A stretch of 64,000 bases of DNA from an uncultured Kangiella sp. (GTDB lineage Bacteria > Pseudomonadota > Gammaproteobacteria > Enterobacterales > Kangiellaceae). The notes under the pieces are model-generated. The model was given only the letters and a program-made list of their open reading frames with translations, did no database searches and was not told the origin of the DNA. Below, piece after piece: positions 1-64,000 of the stretch (the first letter of the stretch is position 1; every line of letters starts with the position of its first letter). The translations under genes and the position numbers were made by a program. The stretch covers positions 1-64,000 of the forward strand of contig CATNCP010000008.1 of the NCBI GenBank assembly GCA_950096615.1, written 5' to 3'.

Positions 1-9
1 TGGCAATAA

Positions 10-33
10 AAAAGGCGACAAAAGCCGCCTTTT
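10..33 (-). terminator. Rho-independent terminator downstream of exbD-like gene
   Basis: AAAAGGCG...CGCCTTTT hairpin, T-rich tail in the minus direction, just 3' of the exbD ORF. Confidence 0.65.
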
Positions 34-50
34 AAAAGGTCTTTACAGGA

Positions 51-464
51 CTATTTTCCTGTAATCCAGCGCGCGACGTTCACTTTGGAGACGCCAGCAG
101 CGTTGGCTTGGTCAACTGCCGTTACCAAAACATTGTTAATCGCTTCTTCGTGAACACGAACCAGTACTGGCGAGCGTGGATCCGCTGCGAGTTGAGTTTC
201 AATATTTGCACGAATCGCTTCAGGGTCGATAGAACGCTCATTCATGAACACATTGCTTTGTTCATCAATAGAAACCACGATCAATGGTGGTGGGTTCTTT
301 GGAGGCGTTGTATCTTGGTTCGTCGTTGGACGTGAGATCTCAACTGTATCTTCTCTGACGAATGACGTGGTAACAATGAAGAAGATCAACATAATGAATA
401 CGATGTCTAGCATCGGTGTCATGTCAATCGCCGTATCTTCGTCTTCTCTATGTTTTCTACGCAT
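51..464 (-). CDS. ExbD/TolR family biopolymer transporter
   Basis: N-terminal TM helix with DMTPMLDIVFIMLIFFIVTTSF typical of ExbD/TolR; likely start is the internal Met (MRRKHRED) rather than the ORF start at 521. Confidence 0.9.
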   Translation of the reverse strand: MRRKHREDEDTAIDMTPMLDIVFIMLIFFIVTTSFVREDTVEISRPTTNQDTTPPKNPPPLIVVSIDEQSNVFMNERSIDPEAIRANIETQLAADPRSPVLVRVHEEAINNVLVTAVDQANAAGVSKVNVARWITGK

Positions 465-648
465 AATATATCTTATCCTGTCGCACTTTTTGCTACTTTT
501 ACATAAAAGTATTTGGCCCACAAAGGCGGCATTGTTTAAAGTAATCGTTAAAGTATAACCGCCACATTAAATGTGATCCAGTCTTAAATGTCTACCCTAA
601 TTTATGTAAAAAAGGGCAAATCGTACCTCTAACTGTGAAGTTGGGTCA

Positions 649-1065
649 TTACTCACGCCATGGAGCGACGTTGACGCTTGATATACCCGCTTTATTAGCC
701 TGATCCACCGCCGATACCATGGTCACATTATGGGCATCACTATGAACTCGCACGATAAGCGGGGCCTGTATATCATTCACCAGTTGGCTTTCTAAGTTGG
801 CCTGTATCGCCTCAACGTCAATGATTCTTTCATTAAATGACACTTGGTTTTGCGCATCAATAGTTAAGATTAATGGTTGAGACTTACCGTCACAGTCTTG
901 CTCGCAGTGAGTGGTTGGCTGTGCCACCTCTAAGCTGTCAGTGTTAATGAAACTGGTCGTAACGATGAAAAACAGTAATAAAATAAAGATGATATCGAGC
1001 ATGGAAGTCATGTCGACTTTGTTGTTATCAATGCTGCTGCTAAACCTGCGGCGTAATTTTTTCAT
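649..1065 (-). CDS. ExbD/TolR family biopolymer transporter (second paralog)
   Basis: VDMTSMLDIIFILLLFFIVTTSF motif; clear paralog of the downstream gene. Confidence 0.9.
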   Translation of the reverse strand: MKKLRRRFSSSIDNNKVDMTSMLDIIFILLLFFIVTTSFINTDSLEVAQPTTHCEQDCDGKSQPLILTIDAQNQVSFNERIIDVEAIQANLESQLVNDIQAPLIVRVHSDAHNVTMVSAVDQANKAGISSVNVAPWRE

Positions 1066-1205
1066 ATGATACCCCTTAGCAATGGCCTGTTTCTGACAGT
1101 GCTAGCAATAACTCCAGCAAGAGTGATCTGACCAGCACTCAATTTCAATATAGCGCTAAAAACTGCTTATGGCAATTTGGATGGCTATTTCATTTGAGGG
1201 TGGCG

Positions 1206-2015
1206 TTAGCGTTGGCAGTGGGGACAATAAAAACTGGAGCGCTGGCCTAGGGTGATATTTTTAATGATGGATTGGCATTGAATGCAAGTTTCACCTTCGC
1301 GCCCATAAACGTTCAACTGCTGCGCAAAGTAGCCGGGAGAACCGTCAGCTTGCGTAAAATCTTTAAGCGTAGTGCCGCCTTGCTGAATCGCCTTTTCAAG
1401 CACCAACTTAATATTATTAACCAATACCTGACAGCGTTCTTTGCTGATCCGATTGGCGGCGCGTTTGGGGTGAATACCACTTAAAAATAGCGATTCGCTA
1501 GCGTAGATATTCCCGACACCGACAACGACTGCATTGGTCATGATGGCGTTTTTGATAGCGCCCTTGCGTTTGGCCAGCTTGTGATGAAGGTAGTCACCAT
1601 TAAAGTCGCTACTCAACGGCTCTGGGCCAAGAGAGTGGATAATCTTCAGTTTGGTATCTTTGTCTTGCCATAAGATAGCACCAAAGCGCCTTGGGTCATT
1701 TAAGCGAAGTGCCTTACCGTTAGCGAATACAACCTCAAAGTGGTCATGTTTTCTTAGAGGTGTTTTAGCATCGACCACTCGCATGGTCCCGGACATACCA
1801 AGATGCATCACAACTGAACCCTCTGGGAAGCGCCATAGCATGTATTTAGCGCGACGTGTGATATCACCGCTGATTTGACCTTCAAGCTGTTTGAGCTCAC
1901 CAGGAATAGGCCAGCGTAGTTGAGGCTGATAGATATTCACTGCTACGACTGTTTGGCCAGTAATATGTGGGGCAAGTCCTCGAGTGGTCGTTTCGACTTC
2001 GGGTAATTCGGGCAT
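1206..2015 (-). CDS. mutM: Formamidopyrimidine-DNA glycosylase
   Basis: MPELPEVETT N-terminus, C-terminal CxxC...CxxC zinc finger. Confidence 0.97.
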   Translation of the reverse strand: MPELPEVETTTRGLAPHITGQTVVAVNIYQPQLRWPIPGELKQLEGQISGDITRRAKYMLWRFPEGSVVMHLGMSGTMRVVDAKTPLRKHDHFEVVFANGKALRLNDPRRFGAILWQDKDTKLKIIHSLGPEPLSSDFNGDYLHHKLAKRKGAIKNAIMTNAVVVGVGNIYASESLFLSGIHPKRAANRISKERCQVLVNNIKLVLEKAIQQGGTTLKDFTQADGSPGYFAQQLNVYGREGETCIQCQSIIKNITLGQRSSFYCPHCQR

Positions 2016-2075
2016 GGTAACGTGTGGTTAGTTTAGATTTAAGAGTGATGACAAATATTGTAGTGCAGAATAACA

Positions 2076-2101
2076 AAAAGCCCAGCGTTAACTGGGCTTT
2101 T
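2076..2101 (-). terminator. Terminator downstream of rpmBG
   Basis: AAAAGCCCAG-CGTTAA-CTGGGCTTTT perfect hairpin. Confidence 0.75.
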
Positions 2102-2154
2102 GTATACGTTTTCTTGGAGGCAGAAAACTGTAAAGCTAGATTAAGCTTTTGAAA

Positions 2155-2310
2155 TTACTTAATTTTTGCTTCTTTATAAATAACATGCTTGCGGATAGTT
2201 GGATCAAATTTTTTGATTTCCATCTTGCCTGGCATGTTTTTCTTGTTCTTGTCAGTGGTATAGAAATGACCTGTACCAGCACTTGACACTAAACGGATTT
2301 TATCGCGCAT
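2155..2310 (-). CDS. rpmG: 50S ribosomal protein L33
   Basis: 51 aa [51 protein letters not shown], read by hand (below the ORF track size cutoff); next to rpmB. Confidence 0.95.
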
Positions 2311-2321
2311 CATTCAGCTCC

Positions 2322-2558
2322 TTATACTTTTTCGCCACGAGCACGCAATTCAGTTAGCACAGTCTCGATACCTTTCTTATCGATAATGCGCATACCTTTT
2401 GCTGATACGCGTAGTTTGACGAAACGCTTCTCAGACTCAACCCAAAAACGGTGAGTGTGCAAGTTCGGTAAAAAACGACGTTTTGTACGGTTTTTTGCGT
2501 GTGACACGTTGTTTCCTGTCACTGGACGCTTGCCTGTTACCTGACAAACTTTAGCCAT
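2322..2558 (-). CDS. rpmB: 50S ribosomal protein L28
   Basis: [34 protein letters not shown]. Confidence 0.98.
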
Positions 2559-2745
2559 GATATAGCCTCCAAAAAATAATCATTACATTGCGGGGAGGAA
2601 TGTCTTATCCCACCGCGACTCTTCAAATAGGGCGCACTTTATACCAGAAAGCCGTCCCTTTGACAACTAAACTGACAATAAAAGGCCAATTTACTCAGGT
2701 TTTTCACGAAAAGTCGTCGAAACCATGAGTAAACGTCATATTCAT

Positions 2746-3420
2746 TTAAATTAAGCCATGTTCCGCGAAGGAGTAGCTTTTGTTTTGCGCGATAATAATG
2801 TGGTCCAGCGTTCTAATATCTACCAGCTGGAGAGCCTGTCGGATTCGGTCGGTAATGTGCCGATCGGAAGGACTGGGTTCCAAGCAACCACTCGGGTGGT
2901 TGTGCGCCAATATCACTGCGGCGGCATGATAACTCAGGGCCTTCTCAACCACAACCCTTGGGTGCACTTCTGAGCTATTAATTGTTCCTTGAAATAGTGT
3001 TTCCTGGACTAAAAGTTGATGCTGATTATTCAGGAATAACACTACAAACTGCTCGCGCTTGTGTCGACTTAGCAGCGACGAGAGGAAACTCTTAACGTCA
3101 TCAGGCGAGCTAAAGCTTTGATTCTGCTGAAGGCTTTGTTGTAAATAACGTTTAGAAAGCTCCAAACTGGCTTGTAGCTGACAGAATTTTGCATCGCCCA
3201 TACCAGGCTGGTGGGTAAACTCTTTTAGGTTGGCTTCGAGCAGTTGTCGTAGTCCACCAAACTCTTTGAGTAGGTGGCGCGACAGATCGACAACGTTGTG
3301 GGTCTTGGTTCCGGTACGGAGAAAGATAGCCAACAATTCTGCGTCAGATAACGTTTCTGCACCATGTTTGAGAAGTCGTTCCCGCGGCCTTTCCTGTGCT
3401 GGCCATTCCATTATTTTCAT
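2746..3420 (-). CDS. radC: RadC family JAB/MPN-domain protein
   Basis: ERPRERLLKHGAETLSDAELLAI... and metalloprotease-like HNHPSG motif. Confidence 0.96.
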   Translation of the reverse strand: MKIMEWPAQERPRERLLKHGAETLSDAELLAIFLRTGTKTHNVVDLSRHLLKEFGGLRQLLEANLKEFTHQPGMGDAKFCQLQASLELSKRYLQQSLQQNQSFSSPDDVKSFLSSLLSRHKREQFVVLFLNNQHQLLVQETLFQGTINSSEVHPRVVVEKALSYHAAAVILAHNHPSGCLEPSPSDRHITDRIRQALQLVDIRTLDHIIIAQNKSYSFAEHGLI

Positions 3421-3705
3421 GTCACTTCCTGTGATTAAAATTATTCTATTTTTGTACGTGCCACTGCCACTGATTGGTTATGCGTCACTAACTAAGCTGC
3501 GCTCCTTTGTGCACTGATTAACGATGCTCTGGAGGCAACAGAGCAGGGCATTTTGTGCGTCGAACTCTTGGTAATAACAAAAAACAGCCGTCAGGTTGGG
3601 AAGTGTATGATTTTTATTGAGTTGAGTAATTAAGAATATGACTATAATTTTTGTGCGTAAAAGCGTAAACTTGTAGGTCATTATAAGTTAAATCAATCGG
3701 TTAGC

Positions 3706-4911
3706 ATGAGTTTGCAAGGTAAGAAAATCCTGTTAGGAATAACGGGTGGCATAGCTGCGTACAAAAGCGCTGAACTGAGTCGTCTGCTGATTAAAGCGGG
3801 CGCGGAAGTTCGTTGTGTGATGACAAAAGGTGCGCAAGCCTTTATCACGCCGATGACTTTTCAAGCTTTAACGGGCAACCCCGTGCATGAGCATTTGCTT
3901 GATCCTGATGCTGAAGCGGCCATGGGGCATATTGAACTGGCTCGCTGGGCGGATTTGGTTTTGATTGCGCCGGCGACAGCAGATGTGATGGCGAAGTTAG
4001 TCTCGGGTGCTGCTGATGACTTATTAAGCACCTTATGTTTGGCTACGGCAGCTCCAGTAGCTGTAGCACCTGCTATGAATCAGCAAATGTGGGCTAACCG
4101 AGCTACGCAAGCTAATGTGGCAACATTGCTGGACCGAGACATCAGAATTTGGGGGCCTGACTCAGGCGACCAAGCTTGTGGCGATGTTGGGCCTGGAAGG
4201 ATGTTAGAGCCGCACAGTTTAGTGCAGCATGTTGAGCAATTCTTTTGTGACAAGATACTAAAAGGTCAGCATTGGGTCATTACTGCGGGACCGACAGTGG
4301 AAGCGATTGATCCTGTCCGTTATTTGGCGAACCGTAGCTCTGGGAAAATGGGGTATGCGGTTGCTGAAATGGCGGCGCGCGCAGGGGCCAAAGTTACTTT
4401 GATCAGTGGTCCCGTTTGTCTTGCTGCGCCATTTGGCGTTGATCGTATTTGCGTTGACAGTGCTCAAGAAATGCTGGATAGCGTTAAAAATACCGTATCT
4501 GCTGAATCAGTTTTCGTCTCTTGTGCTGCGGTAGCCGATTATAAGCCGAAAGAAGTGGCCAGCGAGAAGATGAAAAAAACAGGCGATGATGGAATGACTA
4601 TGCAGTTGACGCAAAACCCTGATATTTTGAAGTGGGCAGCCCAAGAGAGCGGAGCTTTCTGTGTTGGCTTTGCAGCTGAAACGCAGAATGTTAGCGATTA
4701 TGCTCAAGCTAAAATGGAGCGTAAAGGGATCCCAATGATTTGCGCTAACGATGTCAGTCGTTGCGATATTGGGTTCTCTTGCGATGATAATGAACTACAG
4801 GTTTTTTATCGTGATAATAAAGACGTAAAACAACAGGCGATAGGCCCAGCGAGTAAACCGCTGGTTGCTGAACAGCTAATACAATTAATTGAAAAAGTTC
4901 GCCAATTATAA
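3706..4911 (+). CDS. coaBC: Bifunctional phosphopantothenoylcysteine decarboxylase/phosphopantothenate-cysteine ligase
   Basis: [50 protein letters not shown]. Confidence 0.97.
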
Positions 4912-4944
4912 TCATCAGCGAGCGTTCAGGAGTGTGAGGAGTCT

Positions 4945-7431
4945 TTGATGACAAAGGGTAAGAGTTTAGCCAGCTTTTTTATTGTTCCTTTAGTTATTGG
5001 TCTAGTGATCTTAGTGGGGGTGTCTGCCAGTCTTTATTATCTAGGGATTCAAGATCCTCTGGAGAAACAGGCGCAACAGTTATTGGCATCTCGAACCGCT
5101 GAGCGCGCCAATTTAATTGAACAAAGAGTTCAGCAAATCCAAGCTACATTGGATCTGGCAGGGCAGTCTGTATTTGCGGAAGATAATGATGAGGTCATTG
5201 AAAAATTAAAAAAGCAAGTTCCGCAGCTGGACCAAGTGGTTCTTTTTGAAAATGCATCTATACAGCCGGCTAATGATGCGACCCCTGCGATTACTCATGT
5301 CGTGATCGATTTATTAAGAAAAACAGCTCAAGATGAGCCAACGCCTCCTGAGTTAATTCTTAAAAATGGCCAACCAAGCTATATCGCTTTTACCGAAAAG
5401 TTGGGTGACGATAGGCTGGTTTTAGCTACCGTTAGTTTGTCACAAATTAAAGCGCTTCTAGGCAAAGCTGATAATCAAAGTCGCTTGGAGCTAAGGCAAA
5501 ACTTTGGCAATACATCACACGTTGTCGCTTTTGTTGGAACTGAGCCCGCAGATGGTTCACCGCTTATTGAGTCTCAAACATTTGGCGCCAACTGGTCTTT
5601 AGCTCTATGGCAGCGGGTAGGTGCTCTAACCACCGATGCTGGACAGTTACCGTTACTTTTATTCATTGCAGCAGTCGTTGCTTTCCTGATTGTAGGTCTG
5701 ATGCCTTTACTAAGCATGAAGCGATTATTTAGCAACGATGCTCGTCGCTTTATCAAAGGGGTTAAAGAGGGCTCTGTAACCACTAAAAAGTATCAGATCA
5801 ATTTCTTTAATGAATTAGCGGCTGGTTTCTCGCGTGTTTCCGGAGAGCCTGTAACTGATAGCACCGAAGATGATGATAGCGATATTGATATTGAAGACGA
5901 TGTCAAAGAAGAGCCAGTTAAAAAGCGTCGAGCGCGCCCGTTGATTAATCCAGAAGACGGGGCTAGTCAAGATGAAGGCAGTAGCAGTAATGCGACAAAA
6001 AACGAGCCCGATAGCCAGAAGACTGTTGCCAAAGATGTGAATGAGGATGCGGTCTCTCAAAGCATTAATCCTGATATTTTCCGTGAGTATGATATTCGCG
6101 GCGTTATGGGTGAAAGCTTGGATTACGACACCGTGTATGTCATTGGTAAGGCTATTGGTAGTGAGGCATATTCTCGCGGTGAGCAGAGTGTGATTGTGGG
6201 GCGCGATGGTCGTCTATCCAGTCCTGAGTTGCATAAAGCTTTGACTGAAGGCCTATTAGCTAGTGGACGTGATGTGGTTGACTTGGGCATGGTACCGACA
6301 CCTTTGGTGTACTTTGGAACTCATACCCTCGGGTCTCGTTCTGGGGTGATGGTTACTGGTAGTCATAACCCGCCTGAACATAACGGCTTGAAAGTGGTGT
6401 TGGCTGGAGAGACACTCTACGGAAAAGACATTCAAGAACTCTTAAAGCGCATTCAGATGCAAGAGTTTTTTAATGGGAAAGGTAATTTAAGCGAATCAAG
6501 TATTGAGCAAAATTACTTAGAGCGGTTAGTGTCTGATATTACATTGGATAAACCGCTTAAGGTGGCTGTGGACTGTGGTAATGGCGTGACAGGGGAGTTT
6601 GCTCCTAAAATGTTACAAGCACTTGGCTGCGAAGTGATTGGTTTGTATACAGACATTGATGGGAACTTCCCTAATCACCACCCCGATCCAAATTCAGCAA
6701 GTAACTTGGAAGCTTTGATTGAAATGGTAACCTCCGAAAAAGCCGATATTGGTTTGGCCTTTGATGGGGATGGAGACCGCCTTGGAGTGGTTGATAATAA
6801 AGGTAAAGTGATTTGGACCGACCGCTTGATGATGTTATTCGCACAGGATGTATTATCGAGGAATCCAGGTGGGGAAATTATTTACGATGTGAAGTGTACT
6901 CGCTTCTTGAAAGATGTGATTACACAAGCTGGTGGCCAACCATTAATGTGGAAGACCGGACATTCTTTAATGAAGGCGAAGATGCGCGAAACCGAAGCAC
7001 CATTTGGTGGTGAAGGTAGCGGCCACTTGTACTTTAATGAACGCTGGTATGGTTTTGATGATGCTTTATATGCAGGAGCTCGACTTCTAGAAATATTGTG
7101 TCGTGCGGAAGCAACATCTTCAGAAGTGTTTGAAGAGTTACCAGAAGGGTTATCATCCGAAGAAATTAACGTGCCTGTGCCTGATAAGGTGAAGTTTAAA
7201 TTAATTAAAGCTTTGATTGCCAAAGGGGAGTTTGGCGAAGGCGAGGTTAATACAACTGATGGCTTGAGAGTTGATTATAAACACCGCTGGTTACTGGCGA
7301 GAGCGTCGAACACGACACCGAGTATCGTGGTTAAGTTTGAGGCTGATAATGAGGTGTCTTTAGAGGCAGTTAAAGATACTTTGCGCAAACAATTATTAAA
7401 AGTAGCGCCGAAGATAAAACTAAATTTCTAG
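4945..7431 (+). CDS. algC: Phosphomannomutase/phosphoglucomutase with N-terminal membrane domain
   Basis: C-terminal FREYDIRGVMGE, TGSHNPPEHNG, DGDGDRLG; N-terminal two-TM extension and acidic linker as in long AlgC proteins. Confidence 0.93.
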   Translation: MMTKGKSLASFFIVPLVIGLVILVGVSASLYYLGIQDPLEKQAQQLLASRTAERANLIEQRVQQIQATLDLAGQSVFAEDNDEVIEKLKKQVPQLDQVVLFENASIQPANDATPAITHVVIDLLRKTAQDEPTPPELILKNGQPSYIAFTEKLGDDRLVLATVSLSQIKALLGKADNQSRLELRQNFGNTSHVVAFVGTEPADGSPLIESQTFGANWSLALWQRVGALTTDAGQLPLLLFIAAVVAFLIVGLMPLLSMKRLFSNDARRFIKGVKEGSVTTKKYQINFFNELAAGFSRVSGEPVTDSTEDDDSDIDIEDDVKEEPVKKRRARPLINPEDGASQDEGSSSNATKNEPDSQKTVAKDVNEDAVSQSINPDIFREYDIRGVMGESLDYDTVYVIGKAIGSEAYSRGEQSVIVGRDGRLSSPELHKALTEGLLASGRDVVDLGMVPTPLVYFGTHTLGSRSGVMVTGSHNPPEHNGLKVVLAGETLYGKDIQELLKRIQMQEFFNGKGNLSESSIEQNYLERLVSDITLDKPLKVAVDCGNGVTGEFAPKMLQALGCEVIGLYTDIDGNFPNHHPDPNSASNLEALIEMVTSEKADIGLAFDGDGDRLGVVDNKGKVIWTDRLMMLFAQDVLSRNPGGEIIYDVKCTRFLKDVITQAGGQPLMWKTGHSLMKAKMRETEAPFGGEGSGHLYFNERWYGFDDALYAGARLLEILCRAEATSSEVFEELPEGLSSEEINVPVPDKVKFKLIKALIAKGEFGEGEVNTTDGLRVDYKHRWLLARASNTTPSIVVKFEADNEVSLEAVKDTLRKQLLKVAPKIKLNF

Positions 7432-7464
7432 AACGATTTATTAAAACACAAATTTGAGAGACAC

Positions 7465-8061
7465 ATGACAACAAGAAATTCATCGAAGAGAAAGAATGAA
7501 ATCTTGCAAGCATTAGCTTTAATGCTTGAGAAAGATCCTGGGGAACGAATTACTACAGCTAAGCTTGCGAAAGAGGTGGGAGTCTCAGAGGCTGCGTTGT
7601 ATCGACATTTTCCAAGTAAGGCCAGAATGTTTGAAGGCTTAATAGAGTTTACTGAGGAAGCGATATTCTCACGTATGAATTTGATTGCTAAGGAGCAAAC
7701 AGATTTGGATACGCAATGTCAGCAAACGCTAGGGCTGATTTTGACCTTCGCTAGCCGTAACCCTGGGATTTGTCGTTTACTTACGGGAGAGGCCCTGTCC
7801 GGTGAGCATGAGCGTTTACGAGGACGTATTAGTCAATTGTTTAATCGTGTTGAAACGCAAATCAAACAACTTTTCAGACAGCATGAAGTAGCGACGAAAG
7901 GAAAGTACACTCCTGAAATAGGAAGCCGTGCTAATTTGTTAGTGGCGGTAGTCGAGGGGCGGATTTTGCAGTATGTGAGAACTGATTTTACTCAATCTCC
8001 ATTAGCGAGCTGGGATAATCAGTGGCAACTGCTGCAGTCAATTACAGCAGTTGATTCATAG
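7465..8061 (+). CDS. slmA: Nucleoid occlusion factor SlmA (TetR family)
   Basis: TetR HTH (KLAKEVGVSEAALYRHFPSKARMFEGLIEFTE) and algC-slmA-pyrE synteny. Confidence 0.93.
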   Translation: MTTRNSSKRKNEILQALALMLEKDPGERITTAKLAKEVGVSEAALYRHFPSKARMFEGLIEFTEEAIFSRMNLIAKEQTDLDTQCQQTLGLILTFASRNPGICRLLTGEALSGEHERLRGRISQLFNRVETQIKQLFRQHEVATKGKYTPEIGSRANLLVAVVEGRILQYVRTDFTQSPLASWDNQWQLLQSITAVDS

Positions 8062-8065
8062 TTGG

Positions 8066-9031
8066 CTAACTATCGCTTTGCGAAATGTAATCGATGAATT
8101 CTTGCTTGAGTTGGGAAATGGTATTGCTGCCGCATAACTCTTTCCCAGCATCACTATCATTACACTGAACTTCTAACACTATTTGCATGGAATCCTCTTT
8201 GGCAGGGATTCGTGTGATAGAAAGTCCAAGTTGCTCATCTGATCTTGGCTTGCTAGAAATGATTAAGCTGTCTGTCACGATTTCTAGCTTGTTGGAAGCA
8301 TTTTCATGAGCGAAAATCTGTGCCAGTTTCCATGAGCGCTCGCATGATCGAGAATTCTCACAAAGTACTTTTGTTGCAGTCGGAACAGAGCGTTGATCTT
8401 GTGCATACTGTTCAACCATACGCATTGCTTGAAGTTCTTTGAAGCGTACAAGATCGTTCTTAAACTGTTCCTCTATCGTTTTCACTTGAGAATTATAACG
8501 TGCTATGGAGGCGTGATTCTCATTTATCTGCTCTTTTGTAGCATCAATTTGGCTCAATATAGACTTAGGGACAGATTTTCCTTTACGCTCAAAGTCTGCT
8601 GCGCTGGATTGCAAATCAGTAAGTTTCTTCTCAAGCGTTTTATTATGCCCCTGAAGAATCGATATGTTGATTTGAAGAGAGGCCGTTTGGTTTTCTTCGG
8701 TACGCTTAATATCATCAATGGTTCTATATTGTCGAAGCAGCATCCGATCATGTAAACGTGCTTTGCGTTCCTTGGCTTGCTGTTCCGCAAGTTTCTCTTG
8801 GCGAACTCGCTCAGCCTGCTTTTCTTCGTCCGTCATCATCGGAGGAACACGCTCAATTAAACGTCCGCTCTCGTTAACGACTTCATACCCTGATTTCAAA
8901 GCAGAATTAGGCAGGTAATCTTTAACCACAAGACGACCGTTACTATCTTTAAAACGATAGAAGTTTTTGGCATTGACAGCAGTAGCTGCAACTACAAGAG
9001 TGAGAAATAAAAATAAATGTTTCAGACTCAT
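8066..9031 (-). CDS. DUF4124 domain-containing exported protein with coiled-coil region
   Basis: signal peptide, N-terminal FYRFKDSNGRLVVKDYLP DUF4124-like segment, then coiled coil. Confidence 0.75.
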   Translation of the reverse strand: MSLKHLFLFLTLVVAATAVNAKNFYRFKDSNGRLVVKDYLPNSALKSGYEVVNESGRLIERVPPMMTDEEKQAERVRQEKLAEQQAKERKARLHDRMLLRQYRTIDDIKRTEENQTASLQINISILQGHNKTLEKKLTDLQSSAADFERKGKSVPKSILSQIDATKEQINENHASIARYNSQVKTIEEQFKNDLVRFKELQAMRMVEQYAQDQRSVPTATKVLCENSRSCERSWKLAQIFAHENASNKLEIVTDSLIISSKPRSDEQLGLSITRIPAKEDSMQIVLEVQCNDSDAGKELCGSNTISQLKQEFIDYISQSDS

Positions 9032-9075
9032 AGTGCTCCAGTTGTAAAGTTCATGATATCCATTAATTCGACGAA

Positions 9076-9720
9076 CTATTCGACCCCGTAGGTTTCACGA
9101 TAAGCGAGTACTTTAGGGTAGAAATCACTAAATGTAGGATGATCTTTTAAATAATTTAGCAGATCCGCTAACTTTATAATAGAAAATACTGGAATTCCGT
9201 AATCTTGTTCAACTTCTTGAACTGCTGATAAGTCTCCAGTTCCTTTTTCTTGACGATCTAAAGCAATCAATACGGCTTTTGGATTTGCTCCATTATGCTT
9301 AATGATATCGATAGACTCTCTGATAGCAGTGCCTGCGCTGATAACGTCATCAATAATAAGGATATCGCCATTAAGCTGGCTTCCCACGATACTGCCACCT
9401 TCGCCGTGGTCTTTCTTTTCCTTACGGTTAAAGCTGTAAGGAGCGCTGATGTCATGATGATCCGCGAGAGCCATTGTTGTGCAGCTGACCAGCGGGATAC
9501 CCTTATAAGCTGGCCCAAAGATAACGTCAAAAGGGATCTCTTGTTGTACAATAGTCTGAGCGTAGCAACGTCCCAGTTGCGCTAGGTCAGCACCACTGTC
9601 AAATAAGCCAGTATTAAAGAAGTAGGGGCTTTTGCGACCGCTCTTTAACGTAAACTCACCGAATTTAAGAACATTTTTTGATAGTGCCAGCTCTATGAAC
9701 TGCTTTTGGTAATCGTGCAT
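9076..9720 (-). CDS. pyrE: Orotate phosphoribosyltransferase
   Basis: [25 protein letters not shown] motif [17 protein letters not shown]. Confidence 0.97.
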
Positions 9721-9875
9721 GACTTGGGCGCTAGGAAATAATCAATGGAATCAGTTCACTATGATAACCCTTTTTGGCTTTAAAGCCCAAATCTTTAAGG
9801 GGTGGCAGTGAGTTCTAAGCGAGAAAAGCGCACATAAAGAGTTGAGAAATCGCACTTAAAGAGTGGCAAGAAAAA

Positions 9876-9892
9876 AGCGGCTAAAAGCCGCT
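9876..9892 (-). terminator. Possible terminator, minus strand
   Basis: AGCGGCT-AAA-AGCCGCT hairpin followed in minus direction by T6. Confidence 0.55.
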
Positions 9893-9950
9893 CGAATGTT
9901 GTTATTTTTTGTGTCTTATTAGTTTCTACCCCTCTAACTCTTAAACTTTT

Positions 9951-9972
9951 ACTATTGAGTATTCTCAATAGT
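9951..9972. promoter_or_regulatory. Perfect dyad, operator-like
   Basis: ACTATTGAG-TATT-CTCAATAGT, 9-bp perfect arms in a non-coding gap. Confidence 0.3.
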
Positions 9973-10175
9973 ATTGATGAAATTTAAGCGGTTTGGAAAA
10001 TGACTGAGTGAGGATAGCTCAGAGCGTTAAACTGAAGTGTGATAGAGTTTGCAGAGGTACATTGTATCAAGACGATGAGATAACCCGATTTGATAGGGAT
10101 TTACTAAGGTTTAAGCTCTTGAAGAGAGTTTTACGCAATATGGAGAGTAGTGTCTTCTTGTCAGTATTTGAGTGT

Positions 10176-10499
10176 TTATACGAACTCTAGGGCAATCTTG
10201 TCATCTTCTACACGTATAACGCGCATCGGATGAAGAACCATTTGGTCGTGGTCTTCACCAAGAATACCTTCAATATGGACTTTGACGTTGTCGCCTTTTT
10301 TTAGGCCTGTTTCTTGGTTATTTTTGACCAGAACGCCGCCTTCGGAAATATCCAAGCTTTCAGATATCAACACGTCAGAATTTTGTTGCCGAATGGCAAC
10401 TGGTAGGTGTATGGATACTCTAAAAAAGCGTCTAGCATCACTGGGGTTTTGCCCCGTCAACTTTGGCTTCTTTGTCTGACTATCTTGCTCTATTCTCAT
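10176..10499 (-). CDS. PilZ domain protein (predicted c-di-GMP binding)
   Basis: RRFFR and DISEGG (RxxxR ... DxSxxG) motifs. Confidence 0.85.
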   Translation of the reverse strand: MRIEQDSQTKKPKLTGQNPSDARRFFRVSIHLPVAIRQQNSDVLISESLDISEGGVLVKNNQETGLKKGDNVKVHIEGILGEDHDQMVLHPMRVIRVEDDKIALEFV

Positions 10500-10543
10500 A
10501 GCCTACTCCTCTTCAATACACATCCCTGTCATGAATTAGACTA

Positions 10544-10577
10544 AGCAAAAAATGTGAAGAAGTCCACACTTTTTTGC
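10544..10577 (-). terminator. Terminator downstream of rsmA
   Basis: AGCAAAAAATGTG...CACACTTTTTTGCT near-perfect hairpin immediately 3' of rsmA. Confidence 0.6.
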
Positions 10578-10579
10578 TA

Positions 10580-11383
10580 TTAACGGCTCTCCACGAAGTG
10601 GCAGATACCGACAAAATCACCAAGCGATAGTCTCTCTGCGCGTTCCGTAGCCTTAAGGCCTAGTCGTTCAAAGTCCTCCTGTGCGAGCCAATCTTTGAGA
10701 CTGTTACGGATGGTTTTGCGTCGTTGGTTAAAGGCCGCAGTAACAATCTGAGAAAGCAGTTTAGTGTCTTTAACAGGGTTTTTAATTTCGGCGTGGGGCA
10801 TTAAGCGAACGATTGCAGAGTCAACTTTTGGCGCTGGAGAGAAAGCTCCAGGTGGAACCACGAACAGCATTGCGGTTTCACAAAAGTACTGAGTCATAAC
10901 ACTGAGGCGGCCGTATTGTTTTGTATTTGGTGAAGCGCAGAGTCTTTCGACCACTTCTTTCTGCAGCATAAAATACATGTCATGAATAGCATGGCGCTGG
11001 TTCAGCAAGTGAAAAATTAAAGGCGTCGAGATATTGTAGGGGAGATTACCCACGATGCGGAGTTTCTGCTCATCATGTTTTAGTTGAGTAAAATCGAATT
11101 TTAGCGCATCACTCTGGTGAATCGTGAAGTTGTCATGGTTTGCAAACTTGTCTTCCAGCCTTGGGATTAAGTCACGATCAAGTTCTACCACGTCGAGCTT
11201 TCCGGCGCTGTTAACTAGGTGCTCAGTGATTGCGCCTAAACCAGGGCCAATCTCAACAATATGGTCACGACTTTGCGGTGCAATTGAGTCGACAATTCGT
11301 GAAATATAATGATTGTCAGATAAGAAGTTTTGGCCAAAACGCTTTCGCGCTTGGTGACCTTGAACTATTTTTGAGTTTGCCAT
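10580..11383 (-). CDS. rsmA: 16S rRNA dimethyladenosine transferase
   Basis: ARKRFGQNFLSD, VEIGPGLGAITE, IVGNLPYNISTPLIF. Confidence 0.97.
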   Translation of the reverse strand: MANSKIVQGHQARKRFGQNFLSDNHYISRIVDSIAPQSRDHIVEIGPGLGAITEHLVNSAGKLDVVELDRDLIPRLEDKFANHDNFTIHQSDALKFDFTQLKHDEQKLRIVGNLPYNISTPLIFHLLNQRHAIHDMYFMLQKEVVERLCASPNTKQYGRLSVMTQYFCETAMLFVVPPGAFSPAPKVDSAIVRLMPHAEIKNPVKDTKLLSQIVTAAFNQRRKTIRNSLKDWLAQEDFERLGLKATERAERLSLGDFVGICHFVESR

Positions 11384-11391
11384 GATGTGAT

Positions 11392-12387
11392 TTAAGGCTG
11401 CTTGCTACGCCGAATTAAGTCTTGGGTGAATTGTAACGTATATTGCATGCTTCCGATATCAGCAATATTCTGGCCTGCGATATCTAAGCCGGTGCCATGA
11501 TCGACCGAAGTGCGAATATAAGGTAGTCCTAGAGTCACGTTAACGGCTTTACCAAAGCCTTTGTACTTTAAGGTCGGTAAGCCTTGGTCGTGATACATGG
11601 CGAGCACTGTATCAACGTCTTTTATCTTATTCGGTTGAAAAGCGGTATCGGCCGGCAAAGGACCGATTAATGTAGCGTCTAGTTTATGGCCCAAAGCTTC
11701 GAGAGTCGGTATAATAATTCTCGATTCTTCGGTCCCAAGATGATCGTTTTCACCAGCATGGGGATTGAGTCCACAGACTAGAATCCTGGGGTGAGTTATT
11801 GCAAACTTTTGTCGCAGCTCAGCGTCGATGATGGTAATCACTTCTTCTAATAACTGAGGCGTAATAGCATCAGGAACATGCCTAAGAGGAAGGTGGGTGG
11901 TGGCTAAGGTTACTCGTAATCCATCAGTTGCCAGCATCATAACGACTTTCTTGCTGTTGCTGTGCTCGGCAAAAAACTCAGTATGGCCTGAGAACTTAAG
12001 TCCTGAGTCGTTGATAATGCCTTTGTGAACGGGGCCAGTCAGGATCGCATCAACATCGCCATTCAAGGCTAAGTCATTGGCGGTTTTAAGCGTATTTAGA
12101 ACATAGCCTGCATGACTCACGTTCAGTTGCCCAAAATGAACCTCTGAAGGGAGCTCTTCTGGAATAATCCAAAAATGACCTGGACGGTGCTTCTGGGGAG
12201 CTTGCTCTGGACTGAACTCACTGAGCTCTAAAGGAAGCTTGGCTGCTTTAGCTGCTTGATGCAACAGTTGTGGGGAAGCGCTAACAATCAGCTGATCGGC
12301 ACAAGGGTTTTGTGCCATTTTTACGAGAATTTCTGGGCCAATTCCGGCGGGCTCACCCGCCGTAATTAATATTCTGGCAATATCCAT
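11392..12387 (-). CDS. pdxA: 4-hydroxythreonine-4-phosphate dehydrogenase
   Basis: ITAGEPAGIGPEI, LTGPVHKG, GHTEFFAE, MYHDQGLPTLKYKGFGKAVNVTLGLP. Confidence 0.97.
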   Translation of the reverse strand: MDIARILITAGEPAGIGPEILVKMAQNPCADQLIVSASPQLLHQAAKAAKLPLELSEFSPEQAPQKHRPGHFWIIPEELPSEVHFGQLNVSHAGYVLNTLKTANDLALNGDVDAILTGPVHKGIINDSGLKFSGHTEFFAEHSNSKKVVMMLATDGLRVTLATTHLPLRHVPDAITPQLLEEVITIIDAELRQKFAITHPRILVCGLNPHAGENDHLGTEESRIIIPTLEALGHKLDATLIGPLPADTAFQPNKIKDVDTVLAMYHDQGLPTLKYKGFGKAVNVTLGLPYIRTSVDHGTGLDIAGQNIADIGSMQYTLQFTQDLIRRSKQP

Positions 12388-12425
12388 ATGATGTCCTTTG
12401 GATATTATGAGTGTTGCACTAGAGC

Positions 12426-13727
12426 TTACGCTTCTTCTTCAACGATTTTCTTAACGTAAGCTTCATCGCGGATTTCACGAATCCAGTTTTCAACTTCTTC
12501 AGAAAATTTACGTTGACGTAGAATTTTAGCCGCTTGTTGACGCTTCATGTCCTCCGACTGGTCGTCTTGGCGTTTGCCGGTTAACTGAACGATATGCCAG
12601 CCAAAACTACTTTGGAAAGGTTGACTAATTTCGTCAACGTTTAAGTTACTTAAAGTATCTTCGAATGCTGGGTCAAACGCTCCAACATTACTCCAACCTA
12701 GCTCACCGCCCAAATTAGCTGAACCCGGGTCATCAGAGTGCTTTTTTGCCATATTGGAAAAATCAGCCTCACCAGCAATCACTTGCTCGCGGATGTGGTT
12801 AAGCAAATCAATCGCGTCTTGCTCGGTTGTGATGGCATCAGGCCGAACAAGAATATGGCGTGATTTGGTTTGTTGGACAACATGCTCCAAATCACCACGT
12901 TTATCATAAAGCTTCAAAATATGGAAACCAGCAGGGCTACGAATAGGCGTTGATACCTTTCCGCGCTCAAGGTAGTAGACGGGTGTTCTAAACAACTCTG
13001 GAAGGCTTTGCTCTGAATTCCAGCCAAAATCACCGCCTGAACTGGCTTCTGAGCCATCAGAGTGCTTTTCAGCCATGGTTTCAAAGTCGGCACCTTGCTT
13101 AAGCTGATTAGAAAGATCAACAGCTTTGGCTTTAGCGGTGCTAACTTCTGATTCGGAAGCATTTTCGTCTACAGCAATCAGTATGTGTCCAAGCTTATAT
13201 TCGACTTGGCTTTTTGCGTTCATCGACTTAACTAATGAATCAATTTCTTTTTCACTAATTTTGATACGACGGGCTACATAGGCATCACGGAAACGTGAAG
13301 TGACAATTTCTTTGCGCAAATCATCTAAGAACAATTCCCAAGCAACGCCCTTACTTTGCATCTGTAAACGGAACTCTTCCAGCGACATATTGTTTTGCTG
13401 AGCGACTCGAGTTGCGAATTGTTGTAGTTCGGCTGGCTGTACCTGCATGCCTGCTCGATTAGCCATCTGGTACTGGAGGCTTTGAATAATCAGTTGCTCA
13501 AGTAATTCTTTTCTTAAGAGATTATCCGGCGGTAACTGTGCGCCTCGAGCTCTCAGCTGGTCTTTTGCTTGAATGACTTTACGATCAAGCTCGCTTTGCA
13601 AAATCACGTCTTGATCAACGTGTGCAATTACCTTATCAATAGTTTCTGCGCTAACTGCAGTTTGTGGTGCTAAAGTGGCTAATGAAGCAACCAACAAGCA
13701 AGCCGAAATCAAATGTTTCAATGTCAT
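12426..13727 (-). CDS. surA: Peptidylprolyl isomerase SurA
   Basis: signal peptide, SurA N domain, two parvulin domains; adjacent to lptD. Confidence 0.97.
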   Translation of the reverse strand: MTLKHLISACLLVASLATLAPQTAVSAETIDKVIAHVDQDVILQSELDRKVIQAKDQLRARGAQLPPDNLLRKELLEQLIIQSLQYQMANRAGMQVQPAELQQFATRVAQQNNMSLEEFRLQMQSKGVAWELFLDDLRKEIVTSRFRDAYVARRIKISEKEIDSLVKSMNAKSQVEYKLGHILIAVDENASESEVSTAKAKAVDLSNQLKQGADFETMAEKHSDGSEASSGGDFGWNSEQSLPELFRTPVYYLERGKVSTPIRSPAGFHILKLYDKRGDLEHVVQQTKSRHILVRPDAITTEQDAIDLLNHIREQVIAGEADFSNMAKKHSDDPGSANLGGELGWSNVGAFDPAFEDTLSNLNVDEISQPFQSSFGWHIVQLTGKRQDDQSEDMKRQQAAKILRQRKFSEEVENWIREIRDEAYVKKIVEEEA

Positions 13728-13728
13728 A

Positions 13729-16188
13729 CTATTTGCCTAATAAATCTTCGTATCCGTAAATACTTTCTTCTAAAAATTCAGTGGTACTGCCACGTAAGCT
13801 ACCCACCCCTTTTAATACAAACTGAATATACACGCCTGAGCTATGTTCATCAGGTTGGCCCGGGACAAGTCCGCCTTGGCTATCCAACTGAATATTAATG
13901 TAACGTCTTGCGACTACGCGCACTGCCCAGCAACAAGACTCATACTCTAGACCAAGAAAGGAGTCGTTAGTTCGATTTTCTGTCAGATCTTGGTTATAGC
14001 GACCGAGAAGACGCCAATCTTGGGACATTGGCCATGCAAATGCAAGTTCAGCCTCTTCTTGAGTGCGATTAGGTGTTTTGCGGTAGCGGTGTCCAAGATT
14101 AATAATATGGTTGGGTCTAGGCTCATAATGTACATTAACCAGGCCATGAGTCGTTTCGTTAATCTGGTCATCCCACTCAATTGCTGACTTAAGCTCGATA
14201 TTATCGGTCCAGCGCCAGTTCACTTCTGCCAATAACCCAGACTGCTTATTAGTTTCTACCGGCAGGTTAAGCATAGTGACTTTACGGTCTTTTAAATAGA
14301 CTGTCCGTCCGATCGAAACCGAGGCCTTTTCACGCCCTTCTTCGTCTAGAATTCGACTGGTTATAGCGCCGCTTACTTGATTGGCATCACCAATACGGTC
14401 GATGCCGCTAAATCGGTTGCGACTGAACAGTTGCGTAAAGTTAAAGGTCGGTAAGCTGGTGTCATAGATACCGATATTTTGCTGATCTTCAAAGGGCGTG
14501 TATAAATAAAAAATTCTCGGTTCAAGGGTTTGAGTCATGTTTCCATCATCAAACTCGAGGGTGCGCTCGAAAAATAAACCGGTATCGACGGAAAGCGTCG
14601 GCAAGCTTCTGTCTAAGGTTTGCTCAATACCAGCAACGTCTGTTTGCTCGTATTGGGTATAGGCAAAACTAAGTTCTGGGCGAAAGAAACTGTATAAGGT
14701 TTCATGGCTCCAACCGATAGACGGTTCGACATGGTATCGATCAGCGGTAACCGCGTTGTCTTTATCAAACCGAGTGACTTCAGTATGGATTTTAGCCTCA
14801 AAATCATTTTCATTCGGCTCGAAAAAACGCGTCAGCTGCACACGAGGAGCTATGGTATAACGCTCTACCGGGCTGTTTAGCAGCTGCCAGTCTTGATACT
14901 CGGTACGCATCAACCACTCGTTAGTCAAATACTGCACATACAGATTTTGACTCAGAATGTCTTGATTGCTGTCTTGAATGCTGCCGCCGAAGTCTTGGAA
15001 ATAACCATCGTCGCTCACTTTTCGTGCTGCAATCCCAGTCGACCAGTTCTCACTGAGTTGAGTTAAGTGGTCAAGATCATACTGCCAGCGTTTGTCTGGT
15101 AAGTTTTCAGGATTCGCTGCTGTGGCGGCTTTGTCATCGGGCAGGTACTCAAAAAAGAGCTCACCACTGTTCTGCTCGGTAAGGTAGCGGAACTCAGAGC
15201 CAAGCATTGAGCCGCGCGAGGTCATGTAACGAGGCGTTAAGGTTAAATCGTAATTTGGCGCCAAGTTAAAATAATAAGGCACACTTACGTCACGCCCGTT
15301 TCGATTCGAGTTACTAAATGATGGTGGTAGCAAACCCGTTTTTCGACGATCATCGACGGGGAACGTGATGTAAGGCAAATAAAACACAGGAATATCAGCA
15401 ACTTTTACGACGCTGTTATAGGCTTTGCCCCAGCCACTTTCACGGTCAATAACAATTTCGTCGGACTCAAAAACCCAGCTTTTCTGGTCGTCTGGACAAG
15501 TAGAAAAGTCAGTATTGGACAAGGTTAAAATTTGTTTGTTATCAACTCGAATCTCTTCTGCCTCGCCATTAGCATTGTTGCTGTAGAGGTGATAGCGAGT
15601 ATTCTGGATCTCGGTGGAACCTTCTAGCGAGTAATAATCAAGGCTATCAGCACCAACCACGAAGTTTTGACTGGTGAAGAGTAGGTCGCCTTCGGCGCGA
15701 TAAGATTTATCCCTGTTATCAGCAATAAGTTTATCGGCGGTTAATTGTTGTTGATCTTGTGACACACGGACATTGCCCGTAAGGTAAGCCATGTTGCCTT
15801 CACGAGATGCTTCGTCGGAATAGATTTTAATCGGCTCATTCGGGTTGCTAAGACCGGCCTGATAGCGAATAGGCTCAACCGCCTCGCTAGGGCATGTCTT
15901 AAACTCAGGAAACTGATAGAGTCGAACGGAGTCGTTTTCTTGGCTCTCTGCTGAACCTTCTTCAACAGAGCTTTCTTCTTCGGCTGATTGTTCAGATACC
16001 TCTTTTGCTGCAGAGTTTGCAACAGATGGCAGTGCCACAACAGTCAGCGAAGCGCCAATTGCAGATGCTAAAAAAGATTTTACCCAACGGACTTTCTTGC
16101 TTACCATGTACTTTTCGTGTTTTTCTACGGGTTTGGTCACAAAATAAACAGCCCGTTGATTCAAGGGCTTACGATTTGTAACTGACAT
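13729..16188 (-). CDS. lptD: LPS-assembly protein LptD
   Basis: LptA-like N domain, KAYNSVVKVADIPVFYLPYITFPVDDRRKTGLLPP, YESCCWAVRVVARR; true start may be the internal Met at ~16107 preceding the signal peptide. Confidence 0.96.
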   Translation of the reverse strand: MSVTNRKPLNQRAVYFVTKPVEKHEKYMVSKKVRWVKSFLASAIGASLTVVALPSVANSAAKEVSEQSAEEESSVEEGSAESQENDSVRLYQFPEFKTCPSEAVEPIRYQAGLSNPNEPIKIYSDEASREGNMAYLTGNVRVSQDQQQLTADKLIADNRDKSYRAEGDLLFTSQNFVVGADSLDYYSLEGSTEIQNTRYHLYSNNANGEAEEIRVDNKQILTLSNTDFSTCPDDQKSWVFESDEIVIDRESGWGKAYNSVVKVADIPVFYLPYITFPVDDRRKTGLLPPSFSNSNRNGRDVSVPYYFNLAPNYDLTLTPRYMTSRGSMLGSEFRYLTEQNSGELFFEYLPDDKAATAANPENLPDKRWQYDLDHLTQLSENWSTGIAARKVSDDGYFQDFGGSIQDSNQDILSQNLYVQYLTNEWLMRTEYQDWQLLNSPVERYTIAPRVQLTRFFEPNENDFEAKIHTEVTRFDKDNAVTADRYHVEPSIGWSHETLYSFFRPELSFAYTQYEQTDVAGIEQTLDRSLPTLSVDTGLFFERTLEFDDGNMTQTLEPRIFYLYTPFEDQQNIGIYDTSLPTFNFTQLFSRNRFSGIDRIGDANQVSGAITSRILDEEGREKASVSIGRTVYLKDRKVTMLNLPVETNKQSGLLAEVNWRWTDNIELKSAIEWDDQINETTHGLVNVHYEPRPNHIINLGHRYRKTPNRTQEEAELAFAWPMSQDWRLLGRYNQDLTENRTNDSFLGLEYESCCWAVRVVARRYINIQLDSQGGLVPGQPDEHSSGVYIQFVLKGVGSLRGSTTEFLEESIYGYEDLLGK

Positions 16189-16240
16189 CAGTTATAAAGA
16201 CCTAATGATAAACGCTTACGACACAGATTGAAAATTAATA

Positions 16241-17281
16241 ATGACAAAAGATAGACGACAATTAGCGCTAAAAGAATGGTCACAGCAGCAAATAGCGCTG
16301 TTGAAGACCGATGGAGCTGACGCAGACCTTGATCTGACTTGGCAAATGGTCTCTGGCGATGCCAGTTTTAGGCGCTATTTCCGATGGTCTCAAGATAACG
16401 GAAATAGCTGGATAGCGGTTGATGCGCCGCCCGAGCATGAAAATAGTCGCCAGTTCGTTAAGGTTGCTCAATTACTGGAAAGTGTGAATGCGCCCAGAGT
16501 CTTAGCCAAAGACTTTGAGCAAGGCTTTATGCTACTGAGCGACTTAGGCAACCAGCTTTATCTTCCTTTGCTAAAAGAGGCTCAGGAAAGCGGTAATATC
16601 GACCTTGCTGATGACTTGTATCACCGCGCTATCGATAGCCTAGAAAAAATGCAGGAAGTATCAGCGAGTTCACTGCCTGACTATGATGAAGCGATGCTCC
16701 GCGCTGAAATGGAGCTTTTTCGCGACTGGTTCTTGAAAAAGCATTTAGGGCTGGAGCTGTCAGTGGTTGAGAATCGATTACTGGATACGACATTTGAGCA
16801 TTTAATAGACAGTGCGCATGCTCAACCACAGGTTTTTGTTCATCGGGACTACCATTCTAGAAATATCATGGATTGTAAGGATACTAACCAACCTGGCATC
16901 ATTGACTTTCAAGACGCGGTGCGTGGGCCTTTGACCTATGATTTATTATCGTTGCTAAGGGATTGTTATATCCAGTGGACGCCTGAACAGGTGGATAAGT
17001 GGATTGGGTATTACATCAAGCAATCGCCAGCGGTGTTAGATAAAGAGCAGTTTACACAGTGGTTCGATTGGATGGGGTTGCAGCGCCATATCAAAGTAGC
17101 CGGAATCTTTTGTCGCTTAAATTATCGTGATGGAAAGGCCGATTACTTGAAAGACATACCTTTAACCCTCACTTATATCCTTCAGCAAGCTGAAAAATAC
17201 CCTGCCATGTCCGAATTTCATCAATGGCTTGAACAGAAGGTAATGCCTCTTTTTGAAGAAAAGCAGGCGCAACTGTCATGA
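16241..17281 (+). CDS. amgK: AmgK-like sugar kinase (aminoglycoside phosphotransferase family)
   Basis: VHRDYHSRNIMD and IIDFQDAVRGPLTYDLLSLLRD kinase motifs; 4-bp overlap with murU. Confidence 0.9.
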   Translation: MTKDRRQLALKEWSQQQIALLKTDGADADLDLTWQMVSGDASFRRYFRWSQDNGNSWIAVDAPPEHENSRQFVKVAQLLESVNAPRVLAKDFEQGFMLLSDLGNQLYLPLLKEAQESGNIDLADDLYHRAIDSLEKMQEVSASSLPDYDEAMLRAEMELFRDWFLKKHLGLELSVVENRLLDTTFEHLIDSAHAQPQVFVHRDYHSRNIMDCKDTNQPGIIDFQDAVRGPLTYDLLSLLRDCYIQWTPEQVDKWIGYYIKQSPAVLDKEQFTQWFDWMGLQRHIKVAGIFCRLNYRDGKADYLKDIPLTLTYILQQAEKYPAMSEFHQWLEQKVMPLFEEKQAQLS

Positions 17282-17976
17282 AAGCTATGATTTTGGCAGC
17301 GGGTCGCGGTGAACGTATGCGTCCATTAACGGACCGTCACCCGAAGCCACTGCTTAAAGTCGATGGTCGAGCGCTTATTGAGTGGCACATCGAAGCTTTA
17401 AAAGAAGCGGGTATTAAAGAAATATTGATCAACACTTCGTGGCTGGGTGAGCAAATCCCTGAATATTTAGGTGATGGTGCTTACTGGGGAGTGAACTTAA
17501 CCTTTTCACACGAGCCACAAGCATTAGAAACTGCTGGTGGTATTCGAAAAGCTCTGGAGTTTTTCGGTGATGCTCCCTTTATTGTGGTCAACGGCGATGT
17601 CTGGTCTGATTTTAGCTATGAAGGTTTACTCGATAAGCCCTCAAAGTTAGCACATATTGTTTTGGTGCCTAATCCTGAACATAATCCCCAAGGTGACTTT
17701 TTGCTCCGAGAGGATGGTTTGGTAGTCGCAGAAGGCGAGTCGTGTGCAACTTTTTCAGGGATTGGAGTTTATCAGCCTGAAGTATTTAAAGATTTACCCA
17801 TGGATGAGCCTTATCCTTTAGCGCCAGTGTTGAGAGAGCTAATGGTGGAGGCTGAAGTGACGGGCGAATTATATGATGGGCGTTGGTATGACATTGGCAC
17901 GCCGGAACGATTAGAGGCGTTAAATTTGAGCTTTCAGAGGCGCATTAAAACAATTGAGTACGATGGAAAATTGTAA
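17278..17976 (+). CDS. murU: N-acetylmuramate alpha-1-phosphate uridylyltransferase
   Basis: MKAMILAAGRGERMRPLTDRHPKPLLKV nucleotidyltransferase signature; next to amgK. Confidence 0.92.
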   Translation: MKAMILAAGRGERMRPLTDRHPKPLLKVDGRALIEWHIEALKEAGIKEILINTSWLGEQIPEYLGDGAYWGVNLTFSHEPQALETAGGIRKALEFFGDAPFIVVNGDVWSDFSYEGLLDKPSKLAHIVLVPNPEHNPQGDFLLREDGLVVAEGESCATFSGIGVYQPEVFKDLPMDEPYPLAPVLRELMVEAEVTGELYDGRWYDIGTPERLEALNLSFQRRIKTIEYDGKL

Positions 17977-18005
17977 CTCTTAACAAAAAGCGGTGAATTA
18001 AAAGA

Positions 18006-18830
18006 ATGAGCTGGTTTGGTAAAGTTATCGGTGGTGTTTTAGGTTTCTCGCTAGCGGGAGGCCCGATTGGCGCGATTATTGGCGCTGTGCTTGGCCACCA
18101 ACTGGATAAAAAAACAGAAGATTACCAAGAGCGTTATGCGCCAGGTGATCAAGAGCGTGTGCAGGCGGCGTTTTTTACGGCAACTTTCTCCGTTATGGGG
18201 CATATTGCGAAGGCTGATGGAAAGGTGACGCAAAACGAAATACGTCATGCAGAAAATGTTATGCAGCGCATGGGCTTGGATCAAGACGCACGAAAGTTTG
18301 CGATTGATTTGTTTCAGCAAGGAAAAGCCAGCGACTTCGATCTGGAAGCGGTTTTGAGGCAGTTTAAGCAGGAATGCCAGCGGCGTCGTAACTTGATGCA
18401 GATGTTCCTTGAAGTACAAATTACTATGGCGCTTGCTGACGGCACCATTCATAATCATGAGCGAGCTATACTGCACCGAGTTGGTAAGCACTTAGGCTTT
18501 GCTGGCTTTATGATTGACCAGTTGATCAAGATGGTGCAGGCGCAACAAGGTTTTCATCGTCACTCCCAAGGGCACGCTGGAGGTCATGGCGGCACTTACC
18601 AAGAAGCACCGAGTGGCCCAAGTGTTGAACAAGCCTACCAAGTGCTGGGCGTGAAGAGTTCCGATGATGAAAAGACGGTCAAGCGTGCCTATCGTCGATT
18701 AATGTCGCAGCATCATCCTGATAAACTGGTGGCGAAAGGTTTGCCGGAAGAAATGATTAAGATGGCGACGGAGAAAACGCAGGAGATTAAATCTGCGTAT
18801 GAGTTGATTAAAAAAAGCAAAAACTGGTAG
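18006..18830 (+). CDS. djlA: Co-chaperone DjlA
   Basis: N-terminal TM with GG motifs, TerB-like domain, C-terminal J domain with HHPDK. Confidence 0.93.
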   Translation: MSWFGKVIGGVLGFSLAGGPIGAIIGAVLGHQLDKKTEDYQERYAPGDQERVQAAFFTATFSVMGHIAKADGKVTQNEIRHAENVMQRMGLDQDARKFAIDLFQQGKASDFDLEAVLRQFKQECQRRRNLMQMFLEVQITMALADGTIHNHERAILHRVGKHLGFAGFMIDQLIKMVQAQQGFHRHSQGHAGGHGGTYQEAPSGPSVEQAYQVLGVKSSDDEKTVKRAYRRLMSQHHPDKLVAKGLPEEMIKMATEKTQEIKSAYELIKKSKNW

Positions 18831-18938
18831 CTGAGCTAGTTGGTAAAACTACTGCGCTTTCTTCGCTCGTGACGTTTTACGAGCATAATAAAATGATTAT
18901 TGAGTAGCGTTAAAAAACTTAAAAGTATAGAGATTAGA

Positions 18939-19571
18939 ATGAATAAAGAATTGATGGTAAAGCAAATCGCGGTGATGCTGGAAATGCAGCATGCCATGAA
19001 CACTAAAGTTCATGAGAAATGGTTCGATCAAAATTACGAGTGGTATCGTGCGATTTGGATCGAGTGTGCGGAGATGCTTGAGCATCATGGCTGGAAGTGG
19101 TGGAAACATCAGACGCCTGACGTTGAGCAAGTAAAAATGGAGTTGGTGGATATTTTCCACTTTGGCTTAAGCTCAAGAATTGATGGTGAACTTTCGTTTG
19201 ACGAAATCGCGGAAGAACTCGCAGGCGAAATGTTAGAGCCGGTAGTTAAAGATGACTTTAAGCAAACCCTAGAAGTTTTAGCTGGGCAGGCTGTAATGTA
19301 TCAGCATTTTGATGGCGCGAGTTTTGCAGGTTGCATGGAGCAAATAGAGATGCCATTCGAAGAGCTGTTCAAAAGTTATGTTGGTAAAAATACGCTTAAC
19401 TTTTTCCGTCAAGATAACGGTTATAAAGACGGGACTTATATCAAAGAGTGGGACGGCCTTGAAGATAACGAAGTGCTGGTTGAAATTTTAGAAAAGCTAG
19501 ATCCAAAACACGAAGAGTTTAAGAATCAGGTTTACAAAGGCTTAGCTGATCGTTATTCAACGTTAAAATAA
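18939..19571 (+). CDS. All-alpha dimeric dUTPase (dUTPase_2 family)
   Basis: ExxE (ECAEMLEHHGWKWWK) and ELVDIFHF; C-terminal YVGKNTLNFFRQDNGYKDGTYIKEWDGLEDNEVL closely resembles the Campylobacter dimeric dUTPase as remembered. Confidence 0.93.
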   Translation: MNKELMVKQIAVMLEMQHAMNTKVHEKWFDQNYEWYRAIWIECAEMLEHHGWKWWKHQTPDVEQVKMELVDIFHFGLSSRIDGELSFDEIAEELAGEMLEPVVKDDFKQTLEVLAGQAVMYQHFDGASFAGCMEQIEMPFEELFKSYVGKNTLNFFRQDNGYKDGTYIKEWDGLEDNEVLVEILEKLDPKHEEFKNQVYKGLADRYSTLK

Positions 19572-19600
19572 TTAAAACTGAATACTATACTGGAGAAACT

Positions 19601-19888
19601 ATGTCTAAAGAAGCAATGTCTCAAGGTACGCATAAAGTTGTTTTAAAAGGATATGGCGATTTAGAGAAAGGGAAATACTATATTGAGCACGAATTAGCTG
19701 AGCTATTTGGTGTTGATCAAAAAGTAGCGAAAAGGTTACTAGAGCTATCGTCGGAAGAACCACGCAGAGTAAAAGAGGGCGTGGACTCCAAAACGGCTGA
19801 ACGTTATTTAAAAGCACTAAAAGCGACTGGCGCTAAAGGCGAAGTGATTGATACGCGCTTTGACTTTAGCGGCTTATCCATAGAGTAA
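19601..19888 (+). CDS. Small conserved hypothetical protein; C-terminal half resembles the L7/L12-CTD/ClpS-like fold
   Basis: 95 aa ORF with RBS-like AGGAG upstream; segment VAKRLLELSSEEPRRVKEGVDSKTAERYLKALKATGAKGEV resembles L7/L12 CTD. Confidence 0.7.
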   Translation: MSKEAMSQGTHKVVLKGYGDLEKGKYYIEHELAELFGVDQKVAKRLLELSSEEPRRVKEGVDSKTAERYLKALKATGAKGEVIDTRFDFSGLSIE

Positions 19889-19900
19889 TCGACCTTCGAT

Positions 19901-20650
19901 ATGGATATCGAACCTGAAGTTTTAGCCTTAATTCAACGCGCTAAACGCGTGACCATTCTTACCGGCGCTGGAGTCTCTGCGGAATCTGGCGTCGCTACTT
20001 TTAGATCCTACAAAGAAGAAACCAAGGAAAGCCTCTGGAGCCAATATGATCCACAAAAGATGGCGAGTATTGATGGTTTCCTAGAAAACCCAGACCGAGT
20101 CTGGCAATGGTATCAGTGGCGACGTAATGAGCTTAAAAGCAAAGAACCAAACGATGCCCACAAAGCGATTGCTAAGTGGCAACAGTCTAAATCTCTTGGT
20201 TTAAAGGAACAAAACGTCACATTAATTACGCAAAATGTCGATGGCTTACATCAAGCCGGTGGTTCCAAAGATGTCATCGAACTACACGGCAATATCTGGC
20301 GTAACCACTGCCTGCAATGTCGCGCAGAATATAACGGTGACGTTGATGGAGTTGAGAGTGTTATTGAATGCCCAGAATGTGGTGGACAAATACGCCCCTC
20401 AGTTGTCTGGTTCGGCGAAGCCTTACCCGAACACGCCTGGCGCGATGCTGAAAGCGCCTCTTACTCCTGCGATCTATTTTTATCCGTTGGAACTTCCAGC
20501 CAAGTTTATCCAGCCGCAGGTCTCGCCGCGCTCGCCAAAAGCCAAGGAGCGACTGTGGTAGAAATTAACCCAGAACCGACAGAGAGTTCGATAATTGATT
20601 ACACGATAGCGATCGTGGCTTCACAATTTTTCGGAGGCTTGCGTCGATGA
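19901..20650 (+). CDS. Sirtuin NAD-dependent protein deacylase, class III-like
   Basis: GAGVSAESGVATFRS, TQNVDGLHQAGG, ELHGN, CxxC...CxxC zinc ribbon, YQWR (YxxR) motif. Confidence 0.95.
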   Translation: MDIEPEVLALIQRAKRVTILTGAGVSAESGVATFRSYKEETKESLWSQYDPQKMASIDGFLENPDRVWQWYQWRRNELKSKEPNDAHKAIAKWQQSKSLGLKEQNVTLITQNVDGLHQAGGSKDVIELHGNIWRNHCLQCRAEYNGDVDGVESVIECPECGGQIRPSVVWFGEALPEHAWRDAESASYSCDLFLSVGTSSQVYPAAGLAALAKSQGATVVEINPEPTESSIIDYTIAIVASQFFGGLRR

Positions 20651-21510
20651 GGGGAGCACTTGTAGTTAGCTTATTCTTAATAGGTTTAATCAGTGCTTTT
20701 TTGTGGAGTAATTATGGTAGCGGAAAAGTAAGTGGCGGTGAGGACGAACTAACTAGCAATAAATCAATCACATTTAATGAAAGCAATGAAAGGCCGCTGG
20801 TCCCAGAAAGTAGAGAGGATGTCAGTCACCCCGAAATTTCTAAAACTGAGCTGATACCTGACAAGAATAAAATGCATAATATTGCCGGAAAGCAATACAT
20901 CTTAGGGCAAGACTGTGCATACGATATTGCACAAAACGTATATGAAATGATTGAGAACGACCTTAGAGGAAAAGCATGGTTAGAGGATAGAGGGTATCAT
21001 TTGTTTTATCACAGTAGCGAAATATCGAGTTATCAAAGCTTTGATAAGAAAACGTTAGATTCGTTGGCAGAAAATGGAAATCCTGTTGCAATGAGTCGAG
21101 TCGCTATTAACCACTTATTCGATGAAAATGATGACGGGCAATCATATGTTGCCGCATTAGATAGTATGTTTTTAGAAACAGGAAATTTTGCAGCTCTAAA
21201 TCTTTTAACTATGAATTTTGACTTTATTGATATTCCGTTACAAGAAAAGATGAATTGGTTGGCTCTAAAAAAAGAGCTTCATGGGCTAGACATTTTTGGC
21301 TACAGTAGCATTGGGTTGCCAAGCTTGACTGAAAAAAATAAACTTTGGGCAAAAGAAAAAATAAAAGAAATTGACCTTTATAGAACCGAGCATGGGTTAG
21401 CCCGAATTCCTAAGAATCCTCTACCTCAAGATTTGATTCGTGAAATAGATGTATATAAAGAATTTGTATCACAGGAAGATGAATTGAGGATGTGGGGGGA
21501 GTGTCCATAA
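20647..21510 (+). CDS. Hypothetical membrane-anchored protein
   Basis: N-terminal TM anchor; start codon overlaps the sirtuin stop; no recognised domain. Confidence 0.75.
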   Translation: MRGALVVSLFLIGLISAFLWSNYGSGKVSGGEDELTSNKSITFNESNERPLVPESREDVSHPEISKTELIPDKNKMHNIAGKQYILGQDCAYDIAQNVYEMIENDLRGKAWLEDRGYHLFYHSSEISSYQSFDKKTLDSLAENGNPVAMSRVAINHLFDENDDGQSYVAALDSMFLETGNFAALNLLTMNFDFIDIPLQEKMNWLALKKELHGLDIFGYSSIGLPSLTEKNKLWAKEKIKEIDLYRTEHGLARIPKNPLPQDLIREIDVYKEFVSQEDELRMWGECP

Positions 21511-21542
21511 CCCTAACTCTTCGGAAAGGGGCAGGGTTATGG
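21505..21542. repeat. Perfect 10-bp inverted repeat overlapping stop codon; possible bidirectional terminator
   Basis: CCATAACCCT...AGGGTTATGG, 18-nt spacer, between converging genes. Confidence 0.6.
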
Positions 21543-21552
21543 GGGCTAACGC

Positions 21553-22659
21553 TTAATCAACCAACTTAAATTCGTCTTTTAAGATTTGGGTGATTTCTGC
21601 TTTGGGGTTGTCTGACAATTCGATTTTCTGGCCAGTAATCTTTTCGGCAATATCTGTGTAGGTTTTTGACAGATTCATCAGGGCTTCTGTTGGTAGGGCA
21701 TTGTCGCGAGCGAGGGCTTGGCGTTCGTCCATACGATCTTTGTTTAACAGAATGTCTGAGTCTTCAAAGTGATTCAGTAAGAACTGGCGGAAGCCTTCTT
21801 TTGAGTTTTCGACCACTTTGCCGTTTTCGCGAAACGCTGAACCATCCCAAATGCGTGATGAGTCTGGTGTGCCCACTTCGTCCATGTAGATCAATTTTTC
21901 GTTGCCGTCTTTGCTTTTGACGTAACCAAATTCAAACTTGGTATCGACAAACATTTGGTCAAGCTTGGCCAGTTCGTCGCTGATCAGGTCGAAACCTTCT
22001 TTCAGTAGCTTTTCGTATAAGTCGATATCGTTTTTGTTACGGAACGCGAAGGCTTGGTAGTTATCTTCGATGTTCTTACGAGTGACATTGACGTCGTCGG
22101 CTTCTGGGACGCCAGGGATGTCTTTTAAGATGCCTTTGGTTGATGGTGTGATTAAGAGCTCATCAAGCTTTTGGTCTTTTTCTAGACCATCAGGGAGGCG
22201 GATACCGCAAAACTCACGTTCGCCCTTGGCGTAGGCGCGCCACATGGAGCCTGTGATGTATTGGCGAGCAATCGCTTCGATCTTAACGGGCTTGGCTTTT
22301 TGCACGATCCACACAAAAGGGTGTGGGATTTCAAGGATGTGGCTGTCTGCTAGGCCATTCTCGCGGAAAAGTTTAAACCAGTGGTTGGAGATAGCGTTTA
22401 AGGCTGCACCTTTGCCCGGTACGCCGTTCATGCCACCTTCGCCATGCCAGATAGCGTCGAACGCTGAGATGCGGTCGCTAATGACCATGATCGCTAGCGG
22501 TGTGTCCGCAGCTACGTCATAGCCACGCTCTTTGATCAAACGTGCGCTATCTTCTTCGGTTAACCAGTATACCGAGCGGACTTTACCGCTGTGAACCGGT
22601 TGGTTGGTACGGATCGGGAGATCGTCATTAACGGCTAAAACTTTATCAGCAAGGCTCAT
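21553..22659 (-). CDS. purC: Phosphoribosylaminoimidazole-succinocarboxamide synthase (long form)
   Basis: [53 protein letters not shown]. Confidence 0.96.
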
Positions 22660-22936
22660 GGATGTGACCTATTGTGTCGTGCAGTTAAATTCAAAGAGTT
22701 ACGGCGTTGTATGGCAACACCCGTTGAATCAAATATAGGTGCGAAATGATACCAGAATTGGTGAATTTCTCCACGCTTTGCATGAGTTTTGGGCAATTTT
22801 ACAGGATCTTAACGGTCTAAGTTTTAAGTTGTTGATTAACTGATGTATAGTGAAGAGTAGCGTGAAAATAGTTTAATCCATTGATTTTGTTATTGTAATA
22901 AAGAATGGTAATCAAAATTTAATCTAAAGGGAGCCC

Positions 22937-25648
22937 ATGATGAGCGAAGAGGTTATTGATTGTAAGAAGTCGTTATCCGTTGGTGGTAAGGATTTCGACA
23001 TTTGGAGCCTGCGAGACTTACAAGAGCAGGGGCATGCCATCAAGAAGATGCCGTTTTCTATACGCATTCTTCTAGAGAACGCACTAAGAAACCATGACGG
23101 ACTGGGCGTGACCAGCGAGCATGTGGATACTTTGTTGCAATGGAAGCCAAATCCCGAGAAAAAAGAAGTTCCTTATAAGCCTGCACGTGTCTTGATGCAG
23201 GATTTTACCGGCGTACCGGCGGTTGTCGACTTGGCATCCGTTCGTGCCGAAGCGGCCAAACATGGCGTCGAAGGTTCAAAAGTAAATCCATTAATTCCTG
23301 TGGACTTGGTCATTGACCACTCAGTGCAAGTTGATTTCTATGGCGATAAAGACTCTTTGGATAAAAATATCCAAATGGAGTATGAGCGTAATGAAGAGCG
23401 TTATCAGTTTTTGAAGTGGGCTCAGACGGCCTTTAATAACTTTACTGTAGTGCCGCCGGGCATGGGTATTTGTCACCAAGTTAACCTAGAGTATTTAGCG
23501 CAGGGTATTGTCGAACGTGATGGCGCTTTATTCCCAGATACGTTGGTGGGTACTGACTCACACACGCCAATGGTTAATGGTATTGGTGTTGTCGGCTGGG
23601 GCGTTGGTGGTATTGAAGCCGAGGCCGCGATTCTTGGTCAGCCAATCTTCTTTATTATGCCGGAAGTGGTTGGCTTGAAGCTGACGGGTAAATTGCCAAT
23701 GGGCACCACAGCGACGGATATGGTGCTAACCATTACCGAGCTGCTGCGTAAGCATGGCGTGGTAGGTAAGTTTGTCGAAGTATTTGGTGAAGGTTTGGAT
23801 CACTTAACGGTAACCGACCGTGCGACTATCTCGAACATGTCGCCTGAGTTTGGTTGTACCGTGACTTACTTCCCTATTGATGATCGTACTTTGGACTACA
23901 TGCGTGATACGAATCGTAGCAAAGAAACGATTGAGCGTGTTGAGGCTTATACTAAGAACAACATGTTGTGGCGCGAAAATGAAGAAGACATCGAATACAG
24001 CAGTGTGGTGGAGCTGGATCTAAACTCAGTTGTACCAACAGCGTCTGGGCCAAAACGTCCACAAGATAAAATTGCTATCAGCAATTTAAAAGCACAGTTT
24101 AAATCGTTGATGGAGTTGAATTATAGCCGTGGTTATCAGCCGCTTGAAGATCGTAGCCCAGCGGATAACGATAACGGTTTATTGAAAACGATTAAGGTGG
24201 ATGATAAAGATAGCGATCAAGATTACGAGCTACACGATGGCTCGATTTCGATTGCGGCGATTACCTCTTGTACCAATACGTCGAATCCAAGCGTCATGTT
24301 GGGCGCTGGTTTGGTGGCGAAAAAGGCCAACGAACTAGGCTTAACCGTTAAGCCTTGGGTTAAAACCTCTTTGGCGCCTGGCTCAAAAGTTGTTACTGAT
24401 TATCTGGAAAATTCAGGTCTACTGGATGATCTGGAAGCGTTAGATTTCTTCCTAGTCGGTTATGGTTGTACTTCGTGCATCGGTAACTCAGGGCCACTTC
24501 CTGATGCTATTGGTGATGCCGTGGTTAAAAACGATTTGGTGGTGGCTTCGGTACTATCGGGGAACCGCAACTTCGAAGCGCGTGTTCACCCAGACGTGAA
24601 GATGAACTTCTTGATGTCGCCAATGTTAGTCGTTGTTTACGCACTAGCTGGTCGTGTTGATATCGACTTTGATCAAGAGCCTGTGGCGCATACGCCAGAC
24701 GGAAAACCAGTTTACTTTAAGGATTTATGGCCAAGTAATGAAGAAATCCAAGAGATCATGAACAAGGTTCTGACTCCTGCGGATTTCGCGAAAAACTACG
24801 GCAAGATCTTTGATGGTAACGAACAGTGGCGTGATATGGAGGTGTCGACTGATAAGGTGTATCAGTGGGACGATTCTTCGACTTACATTAAGCAGGCACC
24901 TTTCTTCCAAGGCTTGAAGCCGGAAGTTGAACAGCCGAAAGATATTGAGGGCGCTAGTGTGTTATTAAAACTAGGCGACTCGATTACTACCGACCACATT
25001 TCTCCAGCGGGTGGCTTCTCAGAAAGTTCTCCAGCGGGGCAGTATTTAAAAGGTCGCGGTATTGAAACTCGAATGTTCAACTCGTACGGTTCGCGTCGTG
25101 GTAACGACGAAGTGATGGTGCGTGGTACTTTTGCTAACGTTCGTATCAAGAACCAGTTAGTGGATAAAGAGGGTGGTTACACTCGCTATATTCCGACGGG
25201 CGATACCATGACGGTGTTTGATGCTTCGCAAAAATACCAAGCAGAAGGTACGCCGCTCATTGTGTTGGCGGGTAAAGAGTACGGTAGTGGTTCATCGCGT
25301 GACTGGGCAGCTAAAGGTACGACGTTGCTCGGTATTAAAGCGGTTATTGCTGAAAGCTACGAGCGTATTCACCGTAGTAACTTAGTCGGCATGGGCGTGT
25401 TACCGCTCGAGTTTGTCGATGGCGAAGATGCTGAAACCCTTGGCTTAAGCGGGGATGAAAGCTTCACCATTAAAGGCATTTCAGACGGCCTTGAAGTTAA
25501 TCAAACTTTTGAGGTTGAGGCGAAAAGCAGCGACGGTAAAACTAAAATCTTTAAAGCGCTATCTCGTTTAGACTCTAAAGTTGAACTGGAATACTACAAG
25601 AACGGCGGTATTCTTCACTATGTGTTAAGAGACTTTATTAACGCCTAA
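22937..25648 (+). CDS. acnA: Aconitate hydratase A
   Basis: VLMQDFTGVPAVVDLA, GTDSHTPMVNGIGVVGWGVGGIEAEA, CTNTSNPSVM, GSGSSRDWAAKG. Confidence 0.98.
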   Translation: MMSEEVIDCKKSLSVGGKDFDIWSLRDLQEQGHAIKKMPFSIRILLENALRNHDGLGVTSEHVDTLLQWKPNPEKKEVPYKPARVLMQDFTGVPAVVDLASVRAEAAKHGVEGSKVNPLIPVDLVIDHSVQVDFYGDKDSLDKNIQMEYERNEERYQFLKWAQTAFNNFTVVPPGMGICHQVNLEYLAQGIVERDGALFPDTLVGTDSHTPMVNGIGVVGWGVGGIEAEAAILGQPIFFIMPEVVGLKLTGKLPMGTTATDMVLTITELLRKHGVVGKFVEVFGEGLDHLTVTDRATISNMSPEFGCTVTYFPIDDRTLDYMRDTNRSKETIERVEAYTKNNMLWRENEEDIEYSSVVELDLNSVVPTASGPKRPQDKIAISNLKAQFKSLMELNYSRGYQPLEDRSPADNDNGLLKTIKVDDKDSDQDYELHDGSISIAAITSCTNTSNPSVMLGAGLVAKKANELGLTVKPWVKTSLAPGSKVVTDYLENSGLLDDLEALDFFLVGYGCTSCIGNSGPLPDAIGDAVVKNDLVVASVLSGNRNFEARVHPDVKMNFLMSPMLVVVYALAGRVDIDFDQEPVAHTPDGKPVYFKDLWPSNEEIQEIMNKVLTPADFAKNYGKIFDGNEQWRDMEVSTDKVYQWDDSSTYIKQAPFFQGLKPEVEQPKDIEGASVLLKLGDSITTDHISPAGGFSESSPAGQYLKGRGIETRMFNSYGSRRGNDEVMVRGTFANVRIKNQLVDKEGGYTRYIPTGDTMTVFDASQKYQAEGTPLIVLAGKEYGSGSSRDWAAKGTTLLGIKAVIAESYERIHRSNLVGMGVLPLEFVDGEDAETLGLSGDESFTIKGISDGLEVNQTFEVEAKSSDGKTKIFKALSRLDSKVELEYYKNGGILHYVLRDFINA

Positions 25649-25663
25649 GCGGAGAATTACTGA

Positions 25664-26974
25664 ATGTCGAAACAGTCCACTGTTGAGCAAGTCTACGAGG
25701 CTATTAACAGTGGCGATGATGGGCGGGTCTGCAAGGATATTCCTGAGCAGGCCTGCGATCATCAGCCTAAAAATGTCACAACCCATATCATTTCGTTGGC
25801 TGCTACCAAAGTGGCTGATGGTCTTATTGATCCCAAATTAATTCTCAGCTGGTTATTGTCAGCCCTAGGGGCATCGACTTTCTTGGTAGGTTTATTGGTG
25901 CCTATTCGAGAAGCCGGAGCTTTGTTGCCTCAGTTGTTTACGGCGGGCGCCTTGAGACGCTTGCCACAGCGAAAGTGGGCATGGGCTTTGGGGAGCTTAG
26001 TACAGGGTTTGTCCGTGGCTGGCATAGTGGCGAGTGCTTTATTGCTAGAGAATAAAGCTGCGGGAATTACTATTGTTGTGTTGCTTGGTGTTTTGGCTGT
26101 TGCCCGAAGCGTTTGTTCGGTTTCTTATAAAGATGTATTAGGGAAAACGGTTTCCAAGTCGATGCGTGGGAAAGTGACTGGCTTAGCTGCTTCGGTGGCA
26201 TCTGGCGCGGTCATTGTGTTTGGCCTAGTACTGGCTTCAGATTATGTCGAGCGTATGACCTTGGTGCTAATTGCGTTGAGTATCGCAGCAGGGTTATGGA
26301 TCTTTGCGAGCTTAACCTTTACCAAACTGGAAGAAGCCGCAGGAGCGACGGAAGGTGGTGGAAACCCTCTAGAGGTCGCGAAACAAAACTTATCGCTTCT
26401 AAAAGATAAGCAGTTACTCCTTTTTATTAGTGTTCGCGCTTTGTTGATTGCAACCGCGTTGGCGCCACCGTTTATGGTGACGCTGAATGGTGAAGGAGGC
26501 GTCGACAATCTGGACTCCATGTTGGGTGGGTTAGGTGCGCTGGTATTAGCTTCATCCTTGGCTAGTTTCCTGAGTAGCTATGTTTGGGGCTGGTTGGCGG
26601 ATAAGTCCAGCCGTAAAGTTTTGATATTATCATCAGTTGTGGCGATGGTCGCTTTAACAGCAACAGTGCTGTTAGCTGAGTATCAATTGATTAAACACAG
26701 TATCGTATTGCCTGCGGTTTTGTTCGTGCTGATGATTGCCTATCATGGCGTTCGTTTGGGGCGGTCAACTCACTTAGTCGATATGGCGAATGCTGATAAT
26801 CGTGCCGCTTATACTGCACTATCAAATACCATCATCGGACTCATACTCTTAACCGGCGTGGGCTTTAGTGCGATTGCCCAAGCATTTGGTAATGTGGCGG
26901 TGTTAGCCGTTATGGCGGTTATGTGTTTATTTGCTGGTTTGCTAGCTCTCGGGCTTAAAGAGGTCCAGGAATAA
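25664..26974 (+). CDS. MFS transporter
   Basis: multiple TM helices; MFS-like architecture. Confidence 0.8.
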   Translation: MSKQSTVEQVYEAINSGDDGRVCKDIPEQACDHQPKNVTTHIISLAATKVADGLIDPKLILSWLLSALGASTFLVGLLVPIREAGALLPQLFTAGALRRLPQRKWAWALGSLVQGLSVAGIVASALLLENKAAGITIVVLLGVLAVARSVCSVSYKDVLGKTVSKSMRGKVTGLAASVASGAVIVFGLVLASDYVERMTLVLIALSIAAGLWIFASLTFTKLEEAAGATEGGGNPLEVAKQNLSLLKDKQLLLFISVRALLIATALAPPFMVTLNGEGGVDNLDSMLGGLGALVLASSLASFLSSYVWGWLADKSSRKVLILSSVVAMVALTATVLLAEYQLIKHSIVLPAVLFVLMIAYHGVRLGRSTHLVDMANADNRAAYTALSNTIIGLILLTGVGFSAIAQAFGNVAVLAVMAVMCLFAGLLALGLKEVQE

Positions 26975-27050
26975 GTTCGGCAAGCGGGCTGTAACTTAGA
27001 GTCGCGCAGAGTATAATGCTTGCCTAATTTTTAGCGTCACGGCATCTGCC

Positions 27051-28247
27051 ATGAACTACCTCAGTTTTGTCAAAAGTAATAAGTATTTGCTGTTATTTGG
27101 TTTTCTCTGTGTCTTTGTGGGAAACCTCGGGCAAACGTTTTTTATTTCCTTATTCAATAAAGATCTAATCGGCAACCTTCTGCTTGAAAAAGACAACCTT
27201 AGTCTTGTTTATTCAGTCGCCACTCTGATCAGCGGGTTTACTATTTTCTTTGTCGGCGCCAAGATTGATGATATTGAAGTTAAGAAATTTACCACCATCG
27301 TGATCTTGGGGTTGATAGGCTCCTGTATTCTGTTTGCCAATAGTTCGAATCTAATCATGCTGTTCTTTTCCTATCTGGGTATACGCCTTTGTGGGCAGGG
27401 CTTGATGACGCATATCGCGGTAACCACATTAATGCGCTATATCCCACAACATCGTGGAAAAGCGGTGAGTTTATCGTTACAGGGAATGGCGTTTGGTGAA
27501 ATGATTATGCCAGCGATTGCGGTTGGCTTATTGAAGAATTATGGGCATACCACCAGTTGGCATAGCTACGCTATTTTCGCCTTAATCATCGTATTTCCGT
27601 TGTTGTTGTGGTTATTAAAGAAAGCAGATTTAGTACCAGTACACGAGATGTCGGAACAGTCTGAAGATGGTGCGGTGACGAAAGATTGGTCACGAGCTCA
27701 GGTCATGTCAGACTGGCGTTTTTGGTTAATTCTGCCAGCCATTATTGGACCTGCTTTTCTGATTACAGGAATCTTTTTCCATCAAACCATTTTAATTGAT
27801 GGCAAAGGTTGGACGCTTGATTGGTTATCCGTAGGACTTATGCTGTATGGTCTTATTCACTTTTTAGGGGCGATTGTGACCGGCCCTCTGGTCGATGCTT
27901 CTCATCCACGCGTCTATATGCGTTGGTATCTGTTACCGCTAATATTAGGTATGGTTTGCCTGTATATCGGTGATCATAAAGCATGGTTGCTAGCCTTTAT
28001 GGTCTTAGCGGGCATGACGGTGGCGTCAAGCGGTCCAGTGATCAACTCGTTCTACGCGGAAGTGTTCGGTAATACTCACCTTGGTGCTATTCGAGCGCTG
28101 GTCTCCGCGACCATGATTATTTCTACAGGAATAGCGCCTTATTTATTTTCGCTATTTGATAGCGTAGAAACTTTTCTGACTTTTGCTATTGGGTACGGTG
28201 TGTTCGCTAGCCTTGTTATTCAGAAGAAACTTCTGGCAGAGAAGTAA
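27051..28247 (+). CDS. MFS transporter
   Basis: about 12 TM helices; MFS-like loops. Confidence 0.85.
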   Translation: MNYLSFVKSNKYLLLFGFLCVFVGNLGQTFFISLFNKDLIGNLLLEKDNLSLVYSVATLISGFTIFFVGAKIDDIEVKKFTTIVILGLIGSCILFANSSNLIMLFFSYLGIRLCGQGLMTHIAVTTLMRYIPQHRGKAVSLSLQGMAFGEMIMPAIAVGLLKNYGHTTSWHSYAIFALIIVFPLLLWLLKKADLVPVHEMSEQSEDGAVTKDWSRAQVMSDWRFWLILPAIIGPAFLITGIFFHQTILIDGKGWTLDWLSVGLMLYGLIHFLGAIVTGPLVDASHPRVYMRWYLLPLILGMVCLYIGDHKAWLLAFMVLAGMTVASSGPVINSFYAEVFGNTHLGAIRALVSATMIISTGIAPYLFSLFDSVETFLTFAIGYGVFASLVIQKKLLAEK

Positions 28248-28263
28248 TCGTCCTGATATAAAA

Positions 28264-28288
28264 AAGCGCTCCAAGGAGCGCTTTTTTT
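28264..28288 (+). terminator. Rho-independent terminator, probably bidirectional
   Basis: AGCGCTCC-AA-GGAGCGCT followed by T7, between converging genes. Confidence 0.85.
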
Positions 28289-28303
28289 GTGGGCTAAGCT
28301 TAC

Positions 28304-31111
28304 TTATTGATTGCTCAAGTATTGATTGACATTGTCTTCGTGGAACTTTACTTGTGCAATACAAAGCTCGATAGATTCGATGCTTTGTTTATAAGGACGA
28401 GGGGCGCCCGCGAGTTCTTCAACGATAGGTTTGAAGAATTTTTTGTAGTCGTTTTTCATTGCCTTCGAGCAGAAAAACTGTCCAACCACCGGGAGGCGAT
28501 TTTGCCCAAAAGGAGGTATCCGAGACTTAATGCCTTCGATGTTTGTCTTGAACCATTCCCACATAGGTTTTTGCAGTTCTTTGTCTTGGAGCTGTCCCAC
28601 CATGATGGAGTAAATTTCGTTGTCTCGAAGGTCTTCCGATAAGATAAGCTCTCTTAACTCAGTCGCATATTCAGGATCTTCAACAGCTCCTAAACCACCC
28701 AGCAAACGTCCGCGAACAGTTCCGTCGTTTGATGAGTCGAGCAGCATTTTTAGGTGTTTGGCAAATGGCGTACCTAAATCTTCTACCGCGACCTGAATTG
28801 CGGTGCTAATAACATTGCTGTCGGCTTTATCGGGGTGGATATTGCCATCGATTTTATAGCCAGTGTAGGCAATAGCCATATCCGTTAAGTATTGTCTTAC
28901 GGCTTTATCTTCACCTTCATCAGCTAAGAAGTTGATTAAACCTGTACGCATACGGATAGTATCTACTGGGTCATCTTTCTTAGTTTCTAAACCCAGACCT
29001 GTCAATTTTTGGCCATAAAGCGAGCGGTTTAAACTCGCAAGCTTTGCTTTTTCTTCGTCAGAATCAGCGACCTTACCATATACGAAACTCAATAGTTTAC
29101 TCGGGCCCATAACAATAGCTTCTGAATCAGAGGCTATAATTTTAGGCGCAATTTCGATTAAATCGGTGAAGGTCATTTCACCTGCATTAATAGCACCTTG
29201 AAGACTATTGTTAAGCGACATCATCTCTTCAGTGCTGAGTTGCTCCTTGTGGCTTAACAGTGATTGCCAGCCTTCATTCTCCATACTGAAGCGGTAGTAA
29301 CCCGCGCCATTAGCGTTTGGCATAATAAATGCAGGGCAACCTTTTTCTTCAAGCTCAAAGCTTTGCTTAGCATCGTCTAACACTTTACACACTTGATGCT
29401 GGTTGCCATCAATCGCGTATTTAAAGCAAGCAGGGACTTTCCAGGTTTGTTTAACGGAACCTTTTGAACCAATAGGCAGGTAGCGCGACTGAGAAACTTT
29501 TACCGTCGCTGCTTTGTCCGTTTCACACGCTAACTCTACATTTAGCAGAGGAATACCAGGTTGTTCTAAAAAGCTGTTAAAGGCATCTTGGATGGTTTCA
29601 AGCGGTATATGTGGAGATTTTTCCCCAATCGCAGTAATAAAGTCATGAGCTGTGGCATTTCCAAACTCAAACTTTTTCATGTAGTGCTGAATACCGGCTC
29701 TGAAATTTTCAGGCCCGAGGAAGGCTTCTAACATGCTCAGGACGCCGCCACCTTTTGAGTAGGTGATGCCATCGAATGCTGACTGTATATCGTGATTACT
29801 TTCGATCGGCTGGCGAATTTGACGCGCGGTGATCAGACTGTCCGAGCCCATGACGTTTAAAGAACGCTCTAACAGCGCCTGACGGAACTTTTGTTTCGGG
29901 TAAACCTTGTTGTTAGATACGTGAGCCATCCAGGTTGCGAAGGCTTCGTTTAACCAAATATCATCCCACCAAACAGGCGTCACTAAGTTACCAAACCACT
30001 GGTGAGCAAGCTCATGAGCGTGAACATTCATATAGGCGCGCTTTTGGCCTAATGAAATGGTGTTATCGAAAAGTAGTAATTGCTCACGGTAGGTGATGAG
30101 GCCTGCATTTTCCATGGCGCCAGCGTTAAAGTCTGGAACTGCTACGATATCCAGTTTCTTGTAAGGGTACGGAATTTGAAAATATTGCTCTAGGCCATTT
30201 AAGATATCTTTGGTGTTCTTTAATGCGTAAGTTAGGCGATGGCCCTTACCTTTTGTGGCAATACCACGTAGCGGGATCGTAAAGTCGCGCACATCCGATG
30301 TAGGGATGTCTTGCCACTCGACTACGTCAAAGTCACCCACGGCAAAAGCAACCAAATAGGTTGGAAGCGGTTTCGACTTGGCAAACACAATCTTTTTCCA
30401 GCCGTTACCCAGGTCTGTTTCAGACATTGCCGGTGTACTAGTAAACGCGCGGTGTTCATTACGAACGGTCATGCTGTAAGAAAAGGGAACCTTAAAAGCT
30501 GGCTCATCAAAGCTAGGGAATGCTAATCGAGCAGCGGTAGCTTCGAACTGGGTGAATGCATAATTAAGTTCACCGTCTTTGACCCGGTACAAGCCTTCTA
30601 AGGCTTCATTAAACGGTGCCTCGTAATCAATCGCTAATTTGGCTTGGCCAGTATTAATCGGCTCTTCAAAAGACAATTTAACCACGCCAGTAGTATCGAC
30701 CTCTTCATATGAGCCATTAATAGGTGATTTGCCTTTGGGTGTTAATGTCACGCTATGGGCGGTAATATCTTTACCGTGAAGCCAGATATGAGATGTTGCT
30801 TCATCAATTTGCAGGTTTATCACCACTGTGCCACCGAATGTTGGCAGATCGGGGTCAATTTTTAAGTGCACTTCATAGCTAGTAGGGCTAATCGTCGATG
30901 GAAGTCGGCCGGTAGGAATATCGTTAGGATAATTTGACTCGGCTAGTGACTGCTCTGTCGCTGCATCATCCTGTTCTTTAGTATTTTGCTCGGCTAAAGA
31001 TTGTACGACTTTAGTGTTGTCGTCTTTACTGTCTTTGTTGTCGTCACCCTGATTGCAGCCCGCAGCTAATATAAGGCTGCTAAAGATTGTTATTAGTCCT
31101 ATTTTTTTCAC
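28304..31111 (-). CDS. M1 family metallopeptidase (aminopeptidase N-like), lipoprotein
   Basis: GAMENAGLITYRE, HELAHQWFGN...NEAFATW zinc site; lipobox LILAAGC. Confidence 0.95.
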   Translation of the reverse strand: MKKIGLITIFSSLILAAGCNQGDDNKDSKDDNTKVVQSLAEQNTKEQDDAATEQSLAESNYPNDIPTGRLPSTISPTSYEVHLKIDPDLPTFGGTVVINLQIDEATSHIWLHGKDITAHSVTLTPKGKSPINGSYEEVDTTGVVKLSFEEPINTGQAKLAIDYEAPFNEALEGLYRVKDGELNYAFTQFEATAARLAFPSFDEPAFKVPFSYSMTVRNEHRAFTSTPAMSETDLGNGWKKIVFAKSKPLPTYLVAFAVGDFDVVEWQDIPTSDVRDFTIPLRGIATKGKGHRLTYALKNTKDILNGLEQYFQIPYPYKKLDIVAVPDFNAGAMENAGLITYREQLLLFDNTISLGQKRAYMNVHAHELAHQWFGNLVTPVWWDDIWLNEAFATWMAHVSNNKVYPKQKFRQALLERSLNVMGSDSLITARQIRQPIESNHDIQSAFDGITYSKGGGVLSMLEAFLGPENFRAGIQHYMKKFEFGNATAHDFITAIGEKSPHIPLETIQDAFNSFLEQPGIPLLNVELACETDKAATVKVSQSRYLPIGSKGSVKQTWKVPACFKYAIDGNQHQVCKVLDDAKQSFELEEKGCPAFIMPNANGAGYYRFSMENEGWQSLLSHKEQLSTEEMMSLNNSLQGAINAGEMTFTDLIEIAPKIIASDSEAIVMGPSKLLSFVYGKVADSDEEKAKLASLNRSLYGQKLTGLGLETKKDDPVDTIRMRTGLINFLADEGEDKAVRQYLTDMAIAYTGYKIDGNIHPDKADSNVISTAIQVAVEDLGTPFAKHLKMLLDSSNDGTVRGRLLGGLGAVEDPEYATELRELILSEDLRDNEIYSIMVGQLQDKELQKPMWEWFKTNIEGIKSRIPPFGQNRLPVVGQFFCSKAMKNDYKKFFKPIVEELAGAPRPYKQSIESIELCIAQVKFHEDNVNQYLSNQ

Positions 31112-31191
31112 GGTTTAACCCTTTATAGTCAAGATGTTCCATAGCATACATGGTTTAGTAAAATTTATTAATAGCAACTCTACATCACCGC

Positions 31192-31206
31192 GTAACATCC
31201 TGTTAC
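31192..31206. promoter_or_regulatory. Perfect dyad between divergent genes, operator-like
   Basis: GTAACA-TCC-TGTTAC upstream of the RND operon. Confidence 0.4.
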
Positions 31207-31331
31207 ATTTATAAAGCTATACTTAAGAGTGCGCCATCGACGAAATGTTTACACTGTAGTCGCTATAATTTTGCACTAATCTGGGGTTTTATAAAACTCT
31301 TTTTATTTCAACAAGTTATAAAGAATGATGT

Positions 31332-32546
31332 ATGAGCAATAAACAAAAAAATCTATGGTTATCGGTTATCTTACCTTTAGTGATACTAATTGGGGTCGTG
31401 GCTTTAGTGAAAGTGATGACTAGCAGCAAGCCGAAAGCATTTAATCGAAAACCGCCTGAAACCGTAGAAACGGTGGAAATAGCTCCGGTTAACTATCAAG
31501 ACTATCAGGTGTTTATAGACTCATACGGCAATATTGAAGCGTCGACCTCAAGCCAATTGGTTGCTCAAGTTTCGGGGCAGGTTATATCGGTTGCTGATAA
31601 TTTTAAAACTGGTCTGCCGATTAAGAAAGGGCAGGAACTGCTTCGAGTGGATGCACGTGATTATAAAATCGAAGTAAGAATAGCTGGGGCTGAAGTCGCT
31701 AATGCTCAGCTTGCTTTGAATGAAGAAAAGGCGCGTGCCGCGCAGGCCCTGAAAGACTGGAAGAAAATTAACCCTAACAAAAAAGCGAATGCTTTAGTGC
31801 TGCGGGAACCGCAGTTGGCATCAGCACAGGCGAGCCTTGAAGCGGCGACAGCGCGTCTAGAGAAAGCGAAGCTGGCCCTGAGTCGAGCGACAGTGACTGC
31901 ACCTTATGACGGATATATTGTTCAGCGACTGGTTAGTGTTGGTGAACTAATTAATACTAACACTCCTGTTGCTACTATTTTCTCGAGTGATTCCTTAGAA
32001 GCGCGTTTGCCAGTACCGAGTAATAAAGTTCAGTTCCTAAAGTCCCCAAATAAGGGAGCCGCACAAGTTAAATTGGAGGCGGACTTCGCAGGTCAAACAG
32101 AGTCATGGATCGTTCCATTAGATCGTAGCGACAGCGTCATTGATGAGGAAACACGGCAGTGGTACGTAACGGCAAAGTTACCTTCAGATTTCTTAGCGGT
32201 TAATCCAAAAGTAAAGGTTGGTCAGTTTGTCAGTGCTGAAATTGAAGGCGAGCTTCTAGAAGATGTGGTGGTGGTGCCGTCGACGATTCTCACGGCGGAT
32301 GACCAAATTTTTGTTTATCGTGAAGGTGCTGTGTATCGCCGTGATATTAAAATTTTATGGCAAGATGAGCAAAGTACAGTGATCGATCCTACAGGTGAAA
32401 AACCTAACTTAGAAGAAGGGGAGCAGCTAGTCACCTCTCGTCTTAGTTTTGTCGCTGACGGTGCAAAAGCGCGTTTAAAGGATGCAGTGACGGAGGCAAA
32501 GAAGAAACCGAAAGCGGCTGCAACTAATAATTCTAGCGTGGAGTAA
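31332..32546 (+). CDS. RND efflux periplasmic adaptor subunit
   Basis: N-terminal TM, lipoyl-like/hairpin/beta-barrel pattern (SQLVAQVSGQVISV, TVTAPYDGYIVQRLVSVGELI). Confidence 0.94.
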   Translation: MSNKQKNLWLSVILPLVILIGVVALVKVMTSSKPKAFNRKPPETVETVEIAPVNYQDYQVFIDSYGNIEASTSSQLVAQVSGQVISVADNFKTGLPIKKGQELLRVDARDYKIEVRIAGAEVANAQLALNEEKARAAQALKDWKKINPNKKANALVLREPQLASAQASLEAATARLEKAKLALSRATVTAPYDGYIVQRLVSVGELINTNTPVATIFSSDSLEARLPVPSNKVQFLKSPNKGAAQVKLEADFAGQTESWIVPLDRSDSVIDEETRQWYVTAKLPSDFLAVNPKVKVGQFVSAEIEGELLEDVVVVPSTILTADDQIFVYREGAVYRRDIKILWQDEQSTVIDPTGEKPNLEEGEQLVTSRLSFVADGAKARLKDAVTEAKKKPKAAATNNSSVE

Positions 32547-32551
32547 AAACA

Positions 32552-35500
32552 ATGATTAGTTGGTTTGCAAAAAACTCTGTCGCTGCGAATTTGTTGATGT
32601 TCGTAATTCTCATCGCGGGCTCTTACACCATGTGGCAGCGTGTAACGGTAGAAACTTTTCCCAGTATTGAGTTTGACTATATTAATGTATCGGTACCATT
32701 TCGTGGCTCAACGCCTGAAGAAGTCGAGCAAACGGTTTCAACTCGAATCGAAGAAGCTGTTTATGATTTAGAAGGAATAAAAGAGTTATCGTCCAGTTCT
32801 TCAGAAGGGGTTGGGCGAGTCACGATTGAAGTCGAAGAAGGCTATGATGTTAAAGACTTACTCGATCAAGTGAAAAGTCGAGTTGATGCTTTAAATACAC
32901 TGCCTATAGAGGCTGAAAAGCCGATTATTTCACAGTCCATTAGACGACGCGAAGCGATTAGTGTTGTTGTTAGCGGAGACCTCCCGGAAAAAGAATTACG
33001 CCGCTATGCAGAAATTATCCAACAAGAAATTGCATCCTTACCAGGTTTGTCACAGATCGAAACGTCTGGCGTTCGTTCTTATGAAATAGCTATCGAGTTT
33101 AACCAAGCTAGGCTTAACGAATTTGACCTTAGTCTACAAGATGTCGCAAACGCGGTAAATCAAAGGTCGTTAGACCTATCAGCTGGGCAAGTGCGCTCAG
33201 AGCGCGGTGATATCTTATTACGTTTAAAAGGACAGTCATATACGCGGGAAGAGTTTACTCAAATACCTATCTTAACCCGACCTGATGGCACTATTCTCGA
33301 ACTGGGGGATTTAGCCACGATTCGAGATGGCTTTGAAGAAGAAAGTATTAACACTCGGTTTGATGGTAAGCCTTCTATTGAGTTAGAAATCTATCGAACA
33401 GGGACACAAAGCACCATTGAAGTATCCGAGCGAGTTATTAACTACGTTGAGACCAAAGAATCAGAGTTGCCCGCTGGTGTGAGTCTGTCTGTATGGCGCG
33501 ATCGCTCAGAACCACTAGAAGCCCGCCTGAGTACTCTTATCAGCTCTGCAGTACAAGGTGGTTTGCTAGTGATTTTATTATTAGCACTATTTCTAAAGCC
33601 GAGTATTGCACTGTGGGTGAGCCTTGGCATTCCAATAGCTTTTGCTGGCGGCATGATTTTTATGCCGGAGCTGGGTATTAGCGTAAACCTGATCAGTCTT
33701 TTTGCGTTCATCTTGGTGCTGGGCATTGTTGTTGATGATGCTATCGTTACTGGCGAAAATATTTATAACCACTTAAATAAAGGTGATAAACCTCTGGATG
33801 CCGCCATTAACGGCACTAAAGAAGTTGCTGTGCCAGTCACTTTTGGTGTTATTACAACCATGGTGGCTTTTCTGCCGTTAGCGTTTATGGGGGGCGGCTG
33901 GGGCGTGTTCTACTCCCAAATTCCGTACATCGTTATTCCTGTACTGATTTTTTCATTGGTTGAATCTAAGTTTATTTTGCCTGCACATATCGGGCATATG
34001 AAGGCAACTGCTGAGCAGAAAAAACCTAATAAAATTATTCAGTATCAACAAAAATTTGCCAAAGGTTTCGAGCAAGCTATTCTCAAATTCTATAAACCGT
34101 TGTTAGCTTTTGTATTACACCGCTGGTTCTTAAGTTTGGTGATATTTGTATCAATACTGTTAATTGTGTGGGCCACAATTTCTAGTGGTATTACTCGTTT
34201 TGTTTATTTTCCGAGAATTCAGAGTGAAATTGCACGGGTATCATTACAGATGCCGGAAGGTACGCCTTTCGAAGTGACTGATTCATATGTCGAAAAAATC
34301 ACTAACGCAGCATTACAACTACAAGAAAAATATCGTGATGATGAAGGCAACTCAGTGGTTGAGCATATCTTCTCTTCCAGTGGTTCAACTTGGGGCGGTG
34401 GCTCTGCGTCGTCCAATATTGGACGGGTCATGATCGAAATGATGCCGCCTGAAAAACGCGACGAGTCGATCACGAGTACAAAACTAGTCAGTGAGTGGAG
34501 ACAATTAATAGGCCCACTTCCTGGCGTCGAGACGCTAACCTTTAGAGCAGAAATTGGACGAAGTGGGGACCCCATTGATGTTCAGCTACGAGGCTCTGAC
34601 ATTACTCGCCTAAATGCGGCGGCTAATGAGGTAAAGCAAACGCTTTCTACCGTCTCGGGAGTATTTGATATTGCAGATAGTTTCTCCAAAGGTAAGCAAG
34701 AGATTCAATTTAAGCTAAAGCCACAGGCAGAAACTCTTGGAATTAGTTTGAGTGACTTGGCACGACAAGTAAGAAATTCTTACTTTGGCGTTGAAGTGCA
34801 ACGTATCCAGCGTGGCAGGGAAGATGTACGTGTCATGCTCAGACTGGCACAAGAAGAGCGAGGAAGTCTGGAAGGGCTTAACAGTTTATTAATTAACACA
34901 CCGGCTGGAGGCAAGATTCCTTTGTCTCAACTGGCAGAGTTATCGTATGGAAAAAGTCCTGCAAGCATTTATCGTATTAATCGACAGCGAACATTAAACA
35001 TTACGGCAGATGTTGATAAAGAGAATGCAGATATAGAAGCCATTAAGCGCCGCATTGTCGCAGATGCCACTGAGATTGTTTCGAATTATCCGGGTGTTTC
35101 CTTTAGCCTTGAGGGTGAAGCTCGTGAGCAAGAAGAGTCAAATTATAATTTGTTAATTAGTCTGGGTTTTGTTTTATTCGCTATTTATATTTTGCTAGCC
35201 ATACCATTTAAGTCATACGTACAACCATTCGTGGTGATGGGAGTAATACCTTTTGGTGCTGCCATGGCAACGATTGGGCATTGGATTATGGGAATGCCTC
35301 TATCGATCATGAGCATGATGGGGATGCTGGCTTTAACAGGGGTTGTGGTTAACGATTCTTTAGTGTTGGTTGACTACATTAATCAACAACGCCGTAAATA
35401 TGGTGAGTCGCTCACAGATGCTGTTTTGCATGCTGGAGTAAGACGTTTAAGGCCTGTGATGCTGACCTCGCTAACGACCTTCGCTGGTTTGATGCCTTTG

Positions 35501-35662
35501 ATATTTGAAAAATCTACTCAAGCGCAGTTTCTGATTCCAATGGCTGTTTCTCTAGGCTTCGGAATTTTGTTATCAACGCTGGTAACGCTTGTATTAGTGC
35601 CGCTGCTTTATTACAAGGCGACTCACGTAAAGCATTGGGCAAGAAATATAATTGCCAAGTAA
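32552..35662 (+). CDS. RND efflux permease (AcrB/HAE1 type)
   Basis: 1036 aa, NSVAANLLM..., GIVVDDAIVTGENIYN, ALTGVVVNDSLVLVDYIN. Confidence 0.95.
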   Translation: MISWFAKNSVAANLLMFVILIAGSYTMWQRVTVETFPSIEFDYINVSVPFRGSTPEEVEQTVSTRIEEAVYDLEGIKELSSSSSEGVGRVTIEVEEGYDVKDLLDQVKSRVDALNTLPIEAEKPIISQSIRRREAISVVVSGDLPEKELRRYAEIIQQEIASLPGLSQIETSGVRSYEIAIEFNQARLNEFDLSLQDVANAVNQRSLDLSAGQVRSERGDILLRLKGQSYTREEFTQIPILTRPDGTILELGDLATIRDGFEEESINTRFDGKPSIELEIYRTGTQSTIEVSERVINYVETKESELPAGVSLSVWRDRSEPLEARLSTLISSAVQGGLLVILLLALFLKPSIALWVSLGIPIAFAGGMIFMPELGISVNLISLFAFILVLGIVVDDAIVTGENIYNHLNKGDKPLDAAINGTKEVAVPVTFGVITTMVAFLPLAFMGGGWGVFYSQIPYIVIPVLIFSLVESKFILPAHIGHMKATAEQKKPNKIIQYQQKFAKGFEQAILKFYKPLLAFVLHRWFLSLVIFVSILLIVWATISSGITRFVYFPRIQSEIARVSLQMPEGTPFEVTDSYVEKITNAALQLQEKYRDDEGNSVVEHIFSSSGSTWGGGSASSNIGRVMIEMMPPEKRDESITSTKLVSEWRQLIGPLPGVETLTFRAEIGRSGDPIDVQLRGSDITRLNAAANEVKQTLSTVSGVFDIADSFSKGKQEIQFKLKPQAETLGISLSDLARQVRNSYFGVEVQRIQRGREDVRVMLRLAQEERGSLEGLNSLLINTPAGGKIPLSQLAELSYGKSPASIYRINRQRTLNITADVDKENADIEAIKRRIVADATEIVSNYPGVSFSLEGEAREQEESNYNLLISLGFVLFAIYILLAIPFKSYVQPFVVMGVIPFGAAMATIGHWIMGMPLSIMSMMGMLALTGVVVNDSLVLVDYINQQRRKYGESLTDAVLHAGVRRLRPVMLTSLTTFAGLMPLIFEKSTQAQFLIPMAVSLGFGILLSTLVTLVLVPLLYYKATHVKHWARNIIAK

Positions 35663-35685
35663 AAACTCTACCAATTCATTTTATT

Positions 35686-35710
35686 GCTGCAGGGAAAAGT
35701 TTCCTGCAGC
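35686..35710. terminator. Hairpin between converging genes
   Basis: GCTGCAGGGAA-AAG-TTTCCTGCAGC followed by TTT. Confidence 0.6.
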
Positions 35711-35716
35711 TTTCCG

Positions 35717-37024
35717 CTATATAGAATACTTCTCTAAAGCATTGAGCAGGTAAGTCTCTTCTTCCTTGTTGTGGAAGTTATCCCGAATATGTTGTTTGAT
35801 AAAAGCAACTTGCTGCGCCAAAACTTGCTTTGCTTCTTGAGACTTTAATGGGGCGCTAATTTTACCGATCAACTCGATGAGGTGGAATAAAATATCCGGC
35901 TTGGTTTTTCCTGCATCACGAATTTGAGAAAGTGCGCTGTGAACGATGTCAGTCTTAGTTGCAGACTTTCCAATAAGTCTCAACTTGTCTTGCTCATCAT
36001 GATAAATATGTTGCGGTAAGTCTTTATCCAAAGCTTTGCTTAATACCGCTGATAGCTTATCGAGAACAGTGATCGCAGTAAAGTTATCATTAATACCTGG
36101 CGACAAAGCTCGTAACCCTATTTCTGCTAAGTGTCTGATAGAGTATTCAAGATCTTGTGCGCCTGTTTTGTTGGAGCCAATATCAATACATCCTACAACG
36201 TTTAATTCAGTGTCTGCATGGGCATGATTTTTAGGAAATATGGTTCCTATCTTTTGGCCTGAAAATAAATAGTCACCGGCACGACATTCAAGGTTGATCA
36301 AAAGGTCATGTTTGGCAGCTAGATCTAGCAGAGCTGGATACTGAATGTTTTGTATATAACCACTACAGGCGCTGTAAATATCACGTTTCTGCTGCGCTAG
36401 TTCCTCAGGTATGGATGGCGCAGAAGAGGGTTGAGGTCTGTCTTTGGCATTACTGGTTAGGCGGGCTAGTGAGTGTTCTAATTCTTGAGTCACACGCTCA
36501 ATGATGGTGTCTGCTATACCCGAACGGGCTACATGATTAACATAGCCAAGCAACACGAACAGATTAATAAAGGTCAGCAGAAAGCTACAGCTGATGGTTA
36601 GCCTGGGTGGCTGCTCAAAGGTCGACTGGTCGTGTAGCAAGATCAGCAAGGTGAGCGTTAAGGCAATACTTCCAAAGAAGACACCGATATAGATTTGAGT
36701 CCGTCGGCTACTCATGAAGGTTTTTATTAGCCTTGGACCAAGTTGCGACGCGGACAAGCTCAGGACCACCATGGTAATGGATATCACAAGGGTCGTCATG
36801 GTGATGAGAGCGGACAATATGGTTTGAAGAATAGTTTTTGCGTCTTCAGTGGAACCTGCGTATAAAAAGTCTAGCTTTTCAACATATTCGGTATAGCTTA
36901 GTTCTAACCGGAACACCAAAAGAATCCCACCAATAAACATTAAGGAAATGATTACAGGCACATAGAACAAACTGCTTCTAGTCAGTTCCCATAGATTATA
37001 GAGTTTTGATGCCCATGATTTCAT
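35717..37024 (-). CDS. DUF2254 domain-containing membrane protein
   Basis: four N-terminal TM helices, LSASQLGPRLIKTFMSSRRTQIYIG, ALSPGINDNFTAI. Confidence 0.85.
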   Translation of the reverse strand: MKSWASKLYNLWELTRSSLFYVPVIISLMFIGGILLVFRLELSYTEYVEKLDFLYAGSTEDAKTILQTILSALITMTTLVISITMVVLSLSASQLGPRLIKTFMSSRRTQIYIGVFFGSIALTLTLLILLHDQSTFEQPPRLTISCSFLLTFINLFVLLGYVNHVARSGIADTIIERVTQELEHSLARLTSNAKDRPQPSSAPSIPEELAQQKRDIYSACSGYIQNIQYPALLDLAAKHDLLINLECRAGDYLFSGQKIGTIFPKNHAHADTELNVVGCIDIGSNKTGAQDLEYSIRHLAEIGLRALSPGINDNFTAITVLDKLSAVLSKALDKDLPQHIYHDEQDKLRLIGKSATKTDIVHSALSQIRDAGKTKPDILFHLIELIGKISAPLKSQEAKQVLAQQVAFIKQHIRDNFHNKEEETYLLNALEKYSI

Positions 37025-37092
37025 GATTGGTCTGTCCCTTATGTTTTTCGTTTATTGTTATCGAAAGCTAGGGAAGTATCAATGATTTTAGA

Positions 37093-37169
37093 TGGTGGGC
37101 CCGCCCCGACTTGAACGGGGGACCTGCCGATTATGAGTCGGATGCTCTAACCAACTGAGCTACGGGCCC
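37093..37169 (-). tRNA. tRNA with CAU anticodon; probably tRNA-Ile2 (lysidine-modified), alternatively elongator tRNA-Met
   Basis: 77-nt cloverleaf with encoded CCA: GGGCCCGTAGCTCAGTTGGTTAGAGCATCCGACTCATAATCGGCAGGTCCCCCGTTCAAGTCGGGGCGGGCCCACCA; 7-bp acceptor stem; anticodon arm GACTCATAATCG and location next to rpoD resemble E. coli ileX. Confidence 0.93.
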
Positions 37170-37287
37170 ATTTTGAGACGTCTTACAGAAATTGCCTGAC
37201 GCTAAAAATGTTAACGCGCAGAAGTTTACGAGAAAACTCCTGCGCGTGCAATATCAAATCGGCATAAAACCGAATGATAAATAGGTA

Positions 37288-39162
37288 CTACTCGTCAATA
37301 TAAGTGCGAAGCTTTTCGGAACGGCTTGGGTGGCGTAGTTTACGCAGCGCTTTCGCTTCGATCTGACGAATACGCTCACGAGTTACATCAAACTGTTTGC
37401 CGACTTCTTCAAGCGTGTGATCGGTATTCATATCGATACCGAAACGCATGCGAAGAACTTTTGCTTCACGAGCCGTAAGCCCGGCTAAGATCTCGTCAGT
37501 GACTTCTTTCAAGCTTTCGCCTGTAGCGGCGTCAACCGGTGAGTCAATCGTTGAGTCTTCGATAAAGTCGCCAAGATGCGAATCTTCGTCATCACCAATT
37601 GGTGTTTCCATTGAGATTGGCTCTTTAGCGATTTTAAGGACTTTACGGATTTTATCTTCCGGCATTTCCATACGTTCTGCCAATTCTTCTGGCTGTGGCT
37701 CACGGCCCATCTCCTGAAGCATTTGACGAGAAATACGGTTTAACTTGTTGATCGTTTCGATCATGTGTACCGGGATACGAATGGTACGTGCTTGGTCAGC
37801 AATCGAACGAGTAATCGCCTGACGAATCCACCAAGTCGCATAAGTCGAGAACTTATAACCACGGCGGTATTCGAATTTATCGACCGCTTTCATCAAGCCG
37901 ATATTACCTTCTTGAATCAGATCCAAGAACTGCAAACCACGGTTGGTGTATTTCTTCGCGATGGAAATTACCAAACGTAAGTTGGCTTCGACCATTTCTT
38001 TTTTCGCACGACGAGCTTTCGCTTCGCCAATCGACATTTCGCGGTTAGCTTCTTTAATCTCTAGAACAGATAAGTCACAGCTTTCTTCAACCAACTGCAT
38101 CTTACGCTGTGCTTTTCGGATATCTTCGGCGAACTCTGCTAAAGCTTCTGAATATTTGCTCTTCTTCGCAAGGTGTCCATCTAACCACTCAGAGTTTGTT
38201 TCTGCGCCTGAGAAGGTTGTGATGAACGTTTTGCGTGGCATACGAGACTTTTTGACCGCCATATGCATGATATAGCGCTCTTGTTCACGGATACCGTCCA
38301 TTTTTGTACGAAGGTTTTGTACAAGGTACTCAAACATGCGAGGGGCAAGCTTTAAGTTCATAAAGTGCTCGCGCATGGCTTCAAGCTGTTTTGCTGATGA
38401 TTTGTGATCTCGGCCGTAACGCTTAATAGCTTTTACTGTTTTGTCATACTGTTTTGCCAGCTCAGAGAAGCGTTGCTCCGCTTCTTCTGGGTCAGGCCCA
38501 GTATCGACTTCAGTGCTATCATCATCGTCGTCGTCTTCATTATCATCATCTGCGTCATCGTCCACATCTTCGTCGTCAGCTTCGGCGTTAGCGTTAGCGA
38601 TTTGCGCAGCTTCAGATTCTTCTTGTACGAATTCTGCTTCTTCACCGTCAAGGAAACCGGTTACGATGTCAGTTAAACGAATAAATTCGTTTTTATACTG
38701 CTCATACTCTTCGAGTAAAATACGAATCGTATCAGGGTAGTTACCAACAGCTGTTAGAACCTGGCGAATACCTTCTTCGATACGCTTGGCGATATCTATC
38801 TCGCCTTCACGAGTAAGAAGTTCAACACTACCCATTTCGCGCATATACATACGCACAGGGTCAGTGGTTCGGCCAAATTCGCCATCGACGCTGGCTAATG
38901 CTGCCGCTGCTTCTTCAGCAGCATCTTCATCAGTAACAGAGTCGTCGTTGATAATTAACTCATCTTCATCAGGTGTGGTTTCGTACACCTGAATACCCAT
39001 ATCGTTAATCATGCGGATGATATCTTCGATTTGTTCCGGATCGACGATATCGGGTGGTAAATGGTCGTTGACCTCAGCATAGGTTAAGAAACCTTGCTCT
39101 TTACCACGCGCAATAAGTAATTTTAACTGCGACTGCTGTGACTGTTGCGAATTCTCTGACAT
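37288..39162 (-). CDS. rpoD: RNA polymerase sigma factor RpoD (sigma-70)
   Basis: [59 protein letters not shown]; region 4 HTH; acidic N-terminal insertion. Confidence 0.99.
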
Positions 39163-39297
39163 CTAGAATACCTTTGTTGTGATCACACACCGTTTGCGAA
39201 CAATAATCGTGGCGCTTGCGTTGGACGCACAAACCCCTAGCGGTTGACGCATGGCGAACCGCAAATTATACAGAATTTGCCCCCATCACAGCAAGCT

Positions 39298-41085
39298 TTA
39301 GCTTTTCTCTGCTTTTCGGGGCTTTTGTTTGGCCAACAATAGTAATTGTTGGTATTCGGATTTTTCTGTAGCCGTTAATTTTTGACCTGATTGTTTATCC
39401 TTTAACCTTAAATAGTCCAGACGGAGCGTCTGGGCTTGGCGTAACAATTGCTTCATGCAATCTTGAAGTTCAGCCTCTTCGTTACCCCGCATCCGTTCTT
39501 CTCTTTCAAGAACCGCGAGCTGGGAAAGTCGTTGATACAGCTTATCCTGTTCTCGCCAATATTCTAGCAGGGTACCTGTAGTGATATTGGGGTTCTTATG
39601 AATAATTTCAAGGAGTTGCTGTAATAGCTTCGGGCCCTTGTCTGGCAAGGTTTTTAGCCAGGCAAAGTTATTGATATTAAGCCCTAGAGACGGGGTCTGT
39701 AGGAGTAATGTCAGAGCTAACTGTATGGTTTTGTTAGATTTTTGTGATGTTTGCGCTGGCTTTTGAGGCGTCGTCGGCTGAGGTTTTGGCGCCGGTTGCT
39801 CGATGATTTTTTCTAACTTCTCAACGGATAGTTGCGCTCGTTGAGCTAGTGCATTACTGAAAAACTCGTGATAAATGGGGTCGGTGACTTTTTCCAAGTA
39901 AGGTTTTGCTAAGTGCACTAATTGGCCCCGACCTGAGACTGACTCAAGATCGACTTGTGAGGCCAGGTGTTCGAGTAAAAACTCAAATAATGGGATCGCT
40001 GATTCGACTTGCTGTATAAATTGTTCTTTACCAACTTTACGCACCATCGAATCTGGATCTTCGCCATCAGGCAAAAACATAAGTTTAATTTCACGCCCGT
40101 CTCTGAGTTGCGCTAAGCCGTGTTCTAAAGCGCGTAGCGCAGCATCACGACCAGCTCTATCACCGTCAAAACATAATACTAGCTCACGAGTCGCACGGAA
40201 CAATTGTTGGAGATGGCTTTCGGTAGTGGCAGTCCCCAAAGTAGCTACAGCATTGTTTATTCCGAACTGAGCGAGGGCGACCACATCCATATAGCCCTCA
40301 ACGATCAACAGGCGTTGAAGTTTACGGTTTGCTTGGCGAGCCTGATACAAACCATACAACTCGTTGCTTTTATGGAATATGGGGGTTTCTGGCGAGTTTA
40401 AGTATTTTGGTTCACCGTCATTAATGATTCGTCCACCAAAAGCAATCACTCGACCACGCTTATCCTTAATCGGAAACATGATACGGTCGCGGAAGCGATC
40501 GTAAACCGAGGTATCTTTTTTAATTAACATGCCGCAGTCAATCAACTGCTTTTGGAGCTTTTGGTCGGTGCCAAGCTTAGGAAATATTTTTTCTAGGTTA
40601 CGCCATTCGCCAGGGACGTAGCCGATAGCAAATTGTTTGGCGATTTCGCCACTGAGCCCACGTTTCTTAAGGTAGTCTACAGCGTCTTTACCTTGTGGGG
40701 TGCTGAGTTGGCGGTGATAAAACTTAGCAATCCTCTCCATCAGTTCATAAAGACTAACGTCAACCTTTGGGCGGTTTGGTGCATTTTCATCCCGCGGAAC
40801 TTCCATCCCTAAACTTGTTGCCAGCTCTTCTACTGCGTCGGGAAATTCTAGGCGATCGTACTCCATGACAAAACCGATAGCGTTGCCATGAACGCCACAG
40901 CCGAAGCAGTGATAAAACTGCTTATCCTGGCTAACGGTAAAGGAGGGGGTTTTTTCGCCATGGAAAGGGCAACATGCTTTGTAGTTGGTTCCCGCTTTTT
41001 TTAAGGGCACACGAGAATCAATCAAATCGACAATATCGATTCGATCCAGGAGCTCTTGGATAAACTGCTGAGGGATCAGTGCCAT
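39298..41085 (-). CDS. dnaG: DNA primase
   Basis: zinc finger CCPFHGEKTPSFTVSQDKQFYHCFGC, Toprim LLIVEGYMDV...FDGDRAG. Confidence 0.98.
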   Translation of the reverse strand: MALIPQQFIQELLDRIDIVDLIDSRVPLKKAGTNYKACCPFHGEKTPSFTVSQDKQFYHCFGCGVHGNAIGFVMEYDRLEFPDAVEELATSLGMEVPRDENAPNRPKVDVSLYELMERIAKFYHRQLSTPQGKDAVDYLKKRGLSGEIAKQFAIGYVPGEWRNLEKIFPKLGTDQKLQKQLIDCGMLIKKDTSVYDRFRDRIMFPIKDKRGRVIAFGGRIINDGEPKYLNSPETPIFHKSNELYGLYQARQANRKLQRLLIVEGYMDVVALAQFGINNAVATLGTATTESHLQQLFRATRELVLCFDGDRAGRDAALRALEHGLAQLRDGREIKLMFLPDGEDPDSMVRKVGKEQFIQQVESAIPLFEFLLEHLASQVDLESVSGRGQLVHLAKPYLEKVTDPIYHEFFSNALAQRAQLSVEKLEKIIEQPAPKPQPTTPQKPAQTSQKSNKTIQLALTLLLQTPSLGLNINNFAWLKTLPDKGPKLLQQLLEIIHKNPNITTGTLLEYWREQDKLYQRLSQLAVLEREERMRGNEEAELQDCMKQLLRQAQTLRLDYLRLKDKQSGQKLTATEKSEYQQLLLLAKQKPRKAEKS

Positions 41086-41187
41086 TAATGTTTCTTAGAG
41101 AGACGTTTTATTTAGGGAATAACAATTTCTGACTCAATCATAGCAGAGCCAAGAAACTTTACCTAGTTTGGAAATAGAAAAGTCTAA

Positions 41188-41634
41188 TTAAGACAGACGA
41201 GCCTTAATTTTGCCACTGACTGCACCCATATCGGCACGGCCTTGAAGTTGTGGCTTCAGCATTCCCATGACTTTACCCATATCTTTCATAGACTCCGCGC
41301 CAGTCTTGGCGACTGCGTCTTCTATCAGGGCATTAATTTCTTCGTCAGTCAAAGGCTGCGGAAGGAATTCTTGAAGAACATCAATTTCAGCTTTCTCGAT
41401 GTCCGCTAGCTCTTGACGGCCAGCATCTTCATATTGTTTTATTGAGTCGCGACGTTGTTTAACAAGCTTGTCTAAGATAGCAAGAATGGCCGTGTCATCG
41501 AGTGTTTCACGAGTGTCTACTTCGACCTGCTTAATAGCAGACAAAGCTAGGCGAATGGTAGTCAAGCGCTCTTTTTGCTTAGCGCGCATGGCATCTTTCA
41601 TTGCCTCTTTTAGACGATCATGTAATCCTGACAC
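41188..41634 (-). CDS. GatB/YqeY domain-containing protein
   Basis: LKEAMKDAMRAKQKERLTTIRLALSAIKQ...; GKVMGMLKPQLQGRADM; rpoD-dnaG-yqeY-rpsU synteny. Confidence 0.95.
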   Translation of the reverse strand: MSGLHDRLKEAMKDAMRAKQKERLTTIRLALSAIKQVEVDTRETLDDTAILAILDKLVKQRRDSIKQYEDAGRQELADIEKAEIDVLQEFLPQPLTDEEINALIEDAVAKTGAESMKDMGKVMGMLKPQLQGRADMGAVSGKIKARLS

Positions 41635-41689
41635 GGCTATCCTCTCACTTATTTAATAACTTCTTAAAAAGAATTGCTTAAATAAGCTC

Positions 41690-41905
41690 TTAATACAAGC
41701 GAATGCGACGAGCGTTTTCGCGAGCTACTTTCTTCGCTGCACGCTTTACTGCCGCTGCTTTTTCACGCTTGCGTACAGATGTTGGCTTTTCGTAGTGTTC
41801 ACGTTTACGAACTTCGGCCAAAATACCTGCTTTTTCGCATGAGCGCTTGAAGCGACGTAATGCAACGTCAAAAGGCTCGTTATCTTTTACTCTTACGCTT
41901 GGCAT
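41690..41905 (-). CDS. rpsU: 30S ribosomal protein S21
   Basis: [41 protein letters not shown]. Confidence 0.99.
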
Positions 41906-42023
41906 TAAAAATCACCTAACCTTTAAATTAATGTTAATAAAATCATGTAGTTACTGTCTTGCAACCAAACTATTGTCACAAGAAGGGCGCAAATTTTAAA
42001 CATTTTTTGATCAAAAAGCAAAG

Positions 42024-42047
42024 AAAAGGCCCCTTTCGAGGCCTTTT
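42024..42047 (-). terminator. Terminator downstream of the TonB-dependent receptor gene
   Basis: AAAAGGCC...GGCCTTTT hairpin directly 3' of the CDS. Confidence 0.7.
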
Positions 42048-42053
42048 TTTTGG

Positions 42054-44615
42054 TTATTTGATGCTGTAGTCGAGTTTTACGTAGTAAAAAGCACCGTTAA
42101 TTCCGAATGGAGTCGACTCCCACGGGTAAATATAGTTACCAAATTCTGGCGAATCACTAATGAAACGGTGAACGGCATTCTCTGGCAATTTGTCCGGGTA
42201 CTCGTCAGTAATGTTGTTACCGCCGACGGTCAACTTAACACCGTTATCAAAGTCATAACGGACTTCCAAGTCTGCTAGCCATTTGGCACTAGAGCGAACG
42301 GTTGGCGATGGATCAATACCTAACGCGCCATTACACACGTCAGGGTTTTGCGTTGGTATGCCTAAGCCCTGACACGTGAAGAAGGATGTTTTCACTTTAC
42401 CGTAACGGTTCACTTTTAATGACGTCGACCAATTATTGATCGCCCAATCTAAACCCAGCAACAAGCGCTGGCGCGGTTGACCGGTTTCAACGTTATCGAC
42501 CTGAGCTTGAGAGAAGAGTGTTTCAGGCAATACGCCATTAGGTGCGTTGATTTCTTTAATCTCAGTGCGGTTGTAGTGGGTCAACCAAGTAAAGGTAAAG
42601 TCACCCCATGCATCAGTACCCCAGTCATAGGTGAGTACCAAGTCGGCTCCAAAGGTTTCGGTATCAATCGCGTTAGAGAAGAATTGGCCTTTGTTATAGC
42701 CGTTGGCGTTGAGAAAATCCAAGGCTGCTTGGTTGACAACTGGATTACCATTGGCATCGGCGTTCTGACCATTTAAGCCGCCACCCAGTACGATACGATC
42801 TTCAATATCGATTTGATAAGCATCTAACGACACGCTCAAGCCGTTTCCTGGGCTATAAACCATACCAATGCTAGCGTTTTCAGACGACTCATGCTCCAAC
42901 TGTTCTACGCCATAAGCTGAGGCGAATACGCTGCCCTCTGGCGCGTGGAAAGTCTGCGATAGCTCGGTGCCATCGACGTCGGTAAACACGGTTGTGAATG
43001 CTCGTTGCGCTAAGCTTGGTGCACGGAAGCCGGTAGATAGGGCGCCACGAAGGCCAAAGCTTTCGGTAATGTCCCAGCGGGCAGAGATTTTCCCCGTGGT
43101 CGCATCGCCAGCGTCGCTGTAGTCTTCAAAGCGTCCGGCAATACCTAACAAGAAGTTTTCGCTCAAGTTAGTTTCCATGTCTAAATAAAACGCGTAGTTA
43201 TCACGTTCACGTTGACTCGAAGCGGCGATTTGTGGACTGTAGCCTGGAAAACCTTGCATACCGCAGGCCGCCGCAACGCTTGGATCGATCACAGAAGGGA
43301 ATGGATTGTTGGTATCGCCAGTGTAACCACAGGAATAGGACACTAGGTCGCCCGCTTTAATGCCGTAGCTTTCTTCGCGATACTCTAAACCTGTTGCTAA
43401 GTAAATATCGTCATACCAGCCCCAGTCTACAGCGCCATTTAAGTCAAAGTTGTAAGTACGTTGGGTAAAGCTAATGCTACCACTGTCAGCAGAAGTCGGG
43501 CCCGAATTGGCGCGAATCTCAGCATCGGTAGCGCCTGGGTTGTTTTGTACATATTCGGCGGCAATGGATGCATTTAGTGAGTTGGATGCAGCAAAGCCGA
43601 ACTCGTTATCACCATAAACCGCACTCAAGTCGTATTCCCACGACGATTCGCCAATAAAGTCACGAATACCGAAAGCCAATGATGTGTCTTTCACGGTGGT
43701 GTTCTGAAGCGGCAGAAAGCCATCAGCATAAACTTGTGGCACGTTACGATCAGCGCGGTCTTCGAAGCGGTAGAATCCCGCTGATTGCCCTGCACGATCG
43801 GATACGCCGCCGAAGAAGTAGGCGATACCCGCTTCACCATTGAAGAATAAATATTTATTCTCTGAAGACGAATCACCTAAGCGCATGATCACGCGATCTT
43901 TGCGGTTACTGATTCCTGCGCGATTAGTCGCGCCACGATCACGGAATTCAGCGGTTAAGTTCAAGAAGCCTGTGTCGCCAATGTTGATAGTACTGTTGGC
44001 TGAGACTTGATTGACCTGACCGTCGCCTTCTTTGGTCTCGCCCCACTTACCGGAAAGTGTGGTGCCTGCGCCGCCACCTTTAAGGATGATATTGATCACG
44101 CCAGCAATAGCATCAGAGCCGTATTGCGCTGCCGCACCGTCACGTAAAACTTCGATGTGCTCGATGGCTGAAACAGGGATGGAGTTAATGTCAGTACCTG
44201 CCGAGCCGCGACCAATGGTCTGCTGGATGTTGACCCAAGCTTGGCTGTGGCGACGTTTGCCGTTGACCAGAATGAGCACCTGATCGGGGCCAAGACCGCG
44301 AAGCGTCGCTGGACGAATAATATCGGTACCATCGCTCACCGTGGTACGTGAGAAGTTAAAAGATGGCGCTAGTTTTTGTAAAAGCTCGCCAACCTCACTC
44401 GCACCTGACTCTTCAATGATTTCGCTGGTAATGAGATCAACCGGGACGGCTGTATCTTCAATAGTCCGACCGCTGACACGAGTACCGGTGACGATTAGTG
44501 TTTCAGCTTTTTTACCTTTCTCTGCTTTGTTGTCGTCTTCGGCAGATTGGGCGATGGATGAGTAGCTAGCTGCAAGTGTTGCCACGACAGCTGCGTGTAT
44601 TATGGTTTTTTTCAT
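42054..44615 (-). CDS. TonB-dependent receptor
   Basis: signal peptide, plug domain (ETLIVTGTRVSGRTIEDTAVPVDLI...; VEVLRDGAAAQYGSDAIAGVINIIL), beta-barrel C-terminus. Confidence 0.95.
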   Translation of the reverse strand: MKKTIIHAAVVATLAASYSSIAQSAEDDNKAEKGKKAETLIVTGTRVSGRTIEDTAVPVDLITSEIIEESGASEVGELLQKLAPSFNFSRTTVSDGTDIIRPATLRGLGPDQVLILVNGKRRHSQAWVNIQQTIGRGSAGTDINSIPVSAIEHIEVLRDGAAAQYGSDAIAGVINIILKGGGAGTTLSGKWGETKEGDGQVNQVSANSTINIGDTGFLNLTAEFRDRGATNRAGISNRKDRVIMRLGDSSSENKYLFFNGEAGIAYFFGGVSDRAGQSAGFYRFEDRADRNVPQVYADGFLPLQNTTVKDTSLAFGIRDFIGESSWEYDLSAVYGDNEFGFAASNSLNASIAAEYVQNNPGATDAEIRANSGPTSADSGSISFTQRTYNFDLNGAVDWGWYDDIYLATGLEYREESYGIKAGDLVSYSCGYTGDTNNPFPSVIDPSVAAACGMQGFPGYSPQIAASSQRERDNYAFYLDMETNLSENFLLGIAGRFEDYSDAGDATTGKISARWDITESFGLRGALSTGFRAPSLAQRAFTTVFTDVDGTELSQTFHAPEGSVFASAYGVEQLEHESSENASIGMVYSPGNGLSVSLDAYQIDIEDRIVLGGGLNGQNADANGNPVVNQAALDFLNANGYNKGQFFSNAIDTETFGADLVLTYDWGTDAWGDFTFTWLTHYNRTEIKEINAPNGVLPETLFSQAQVDNVETGQPRQRLLLGLDWAINNWSTSLKVNRYGKVKTSFFTCQGLGIPTQNPDVCNGALGIDPSPTVRSSAKWLADLEVRYDFDNGVKLTVGGNNITDEYPDKLPENAVHRFISDSPEFGNYIYPWESTPFGINGAFYYVKLDYSIK

Positions 44616-44699
44616 GTTATTCCCCCTATATGTGGAACGGACAAGGTAGCGAAGAGCTCTCCTTAAAGCTATGAACTTGTTCCGATCTTATTAAGAAAT

Positions 44700-44733
44700 A
44701 TAGCGAGTTTGTTATATGGTTGTTTCTCGCTAT
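44700..44733. promoter_or_regulatory. Inverted repeat between TonB-dependent receptor gene and tsaD
   Basis: ATAGCGAG-N18-CTCGCTAT perfect 8-bp arms. Confidence 0.3.
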
Positions 44734-44793
44734 GGACGTTTAGATCGCATATAATTCAACCATCTTTGGTAACAGATACAGATTAGACCTGCT

Positions 44794-45816
44794 TTGAAAA
44801 TACTCGGAATAGAAACGTCTTGCGACGAAACGGGGGTGGCCATTTACGATTCTGAACAAGGGATCATTGGCGATGCCTTATACAGCCAAGTTGAGCTACA
44901 TGCGGAATATGGTGGCGTGGTGCCTGAACTGGCCTCGCGTGATCATGTGCGCAAGACTATTCCATTAGTCAAAGAAGTCTTAAAGCAGGCTAACTGTACT
45001 AAAGACGATATTGATGCGATTGCTTATACCAAAGGACCGGGACTTATAGGTGCGCTATTTGTTGGTGTTGGCGTAGGACGAAGCTTAGCTTATGCGTGGG
45101 ACATCCCTGCAATTGGTGTGCACCACATGGAAGGCCATCTTTTAGCGCCGATGCTGGAAGACGAAAAGCCTGAGTTTCCCTTTGTCGCTTTATTGGTTTC
45201 TGGCGGGCACACTTTATTGGTTGATGTTCAAGGTTTAGGCAAATATGAAATCCTTGGCGAGTCGATTGATGACGCCGCTGGCGAAGCTTTTGATAAAACC
45301 GCTAAGATCATGGGGCTTGGCTATCCAGGAGGCCCTGCGTTAGCGAAGCTTGCGGAAAAAGGCCAAGCGGGAATTTATAAACTACCGAGACCTATGACCG
45401 ATCGCCCAGGTTTAGATTTTAGCTTTAGTGGTTTAAAAACAGCTGTGGCCAATCTTTATAACGGCTCTGATAAGTCTGAGCAATCAATGGCTGATATCGC
45501 TTACGCGTTCCAAGAAGCTGTCGTCGATACCATTTTCATCAAGTGTCGCCGAGCCTTAGAGCAAACCGGTCACAAACGCTTAGTCGTCGCTGGAGGCGTT
45601 AGCGCTAACGTGGCGCTAAGAGCTAAGCTGACAGACTTACTCGAATCAAAAGGCGGCAAAGCCTATTATCCACGTCCTAAATTCTGCACCGATAATGGCG
45701 CCATGATCGCTTACGCGGGTTATTGCCGCCACCAAGCGATACTAAACGGACAAGATCAATTTGAAGAGCCAGCGGTTAGAGCAAAACCACGCTGGCCGAT
45801 TGTTGAGCTCGGGTGA
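44794..45816 (+). CDS. tsaD: tRNA N6-threonylcarbamoyladenosine transferase subunit TsaD
   Basis: [38 protein letters not shown]; apparent TTG start. Confidence 0.98.
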
Positions 45817-45834
45817 AGCTCGGTTAAGAACTGG

Positions 45835-46617
45835 TTAAGTTAGAACAGTCCCAGCATAAGTATCAATAAAGAAGTAAATCGTGATACCGATGCTGGCTAG
45901 AATCACAAAAATTCTTACGTGGTGCTGTGACAGTTTTTTGGATAGATTAGCGGCAATAAAACCTCCGACTAACGCCCCCGTTAGGACAATCAACCCTTCG
46001 TACCAAGCTATGGCATCGTTGTAGATAAATATGACGATGGCAACTAACGCCACAACCGTCGAAAGTAGAAGCTTAATACCATTCATCGCGTTGATATTGG
46101 TGTATCCCGCTAGCGCTAAATAGCTCAGAGTAATAATCCCTTGGCCTGCGTTAAAAAATCCGCCATACACACAAATCCCGAACAAGGTTATCGCTAATAA
46201 AACTGTTCCTATGGCGGATGCATGTCGATGACGAGTGCTGAGCTTTTTTAACGAAGCGTTGATGCGCCCACCAAAAATAAACAAGAGTGTCGCGAATAAT
46301 AATAACCATGGGATGGATGTACGGAACGCCTCTTCAGGAATTTGCAGTAGTAACCAAGCGCCCAATATACCGCCGAGTAGAGCGATAAAGATGAGCTTGG
46401 GTAATTCTTTTTTGTGGAGACGTAAATCATCTTTGAACGCATAGGCGCCACTTAAGTAACCACCGCAAGAAGCAAAAGTGTTCGTGGCGTTAGCGCTGAC
46501 TGGCGGTATGCCCACAAACATTAATGCCGGAAAGGTGATAAAGCTACCGCCACCAGCGATAGAGTTAACCATACCGCCGAGAAGTCCAGCACTAAAAAGA
46601 AGAAGCAGTTCAAACAT
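45835..46617 (-). CDS. TSUP (TauE/SafE) family membrane transporter
   Basis: LLGGMVNSIAGGGSFITFPALMFVGIPPVSANATNT. Confidence 0.9.
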   Translation of the reverse strand: MFELLLLFSAGLLGGMVNSIAGGGSFITFPALMFVGIPPVSANATNTFASCGGYLSGAYAFKDDLRLHKKELPKLIFIALLGGILGAWLLLQIPEEAFRTSIPWLLLFATLLFIFGGRINASLKKLSTRHRHASAIGTVLLAITLFGICVYGGFFNAGQGIITLSYLALAGYTNINAMNGIKLLLSTVVALVAIVIFIYNDAIAWYEGLIVLTGALVGGFIAANLSKKLSQHHVRIFVILASIGITIYFFIDTYAGTVLT

Positions 46618-46653
46618 AAATAGTGATTACCTGAGTCTTTGAGGTTTGGCGGC

Positions 46654-47841
46654 TTATATATTGACTGCTTTTCTATTTAATAGCTGCATCAATAAAACCA
46701 AAACAACAGACCCCAGCACCAACCACGCAAAGTTGCTTGGTGTGCCATCGAACAGTAGCGCGAGCAATGGGCCGGCGAGGGCGCCTGAGCCGAAGCGGAG
46801 GGTACCAATCACCGCTGTGGCGGTACCGCTTTTTTCAGCGAATGTGTTAAGTACAAGCGCGTCGGAGTTGGTGGTGATGAAGGCCAGTGAGCCGAGTAGC
46901 AGAAAAATAGAGGCTGCGGTGGCGTAGAGACCTAAGTCGAGTTGCAGTACGGTAAAGAATGCGGTGCCCGTAAAAAGTGCATAGACTGAACCGAAACGCA
47001 GCAGCTTGCGCGAGCCAAAGCGTTCGACAATTCGGCTATTGACGATGTTGCTGATAAAGAGACCAATGACGTTAATAGCGAAGAGAATACTGAAAGATTT
47101 CTCGCTGGCGCCAAAGTGCGTTATATACAGATACGAAATTGATGTCAGGTAGCAGAAAAACGCAAAGGTAGCGAACATGGAGGTGAAGATATCCAAGCGT
47201 ACCGTTTTGTTGGCGAAAACCGAGCGGTAGTTATTAGCGAACTCTCTGAGCCATTGACGGTTTTTCTTCTTTGGCATACTGCTCGGCAGTTTCCATAGCA
47301 CTAGCGCGAGAATTAACACGGCATAAGCCGCTAAGACTAAAAATATGCTGCGCCATCCCGTAAAGTGCAGAATAAAGCTGCCGATACTGGGCGCGATCAT
47401 GGGCGCAATCATCATGATCATGGAGACGTAAGACAAACCCTTGGCGGTGTGTTTGCCGTACATATCACGGATCACGCCGGGTACTACGACGGTGGCGCCG
47501 CTACTAATCGCCGCTTGGAAAAAGCGTAAGGTTAGAAAACTTTCAATAGATTCTGCAAACGCTAACGCCACCGAGAAAAAAGCAAAACCCAGTAAGCCAA
47601 TGATAACCACGCGGCGACGACCGATGCGATCGGCAATGGGCCCAAAAAAGAGCATACCCAAAGCATAGCCAGCCATATAGATACTCAATGAATTTTGAAC
47701 CGCTGTCGGTGTGGTCGATAATTCTTTTGCGATGGTTGGCATCGCCGGCAGGTACATATCAATCGCTAGTGGCGAGATAGCGACAATGGACGCTAATAGC
47801 GGCAGTAGGCGTAGAGGATTATTGAGCTTATGTTGATTCAC
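46654..47841 (-). CDS. Bcr/CflA family MFS drug transporter
   Basis: SPLAIDMYLPAMPTIAKEL..., GPIADRIGRRRVVIIGL. Confidence 0.93.
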   Translation of the reverse strand: MNQHKLNNPLRLLPLLASIVAISPLAIDMYLPAMPTIAKELSTTPTAVQNSLSIYMAGYALGMLFFGPIADRIGRRRVVIIGLLGFAFFSVALAFAESIESFLTLRFFQAAISSGATVVVPGVIRDMYGKHTAKGLSYVSMIMMIAPMIAPSIGSFILHFTGWRSIFLVLAAYAVLILALVLWKLPSSMPKKKNRQWLREFANNYRSVFANKTVRLDIFTSMFATFAFFCYLTSISYLYITHFGASEKSFSILFAINVIGLFISNIVNSRIVERFGSRKLLRFGSVYALFTGTAFFTVLQLDLGLYATAASIFLLLGSLAFITTNSDALVLNTFAEKSGTATAVIGTLRFGSGALAGPLLALLFDGTPSNFAWLVLGSVVLVLLMQLLNRKAVNI

Positions 47842-47877
47842 TCACGCCTCTTAGCGGACTTAGGAGTAGCATACAAG

Positions 47878-48390
47878 TTAGGAAGCAAAGTAAAGAGCAA
47901 CATAGAGTATAGTGCTTATTAAGGTGAAGCCTAAATTTACATATTCTCTTCTTTTTAGATTATATCGAGCATGGAAGGAGTCTATGACTGCTTGTCGGAG
48001 CACGAAAGTAAACATAATGTAATGGACGCAAGGAATAATGTGAAAGAAGACATTAAAATCAGACAGGGACTTATCGTAAAAGTAACTTAATACCCAGTCT
48101 AGCTCAGCTAGAACACCAATAATCCCGATAATGCTATTAACAATAAGCCACCTAATTTCAGCTAAACCAAAAATAGAGCGGTAGGCCAGTAAATACAATA
48201 CTGGTAAAAATATACCGAAGCATAAGGTAAAGCCGAGACCGATATCTTGCTGAATATAAGTAATATCAAAGACGAGCCAGAAATGCAGCGCAATGATAAC
48301 TGTGAAAAAGCCATAAACCTTAGACCAGTGTAAGTAAGAGCCTTTACTATAAGTATTACTTCCAATAGAAATATCAGTCTTAAGCTTCAT
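47878..48390 (-). CDS. Hypothetical integral membrane protein
   Basis: 170 aa with about five hydrophobic segments; no family recognised. Confidence 0.65.
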   Translation of the reverse strand: MKLKTDISIGSNTYSKGSYLHWSKVYGFFTVIIALHFWLVFDITYIQQDIGLGFTLCFGIFLPVLYLLAYRSIFGLAEIRWLIVNSIIGIIGVLAELDWVLSYFYDKSLSDFNVFFHIIPCVHYIMFTFVLRQAVIDSFHARYNLKRREYVNLGFTLISTILYVALYFAS

Positions 48391-48405
48391 TGCAGTAAGT
48401 TTTGC

Positions 48406-48999
48406 CTATCCTTTCTTGTCGGTGATTTTTCGCTCAGTACCTTGCCACAAGTTTTTAATGTTTTGGCGGTGTCGCCAAGTCAGTATCAAAAACATGGCGA
48501 AAAGCGGGAAGAAGTACCTATGATCCATGTAGAAGCCAAAGGCTGCAACAGCAAAACTGGATAGTAGAGATGCAAGAGATGAATATCGACTAAAGAAAGC
48601 GGTCACGGCCCACGTGACAACGCAGAAGCCAAGCAATAGCGGTGACAGTGCGACCAAGGCACCGAAATAGGTCGCCATGCCTTTGCCGCCTTTAAAATTA
48701 AAATATAGCGGATAAAGGTGTCCGATAAAGGCCATAAAGCCGACCCAACCGAGATTTCGGTTGTGCAGATCGAGCGCGTAGCCAATCAAAATCGGGATGA
48801 TAGCTTTCAGCATATCGCCGAGAAGGGTAAATAAAGCTGCTTTTTTTCCGCCAAGTCGTAAGACATTGGTCGCGCCGGGGTTGTGTGAGCCAAACTCACG
48901 GGGATCGGGCAGCTGCATAATACGGCAGACAATCACAGCGCTGGATATGGAGCCGGTGAGGTAAGCGAGGATCCACAGCCCTATAACGTCCCATTCCAT
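48406..48999 (-). CDS. plsY: Acyl-phosphate:glycerol-3-phosphate acyltransferase
   Basis: YLTGSISSAVI, DPREFGSHNPGATNVLRLGGKKAA, FKGGKGMAT. Confidence 0.97.
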   Translation of the reverse strand: MEWDVIGLWILAYLTGSISSAVIVCRIMQLPDPREFGSHNPGATNVLRLGGKKAALFTLLGDMLKAIIPILIGYALDLHNRNLGWVGFMAFIGHLYPLYFNFKGGKGMATYFGALVALSPLLLGFCVVTWAVTAFFSRYSSLASLLSSFAVAAFGFYMDHRYFFPLFAMFLILTWRHRQNIKNLWQGTERKITDKKG

Positions 49000-49214
49000 G
49001 AGTTAGAACCTGTCCTTGTTAGTGAAATTTGAAAGTTGTCTCATTGAAGACATGAAACTCCATCTTTTAATTATTGCTGTCTGTTTCAGCGGGCAACTCA
49101 GGGTTGGTGAGTTGCTACTGTTTGTAGTTTATACAAAAAATCAGGCTATTGATAACAAATTGGCTGGAATTTGATATTCTAACGAGCTACTAACACGAAT
49201 AATTAGAGAAAAAC

Positions 49215-49574
49215 GTGGATATTGTTTTTATTGAAGATCTAAAAGTCGATACGGTTATTGGTATTTATGACTGGGAGCGCCAGATCCGTCAAACGATCAG
49301 TATCGATCTTGAAATGGCACATGATATTCGTCCTGCCGCTGAAGAAGATACGATTGATCAATGCTTGGACTATAAGTCTGTGGCCAAGCGTGTGATCGGA
49401 TTTGTGGAGGAGTCAGAGTTTCAGCTAGTCGAAACTTTAGCTGAAAAGATTGCTCACATTATACAGTCTGAATTCAATGTCCCTTGGTTAAAGTTAAAAC
49501 TCAGCAAGCCAGGCGCCGTTCGAGGCTCTAAGAATGTTGGGGTTTTGATTGAACGCGGAACAAAAGAGGCGTAA
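49215..49574 (+). CDS. folB: Dihydroneopterin aldolase (GTG start)
   Basis: DIVFIEDLKVDTVIGIYDWERQIRQTISIDLEM. Confidence 0.95.
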   Translation: MDIVFIEDLKVDTVIGIYDWERQIRQTISIDLEMAHDIRPAAEEDTIDQCLDYKSVAKRVIGFVEESEFQLVETLAEKIAHIIQSEFNVPWLKLKLSKPGAVRGSKNVGVLIERGTKEA

Positions 49575-49585
49575 ATAGAGCTGTT

Positions 49586-50086
49586 ATGCCAAAAATTTAT
49601 ATCAGTATTGGCAGTAACCAAGACGCGGAGCGACAAATACGCTTCGGCGTCAAGCAGTTGGGTTATTACTTCTCAGACTTAAGCGTGTCTCAAGTTTATG
49701 AGAGTGAAGCCGTTGGTTTTGATGGTGATAACTTTTTAAACCTTGTTGCTTGTGCAAAAACACAGCTCAGTATTTCGCAAGTGGATCACGCTTTTAAAGA
49801 AATCGAGAAAGCTGCTGGTCGAGTCAGAGGCGAAGCTAAGTACAGCAACCGAACTCTGGATATTGACCTTTTGCTCTATGATGATTTGGTTTGTGACAAA
49901 CCGATCAAGTTGCCACGCGGCGAAGTACTGCATCACGCGTTTGTATTATTACCGTTGGCTGAAATCGCTCCGAGTTTAGAGCATCCGATTGAAAAAGCTT
50001 CTTACCAAGAGCTATGGAATGCTTTTGACAAGAAAGGTGAGCAAAGTTTGTGGGCTATTAAGTTCGATTGGGAGAGTGCTTTATGA
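49586..50086 (+). CDS. folK: 6-hydroxymethyl-7,8-dihydropterin pyrophosphokinase
   Basis: IYISIGSNQDAERQIRFGV, RTLDIDLLLYDD. Confidence 0.95.
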   Translation: MPKIYISIGSNQDAERQIRFGVKQLGYYFSDLSVSQVYESEAVGFDGDNFLNLVACAKTQLSISQVDHAFKEIEKAAGRVRGEAKYSNRTLDIDLLLYDDLVCDKPIKLPRGEVLHHAFVLLPLAEIAPSLEHPIEKASYQELWNAFDKKGEQSLWAIKFDWESAL

Positions 50087-50796
50087 CACGAAGAACAGCG
50101 TTAATTACGGGCGGTGCTATTCGAGTGGGTAAGGCCATTGCCTTGGCTTTAGCTGAGCAAGGCTATGATATTGCTATCCACTACAATCGCTCCTCTCATG
50201 AAGCAGTACAAACGGCGGAAGACGTAAAAAAGTTTGGGGTTAATGCCAAGCTGTATCAAGCTAACTTAAGTGATGCTGAGCAGTGTCGCGATTTGGTTGA
50301 GCGGGTTTTTAAAGAAAATGATTTGTCGGTGCTGGTTAACAGCGCGGCAGTTTTTCCTGAAACCGATTCGGTAATGGAAGGGCTTGCTGAGTGGGATTCA
50401 GTCATGAATTTGAATTTAAGGGCACCGCTGGAGCTATCAAAAGCCTTTGTAGACAACACGCCCTTATCTGGCCACATCATTAATATTCTCGATGCGCGGA
50501 TCAATCGGCCAGCAGGCGATCATCTGGTGTATCGTTTATCAAAATCAGGGTTATGGCATCTGACCGAGTCTTTAGCGCAGGACTTAGCCCCAAATATCCA
50601 GGTTAACGGCTTGGCGCTTGGTGCAATCATGCCACCGCCGGGGGCGAGCCAAGACCACTTTGAGCGTATGGCGGAGAAGATTCCTTTGGCACGCACAGGT
50701 TCGCCCAAAGCTGTTGGTGAGGCCGTGGCCTTTTTGGTCGGTCAAGAGTTCGTGACGGGCGTGGTATTGCCGATTGATGGTGGTGAATTTTTATAA
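50083..50796 (+). CDS. folM: Short-chain dehydrogenase, pteridine reductase/FolM-like
   Basis: TALITGGAIRVGKAIALALAEQGYDIAIHYN; operon with folB/folK; ATGA overlap with folK. Confidence 0.85.
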   Translation: MTRRTALITGGAIRVGKAIALALAEQGYDIAIHYNRSSHEAVQTAEDVKKFGVNAKLYQANLSDAEQCRDLVERVFKENDLSVLVNSAAVFPETDSVMEGLAEWDSVMNLNLRAPLELSKAFVDNTPLSGHIINILDARINRPAGDHLVYRLSKSGLWHLTESLAQDLAPNIQVNGLALGAIMPPPGASQDHFERMAEKIPLARTGSPKAVGEAVAFLVGQEFVTGVVLPIDGGEFL

Positions 50797-52031
50797 TGTC
50801 AGTTGAGCCTGCTGCGTTACCGGACTTTTGCCGGAATTACGACGATTACCAACAGTTATTGCAGCATCAGTGCCAAATCTTAGAAGTCCCTGAGCCAGAT
50901 CAAAATGCTATTCAAGCAAGCTTTCAATTGGCGCAAAGAGTGGCGGAATTGATCCATTTTAATGGAAAGCTACCCTTTGCTCAGTTTATGCACGAAGCGC
51001 TTTATCATCCGGGTTTAGGTTATTACAGTGGCGGCAGCCATAAGTTAGGTGCGGGTGGTGACTTTGTTACGGCTGCTGAAATATCACCGATGTTCGGCCA
51101 AACTTTAGCGAAGAGCTTGCAGCAGGCTTGGAAAAATACTGAGCCATGTGTGCTTGAGTTAGGCGCAGGCTCAGGGAAGTTAATGTGCGATATCTTGCAG
51201 CAGTGTGAGTCTGATGGGGCGCTTCCAGAAGCATATTATATTTTAGAAGTGTCGGCTGAATTACGTCAGCGCCAGCAGCAGTTGTTGAATGATAAGTTGC
51301 CACATCTCAAGCCTCTAGTCATCTGGCTAGAAAGGTTACCCCAGTCGTTTCAAGGAGTCATCATTGGCAATGAAGTTATTGATGCTATTCCTGTCGAGCT
51401 TTTAATGCAAACTGAGGAAGCTCTGACACAAGGCTTTGTCACTCATGATAAGAACGGGTTTAAGCTCGAGTTTGAAGCAACCAGTTTTAGTCAAGGATGG
51501 CGGAAGAAACACGCCGACATTTGCCAGAGTTGGCCGGAAGGTTACTTAGCGGAAACCTATGATTTAAGAAGAGACTGGTTAAAAAGTTTGATCGGATGTT
51601 TGAAGCAAGGGTGTATTGTTCTTGTCGACTATGGTTACGAAGAAGATGAGTTATACTCGCCTTATAGACCACAAGGTACGCTGCAGTGCTACTACCGACA
51701 AAAAAAGCATTCAATGCCGTTAGCGCTGCTAGGGCTGCAAGATATTACCAGCTCTGTGAACTTCACTCAGCTCGCTCAGGCTGCGCTGGATCATGATGCC
51801 CAAGTTCTGGGTTTTACGACCCAGTCCCAATTTTTGACTTTGAGCGGCATAGAGCAGTTTGTGGCGCAGTCACAAGATTCTGATACAATGTCGAGCTTAT
51901 CGGTAGCACAACAGTTACAAACATTATTGATGCCCAATGAGATGGGGCAGAACATTAAAGTTCTGGGATTATCCAAAGGGTTTTCTGGTGCACTTTCAGG
52001 GTTTACTTCACTTGGGTTGAATCAAGCATGA
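50796..52031 (+). CDS. SAM-dependent methyltransferase, NDUFAF7/MidA-like (COG1565)
   Basis: PFAQFMHEALYHPGLGYYSGG, GDFVTAAEISPMFGQTLA, LELGAGSGKL. Confidence 0.92.
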   Translation: MSVEPAALPDFCRNYDDYQQLLQHQCQILEVPEPDQNAIQASFQLAQRVAELIHFNGKLPFAQFMHEALYHPGLGYYSGGSHKLGAGGDFVTAAEISPMFGQTLAKSLQQAWKNTEPCVLELGAGSGKLMCDILQQCESDGALPEAYYILEVSAELRQRQQQLLNDKLPHLKPLVIWLERLPQSFQGVIIGNEVIDAIPVELLMQTEEALTQGFVTHDKNGFKLEFEATSFSQGWRKKHADICQSWPEGYLAETYDLRRDWLKSLIGCLKQGCIVLVDYGYEEDELYSPYRPQGTLQCYYRQKKHSMPLALLGLQDITSSVNFTQLAQAALDHDAQVLGFTTQSQFLTLSGIEQFVAQSQDSDTMSSLSVAQQLQTLLMPNEMGQNIKVLGLSKGFSGALSGFTSLGLNQA

Positions 52032-52288
52032 AAAAAATTATAACCGCTGGCTTTCTAAATTTATTTTCACCACTAGCTTTCGGAGCGGCAGCCGGCAAAG
52101 ATGATAGCTGGTACTGGCTTCTGGCGCTAGCTGTGGTGATTTCAGTTTGTTTGTCGTCGCTGTTGGTTTGGCGCAGTAAAAAGCTCAACACCTTTACCTT
52201 AAAAGCGGTCGGTTTCGGCGCTTGGTTTTGGTTTATTATTTTTGTTGAAGTGATGATTTACGGGTTTTACGTCGGTCTTACTAAGTAA
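52028..52288 (+). CDS. Small hypothetical membrane protein
   Basis: 86 aa, signal/TM segments; overlaps the upstream stop codon. Confidence 0.65.
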   Translation: MKKIITAGFLNLFSPLAFGAAAGKDDSWYWLLALAVVISVCLSSLLVWRSKKLNTFTLKAVGFGAWFWFIIFVEVMIYGFYVGLTK

Positions 52289-52505
52289 ATCAGTACACAT
52301 GCCTTTTTTATTTTATACTGTGTTAAAAATGTACTCGAATTCGTTATTTATAAATAATAAACTCCTCATCTCCGTGCATTTTTGCCTTGTCTAAAATAAA
52401 AAATCCTATGTGTTTGTTTAAGCACAGGCTTTCAGGCATGTTTTTAACCTTTAATGAGTGAAGGAAGTCGAAGACCTAACGACAGGGGCGTCTTTTCTTT
52501 TCGCT

Positions 52506-52553
52506 CTTTTCTTTGCCCCGCAGGGATTCCCGGTGGTCAGACGCAAAGAAAAG
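52506..52553. repeat. Inverted repeat, candidate dispersed repeat element
   Basis: CTTTTCTTTGC-N26-GCAAAGAAAAG perfect 11-bp arms upstream of uppP. Confidence 0.55.
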
Positions 52554-52593
52554 GGTAAGGAATTATCAATATAAACAACACAGAGTAATAAAT

Positions 52594-53415
52594 ATGGATT
52601 GGCTTCAGGCGGTATTTTTAGCATTGATTCAAGGACTTACTGAGTTCTTGCCGATTTCGAGTTCGGCGCATTTGATTCTGACGTCGAAGGTTTTAGGTTG
52701 GCAGGATCAGGGCTTGGCGTTTGATGTTGCTGTACATGTGGGTACTTTAACGGCGGTAATGATCTATTTCCGTAAAGAGATTGTGGAGATGGTTGTTGCT
52801 TGGTTTGGTTCTGTGACGGGGAAAGGGGCTACACCAAACTCGCGATTAGCGTGGGCGGTAATTTGGGGCACGATCCCTGTTGGTTTGTTCGGCTTGTTTC
52901 TAGAAGCTTTTGATATTGTTGATAATTATCTCCGCTCTATTCCCGTCATTGCGGCGACGACCATTATTTTTGGTTTGTTGTTGGGCTTTGCAGAAACCAG
53001 GTATAATGGAAAAAAGCCTCGAGACTTTAAAAACGAGTACGATTTAAGATTACGCGATGTGTTTACTATTGGTGTGGCGCAGGCATTGGCATTAATTCCG
53101 GGAACTTCGCGTTCAGGTATTACCATGACGGCAGCTGCGATGTTAGGTTTTTCGAGAACGGCGGCAGCGCGGTATTCTTTCTTGTTATCGATTCCAGCGA
53201 TTTTATTGCCCGGTGGCCTAAAGGGATATCAGTTGGTTGAAGAGGGCGCTAAGTTCGATTGGAGCTTTTTGATTCTGGGCATTATCGTTTCAGCAGTGAG
53301 CGCATTTGCTTGTATTCACTTCTTCTTAAAGTGGCTTGAAAAAATTGGCTTTATGCCTTTCGTCTGGTATCGCTTAGCGCTCGGTATCGGCTTACTGATA
53401 CTGTTCTATAGTTAG
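52594..53415 (+). CDS. uppP: Undecaprenyl-diphosphatase
   Basis: MDWLQAVFLALIQGLTEFLPISSSAHL, PGTSRSGITM. Confidence 0.98.
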   Translation: MDWLQAVFLALIQGLTEFLPISSSAHLILTSKVLGWQDQGLAFDVAVHVGTLTAVMIYFRKEIVEMVVAWFGSVTGKGATPNSRLAWAVIWGTIPVGLFGLFLEAFDIVDNYLRSIPVIAATTIIFGLLLGFAETRYNGKKPRDFKNEYDLRLRDVFTIGVAQALALIPGTSRSGITMTAAAMLGFSRTAAARYSFLLSIPAILLPGGLKGYQLVEEGAKFDWSFLILGIIVSAVSAFACIHFFLKWLEKIGFMPFVWYRLALGIGLLILFYS

Positions 53416-53438
53416 AAAGCGGCTTATTCAGCCGCTTT
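53416..53438. terminator. Bidirectional terminator overlapping the cca 3' end
   Basis: AAAGCGGCT-TATTC-AGCCGCTTT followed by T-rich sequence. Confidence 0.75.
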
Positions 53439-54659
53439 TTCTTTTTCCAGAACTGACTTTATTCGACGAATCTGCTCACGCTCAATAGCCTCGCCCAGTT
53501 TCGCACCTTCGTAGCCACGTTCAATAAAAGGTTGTGCATCAACTTTCTTAGAGATTTGGAAGCATTGACGAAGTAAGTCTCCCTGTGGATAGGGATTATC
53601 TTCGAGTCCTAAGCGGCCATTAAAGTCTGCTTCACAAGCTAAAATAAATTGCTCAAGGATGCTTTCTTTTTTATAAGCGCCGATAGACTTTAAAACTTTG
53701 TGTACAGTTTTGGGGCGCAGTTCGAACATTTTATGGCAGTGTAGGTGAAAGCGAGAAACCTGAATCGCAAGGTTCTGATAGTCCTTTGGTGCTTTAATTC
53801 TCTTGCAAAGCTTTTTAATTAAAGGAACCCCTGCTTCCTCGTGACCACGGTGTTGTGGCCATTGCTCTTCAGGCGTGACGCCTTTACCAAGATCATGAAC
53901 CACTGATGCGAAGCGAACGCAAATATCATCGGTCTTACGTGCGGCCTGTTCCAGAACCATCATAGTATGGATGCCCGTATCGATCTCGGGGTGCCACTTT
54001 TCTGGGTTTGGAATTCCCCATAAAACATCAATTTCAGGGAAAAGAACCTTCAAGGCTCCACAGTCTCGAAGAACTTCAAAGTAGACTTGAGGTGATTGAG
54101 TTGATAAAGCTTTGTGTGTTTCCACCCATACTCGTTCAACGGTTAAATACTCAAGCTCACCTTGGTTGGTTAGCTCGGTCATCAGCGCTAAGGTTTCTGG
54201 TGCTATAGTAAAGTCTAAATGATGGAACCGAGCCGCGAAGCGAGCGACACGCAATACGCGTAACGGATCTTCAGCAAAAGCTGGTGATATGTGCCTAAGG
54301 ACCTTGAGCTGTAGGTCTTTTTGCCCCTTGTATGGGTCCACTAAAGTGCCGTCTTCATGCTGCGCTATGGCGTTAATGGTTAAATCACGGCGCTGTAAAT
54401 CCTGTTCAAGGGTAATATCCGAGGAGAAGTTGACTTCAAAACCCTTATAACCACGACCAGATTTACGTTCGGTTCTGGCTAGAGCGTATTCCTCACCAGT
54501 TTCAGGGTGTAGGAATACAGGGAAGTCTTTCCCAACCTCTTTGAAGCCCTGCTGTTTCATCGCATCAGGAGTCGCTCCGACTACAACATAGTCATGATCA
54601 ACGACCGCTAAGCCGAGCAAATGGTCACGCACAGCGCCGCCTACAAGGTAAACTTCCAT
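53424..54659 (-). CDS. cca: Multifunctional CCA tRNA nucleotidyltransferase
   Basis: MEVYLVGGAVRDHLLG, DHDYVVVGATP, RRDLTINAIA, HD domain VVHDLGKG. Confidence 0.97.
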   Translation of the reverse strand: MEVYLVGGAVRDHLLGLAVVDHDYVVVGATPDAMKQQGFKEVGKDFPVFLHPETGEEYALARTERKSGRGYKGFEVNFSSDITLEQDLQRRDLTINAIAQHEDGTLVDPYKGQKDLQLKVLRHISPAFAEDPLRVLRVARFAARFHHLDFTIAPETLALMTELTNQGELEYLTVERVWVETHKALSTQSPQVYFEVLRDCGALKVLFPEIDVLWGIPNPEKWHPEIDTGIHTMMVLEQAARKTDDICVRFASVVHDLGKGVTPEEQWPQHRGHEEAGVPLIKKLCKRIKAPKDYQNLAIQVSRFHLHCHKMFELRPKTVHKVLKSIGAYKKESILEQFILACEADFNGRLGLEDNPYPQGDLLRQCFQISKKVDAQPFIERGYEGAKLGEAIEREQIRRIKSVLEKEKAAE

Positions 54660-54662
54660 AAA

Positions 54663-55127
54663 CTAGCTACAAACCTGAGTATTAGGGTTCTTTGCCATAC
54701 AGTGTAACAGGGTGTTGAGCTTTGGATCAGCTTTGTGGCAATTTTTTAAAGTGACTTGTTTTTTTAAGTTTTCTAGTTCGGTAAGTTTGTCGGCAAACTG
54801 CATATCATCAATGCTCCCTTGCGCTAATTCTTTCTCGATAGCCTTCTTATGGCCGGAATAGCTACTGCTAAAATGACCTATGGCCATTTTGCATTGATTG
54901 CTACTAAGAGGCTTCGTTTTCACGGGACGAGGCATCTGGATGATGTTCATATTATTCAGGTTTTGCGGTTTAGCCTTAATTCGCTTATCTTTAGGTGGCT
55001 TGTCCGAGTAATGGGTATTACCGTCCTTATCGACCCATTTATAGATTTTAGCGGGGCAATGCAGTGCGGCAAGGCTTAAGGCTAGAAGTAATAATGTGCG
55101 GCTTCCTGCAAGACATCTTGTGATCAT
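54663..55127 (-). CDS. DUF4124 domain-containing exported protein
   Basis: signal peptide, IYKWVDKDGNTHYSDKPP; internal Met start chosen. Confidence 0.85.
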   Translation of the reverse strand: MITRCLAGSRTLLLLALSLAALHCPAKIYKWVDKDGNTHYSDKPPKDKRIKAKPQNLNNMNIIQMPRPVKTKPLSSNQCKMAIGHFSSSYSGHKKAIEKELAQGSIDDMQFADKLTELENLKKQVTLKNCHKADPKLNTLLHCMAKNPNTQVCS

Positions 55128-55229
55128 AGCAATTGTACCGATCGTGGCTTTGTCATATATTACCCATAATAAGCAAAGCCTGAAACTTAAACAATAACTG
55201 CTCATTCATAGTGTGAGCGGCATTTATGT

Positions 55230-56930
55230 ATGTATAACGATTTTTTTGGATTCAAAAGTTCACCATTTACCATTGCGCCCGATCCTCGCTTTTTATTCAT
55301 GAGCGAGCGACACCGCGATGCTTTGGCGCATTTGCTTTACGGCATAGGCTCTGGCGGTGGCTTTGTTATGCTAACCGGGGAAGTGGGAACGGGTAAAACA
55401 ACCGTATGCCGCTGCTTATTAGAGCAACTGTCCAGTGACGTTCGTCTTGCCTATATCCTAAACCCAAAGCTGGATGCTATTGAGCTAATGGCAACCATGT
55501 GTGATGAATTGGGAATTCGTTATCAGCCGGGTGAAAAAAGTTTAAAAGCATTTACTGACTTATTAAGGGATTACCTGCTCGCTAATCACAAGAAAGGCCT
55601 CAATACCGTATTGATGATCGACGAGGCTCAAAATCTGAGCGTTGAGGTGATGGAGCAGATTCGCTTACTAACTAACTTAGAGACCAACGATAGAAAGTTA
55701 TTACAGATTATTCTTATCGGTCAGCCTGAACTACAGGAACTACTCGCCAAGAAAGAGCTGCGTCAATTAGCGCAAAGAATCACCGCTCGTTACCACTTGA
55801 AGCCCCTTAACTTGAATGAGACCGCTTCTTATATTGAGCATCGCTTGCGTATCGCTGGCCTACAACGACCACTTTTTAAATCTGCTTCCGTCAAAAAAAT
55901 TCACCAAGCGAGTGGCGGTATTCCACGATTGATCAATGTTATTTCAGACCGGTCGCTGCTCGGAGCTTTTGTTGAAAAGAAAAATGCTGTCACAGAGCCT
56001 ATCGTTAGAAGAGCTATTCCGGAAGTATTAGGTCATAACCACCCAGCAGTTCGTCAGAGCAGCAAAAGCTCTCGACTGATTTGGTTTGGCTTCGCCATAA
56101 CATTGTTATTGGCGGTTACAGCTTATTTGGTTATTACACAGTATCCTCAGAAAATTAAACAGCAAACGGTTGCTGAACCTACTGGAGAAGCTGTAGAAAA
56201 CCGTGGGCAACTTGACAGAAGCTCTGGTAAGCAAAAAAACGAAGTAAGCAATAGTTATGAAAAAAGTAATGACCAAGTCGCTCAAGAATTATGGGGCGAT
56301 CAAGGCTGGGATCGAAGTGGCTTAACATCCTCACGAAATTTATTTGCGCTATGGGGGGTGAGTTACTACCCCTATCAATCATCTAAGCCGTGTGACTTTG
56401 CACAAGACTATAACCTGAGCTGCGATTCAGGTGTAGCTGATTGGGACTATATTAAGCAGCTAAACAGACCTTTGAACTTAAAGTTTTCCACTAAAGAGTC
56501 AGGTGTTTTCTGGGGGACTTTGAAATCAATCCATGGTGAAAGTTTAGTGCTACAGTTTGGTGATAATGAAGTCCGCATGTCGCGAAAAAAGCTAAACCCA
56601 TTGTGGCAGGGTGAATACCAACTTTTTTGGAAAATGCCAGATGGTTTTGTTGAGCACACTAAGTTTGGTGATTCTGGGCCAGTAGTTCGCTGGCTAACAG
56701 ATGCAATCTATAATATTGATCACGTTAACATTACTCCAGCAGATCGCTTCACGAAGAAGGTTGAGGATTGGTTGATGTTATTTCAAATGGAGAATGGGTT
56801 AGTGGCAGATGGAATTTTAGGGAAGCACTCGGTGATAATGATTAATAATGAAGTGGTGACAAACATTCCAAAGTTGTTGCAGCAGCCATCAATACAAGGC
56901 TCTTCTTCAAAGCATCAGAGGGGCTACTAA
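55230..56930 (+). CDS. gspA: GspA/ExeA-like AAA ATPase with C-terminal peptidoglycan-binding region
   Basis: MYNDFFGFKSSPFTIAPDPRFLFMSERHRDALAHLLYGI, GEVGTGKTT; central TM. Confidence 0.93.
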   Translation: MYNDFFGFKSSPFTIAPDPRFLFMSERHRDALAHLLYGIGSGGGFVMLTGEVGTGKTTVCRCLLEQLSSDVRLAYILNPKLDAIELMATMCDELGIRYQPGEKSLKAFTDLLRDYLLANHKKGLNTVLMIDEAQNLSVEVMEQIRLLTNLETNDRKLLQIILIGQPELQELLAKKELRQLAQRITARYHLKPLNLNETASYIEHRLRIAGLQRPLFKSASVKKIHQASGGIPRLINVISDRSLLGAFVEKKNAVTEPIVRRAIPEVLGHNHPAVRQSSKSSRLIWFGFAITLLLAVTAYLVITQYPQKIKQQTVAEPTGEAVENRGQLDRSSGKQKNEVSNSYEKSNDQVAQELWGDQGWDRSGLTSSRNLFALWGVSYYPYQSSKPCDFAQDYNLSCDSGVADWDYIKQLNRPLNLKFSTKESGVFWGTLKSIHGESLVLQFGDNEVRMSRKKLNPLWQGEYQLFWKMPDGFVEHTKFGDSGPVVRWLTDAIYNIDHVNITPADRFTKKVEDWLMLFQMENGLVADGILGKHSVIMINNEVVTNIPKLLQQPSIQGSSSKHQRGY

Positions 56931-57631
56931 TGTCATATATTCTAGATGCTCTAAAGAAAAACAAATCAAAAGACGAGCAGGGCGAGGTCCCTGATTTATC
57001 CAGCGAGCACGCATATCACGAGTTCGAAGAAGAGAAGAGCATCACCCGATGGGTTTGGCCTGTGGTTGTTATGTTGCTGGTTTTAATTATTGGTGTATTG
57101 GGTTTTATGTTGCTGAATCCTTCTGCAAAAGAGGTTTCAGAGCAGTGGACACAAAAAAATCCGAACTCTTCTCAATTACAAGAAAGGTCTTCCGAATCTT
57201 CTGTAGTAGCCACGGGCAAGCCTTTAACTCCTAATAAAGCTACTTCTGACGCTAATGAGGACAGTAGGGCGGAAGGTGACACACAAATTGTGAATAAACC
57301 ACTTGAAGTATCAGAGCCCGTTGTACAGAAAGTTAAGCGCCGGGTAACCAGTAACACTAGGGACCCTAACCAAAGTCCAAGTAATGTTACAAAACAGGAA
57401 TCTGAACCTGCCGTTACTAAAGCCGACTTGCCAGCCTTAGTGTACACCACTCACATATACGCGACTCAACCTAAGGACCGCTTTGTGATGATTAATGGTA
57501 GAGCTTTAGCTGAAGGTGACACTATCAGTGATAAGTTGAAGGTTAAAGAAATATTGGAGAACGACTTGGTGGTGACCTATCAAGGCCAGGAATTTGTACT
57601 ACCTAGCCTTGAAGATGTGAATGTTGATTAG
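56930..57631 (+). CDS. gspB: GspB-like general secretion pathway protein
   Basis: MSYILDALKKNKSKDEQGEVP N-terminus, single TM, C-terminal GspB-like domain. Confidence 0.9.
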   Translation: MSYILDALKKNKSKDEQGEVPDLSSEHAYHEFEEEKSITRWVWPVVVMLLVLIIGVLGFMLLNPSAKEVSEQWTQKNPNSSQLQERSSESSVVATGKPLTPNKATSDANEDSRAEGDTQIVNKPLEVSEPVVQKVKRRVTSNTRDPNQSPSNVTKQESEPAVTKADLPALVYTTHIYATQPKDRFVMINGRALAEGDTISDKLKVKEILENDLVVTYQGQEFVLPSLEDVNVD

Positions 57632-58977
57632 TACGACCAACGAGCATTGCGTCGAACCGGCGCATTGAGCCAAAGCGCTAAATACATATCGCTACTAAAT
57701 TTATCATCTTGTTCAGATAAAATACCATTGCTGATAAAGTCTTGATGGAGCATATCTAAAACGACATCTAAGCCCATGGCATTATAGCCAGCATCGTTTT
57801 TTTGATAGAGTTTTAGTAGACCTGATAGCAGCTCTTTTTTACTGGTAAATTGCACTTTAAAGACTTTGCCAGACTGACTATCGGTAATTTCAGTGCTTGA
57901 TGGCTCCAAAGGACGAGGAACATGCTCGCGAATTTTATCATCAACATATTCGGCGTATTCATAGCTCGATTTTACAGACAACATTAAGTGTTTATCACGC
58001 TTGTCTATGAGGTGCGTATCTTCTTCTGTGCTCTGTTGTTCTTTTTCCGCTTGTAATGATGCAAAGTTAATAACGCTATCGCTACCAGTCAGATCTTTAA
58101 AGGCAGTCATCACTTGATTTTTTGAGTTAGGTAGACACTTCCAGTACGGAATATATTCGTACTTGCCTAAGGTTTCTATCATGCCCCATTCAATCAATAG
58201 ACGAATGGCTTTATGTCTTGCATCAACGATTGAATGTGAAACGGCATATCCAAGAGAGTTACCATCGACACTGATACCATAGCTTCTATCGTGACCGCGC
58301 TGGAACAGCTGTACGGTATTTGTTGAGCTACTGTGGTTAACAATATCGCCAACAAAACCGTGAGCAGTATAAAAATCCATGGTCATTCGAGCTGTATTCT
58401 TATCATCGAAACGACTAAGCTCGAGCTCGGTCTCACCGGTGCCGCCACCTACTTCTATCGAAGCGTCTCGTGAACGACGTGCGTTACGAATAAAACGATC
58501 ATACTCGGTTAGAGCACCATAAATCTGGATGGTGTCTTGACGGTAATGACTAGCGCCATAAGTATTAAAAAATGGATCCTTTTTACCGGGAGTCGCACCA
58601 TACTGGTAAGCGCTAATAATTTCTGTATCTTTTGGGATATGTACTAAACGAACGGGGCCGCCAATTTTCGAAGCGATACTTAATGCCATATTGGTAAAGT
58701 CATTCGGGATTTCGCTATTGGGATACTGTACGGTTGAAACATTGGTTGAATCGTTAACTGAAACTATAGCGATACGTAGGGGCTCAATGGTTCCATTGCC
58801 TGCAGCAAATCGGTACTCGGTTAGCATATCGCCAAAGCAACTCAAATAATCCGTAGTGGAGGTCTTTGTCTGCTTTGGATACTCTAGTTTTTTTGAAAAT
58901 TCAGTTGTCGTAGTAGAAACCGCACAGCCATTTATCATAGCGGCAACGGCAATGACTAAAAGTCCTTTTCTCATCAT
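57628..58977 (-). CDS. CsgG/HfaB-like outer-membrane lipoprotein with ~150-aa C-terminal extension
   Basis: lipobox INGCAV; order of features matches CsgG/HfaB: IAIVSVNDSTN, IYGALTEYD, MTMDFYTAHGFVGDIVNHSSSTNTVQLFQRG, HKAIRLLIEWGMIETLGKY. Confidence 0.65.
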   Translation of the reverse strand: MMRKGLLVIAVAAMINGCAVSTTTTEFSKKLEYPKQTKTSTTDYLSCFGDMLTEYRFAAGNGTIEPLRIAIVSVNDSTNVSTVQYPNSEIPNDFTNMALSIASKIGGPVRLVHIPKDTEIISAYQYGATPGKKDPFFNTYGASHYRQDTIQIYGALTEYDRFIRNARRSRDASIEVGGGTGETELELSRFDDKNTARMTMDFYTAHGFVGDIVNHSSSTNTVQLFQRGHDRSYGISVDGNSLGYAVSHSIVDARHKAIRLLIEWGMIETLGKYEYIPYWKCLPNSKNQVMTAFKDLTGSDSVINFASLQAEKEQQSTEEDTHLIDKRDKHLMLSVKSSYEYAEYVDDKIREHVPRPLEPSSTEITDSQSGKVFKVQFTSKKELLSGLLKLYQKNDAGYNAMGLDVVLDMLHQDFISNGILSEQDDKFSSDMYLALWLNAPVRRNARWSY

Positions 58978-58989
58978 GCTCTCCTAACC

Positions 58990-59382
58990 TTATCGCTTAA
59001 TAGCTATTGGGTTTCCTGAGCCGTCGTTGTAGATGATTAATTCATCCGCATCAACGCCAGGTAACACAAACACACTACCGTTTGCGGTTGGAATAATGTA
59101 CTCGTCTAACTCCTGAAGGATGTCTCTCCCTTCACGAATTGATTTCTTAACTGTGCCAATAATATCTGCTTTGATATAAGGGATATTGATTAGGTCAGCG
59201 CCATAACGACCGTAGAAACTGGTTGCTTTGCTGCCTAAACTTTTAGCTTGGTAACGCTCGTTAGCACTGGATTCTGTAGATGCGAATAAAAGTGCATGGA
59301 AGACACTAAGAAAACAAATACTCTTCAAAAGCAGTTTCTTGTCTCGTCCTCCTTGAAGAAAAGATAATGTTTTTGTGTTCAT
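58990..59382 (-). CDS. Small exported protein of unknown function in the CsgG-like operon
   Basis: signal peptide LLLKSICFLSVFHALLFASTESSANE; start chosen at internal Met preceded by an RBS. Confidence 0.75.
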   Translation of the reverse strand: MNTKTLSFLQGGRDKKLLLKSICFLSVFHALLFASTESSANERYQAKSLGSKATSFYGRYGADLINIPYIKADIIGTVKKSIREGRDILQELDEYIIPTANGSVFVLPGVDADELIIYNDGSGNPIAIKR

Positions 59383-59438
59383 AATTGTCTCCTTAATGTT
59401 TCCATGCGGCTGGTAGTGACCAGTGGGCAAAATAAAGC

Positions 59439-59777
59439 TTAGAAGCCGTATCCTGCATTAATCACAACAGAGCCAGCATTAGCTGCACCAATAGCTAAAG
59501 CACCGCGGCTTTTGTTGTGAATGACAGTTTTTTTGCGGCAAGGACAGCCGTTAACTACAACAGAACCTGCGTTTGCACGCTTACCTGATGCATATAAAAA
59601 GCTTTCTGAATATGAAAAGCCGTCATCGCTCGCTGAAGCTGCTAACATTTCGCCGCCTACAGCAACTGCATCACGTGAATCATTCATGACAACTAGCTTT
59701 CCACGTTCGTGAGCTGTGGCTGCTGAACCAGCAGCTGCAAGCAATGCAGCAATTGATAAAGTCGTTAATAATTTCAT
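59439..59777 (-). CDS. Small secreted beta-repeat-like protein (paralog 2)
   Basis: 112 aa; signal peptide MKLLTTLSIAALLAAAGSAATAHE; near-identical flanks to the upstream paralog; RBS GGAGA. Confidence 0.85.
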   Translation of the reverse strand: MKLLTTLSIAALLAAAGSAATAHERGKLVVMNDSRDAVAVGGEMLAASASDDGFSYSESFLYASGKRANAGSVVVNGCPCRKKTVIHNKSRGALAIGAANAGSVVINAGYGF

Positions 59778-59809
59778 AATAATCTCCATTTATTCAAAAT
59801 ATTGTTGCT

Positions 59810-59831
59810 GAGCCGCTAAGGTTAGCGACTC
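59810..59831 (-). other. Intercistronic hairpin between the two secreted paralogs
   Basis: GAGCCGCTAA-GG-TTAGCGACTC, 9/10 complementary. Confidence 0.5.
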
Positions 59832-59854
59832 TACTATCGCAACGTTATAATCGA

Positions 59855-60193
59855 TTACAGATCAAGACCTGCGTTGATCACAACTGAACCTGCGTTTGCT
59901 CCACCAATTGCTAGAGCGCCACGGCTTTTGTTATGAATAACGGTTTTTTTGCGGCATGGGCATCCATTAACCACAACAGAACCTGCATTTGCACGTTGGC
60001 CAGCCATTTCTAAATAAGAACCGCTAGCACTGAACCAGTTTGCAGAGAAGTTTTCAGAGATGATTTCACCGCCAACAGCAGTTGCATCTCTTGAATCATT
60101 CATAACGACCAATTTGCCACGCTCGTGAGCTGTTGCAGCTGATCCAGCAACAGCAAGTAGTGCAGCCAAAGATAATGTTGTTAATAGTTTCAT
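59855..60193 (-). CDS. Small secreted beta-repeat-like protein (paralog 1)
   Basis: 112 aa; signal peptide MKLLTTLSLAALLAVAGSAATAHE; strong AGGAGG RBS. Confidence 0.87.
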   Translation of the reverse strand: MKLLTTLSLAALLAVAGSAATAHERGKLVVMNDSRDATAVGGEIISENFSANWFSASGSYLEMAGQRANAGSVVVNGCPCRKKTVIHNKSRGALAIGGANAGSVVINAGLDL

Positions 60194-60514
60194 TACATCC
60201 TCCTAATTAGGATAGTTTTCCATGATACTCATTACTGAGTTATTTACTTTCCCTAGAACACTCTAGGCTTTCACTACCAATGTAATTTAAAAGCAAATTA
60301 CGATTAAAAATGTATACCCAAAAAGAATATAAAAGTAGGTGTCGAAAAAAATGACATGTTAGGAGGTGCTAATAAATTACTTTTAATGCAGTTTTGACTT
60401 GGATTGGGACTTAAGGTGAGGTTTGGGGGTGATCAAGTAGGCAAAAAGCAGCATAAAACTGTTTCATATCTGATACAGATTTGACAAGACGTGTCATAGG
60501 TGTCGGCTTTTTTA

Positions 60515-61975
60515 TCAACTTAACGCAGTAAATACCTTATCTCTTACTAGGTCTCTTGGTAAATTATTTTTTAATTTTTTACCGAGGTGTTTAGCCAAGC
60601 CTAAAGGCATGCCCTGATAAGTCACGATCACTTCTTTGTGTCGTGGTTGTTGATTGGGATGCTCTAGAAAGATATCTTTGCCCTGATAGTAATCACGAGC
60701 TTGCTCTGACGTTAATGCTATCGTTTGTTGCGTAAACTGTTGACCAAAACTTATGACGGCTTGGTGTTGCAGTTTAGGTCCATGTTTATTCAGCTCAAAA
60801 AGCTTGATACCAAAGCGGTTGAGTTTGAACTGTTGGTTGAGCGATTCCATAGAGTCATTGACCAACCATACTTCCTCATTTTTTCCGCGATTAGATTTGC
60901 TCTTTAATTCGCTTTTAAGAGTCGCAATATCCCAACCAAAGATATCGCAGTATGACTCCAATAGCTGGTAGGTTTTATGCGGCAACTCGCTGAACTTTTG
61001 GTACTTTGCATCACTAGGAGTTTGTTTTGTTGATTGCACCGTTTGGGACTTTTCAAAACAGGCGACAAAGAATCCCTCACAGTCATAAGTATTAGGATAA
61101 ACATGGAGGTATCCTTCCTCAGTGATGGCTTTGTCTGCGCCCTCAAATAAACCAGCGAGTGATTTTATCGAAATATCATCACCATAGTTTTGAAGTAAAT
61201 AACGACAGACATCTTGGTTTTCTTCTTTGGAGAGTGTGCAGGTGGAATAAACCAGTCGGCCGCCGGGCTTGAGCGCCTGGTAAGCGCTACAGATTAATTC
61301 TTTCTGCAAGTCAGAGATTGACTGCACTGATGCAATATCCCAGTTCGCCAAAGCTTGCTCATCTTTACGGACCGTGCCTTCGCCGCCACATGGAGCGTCG
61401 AGCAATATGGCATCGAAGAACTGCGGTGTTTTTTCTCCAAACAAACGACCATCGGCGTGACTTAACGCGGTATTTTTAACGCCACATCGTTGAAGGTTGT
61501 GATGCAAGCCCTTCAGCCGAGAAGAAGACAGTTCATTGGCGACTATGAGTCCCTGGTTATTCAGCTGGGCTGCGAGTTGTGTGGTCTTTGAGCCTGGTGC
61601 TGCCGCCAGATCGAGGAACGTCGAATTTTCTGAATAGCTAAAGTTATGTAATAACGCTTTTACGGGTAGCATCGAACTGGCTTCTTGAATATAGCACTGC
61701 CCTTGTAGGTGAGGTAACCAGTTGCCAAGATTGTCTGGCAGTGATTTTGTCGACTCGTCAACCCAAAAACCTTCATCGCACCATGGAATCTGAATGAGTT
61801 GATAACCTAAGCTTTCAAGTTCTAAGCGGAGTTTTTCTGGCGTAGAATTGAGTAAGTTAGCTCTGAGACTTTTTCGCAAAGGACGTTGGCAAGCTTCCAG
61901 AAACTCTTCGAGTGTAATCTGAGTTGGGAGCTGTTTTTCTATGTGTTGGATAAAGTCTGGTGAAATGTGAGCCAT
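60515..61975 (-). CDS. rsmF: 16S rRNA (cytosine-5) methyltransferase RsmF
   Basis: LDLAAAPGSKTTQLAAQL, LDAPCGGEGTVRKD, YSTCTLSKEEN; C-terminal RsmF-type extension. Confidence 0.93.
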   Translation of the reverse strand: MAHISPDFIQHIEKQLPTQITLEEFLEACQRPLRKSLRANLLNSTPEKLRLELESLGYQLIQIPWCDEGFWVDESTKSLPDNLGNWLPHLQGQCYIQEASSMLPVKALLHNFSYSENSTFLDLAAAPGSKTTQLAAQLNNQGLIVANELSSSRLKGLHHNLQRCGVKNTALSHADGRLFGEKTPQFFDAILLDAPCGGEGTVRKDEQALANWDIASVQSISDLQKELICSAYQALKPGGRLVYSTCTLSKEENQDVCRYLLQNYGDDISIKSLAGLFEGADKAITEEGYLHVYPNTYDCEGFFVACFEKSQTVQSTKQTPSDAKYQKFSELPHKTYQLLESYCDIFGWDIATLKSELKSKSNRGKNEEVWLVNDSMESLNQQFKLNRFGIKLFELNKHGPKLQHQAVISFGQQFTQQTIALTSEQARDYYQGKDIFLEHPNQQPRHKEVIVTYQGMPLGLAKHLGKKLKNNLPRDLVRDKVFTALS

Positions 61976-62001
61976 GTTAATTTCTCGTGCTACTGATACA
62001 G

Positions 62002-62028
62002 AAAAGGCACAGACGAGCTGTGCCTTTT
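62002..62028 (-). terminator. Terminator downstream of putA
   Basis: AAAAGGCACAG-ACGAG-CTGTGCCTTTT perfect 11-bp stem. Confidence 0.85.
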
Positions 62029-62050
62029 ACTGATTTTACCACAAGGGCAA

Positions 62051-64000
62051 CTATGAGTCTTTTTGCAAAAACTCAGGAGTAACGTCTTCGTCACCAAGCG
62101 AAAGCAAGGTTGCGTTACCGCCAATAGCCGCTGTGTTATTAGTACGAGTGTGTTCGGTTGCAAAGCGGTATAGGTAGAATGGACCACCTGCTTTCGGCCC
62201 CGTACCTGATAAACCTTGACCACCAAACGGCTGAACGCCTACGGTCGCGCCAATCATGTTACGGTTGATGTAAACGTTACCAACGCGTGCTCGCTTGTCG
62301 ATATACATGGCTGTCGCTTCGTTGCGAGAATGTACGCCCAGCGTTAAGCCGAAACCATAGTCGTTGATTTGGTCAATCACATTATCCAAGTCTTTCGCTT
62401 TATAGCGAACAATATGGACGATAGGGCCGAACCACTCCTGATCCAAATCGTTAATGTGATCAATTTCAAACGCTACTGGTGATAAGAAGCTACCGTGACC
62501 TTCCAAACCTTCTGGCATTGGCGTTTCAGCAATGAATTTACCTGCTGCTTTTAGTTCATCGATATGGCTCTGTAGTTCTTCGCGAGCGGCTACATCGATG
62601 ACTGGACCTACGTCTGTCGACAAGTCGGTAGGATTGCCTAAGCGTAGTTCTTGCATCGCGCCTGAAAGTACTTCGATGATTTTGTCCGCGATGTCTTCCT
62701 GTAAATATAAAACGCGAAGTGCTGAACAGCGCTGTCCCGCACTAGTAAAGGCTGAGTGGATAACATCTTCAACCACTTGCTCAGGTAGTGCTGAGCTGTC
62801 GACGATCATAGCGTTCTGACCGCCAGTCTCTGCAATTAGTGGTGACAACATGCCATCACGAGTTGCCAAGGTGCGGTTGATTGTATGAGCTGTGGTCGTA
62901 GAGCCTGTGAAAGCAACACCAGCAACTCGGTTATCCGACAAAATGACGTTACCTAATACAGAACCACGGATTGGAACAAACTGCAGAACGCTGGTTGGGA
63001 TACCCGCTTCATGCATGATTTGCACGGCGCGATACGCCACCAAAGTCGTTTGGTCTGCTGGCTTAGCGATAACTGTGTTACCCGCAACTAGCGCTGCAGC
63101 GACTTGGCCAATGAAAATAGCTAAAGGGAAGTTCCAAGGACTGATGCAAGCGAATACGCCGCGACCTTGAAGGTACAGGTCATTACTTTCGCCGGTAGGG
63201 CCTGGTAAATGAATTTCATGACCAAATTGGTTACGAGCGTTGTAAGCATAATAACGACAGAAGTCGATAGCTTCGCGAACTTCATCGATGCCGTCTTGAA
63301 CACTTTTACCACCATCGCGGCTACACAAGGCAATTAATTCGTGCTTATGTGCTTCTAAGGCGTCGGCGACATTATCAAGCAATGCAGAGCGCTGCTGAAC
63401 TGGCGTAACGTCCCAAGCGATAAAGTTTTCATGGGCGACGCTCAAAGCCTTAAGAGCTTGCTCTTCAGTGGCCTTATGAACCGTACCGACAGTATGGCTG
63501 TGGTCGTAAGGACAAATGACTTGCTCTTCGTTGCTGGTAAATTCTTGACCGTCAATGATTGGCTTTGCATGCCATTGGTTATCTAAGAAATGTTTGACCT
63601 GGTTCATAAAAGGCTCTATCTCACTATGAATATGTAAATTGGTACCGCTCGAATTTATACGCATTTCACCAAAGTCTTCGTACAGATGTGGTGGTAGCGG
63701 AATTCGATCATTGTGCAAGGTTTCGAAGCTTTTCAGCGTCTCACACGGATGTTCGACTAGTTCAGAAATAGCGGTATTTTCATCAACCAATTGATGTACA
63801 AAAGAAGTATTGGCACCATTTTCCAGTAGACGCCTTACGAGGTAAGGCAGCAAATCTTTATGATTGCCCACTGGAGCGTAAATTCGACAACTGATATCAG
63901 GGTACTGCTTTAGAACAAGATCATAAAGCGATTCGCCCATACCGTGTAAACGTTGGAATTCGAACTCACGATTACCGCCAGCCATATCGAGAATGCTGAA
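62051..64000 (-). CDS. putA: Bifunctional proline dehydrogenase/L-glutamate gamma-semialdehyde dehydrogenase, C-terminal part (truncated by window edge)
   Basis: PRODH C-terminal FQRLHGMGESLYD...RIYAPVGNHKDLLPYLVRRLLENGANTSFV, then ALDH domain (AETGGQNAMIVDSSALPEQVV, SAGQRCSALRVLY); frame stays open to 64000. Confidence 0.96.
   Translation of the reverse strand, partial: FSILDMAGGNREFEFQRLHGMGESLYDLVLKQYPDISCRIYAPVGNHKDLLPYLVRRLLENGANTSFVHQLVDENTAISELVEHPCETLKSFETLHNDRIPLPPHLYEDFGEMRINSSGTNLHIHSEIEPFMNQVKHFLDNQWHAKPIIDGQEFTSNEEQVICPYDHSHTVGTVHKATEEQALKALSVAHENFIAWDVTPVQQRSALLDNVADALEAHKHELIALCSRDGGKSVQDGIDEVREAIDFCRYYAYNARNQFGHEIHLPGPTGESNDLYLQGRGVFACISPWNFPLAIFIGQVAAALVAGNTVIAKPADQTTLVAYRAVQIMHEAGIPTSVLQFVPIRGSVLGNVILSDNRVAGVAFTGSTTTAHTINRTLATRDGMLSPLIAETGGQNAMIVDSSALPEQVVEDVIHSAFTSAGQRCSALRVLYLQEDIADKIIEVLSGAMQELRLGNPTDLSTDVGPVIDVAAREELQSHIDELKAAGKFIAETPMPEGLEGHGSFLSPVAFEIDHINDLDQEWFGPIVHIVRYKAKDLDNVIDQINDYGFGLTLGVHSRNEATAMYIDKRARVGNVYINRNMIGATVGVQPFGGQGLSGTGPKAGGPFYLYRFATEHTRTNNTAAIGGNATLLSLGDEDVTPEFLQKDS

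Follow-up and report, generated by a model that had tools for sequence, protein, structure and literature searches.

A compact operon in Kangiella probably encodes a dedicated system for protein export and surface assembly, organised around an outer membrane lipoprotein pore of the CsgG/HfaB type; the lipoprotein is inherited together with two repeat proteins that bear signal peptides and with a third exported protein. A sequence-only reading of the window (the whole stretch of 64,000 nucleotides that was analysed, from a contig of an uncultured Kangiella sp.) had described a compact minus-strand operon of four genes, encoding two paralogues of 112 aa, a protein of about 130 aa and a lipoprotein of 449 aa, and the four open reading frames are present just as described (Table 1). 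Their order of transcription on the minus strand (60193→57628) is A, B, gene 3, lipoprotein, and a Shine-Dalgarno-like sequence stands before each. Within the intergenic region 5' of the operon no sigma-70 site rose above chance and there was no Rfam match; a terminator scan of the operon region gave nothing above chance.

Table 1. Genes and other features of the operon, in positions of the window
Feature	Position	Strand	Description
Small secreted repeat protein A	59855..60193	minus	112 aa; signal peptide, two repeat units, CPC motif between the units
Small secreted repeat protein B	59439..59777	minus	112 aa from the ATG at 59777; paralogue of A
Gene 3, exported protein	58990..59382	minus	130 aa; without a known family
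CsgG/HfaB superfamily lipoprotein	57628..58977	minus	449 aa; CsgG-like domain at about residues 1-288, then a C-terminal part of about 160 aa without an assigned domain
Four long predicted beta strands, candidate membrane-spanning hairpins	58225..58530	minus	AlphaFold2, pLDDT 44-89
Intergenic region 5' of the operon	60194..60514		Strong Shine-Dalgarno sequence TTAGGAGGA

Among 61 genomes of relatives, the lipoprotein is found in five of the 20 Kangiella genomes and in none of the 41 others, and its two nearest database records are 91 and 86% identical across the whole protein. Those five genomes also have both small genes and gene 3 (the L004 contig ends inside the operon; the G002 contig ends inside small protein B). 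Had the small proteins commonly been found without the lipoprotein gene, the idea of a joint system would have suffered; their families are confined to the same five of 61 relatives, with one weak match in 369 genomes of the class. That match to the small-protein profile, inside a 1,508-aa open reading frame in G376 (E 6e-4), was judged chance or compositional, and gene 3 has, beyond the five genomes, only three chance-level matches (E 0.03-0.1). No homologue of the lipoprotein or of small protein A was found in a plasmid collection, and none of the small proteins in viral contigs. Since five Kangiella species have an intact operon and dN/dS is low (0.04-0.27 where measurable, indicating purifying selection), we take the four genes to be real; for the lipoprotein pN is 0.08 against a pS of 0.87, with dS saturated.

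The lipoprotein carries a lipobox visible by inspection (..INGC-AV..), in which Cys18 is invariant after ..NG or SG and is followed at +2 by Ala or Ser in all five orthologues, the combination from which sorting to the outer membrane is predicted. Neither as a single sequence nor as a five-row profile does it match anything in Pfam, NCBIfam or the PDB, weak PDB matches such as hnRNP L (E 0.14) being chance; the HfaB equivalog model NF037935 does not match it, and the Pfam CsgG model PF03783, proposed earlier as a check, matches neither the 449-aa protein nor anything else in the genome, an E. coli control genome being positive. With a single sequence that matches nothing, the first suggestion of a CsgG/HfaB protein was therefore a guess, and the tie to the superfamily comes from profile-profile bridging.

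The bridge was supplied by a search of the class with the five-row profile, in which six distant homologues emerged with E-values from 1.6e-26 to 1.4e-7; joint-profile searches enlarged these to 41 proteins, and many further matches covering the C-terminal half only, apparently the DUF4384 part, were left out of the operon counts. Those distant homologues whose domains were scanned are longer lipoproteins that carry PG_binding_1 and DUF4384 domains at the C-terminus, and some of them give CsgG matches below threshold; the closest homologues reach up to about 27% identity with the Kangiella protein. Nine of the 41 proteins in the bridging set, in which two HfaB rows are included, match Pfam CsgG, and for one bridging member there is a direct match to the NCBIfam model of HfaB (E 2e-4). 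In profile-profile comparisons (hhalign) the Kangiella lipoprotein aligns with the bridging homologues at 99.8% (E 7e-30), and these align with 30 HfaB sequences picked by NF037935 at 99.0% (E 4e-18, 242 columns), with classical CsgG at 96.9% (E 2e-10, 234 columns) and with other CsgG-fold lipoproteins at 94.2% (E 1e-7, 162 columns only); the reversed-sequence controls all gave 0.7% or less. The direct comparison of Kangiella with HfaB is collinear over 254 columns and gives 22% (E 1e-3), so that the link to HfaB hangs on the intermediates. Judged by these profiles and via these intermediates, the lipoprotein is a very divergent member of the CsgG/HfaB superfamily, and HfaB is a nearer relative of it than CsgG.

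The fold was predicted with AlphaFold2 from a 41-row alignment, which held two HfaB rows and no CsgG rows, and the resulting model is of moderate confidence (pLDDT 64.7, pTM 0.48); a model from five close orthologues reached pLDDT 35 and was discarded. CsgG forms a nonameric 36-stranded barrel (PMC7304575), and four long strands in the model (residues 150-176, 183-206, 218-237 and 240-251) are, with moderate confidence, the pattern expected of CsgG's two membrane hairpins. A structural match to CsgG or HfaB had been named beforehand as a test of the proposal, and in a Foldseek search of the PDB the 25 best matches are all CsgG chains (E 1.2e-9 to 1e-4, TM-score by target 0.39-0.68), followed by Helicobacter HpaA. 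The predicted structure and the bridging family agree on the CsgG/HfaB reading, and together they point to a protein that is probably an outer membrane export pore.

Small proteins A and B share 79% identity and are rich in Gly, Ala and Val. By inspection, they and the gene 3 protein have Sec-type signal sequences, which in the 112-aa proteins are alanine-rich and end in A-T-A. The sequence-only reading was right that canonical curlin repeats are absent, as Pfam confirms, but overlooked an internal two-fold repeat: a first copy, K.V..N.SR.A.A.GG-(25-aa insert)-ANAGSVV.N, is followed by CPC and then by a copy free of the insert. The half-to-half alignment score was equalled in 0-13 of 2,000 shuffles for each of the eight Kangiella small proteins, among which the 25-aa insert is variable and the cysteine pair invariant. 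The Kangiella repeat also aligns with a repeat of about 37 aa in the small proteins of distant operons (for example KNSTITNKSTVKNAANLAIS..GKAEANQGSIKI; hhalign E 1.3e-4, 54%; reversed control 0.2%), and a repeat HMM gave two of the eight Kangiella proteins a score that one shuffle in 4,854 reached, the two proteins of L007 having no score. A hint of a beta-solenoid comes from one small protein of the distant operons, which is matched by a left-handed beta-helix model (PF24894, E 2.6e-6). Pfam gave no match of the small proteins or gene 3 to curlin (PF07012), CsgE or CsgF, which bears out the earlier remark that CsgE and CsgF are missing from the operon; a Pox_A12 match of a small protein (E 0.016) was set aside as chance. 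No similarity to 30 HfaA sequences was found for the small proteins or gene 3 (hhalign, 0.6% or less). From their signal sequences and repeats, A and B are probable exported substrates. Gene 3 occupies the position that an exported protein of about 100-178 aa holds in the distant operons, its alignment with these proteins is not significant (hhalign 3.7%, E 0.012), and it is a probable accessory protein or second substrate.

The layout recurs in many other Proteobacteria. The gene-neighbourhood survey that the earlier reading had called for revealed, by a tally made by inspection, one or more repeat proteins, a small exported protein and a CsgG/HfaB-like lipoprotein on one strand in 29 of the 41 distant loci; three of the remaining 12 are cut by contig ends, and in others at least one partner was not found. 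The five Kangiella loci follow the same order, with L004 cut by its contig end. The shortest of the distant repeat proteins have about 100 aa and often come as tandem pairs or triplets of paralogues; the longest reach 1,214-1,285 aa (L097, L098). These Pseudomonadota operons (L031-L036, L097-L129) resemble that of Kangiella in layout, in lipoprotein homology and in having similar repeats, and differ from it in the sequence of gene 3 and in that many of their lipoproteins have C-terminal PG-binding and DUF4384 domains, whereas the Kangiella lipoprotein has neither. A broader proposal, for which we think the chances somewhat below even, is that CsgG/HfaB export has, besides curli and the holdfast anchor, a widespread and so far undescribed third branch to which such operons belong. 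This branch would have its own repeat (x-[IV]-x-N-x-S-x-x-A-x-A-x-G...A-N-x-G-S-[IV]-x-[IV]), an accessory protein of its own that replaces CsgE/CsgF, and substrates with anything from two repeats (about 100 aa) to dozens of them (about 1,285 aa); in many Gamma- and other Proteobacteria it would build fibres or coats on the cell surface.

The repeat proteins found 5' of lipoprotein homologues, with lengths of as much as 1,285 aa, have the look of surface proteins and not of periplasmic factors, which speaks against the main rival to an export pore. According to that rival, which we regard as unlikely, the CsgG-fold lipoprotein is a structural or scaffolding outer membrane lipoprotein that acts in the periplasm, the small proteins stay in the periplasm or associate with peptidoglycan, and there is no export. 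CsgG-fold lipoproteins without a role in export do exist (LpoB/FlgO-like proteins, for example); Pfam CsgG takes in many non-secretory lipoproteins, look-alikes of which turned up in the homologue search, and a scaffold would suit both the peptidoglycan-binding domain found in 14 of the 41 bridging rows, with DUF4384 in the full-length ones scanned, and the weakness of the direct match between the Kangiella and HfaB profiles. However, the bridging family is nearer to HfaB and CsgG than to the other CsgG-fold lipoproteins by the E-values given above, and it is against the latter that the Kangiella protein has its lowest profile score (1.5%); the four long strands of the model are of the membrane-inserted type, and the lipoprotein is strictly linked to secreted repeat proteins.

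Among known systems, the holdfast anchor HfaABD of Caulobacter contains the nearest known relative of the lipoprotein, HfaB, homologous at superfamily level via the intermediates, and a small secreted partner is a shared trait: in the HfaB locus L150 a gene for small secreted HfaA lies directly 5' of HfaB. The partners of HfaB are surface-exposed and HfaA is multimeric (PMC6707917). It is conceivable on these grounds, although a little less so than a periplasmic scaffold, that the Kangiella operon makes a holdfast-like anchor that tethers exopolysaccharide to the outer membrane and forms no fibre of its own. The composition of the operon does not favour this, for it has no gene resembling hfaA or hfaD, its small proteins and gene 3 being unlike HfaA (NF037934), and holdfast synthesis genes were not seen among the open reading frames listed at 52513-64000. 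The order also differs (A-B-D in Caulobacter; A-A'-gene 3-lipoprotein, with two tandem small paralogues, in Kangiella), as does the lipoprotein, with its C-terminal extension of about 160 aa.

Curli have in common with the operon the CsgG fold and homology of the lipoprotein, and repeat-bearing small substrates of which CsgA and CsgB are likewise paralogues; the differences are the lack of PF03783 from the Kangiella genome and of the curlin repeat, CsgE and CsgF from the operon, and a different repeat consensus. In the passages available from a 2012 curli survey, CsgG sits in a larger family with many non-curli members, and an operon of the Kangiella type is not described (PMC3521004). An Acinetobacter island has a CsgG-like lipoprotein operon of other make-up, with three lipoproteins (PMC3224125), and a 2026 nanopore resource gives a broad list of CsgG-like proteins and names neither Kangiella nor HfaB in its main text (PMC13397529). 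Open-access searches did not find Kangiella together with CsgG, or DUF4384 together with CsgG, and papers on Kangiella and amyloid are by their titles on other subjects. The earlier claim that the operon is undescribed can thus be upheld provisionally, for the open-access literature as distinct from subscription papers and preprints.

Purifying selection on the operon is strong and the repeats of the small proteins are common to much longer multi-repeat surface proteins of the sister operons, both of which argue against taking the two paralogues for a two-component contact-dependent antimicrobial, exported or displayed, as is known from Cdz of Caulobacter. Paired secreted small paralogues rich in Gly, Ala and Val, with a variable 25-aa insert, do recall such a system; the operon includes neither an immunity gene nor type I secretion genes, and we consider this explanation very improbable.

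On the favoured reading of a dedicated export and surface-assembly system, Sec would, by homology, take all four proteins across the inner membrane. The lipoprotein would proceed to the outer membrane and oligomerise there to a pore, each subunit contributing two beta hairpins (CsgG has nine subunits), and the two small repeat proteins would traverse it unfolded and then, at the cell surface, stack or assemble into a fibre or coat like a beta-solenoid, an assembly that disulfides of the invariant CPC motif might lock. The 130-aa protein would stand in for CsgE/CsgF or for HfaA/HfaD, either by working at the pore or by promoting assembly or nucleation. We infer from such a scheme that the small proteins may form fibres or amyloid.

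Few routes are known by which unfolded proteins can cross the outer membrane with no source of energy, and pores of the CsgG type are one of them; CsgG also serves as a commercial nanopore scaffold. A branch that differs in its cargo repeats and in its partner protein, if it exists, would separate what is essential (the pore) from what is replaceable (CsgE/CsgF and the curlin repeat), and would provide new candidates for functional amyloids in environmental bacteria, marine ones among them. With four genes and 112-aa substrates, the Kangiella operon is compact enough to be transplanted into another host.

Downstream, the operon converges with gspA-gspB at 55230-57631 (Pfam T2SSB, PF16537, E 6e-21), the stop codons of the lipoprotein gene and gspB overlapping by a few bases. 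This neighbourhood is kept in all five Kangiella genomes that carry the operon and could suggest that the small proteins are substrates of type II secretion, an idea to which we give the least credence since the convergent gspAB is not co-transcribed with the operon and is not evident among the open reading frames around the two distant operons that were listed widely. Upstream, a gene at 60515-61975 is, by inspection, rRNA methyltransferase-like.

At two distant loci with a CsgG/HfaB-like lipoprotein gene (L097 and L098), the secreted proteins consist of a repeat (..ISQSGNQARDIRAGGGSA..ANAV.L) present in dozens of copies, whose core, Q.GN.A, is curlin-like, and the long repeat gene is immediately followed downstream by gene 3, for an exported protein, and the lipoprotein gene. 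Several distant small repeat proteins (L113, L114 and L106) have a CxxC pair at or close to the C-terminal end (for example NNGCQACN and NNGCVTCY), whereas a CPC is invariant in those of Kangiella; cysteine pairs seem recurrent across operons of the repeat protein/gene 3/lipoprotein type.

Features of the window and of a distant locus
Feature	Location	Strand	Remark
Secreted repeat protein, 1,214 aa	L097:980-4624	+	equivalent gene in L098, 1,285 aa
Two small repeat protein genes	window 59439-60193	-	paralogues
gspA and gspB	window 55230-57631		adjoin the operon, convergent with it

Between the window and L005, another Kangiella locus, orthologues of the small genes are more alike than paralogues; in the Kangiella loci L006 and L007 the two paralogues of each locus are more alike one another than to their orthologues, a pattern that points to gene conversion or repeated duplication. 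Synonymous divergence is higher in the lipoprotein gene than in both small genes of the window, whose lower values may reflect codon bias from high expression.

The predicted structure of the lipoprotein is matched by a protein of an uncultured Caudovirales phage annotated as CsgG (BFVD A0A6J5RM04, E 2e-9), indicating that CsgG-like pores occur in phages too. The adjoining, convergent placement of gspA and gspB is found in all Kangiella genomes carrying the operon (5/5).
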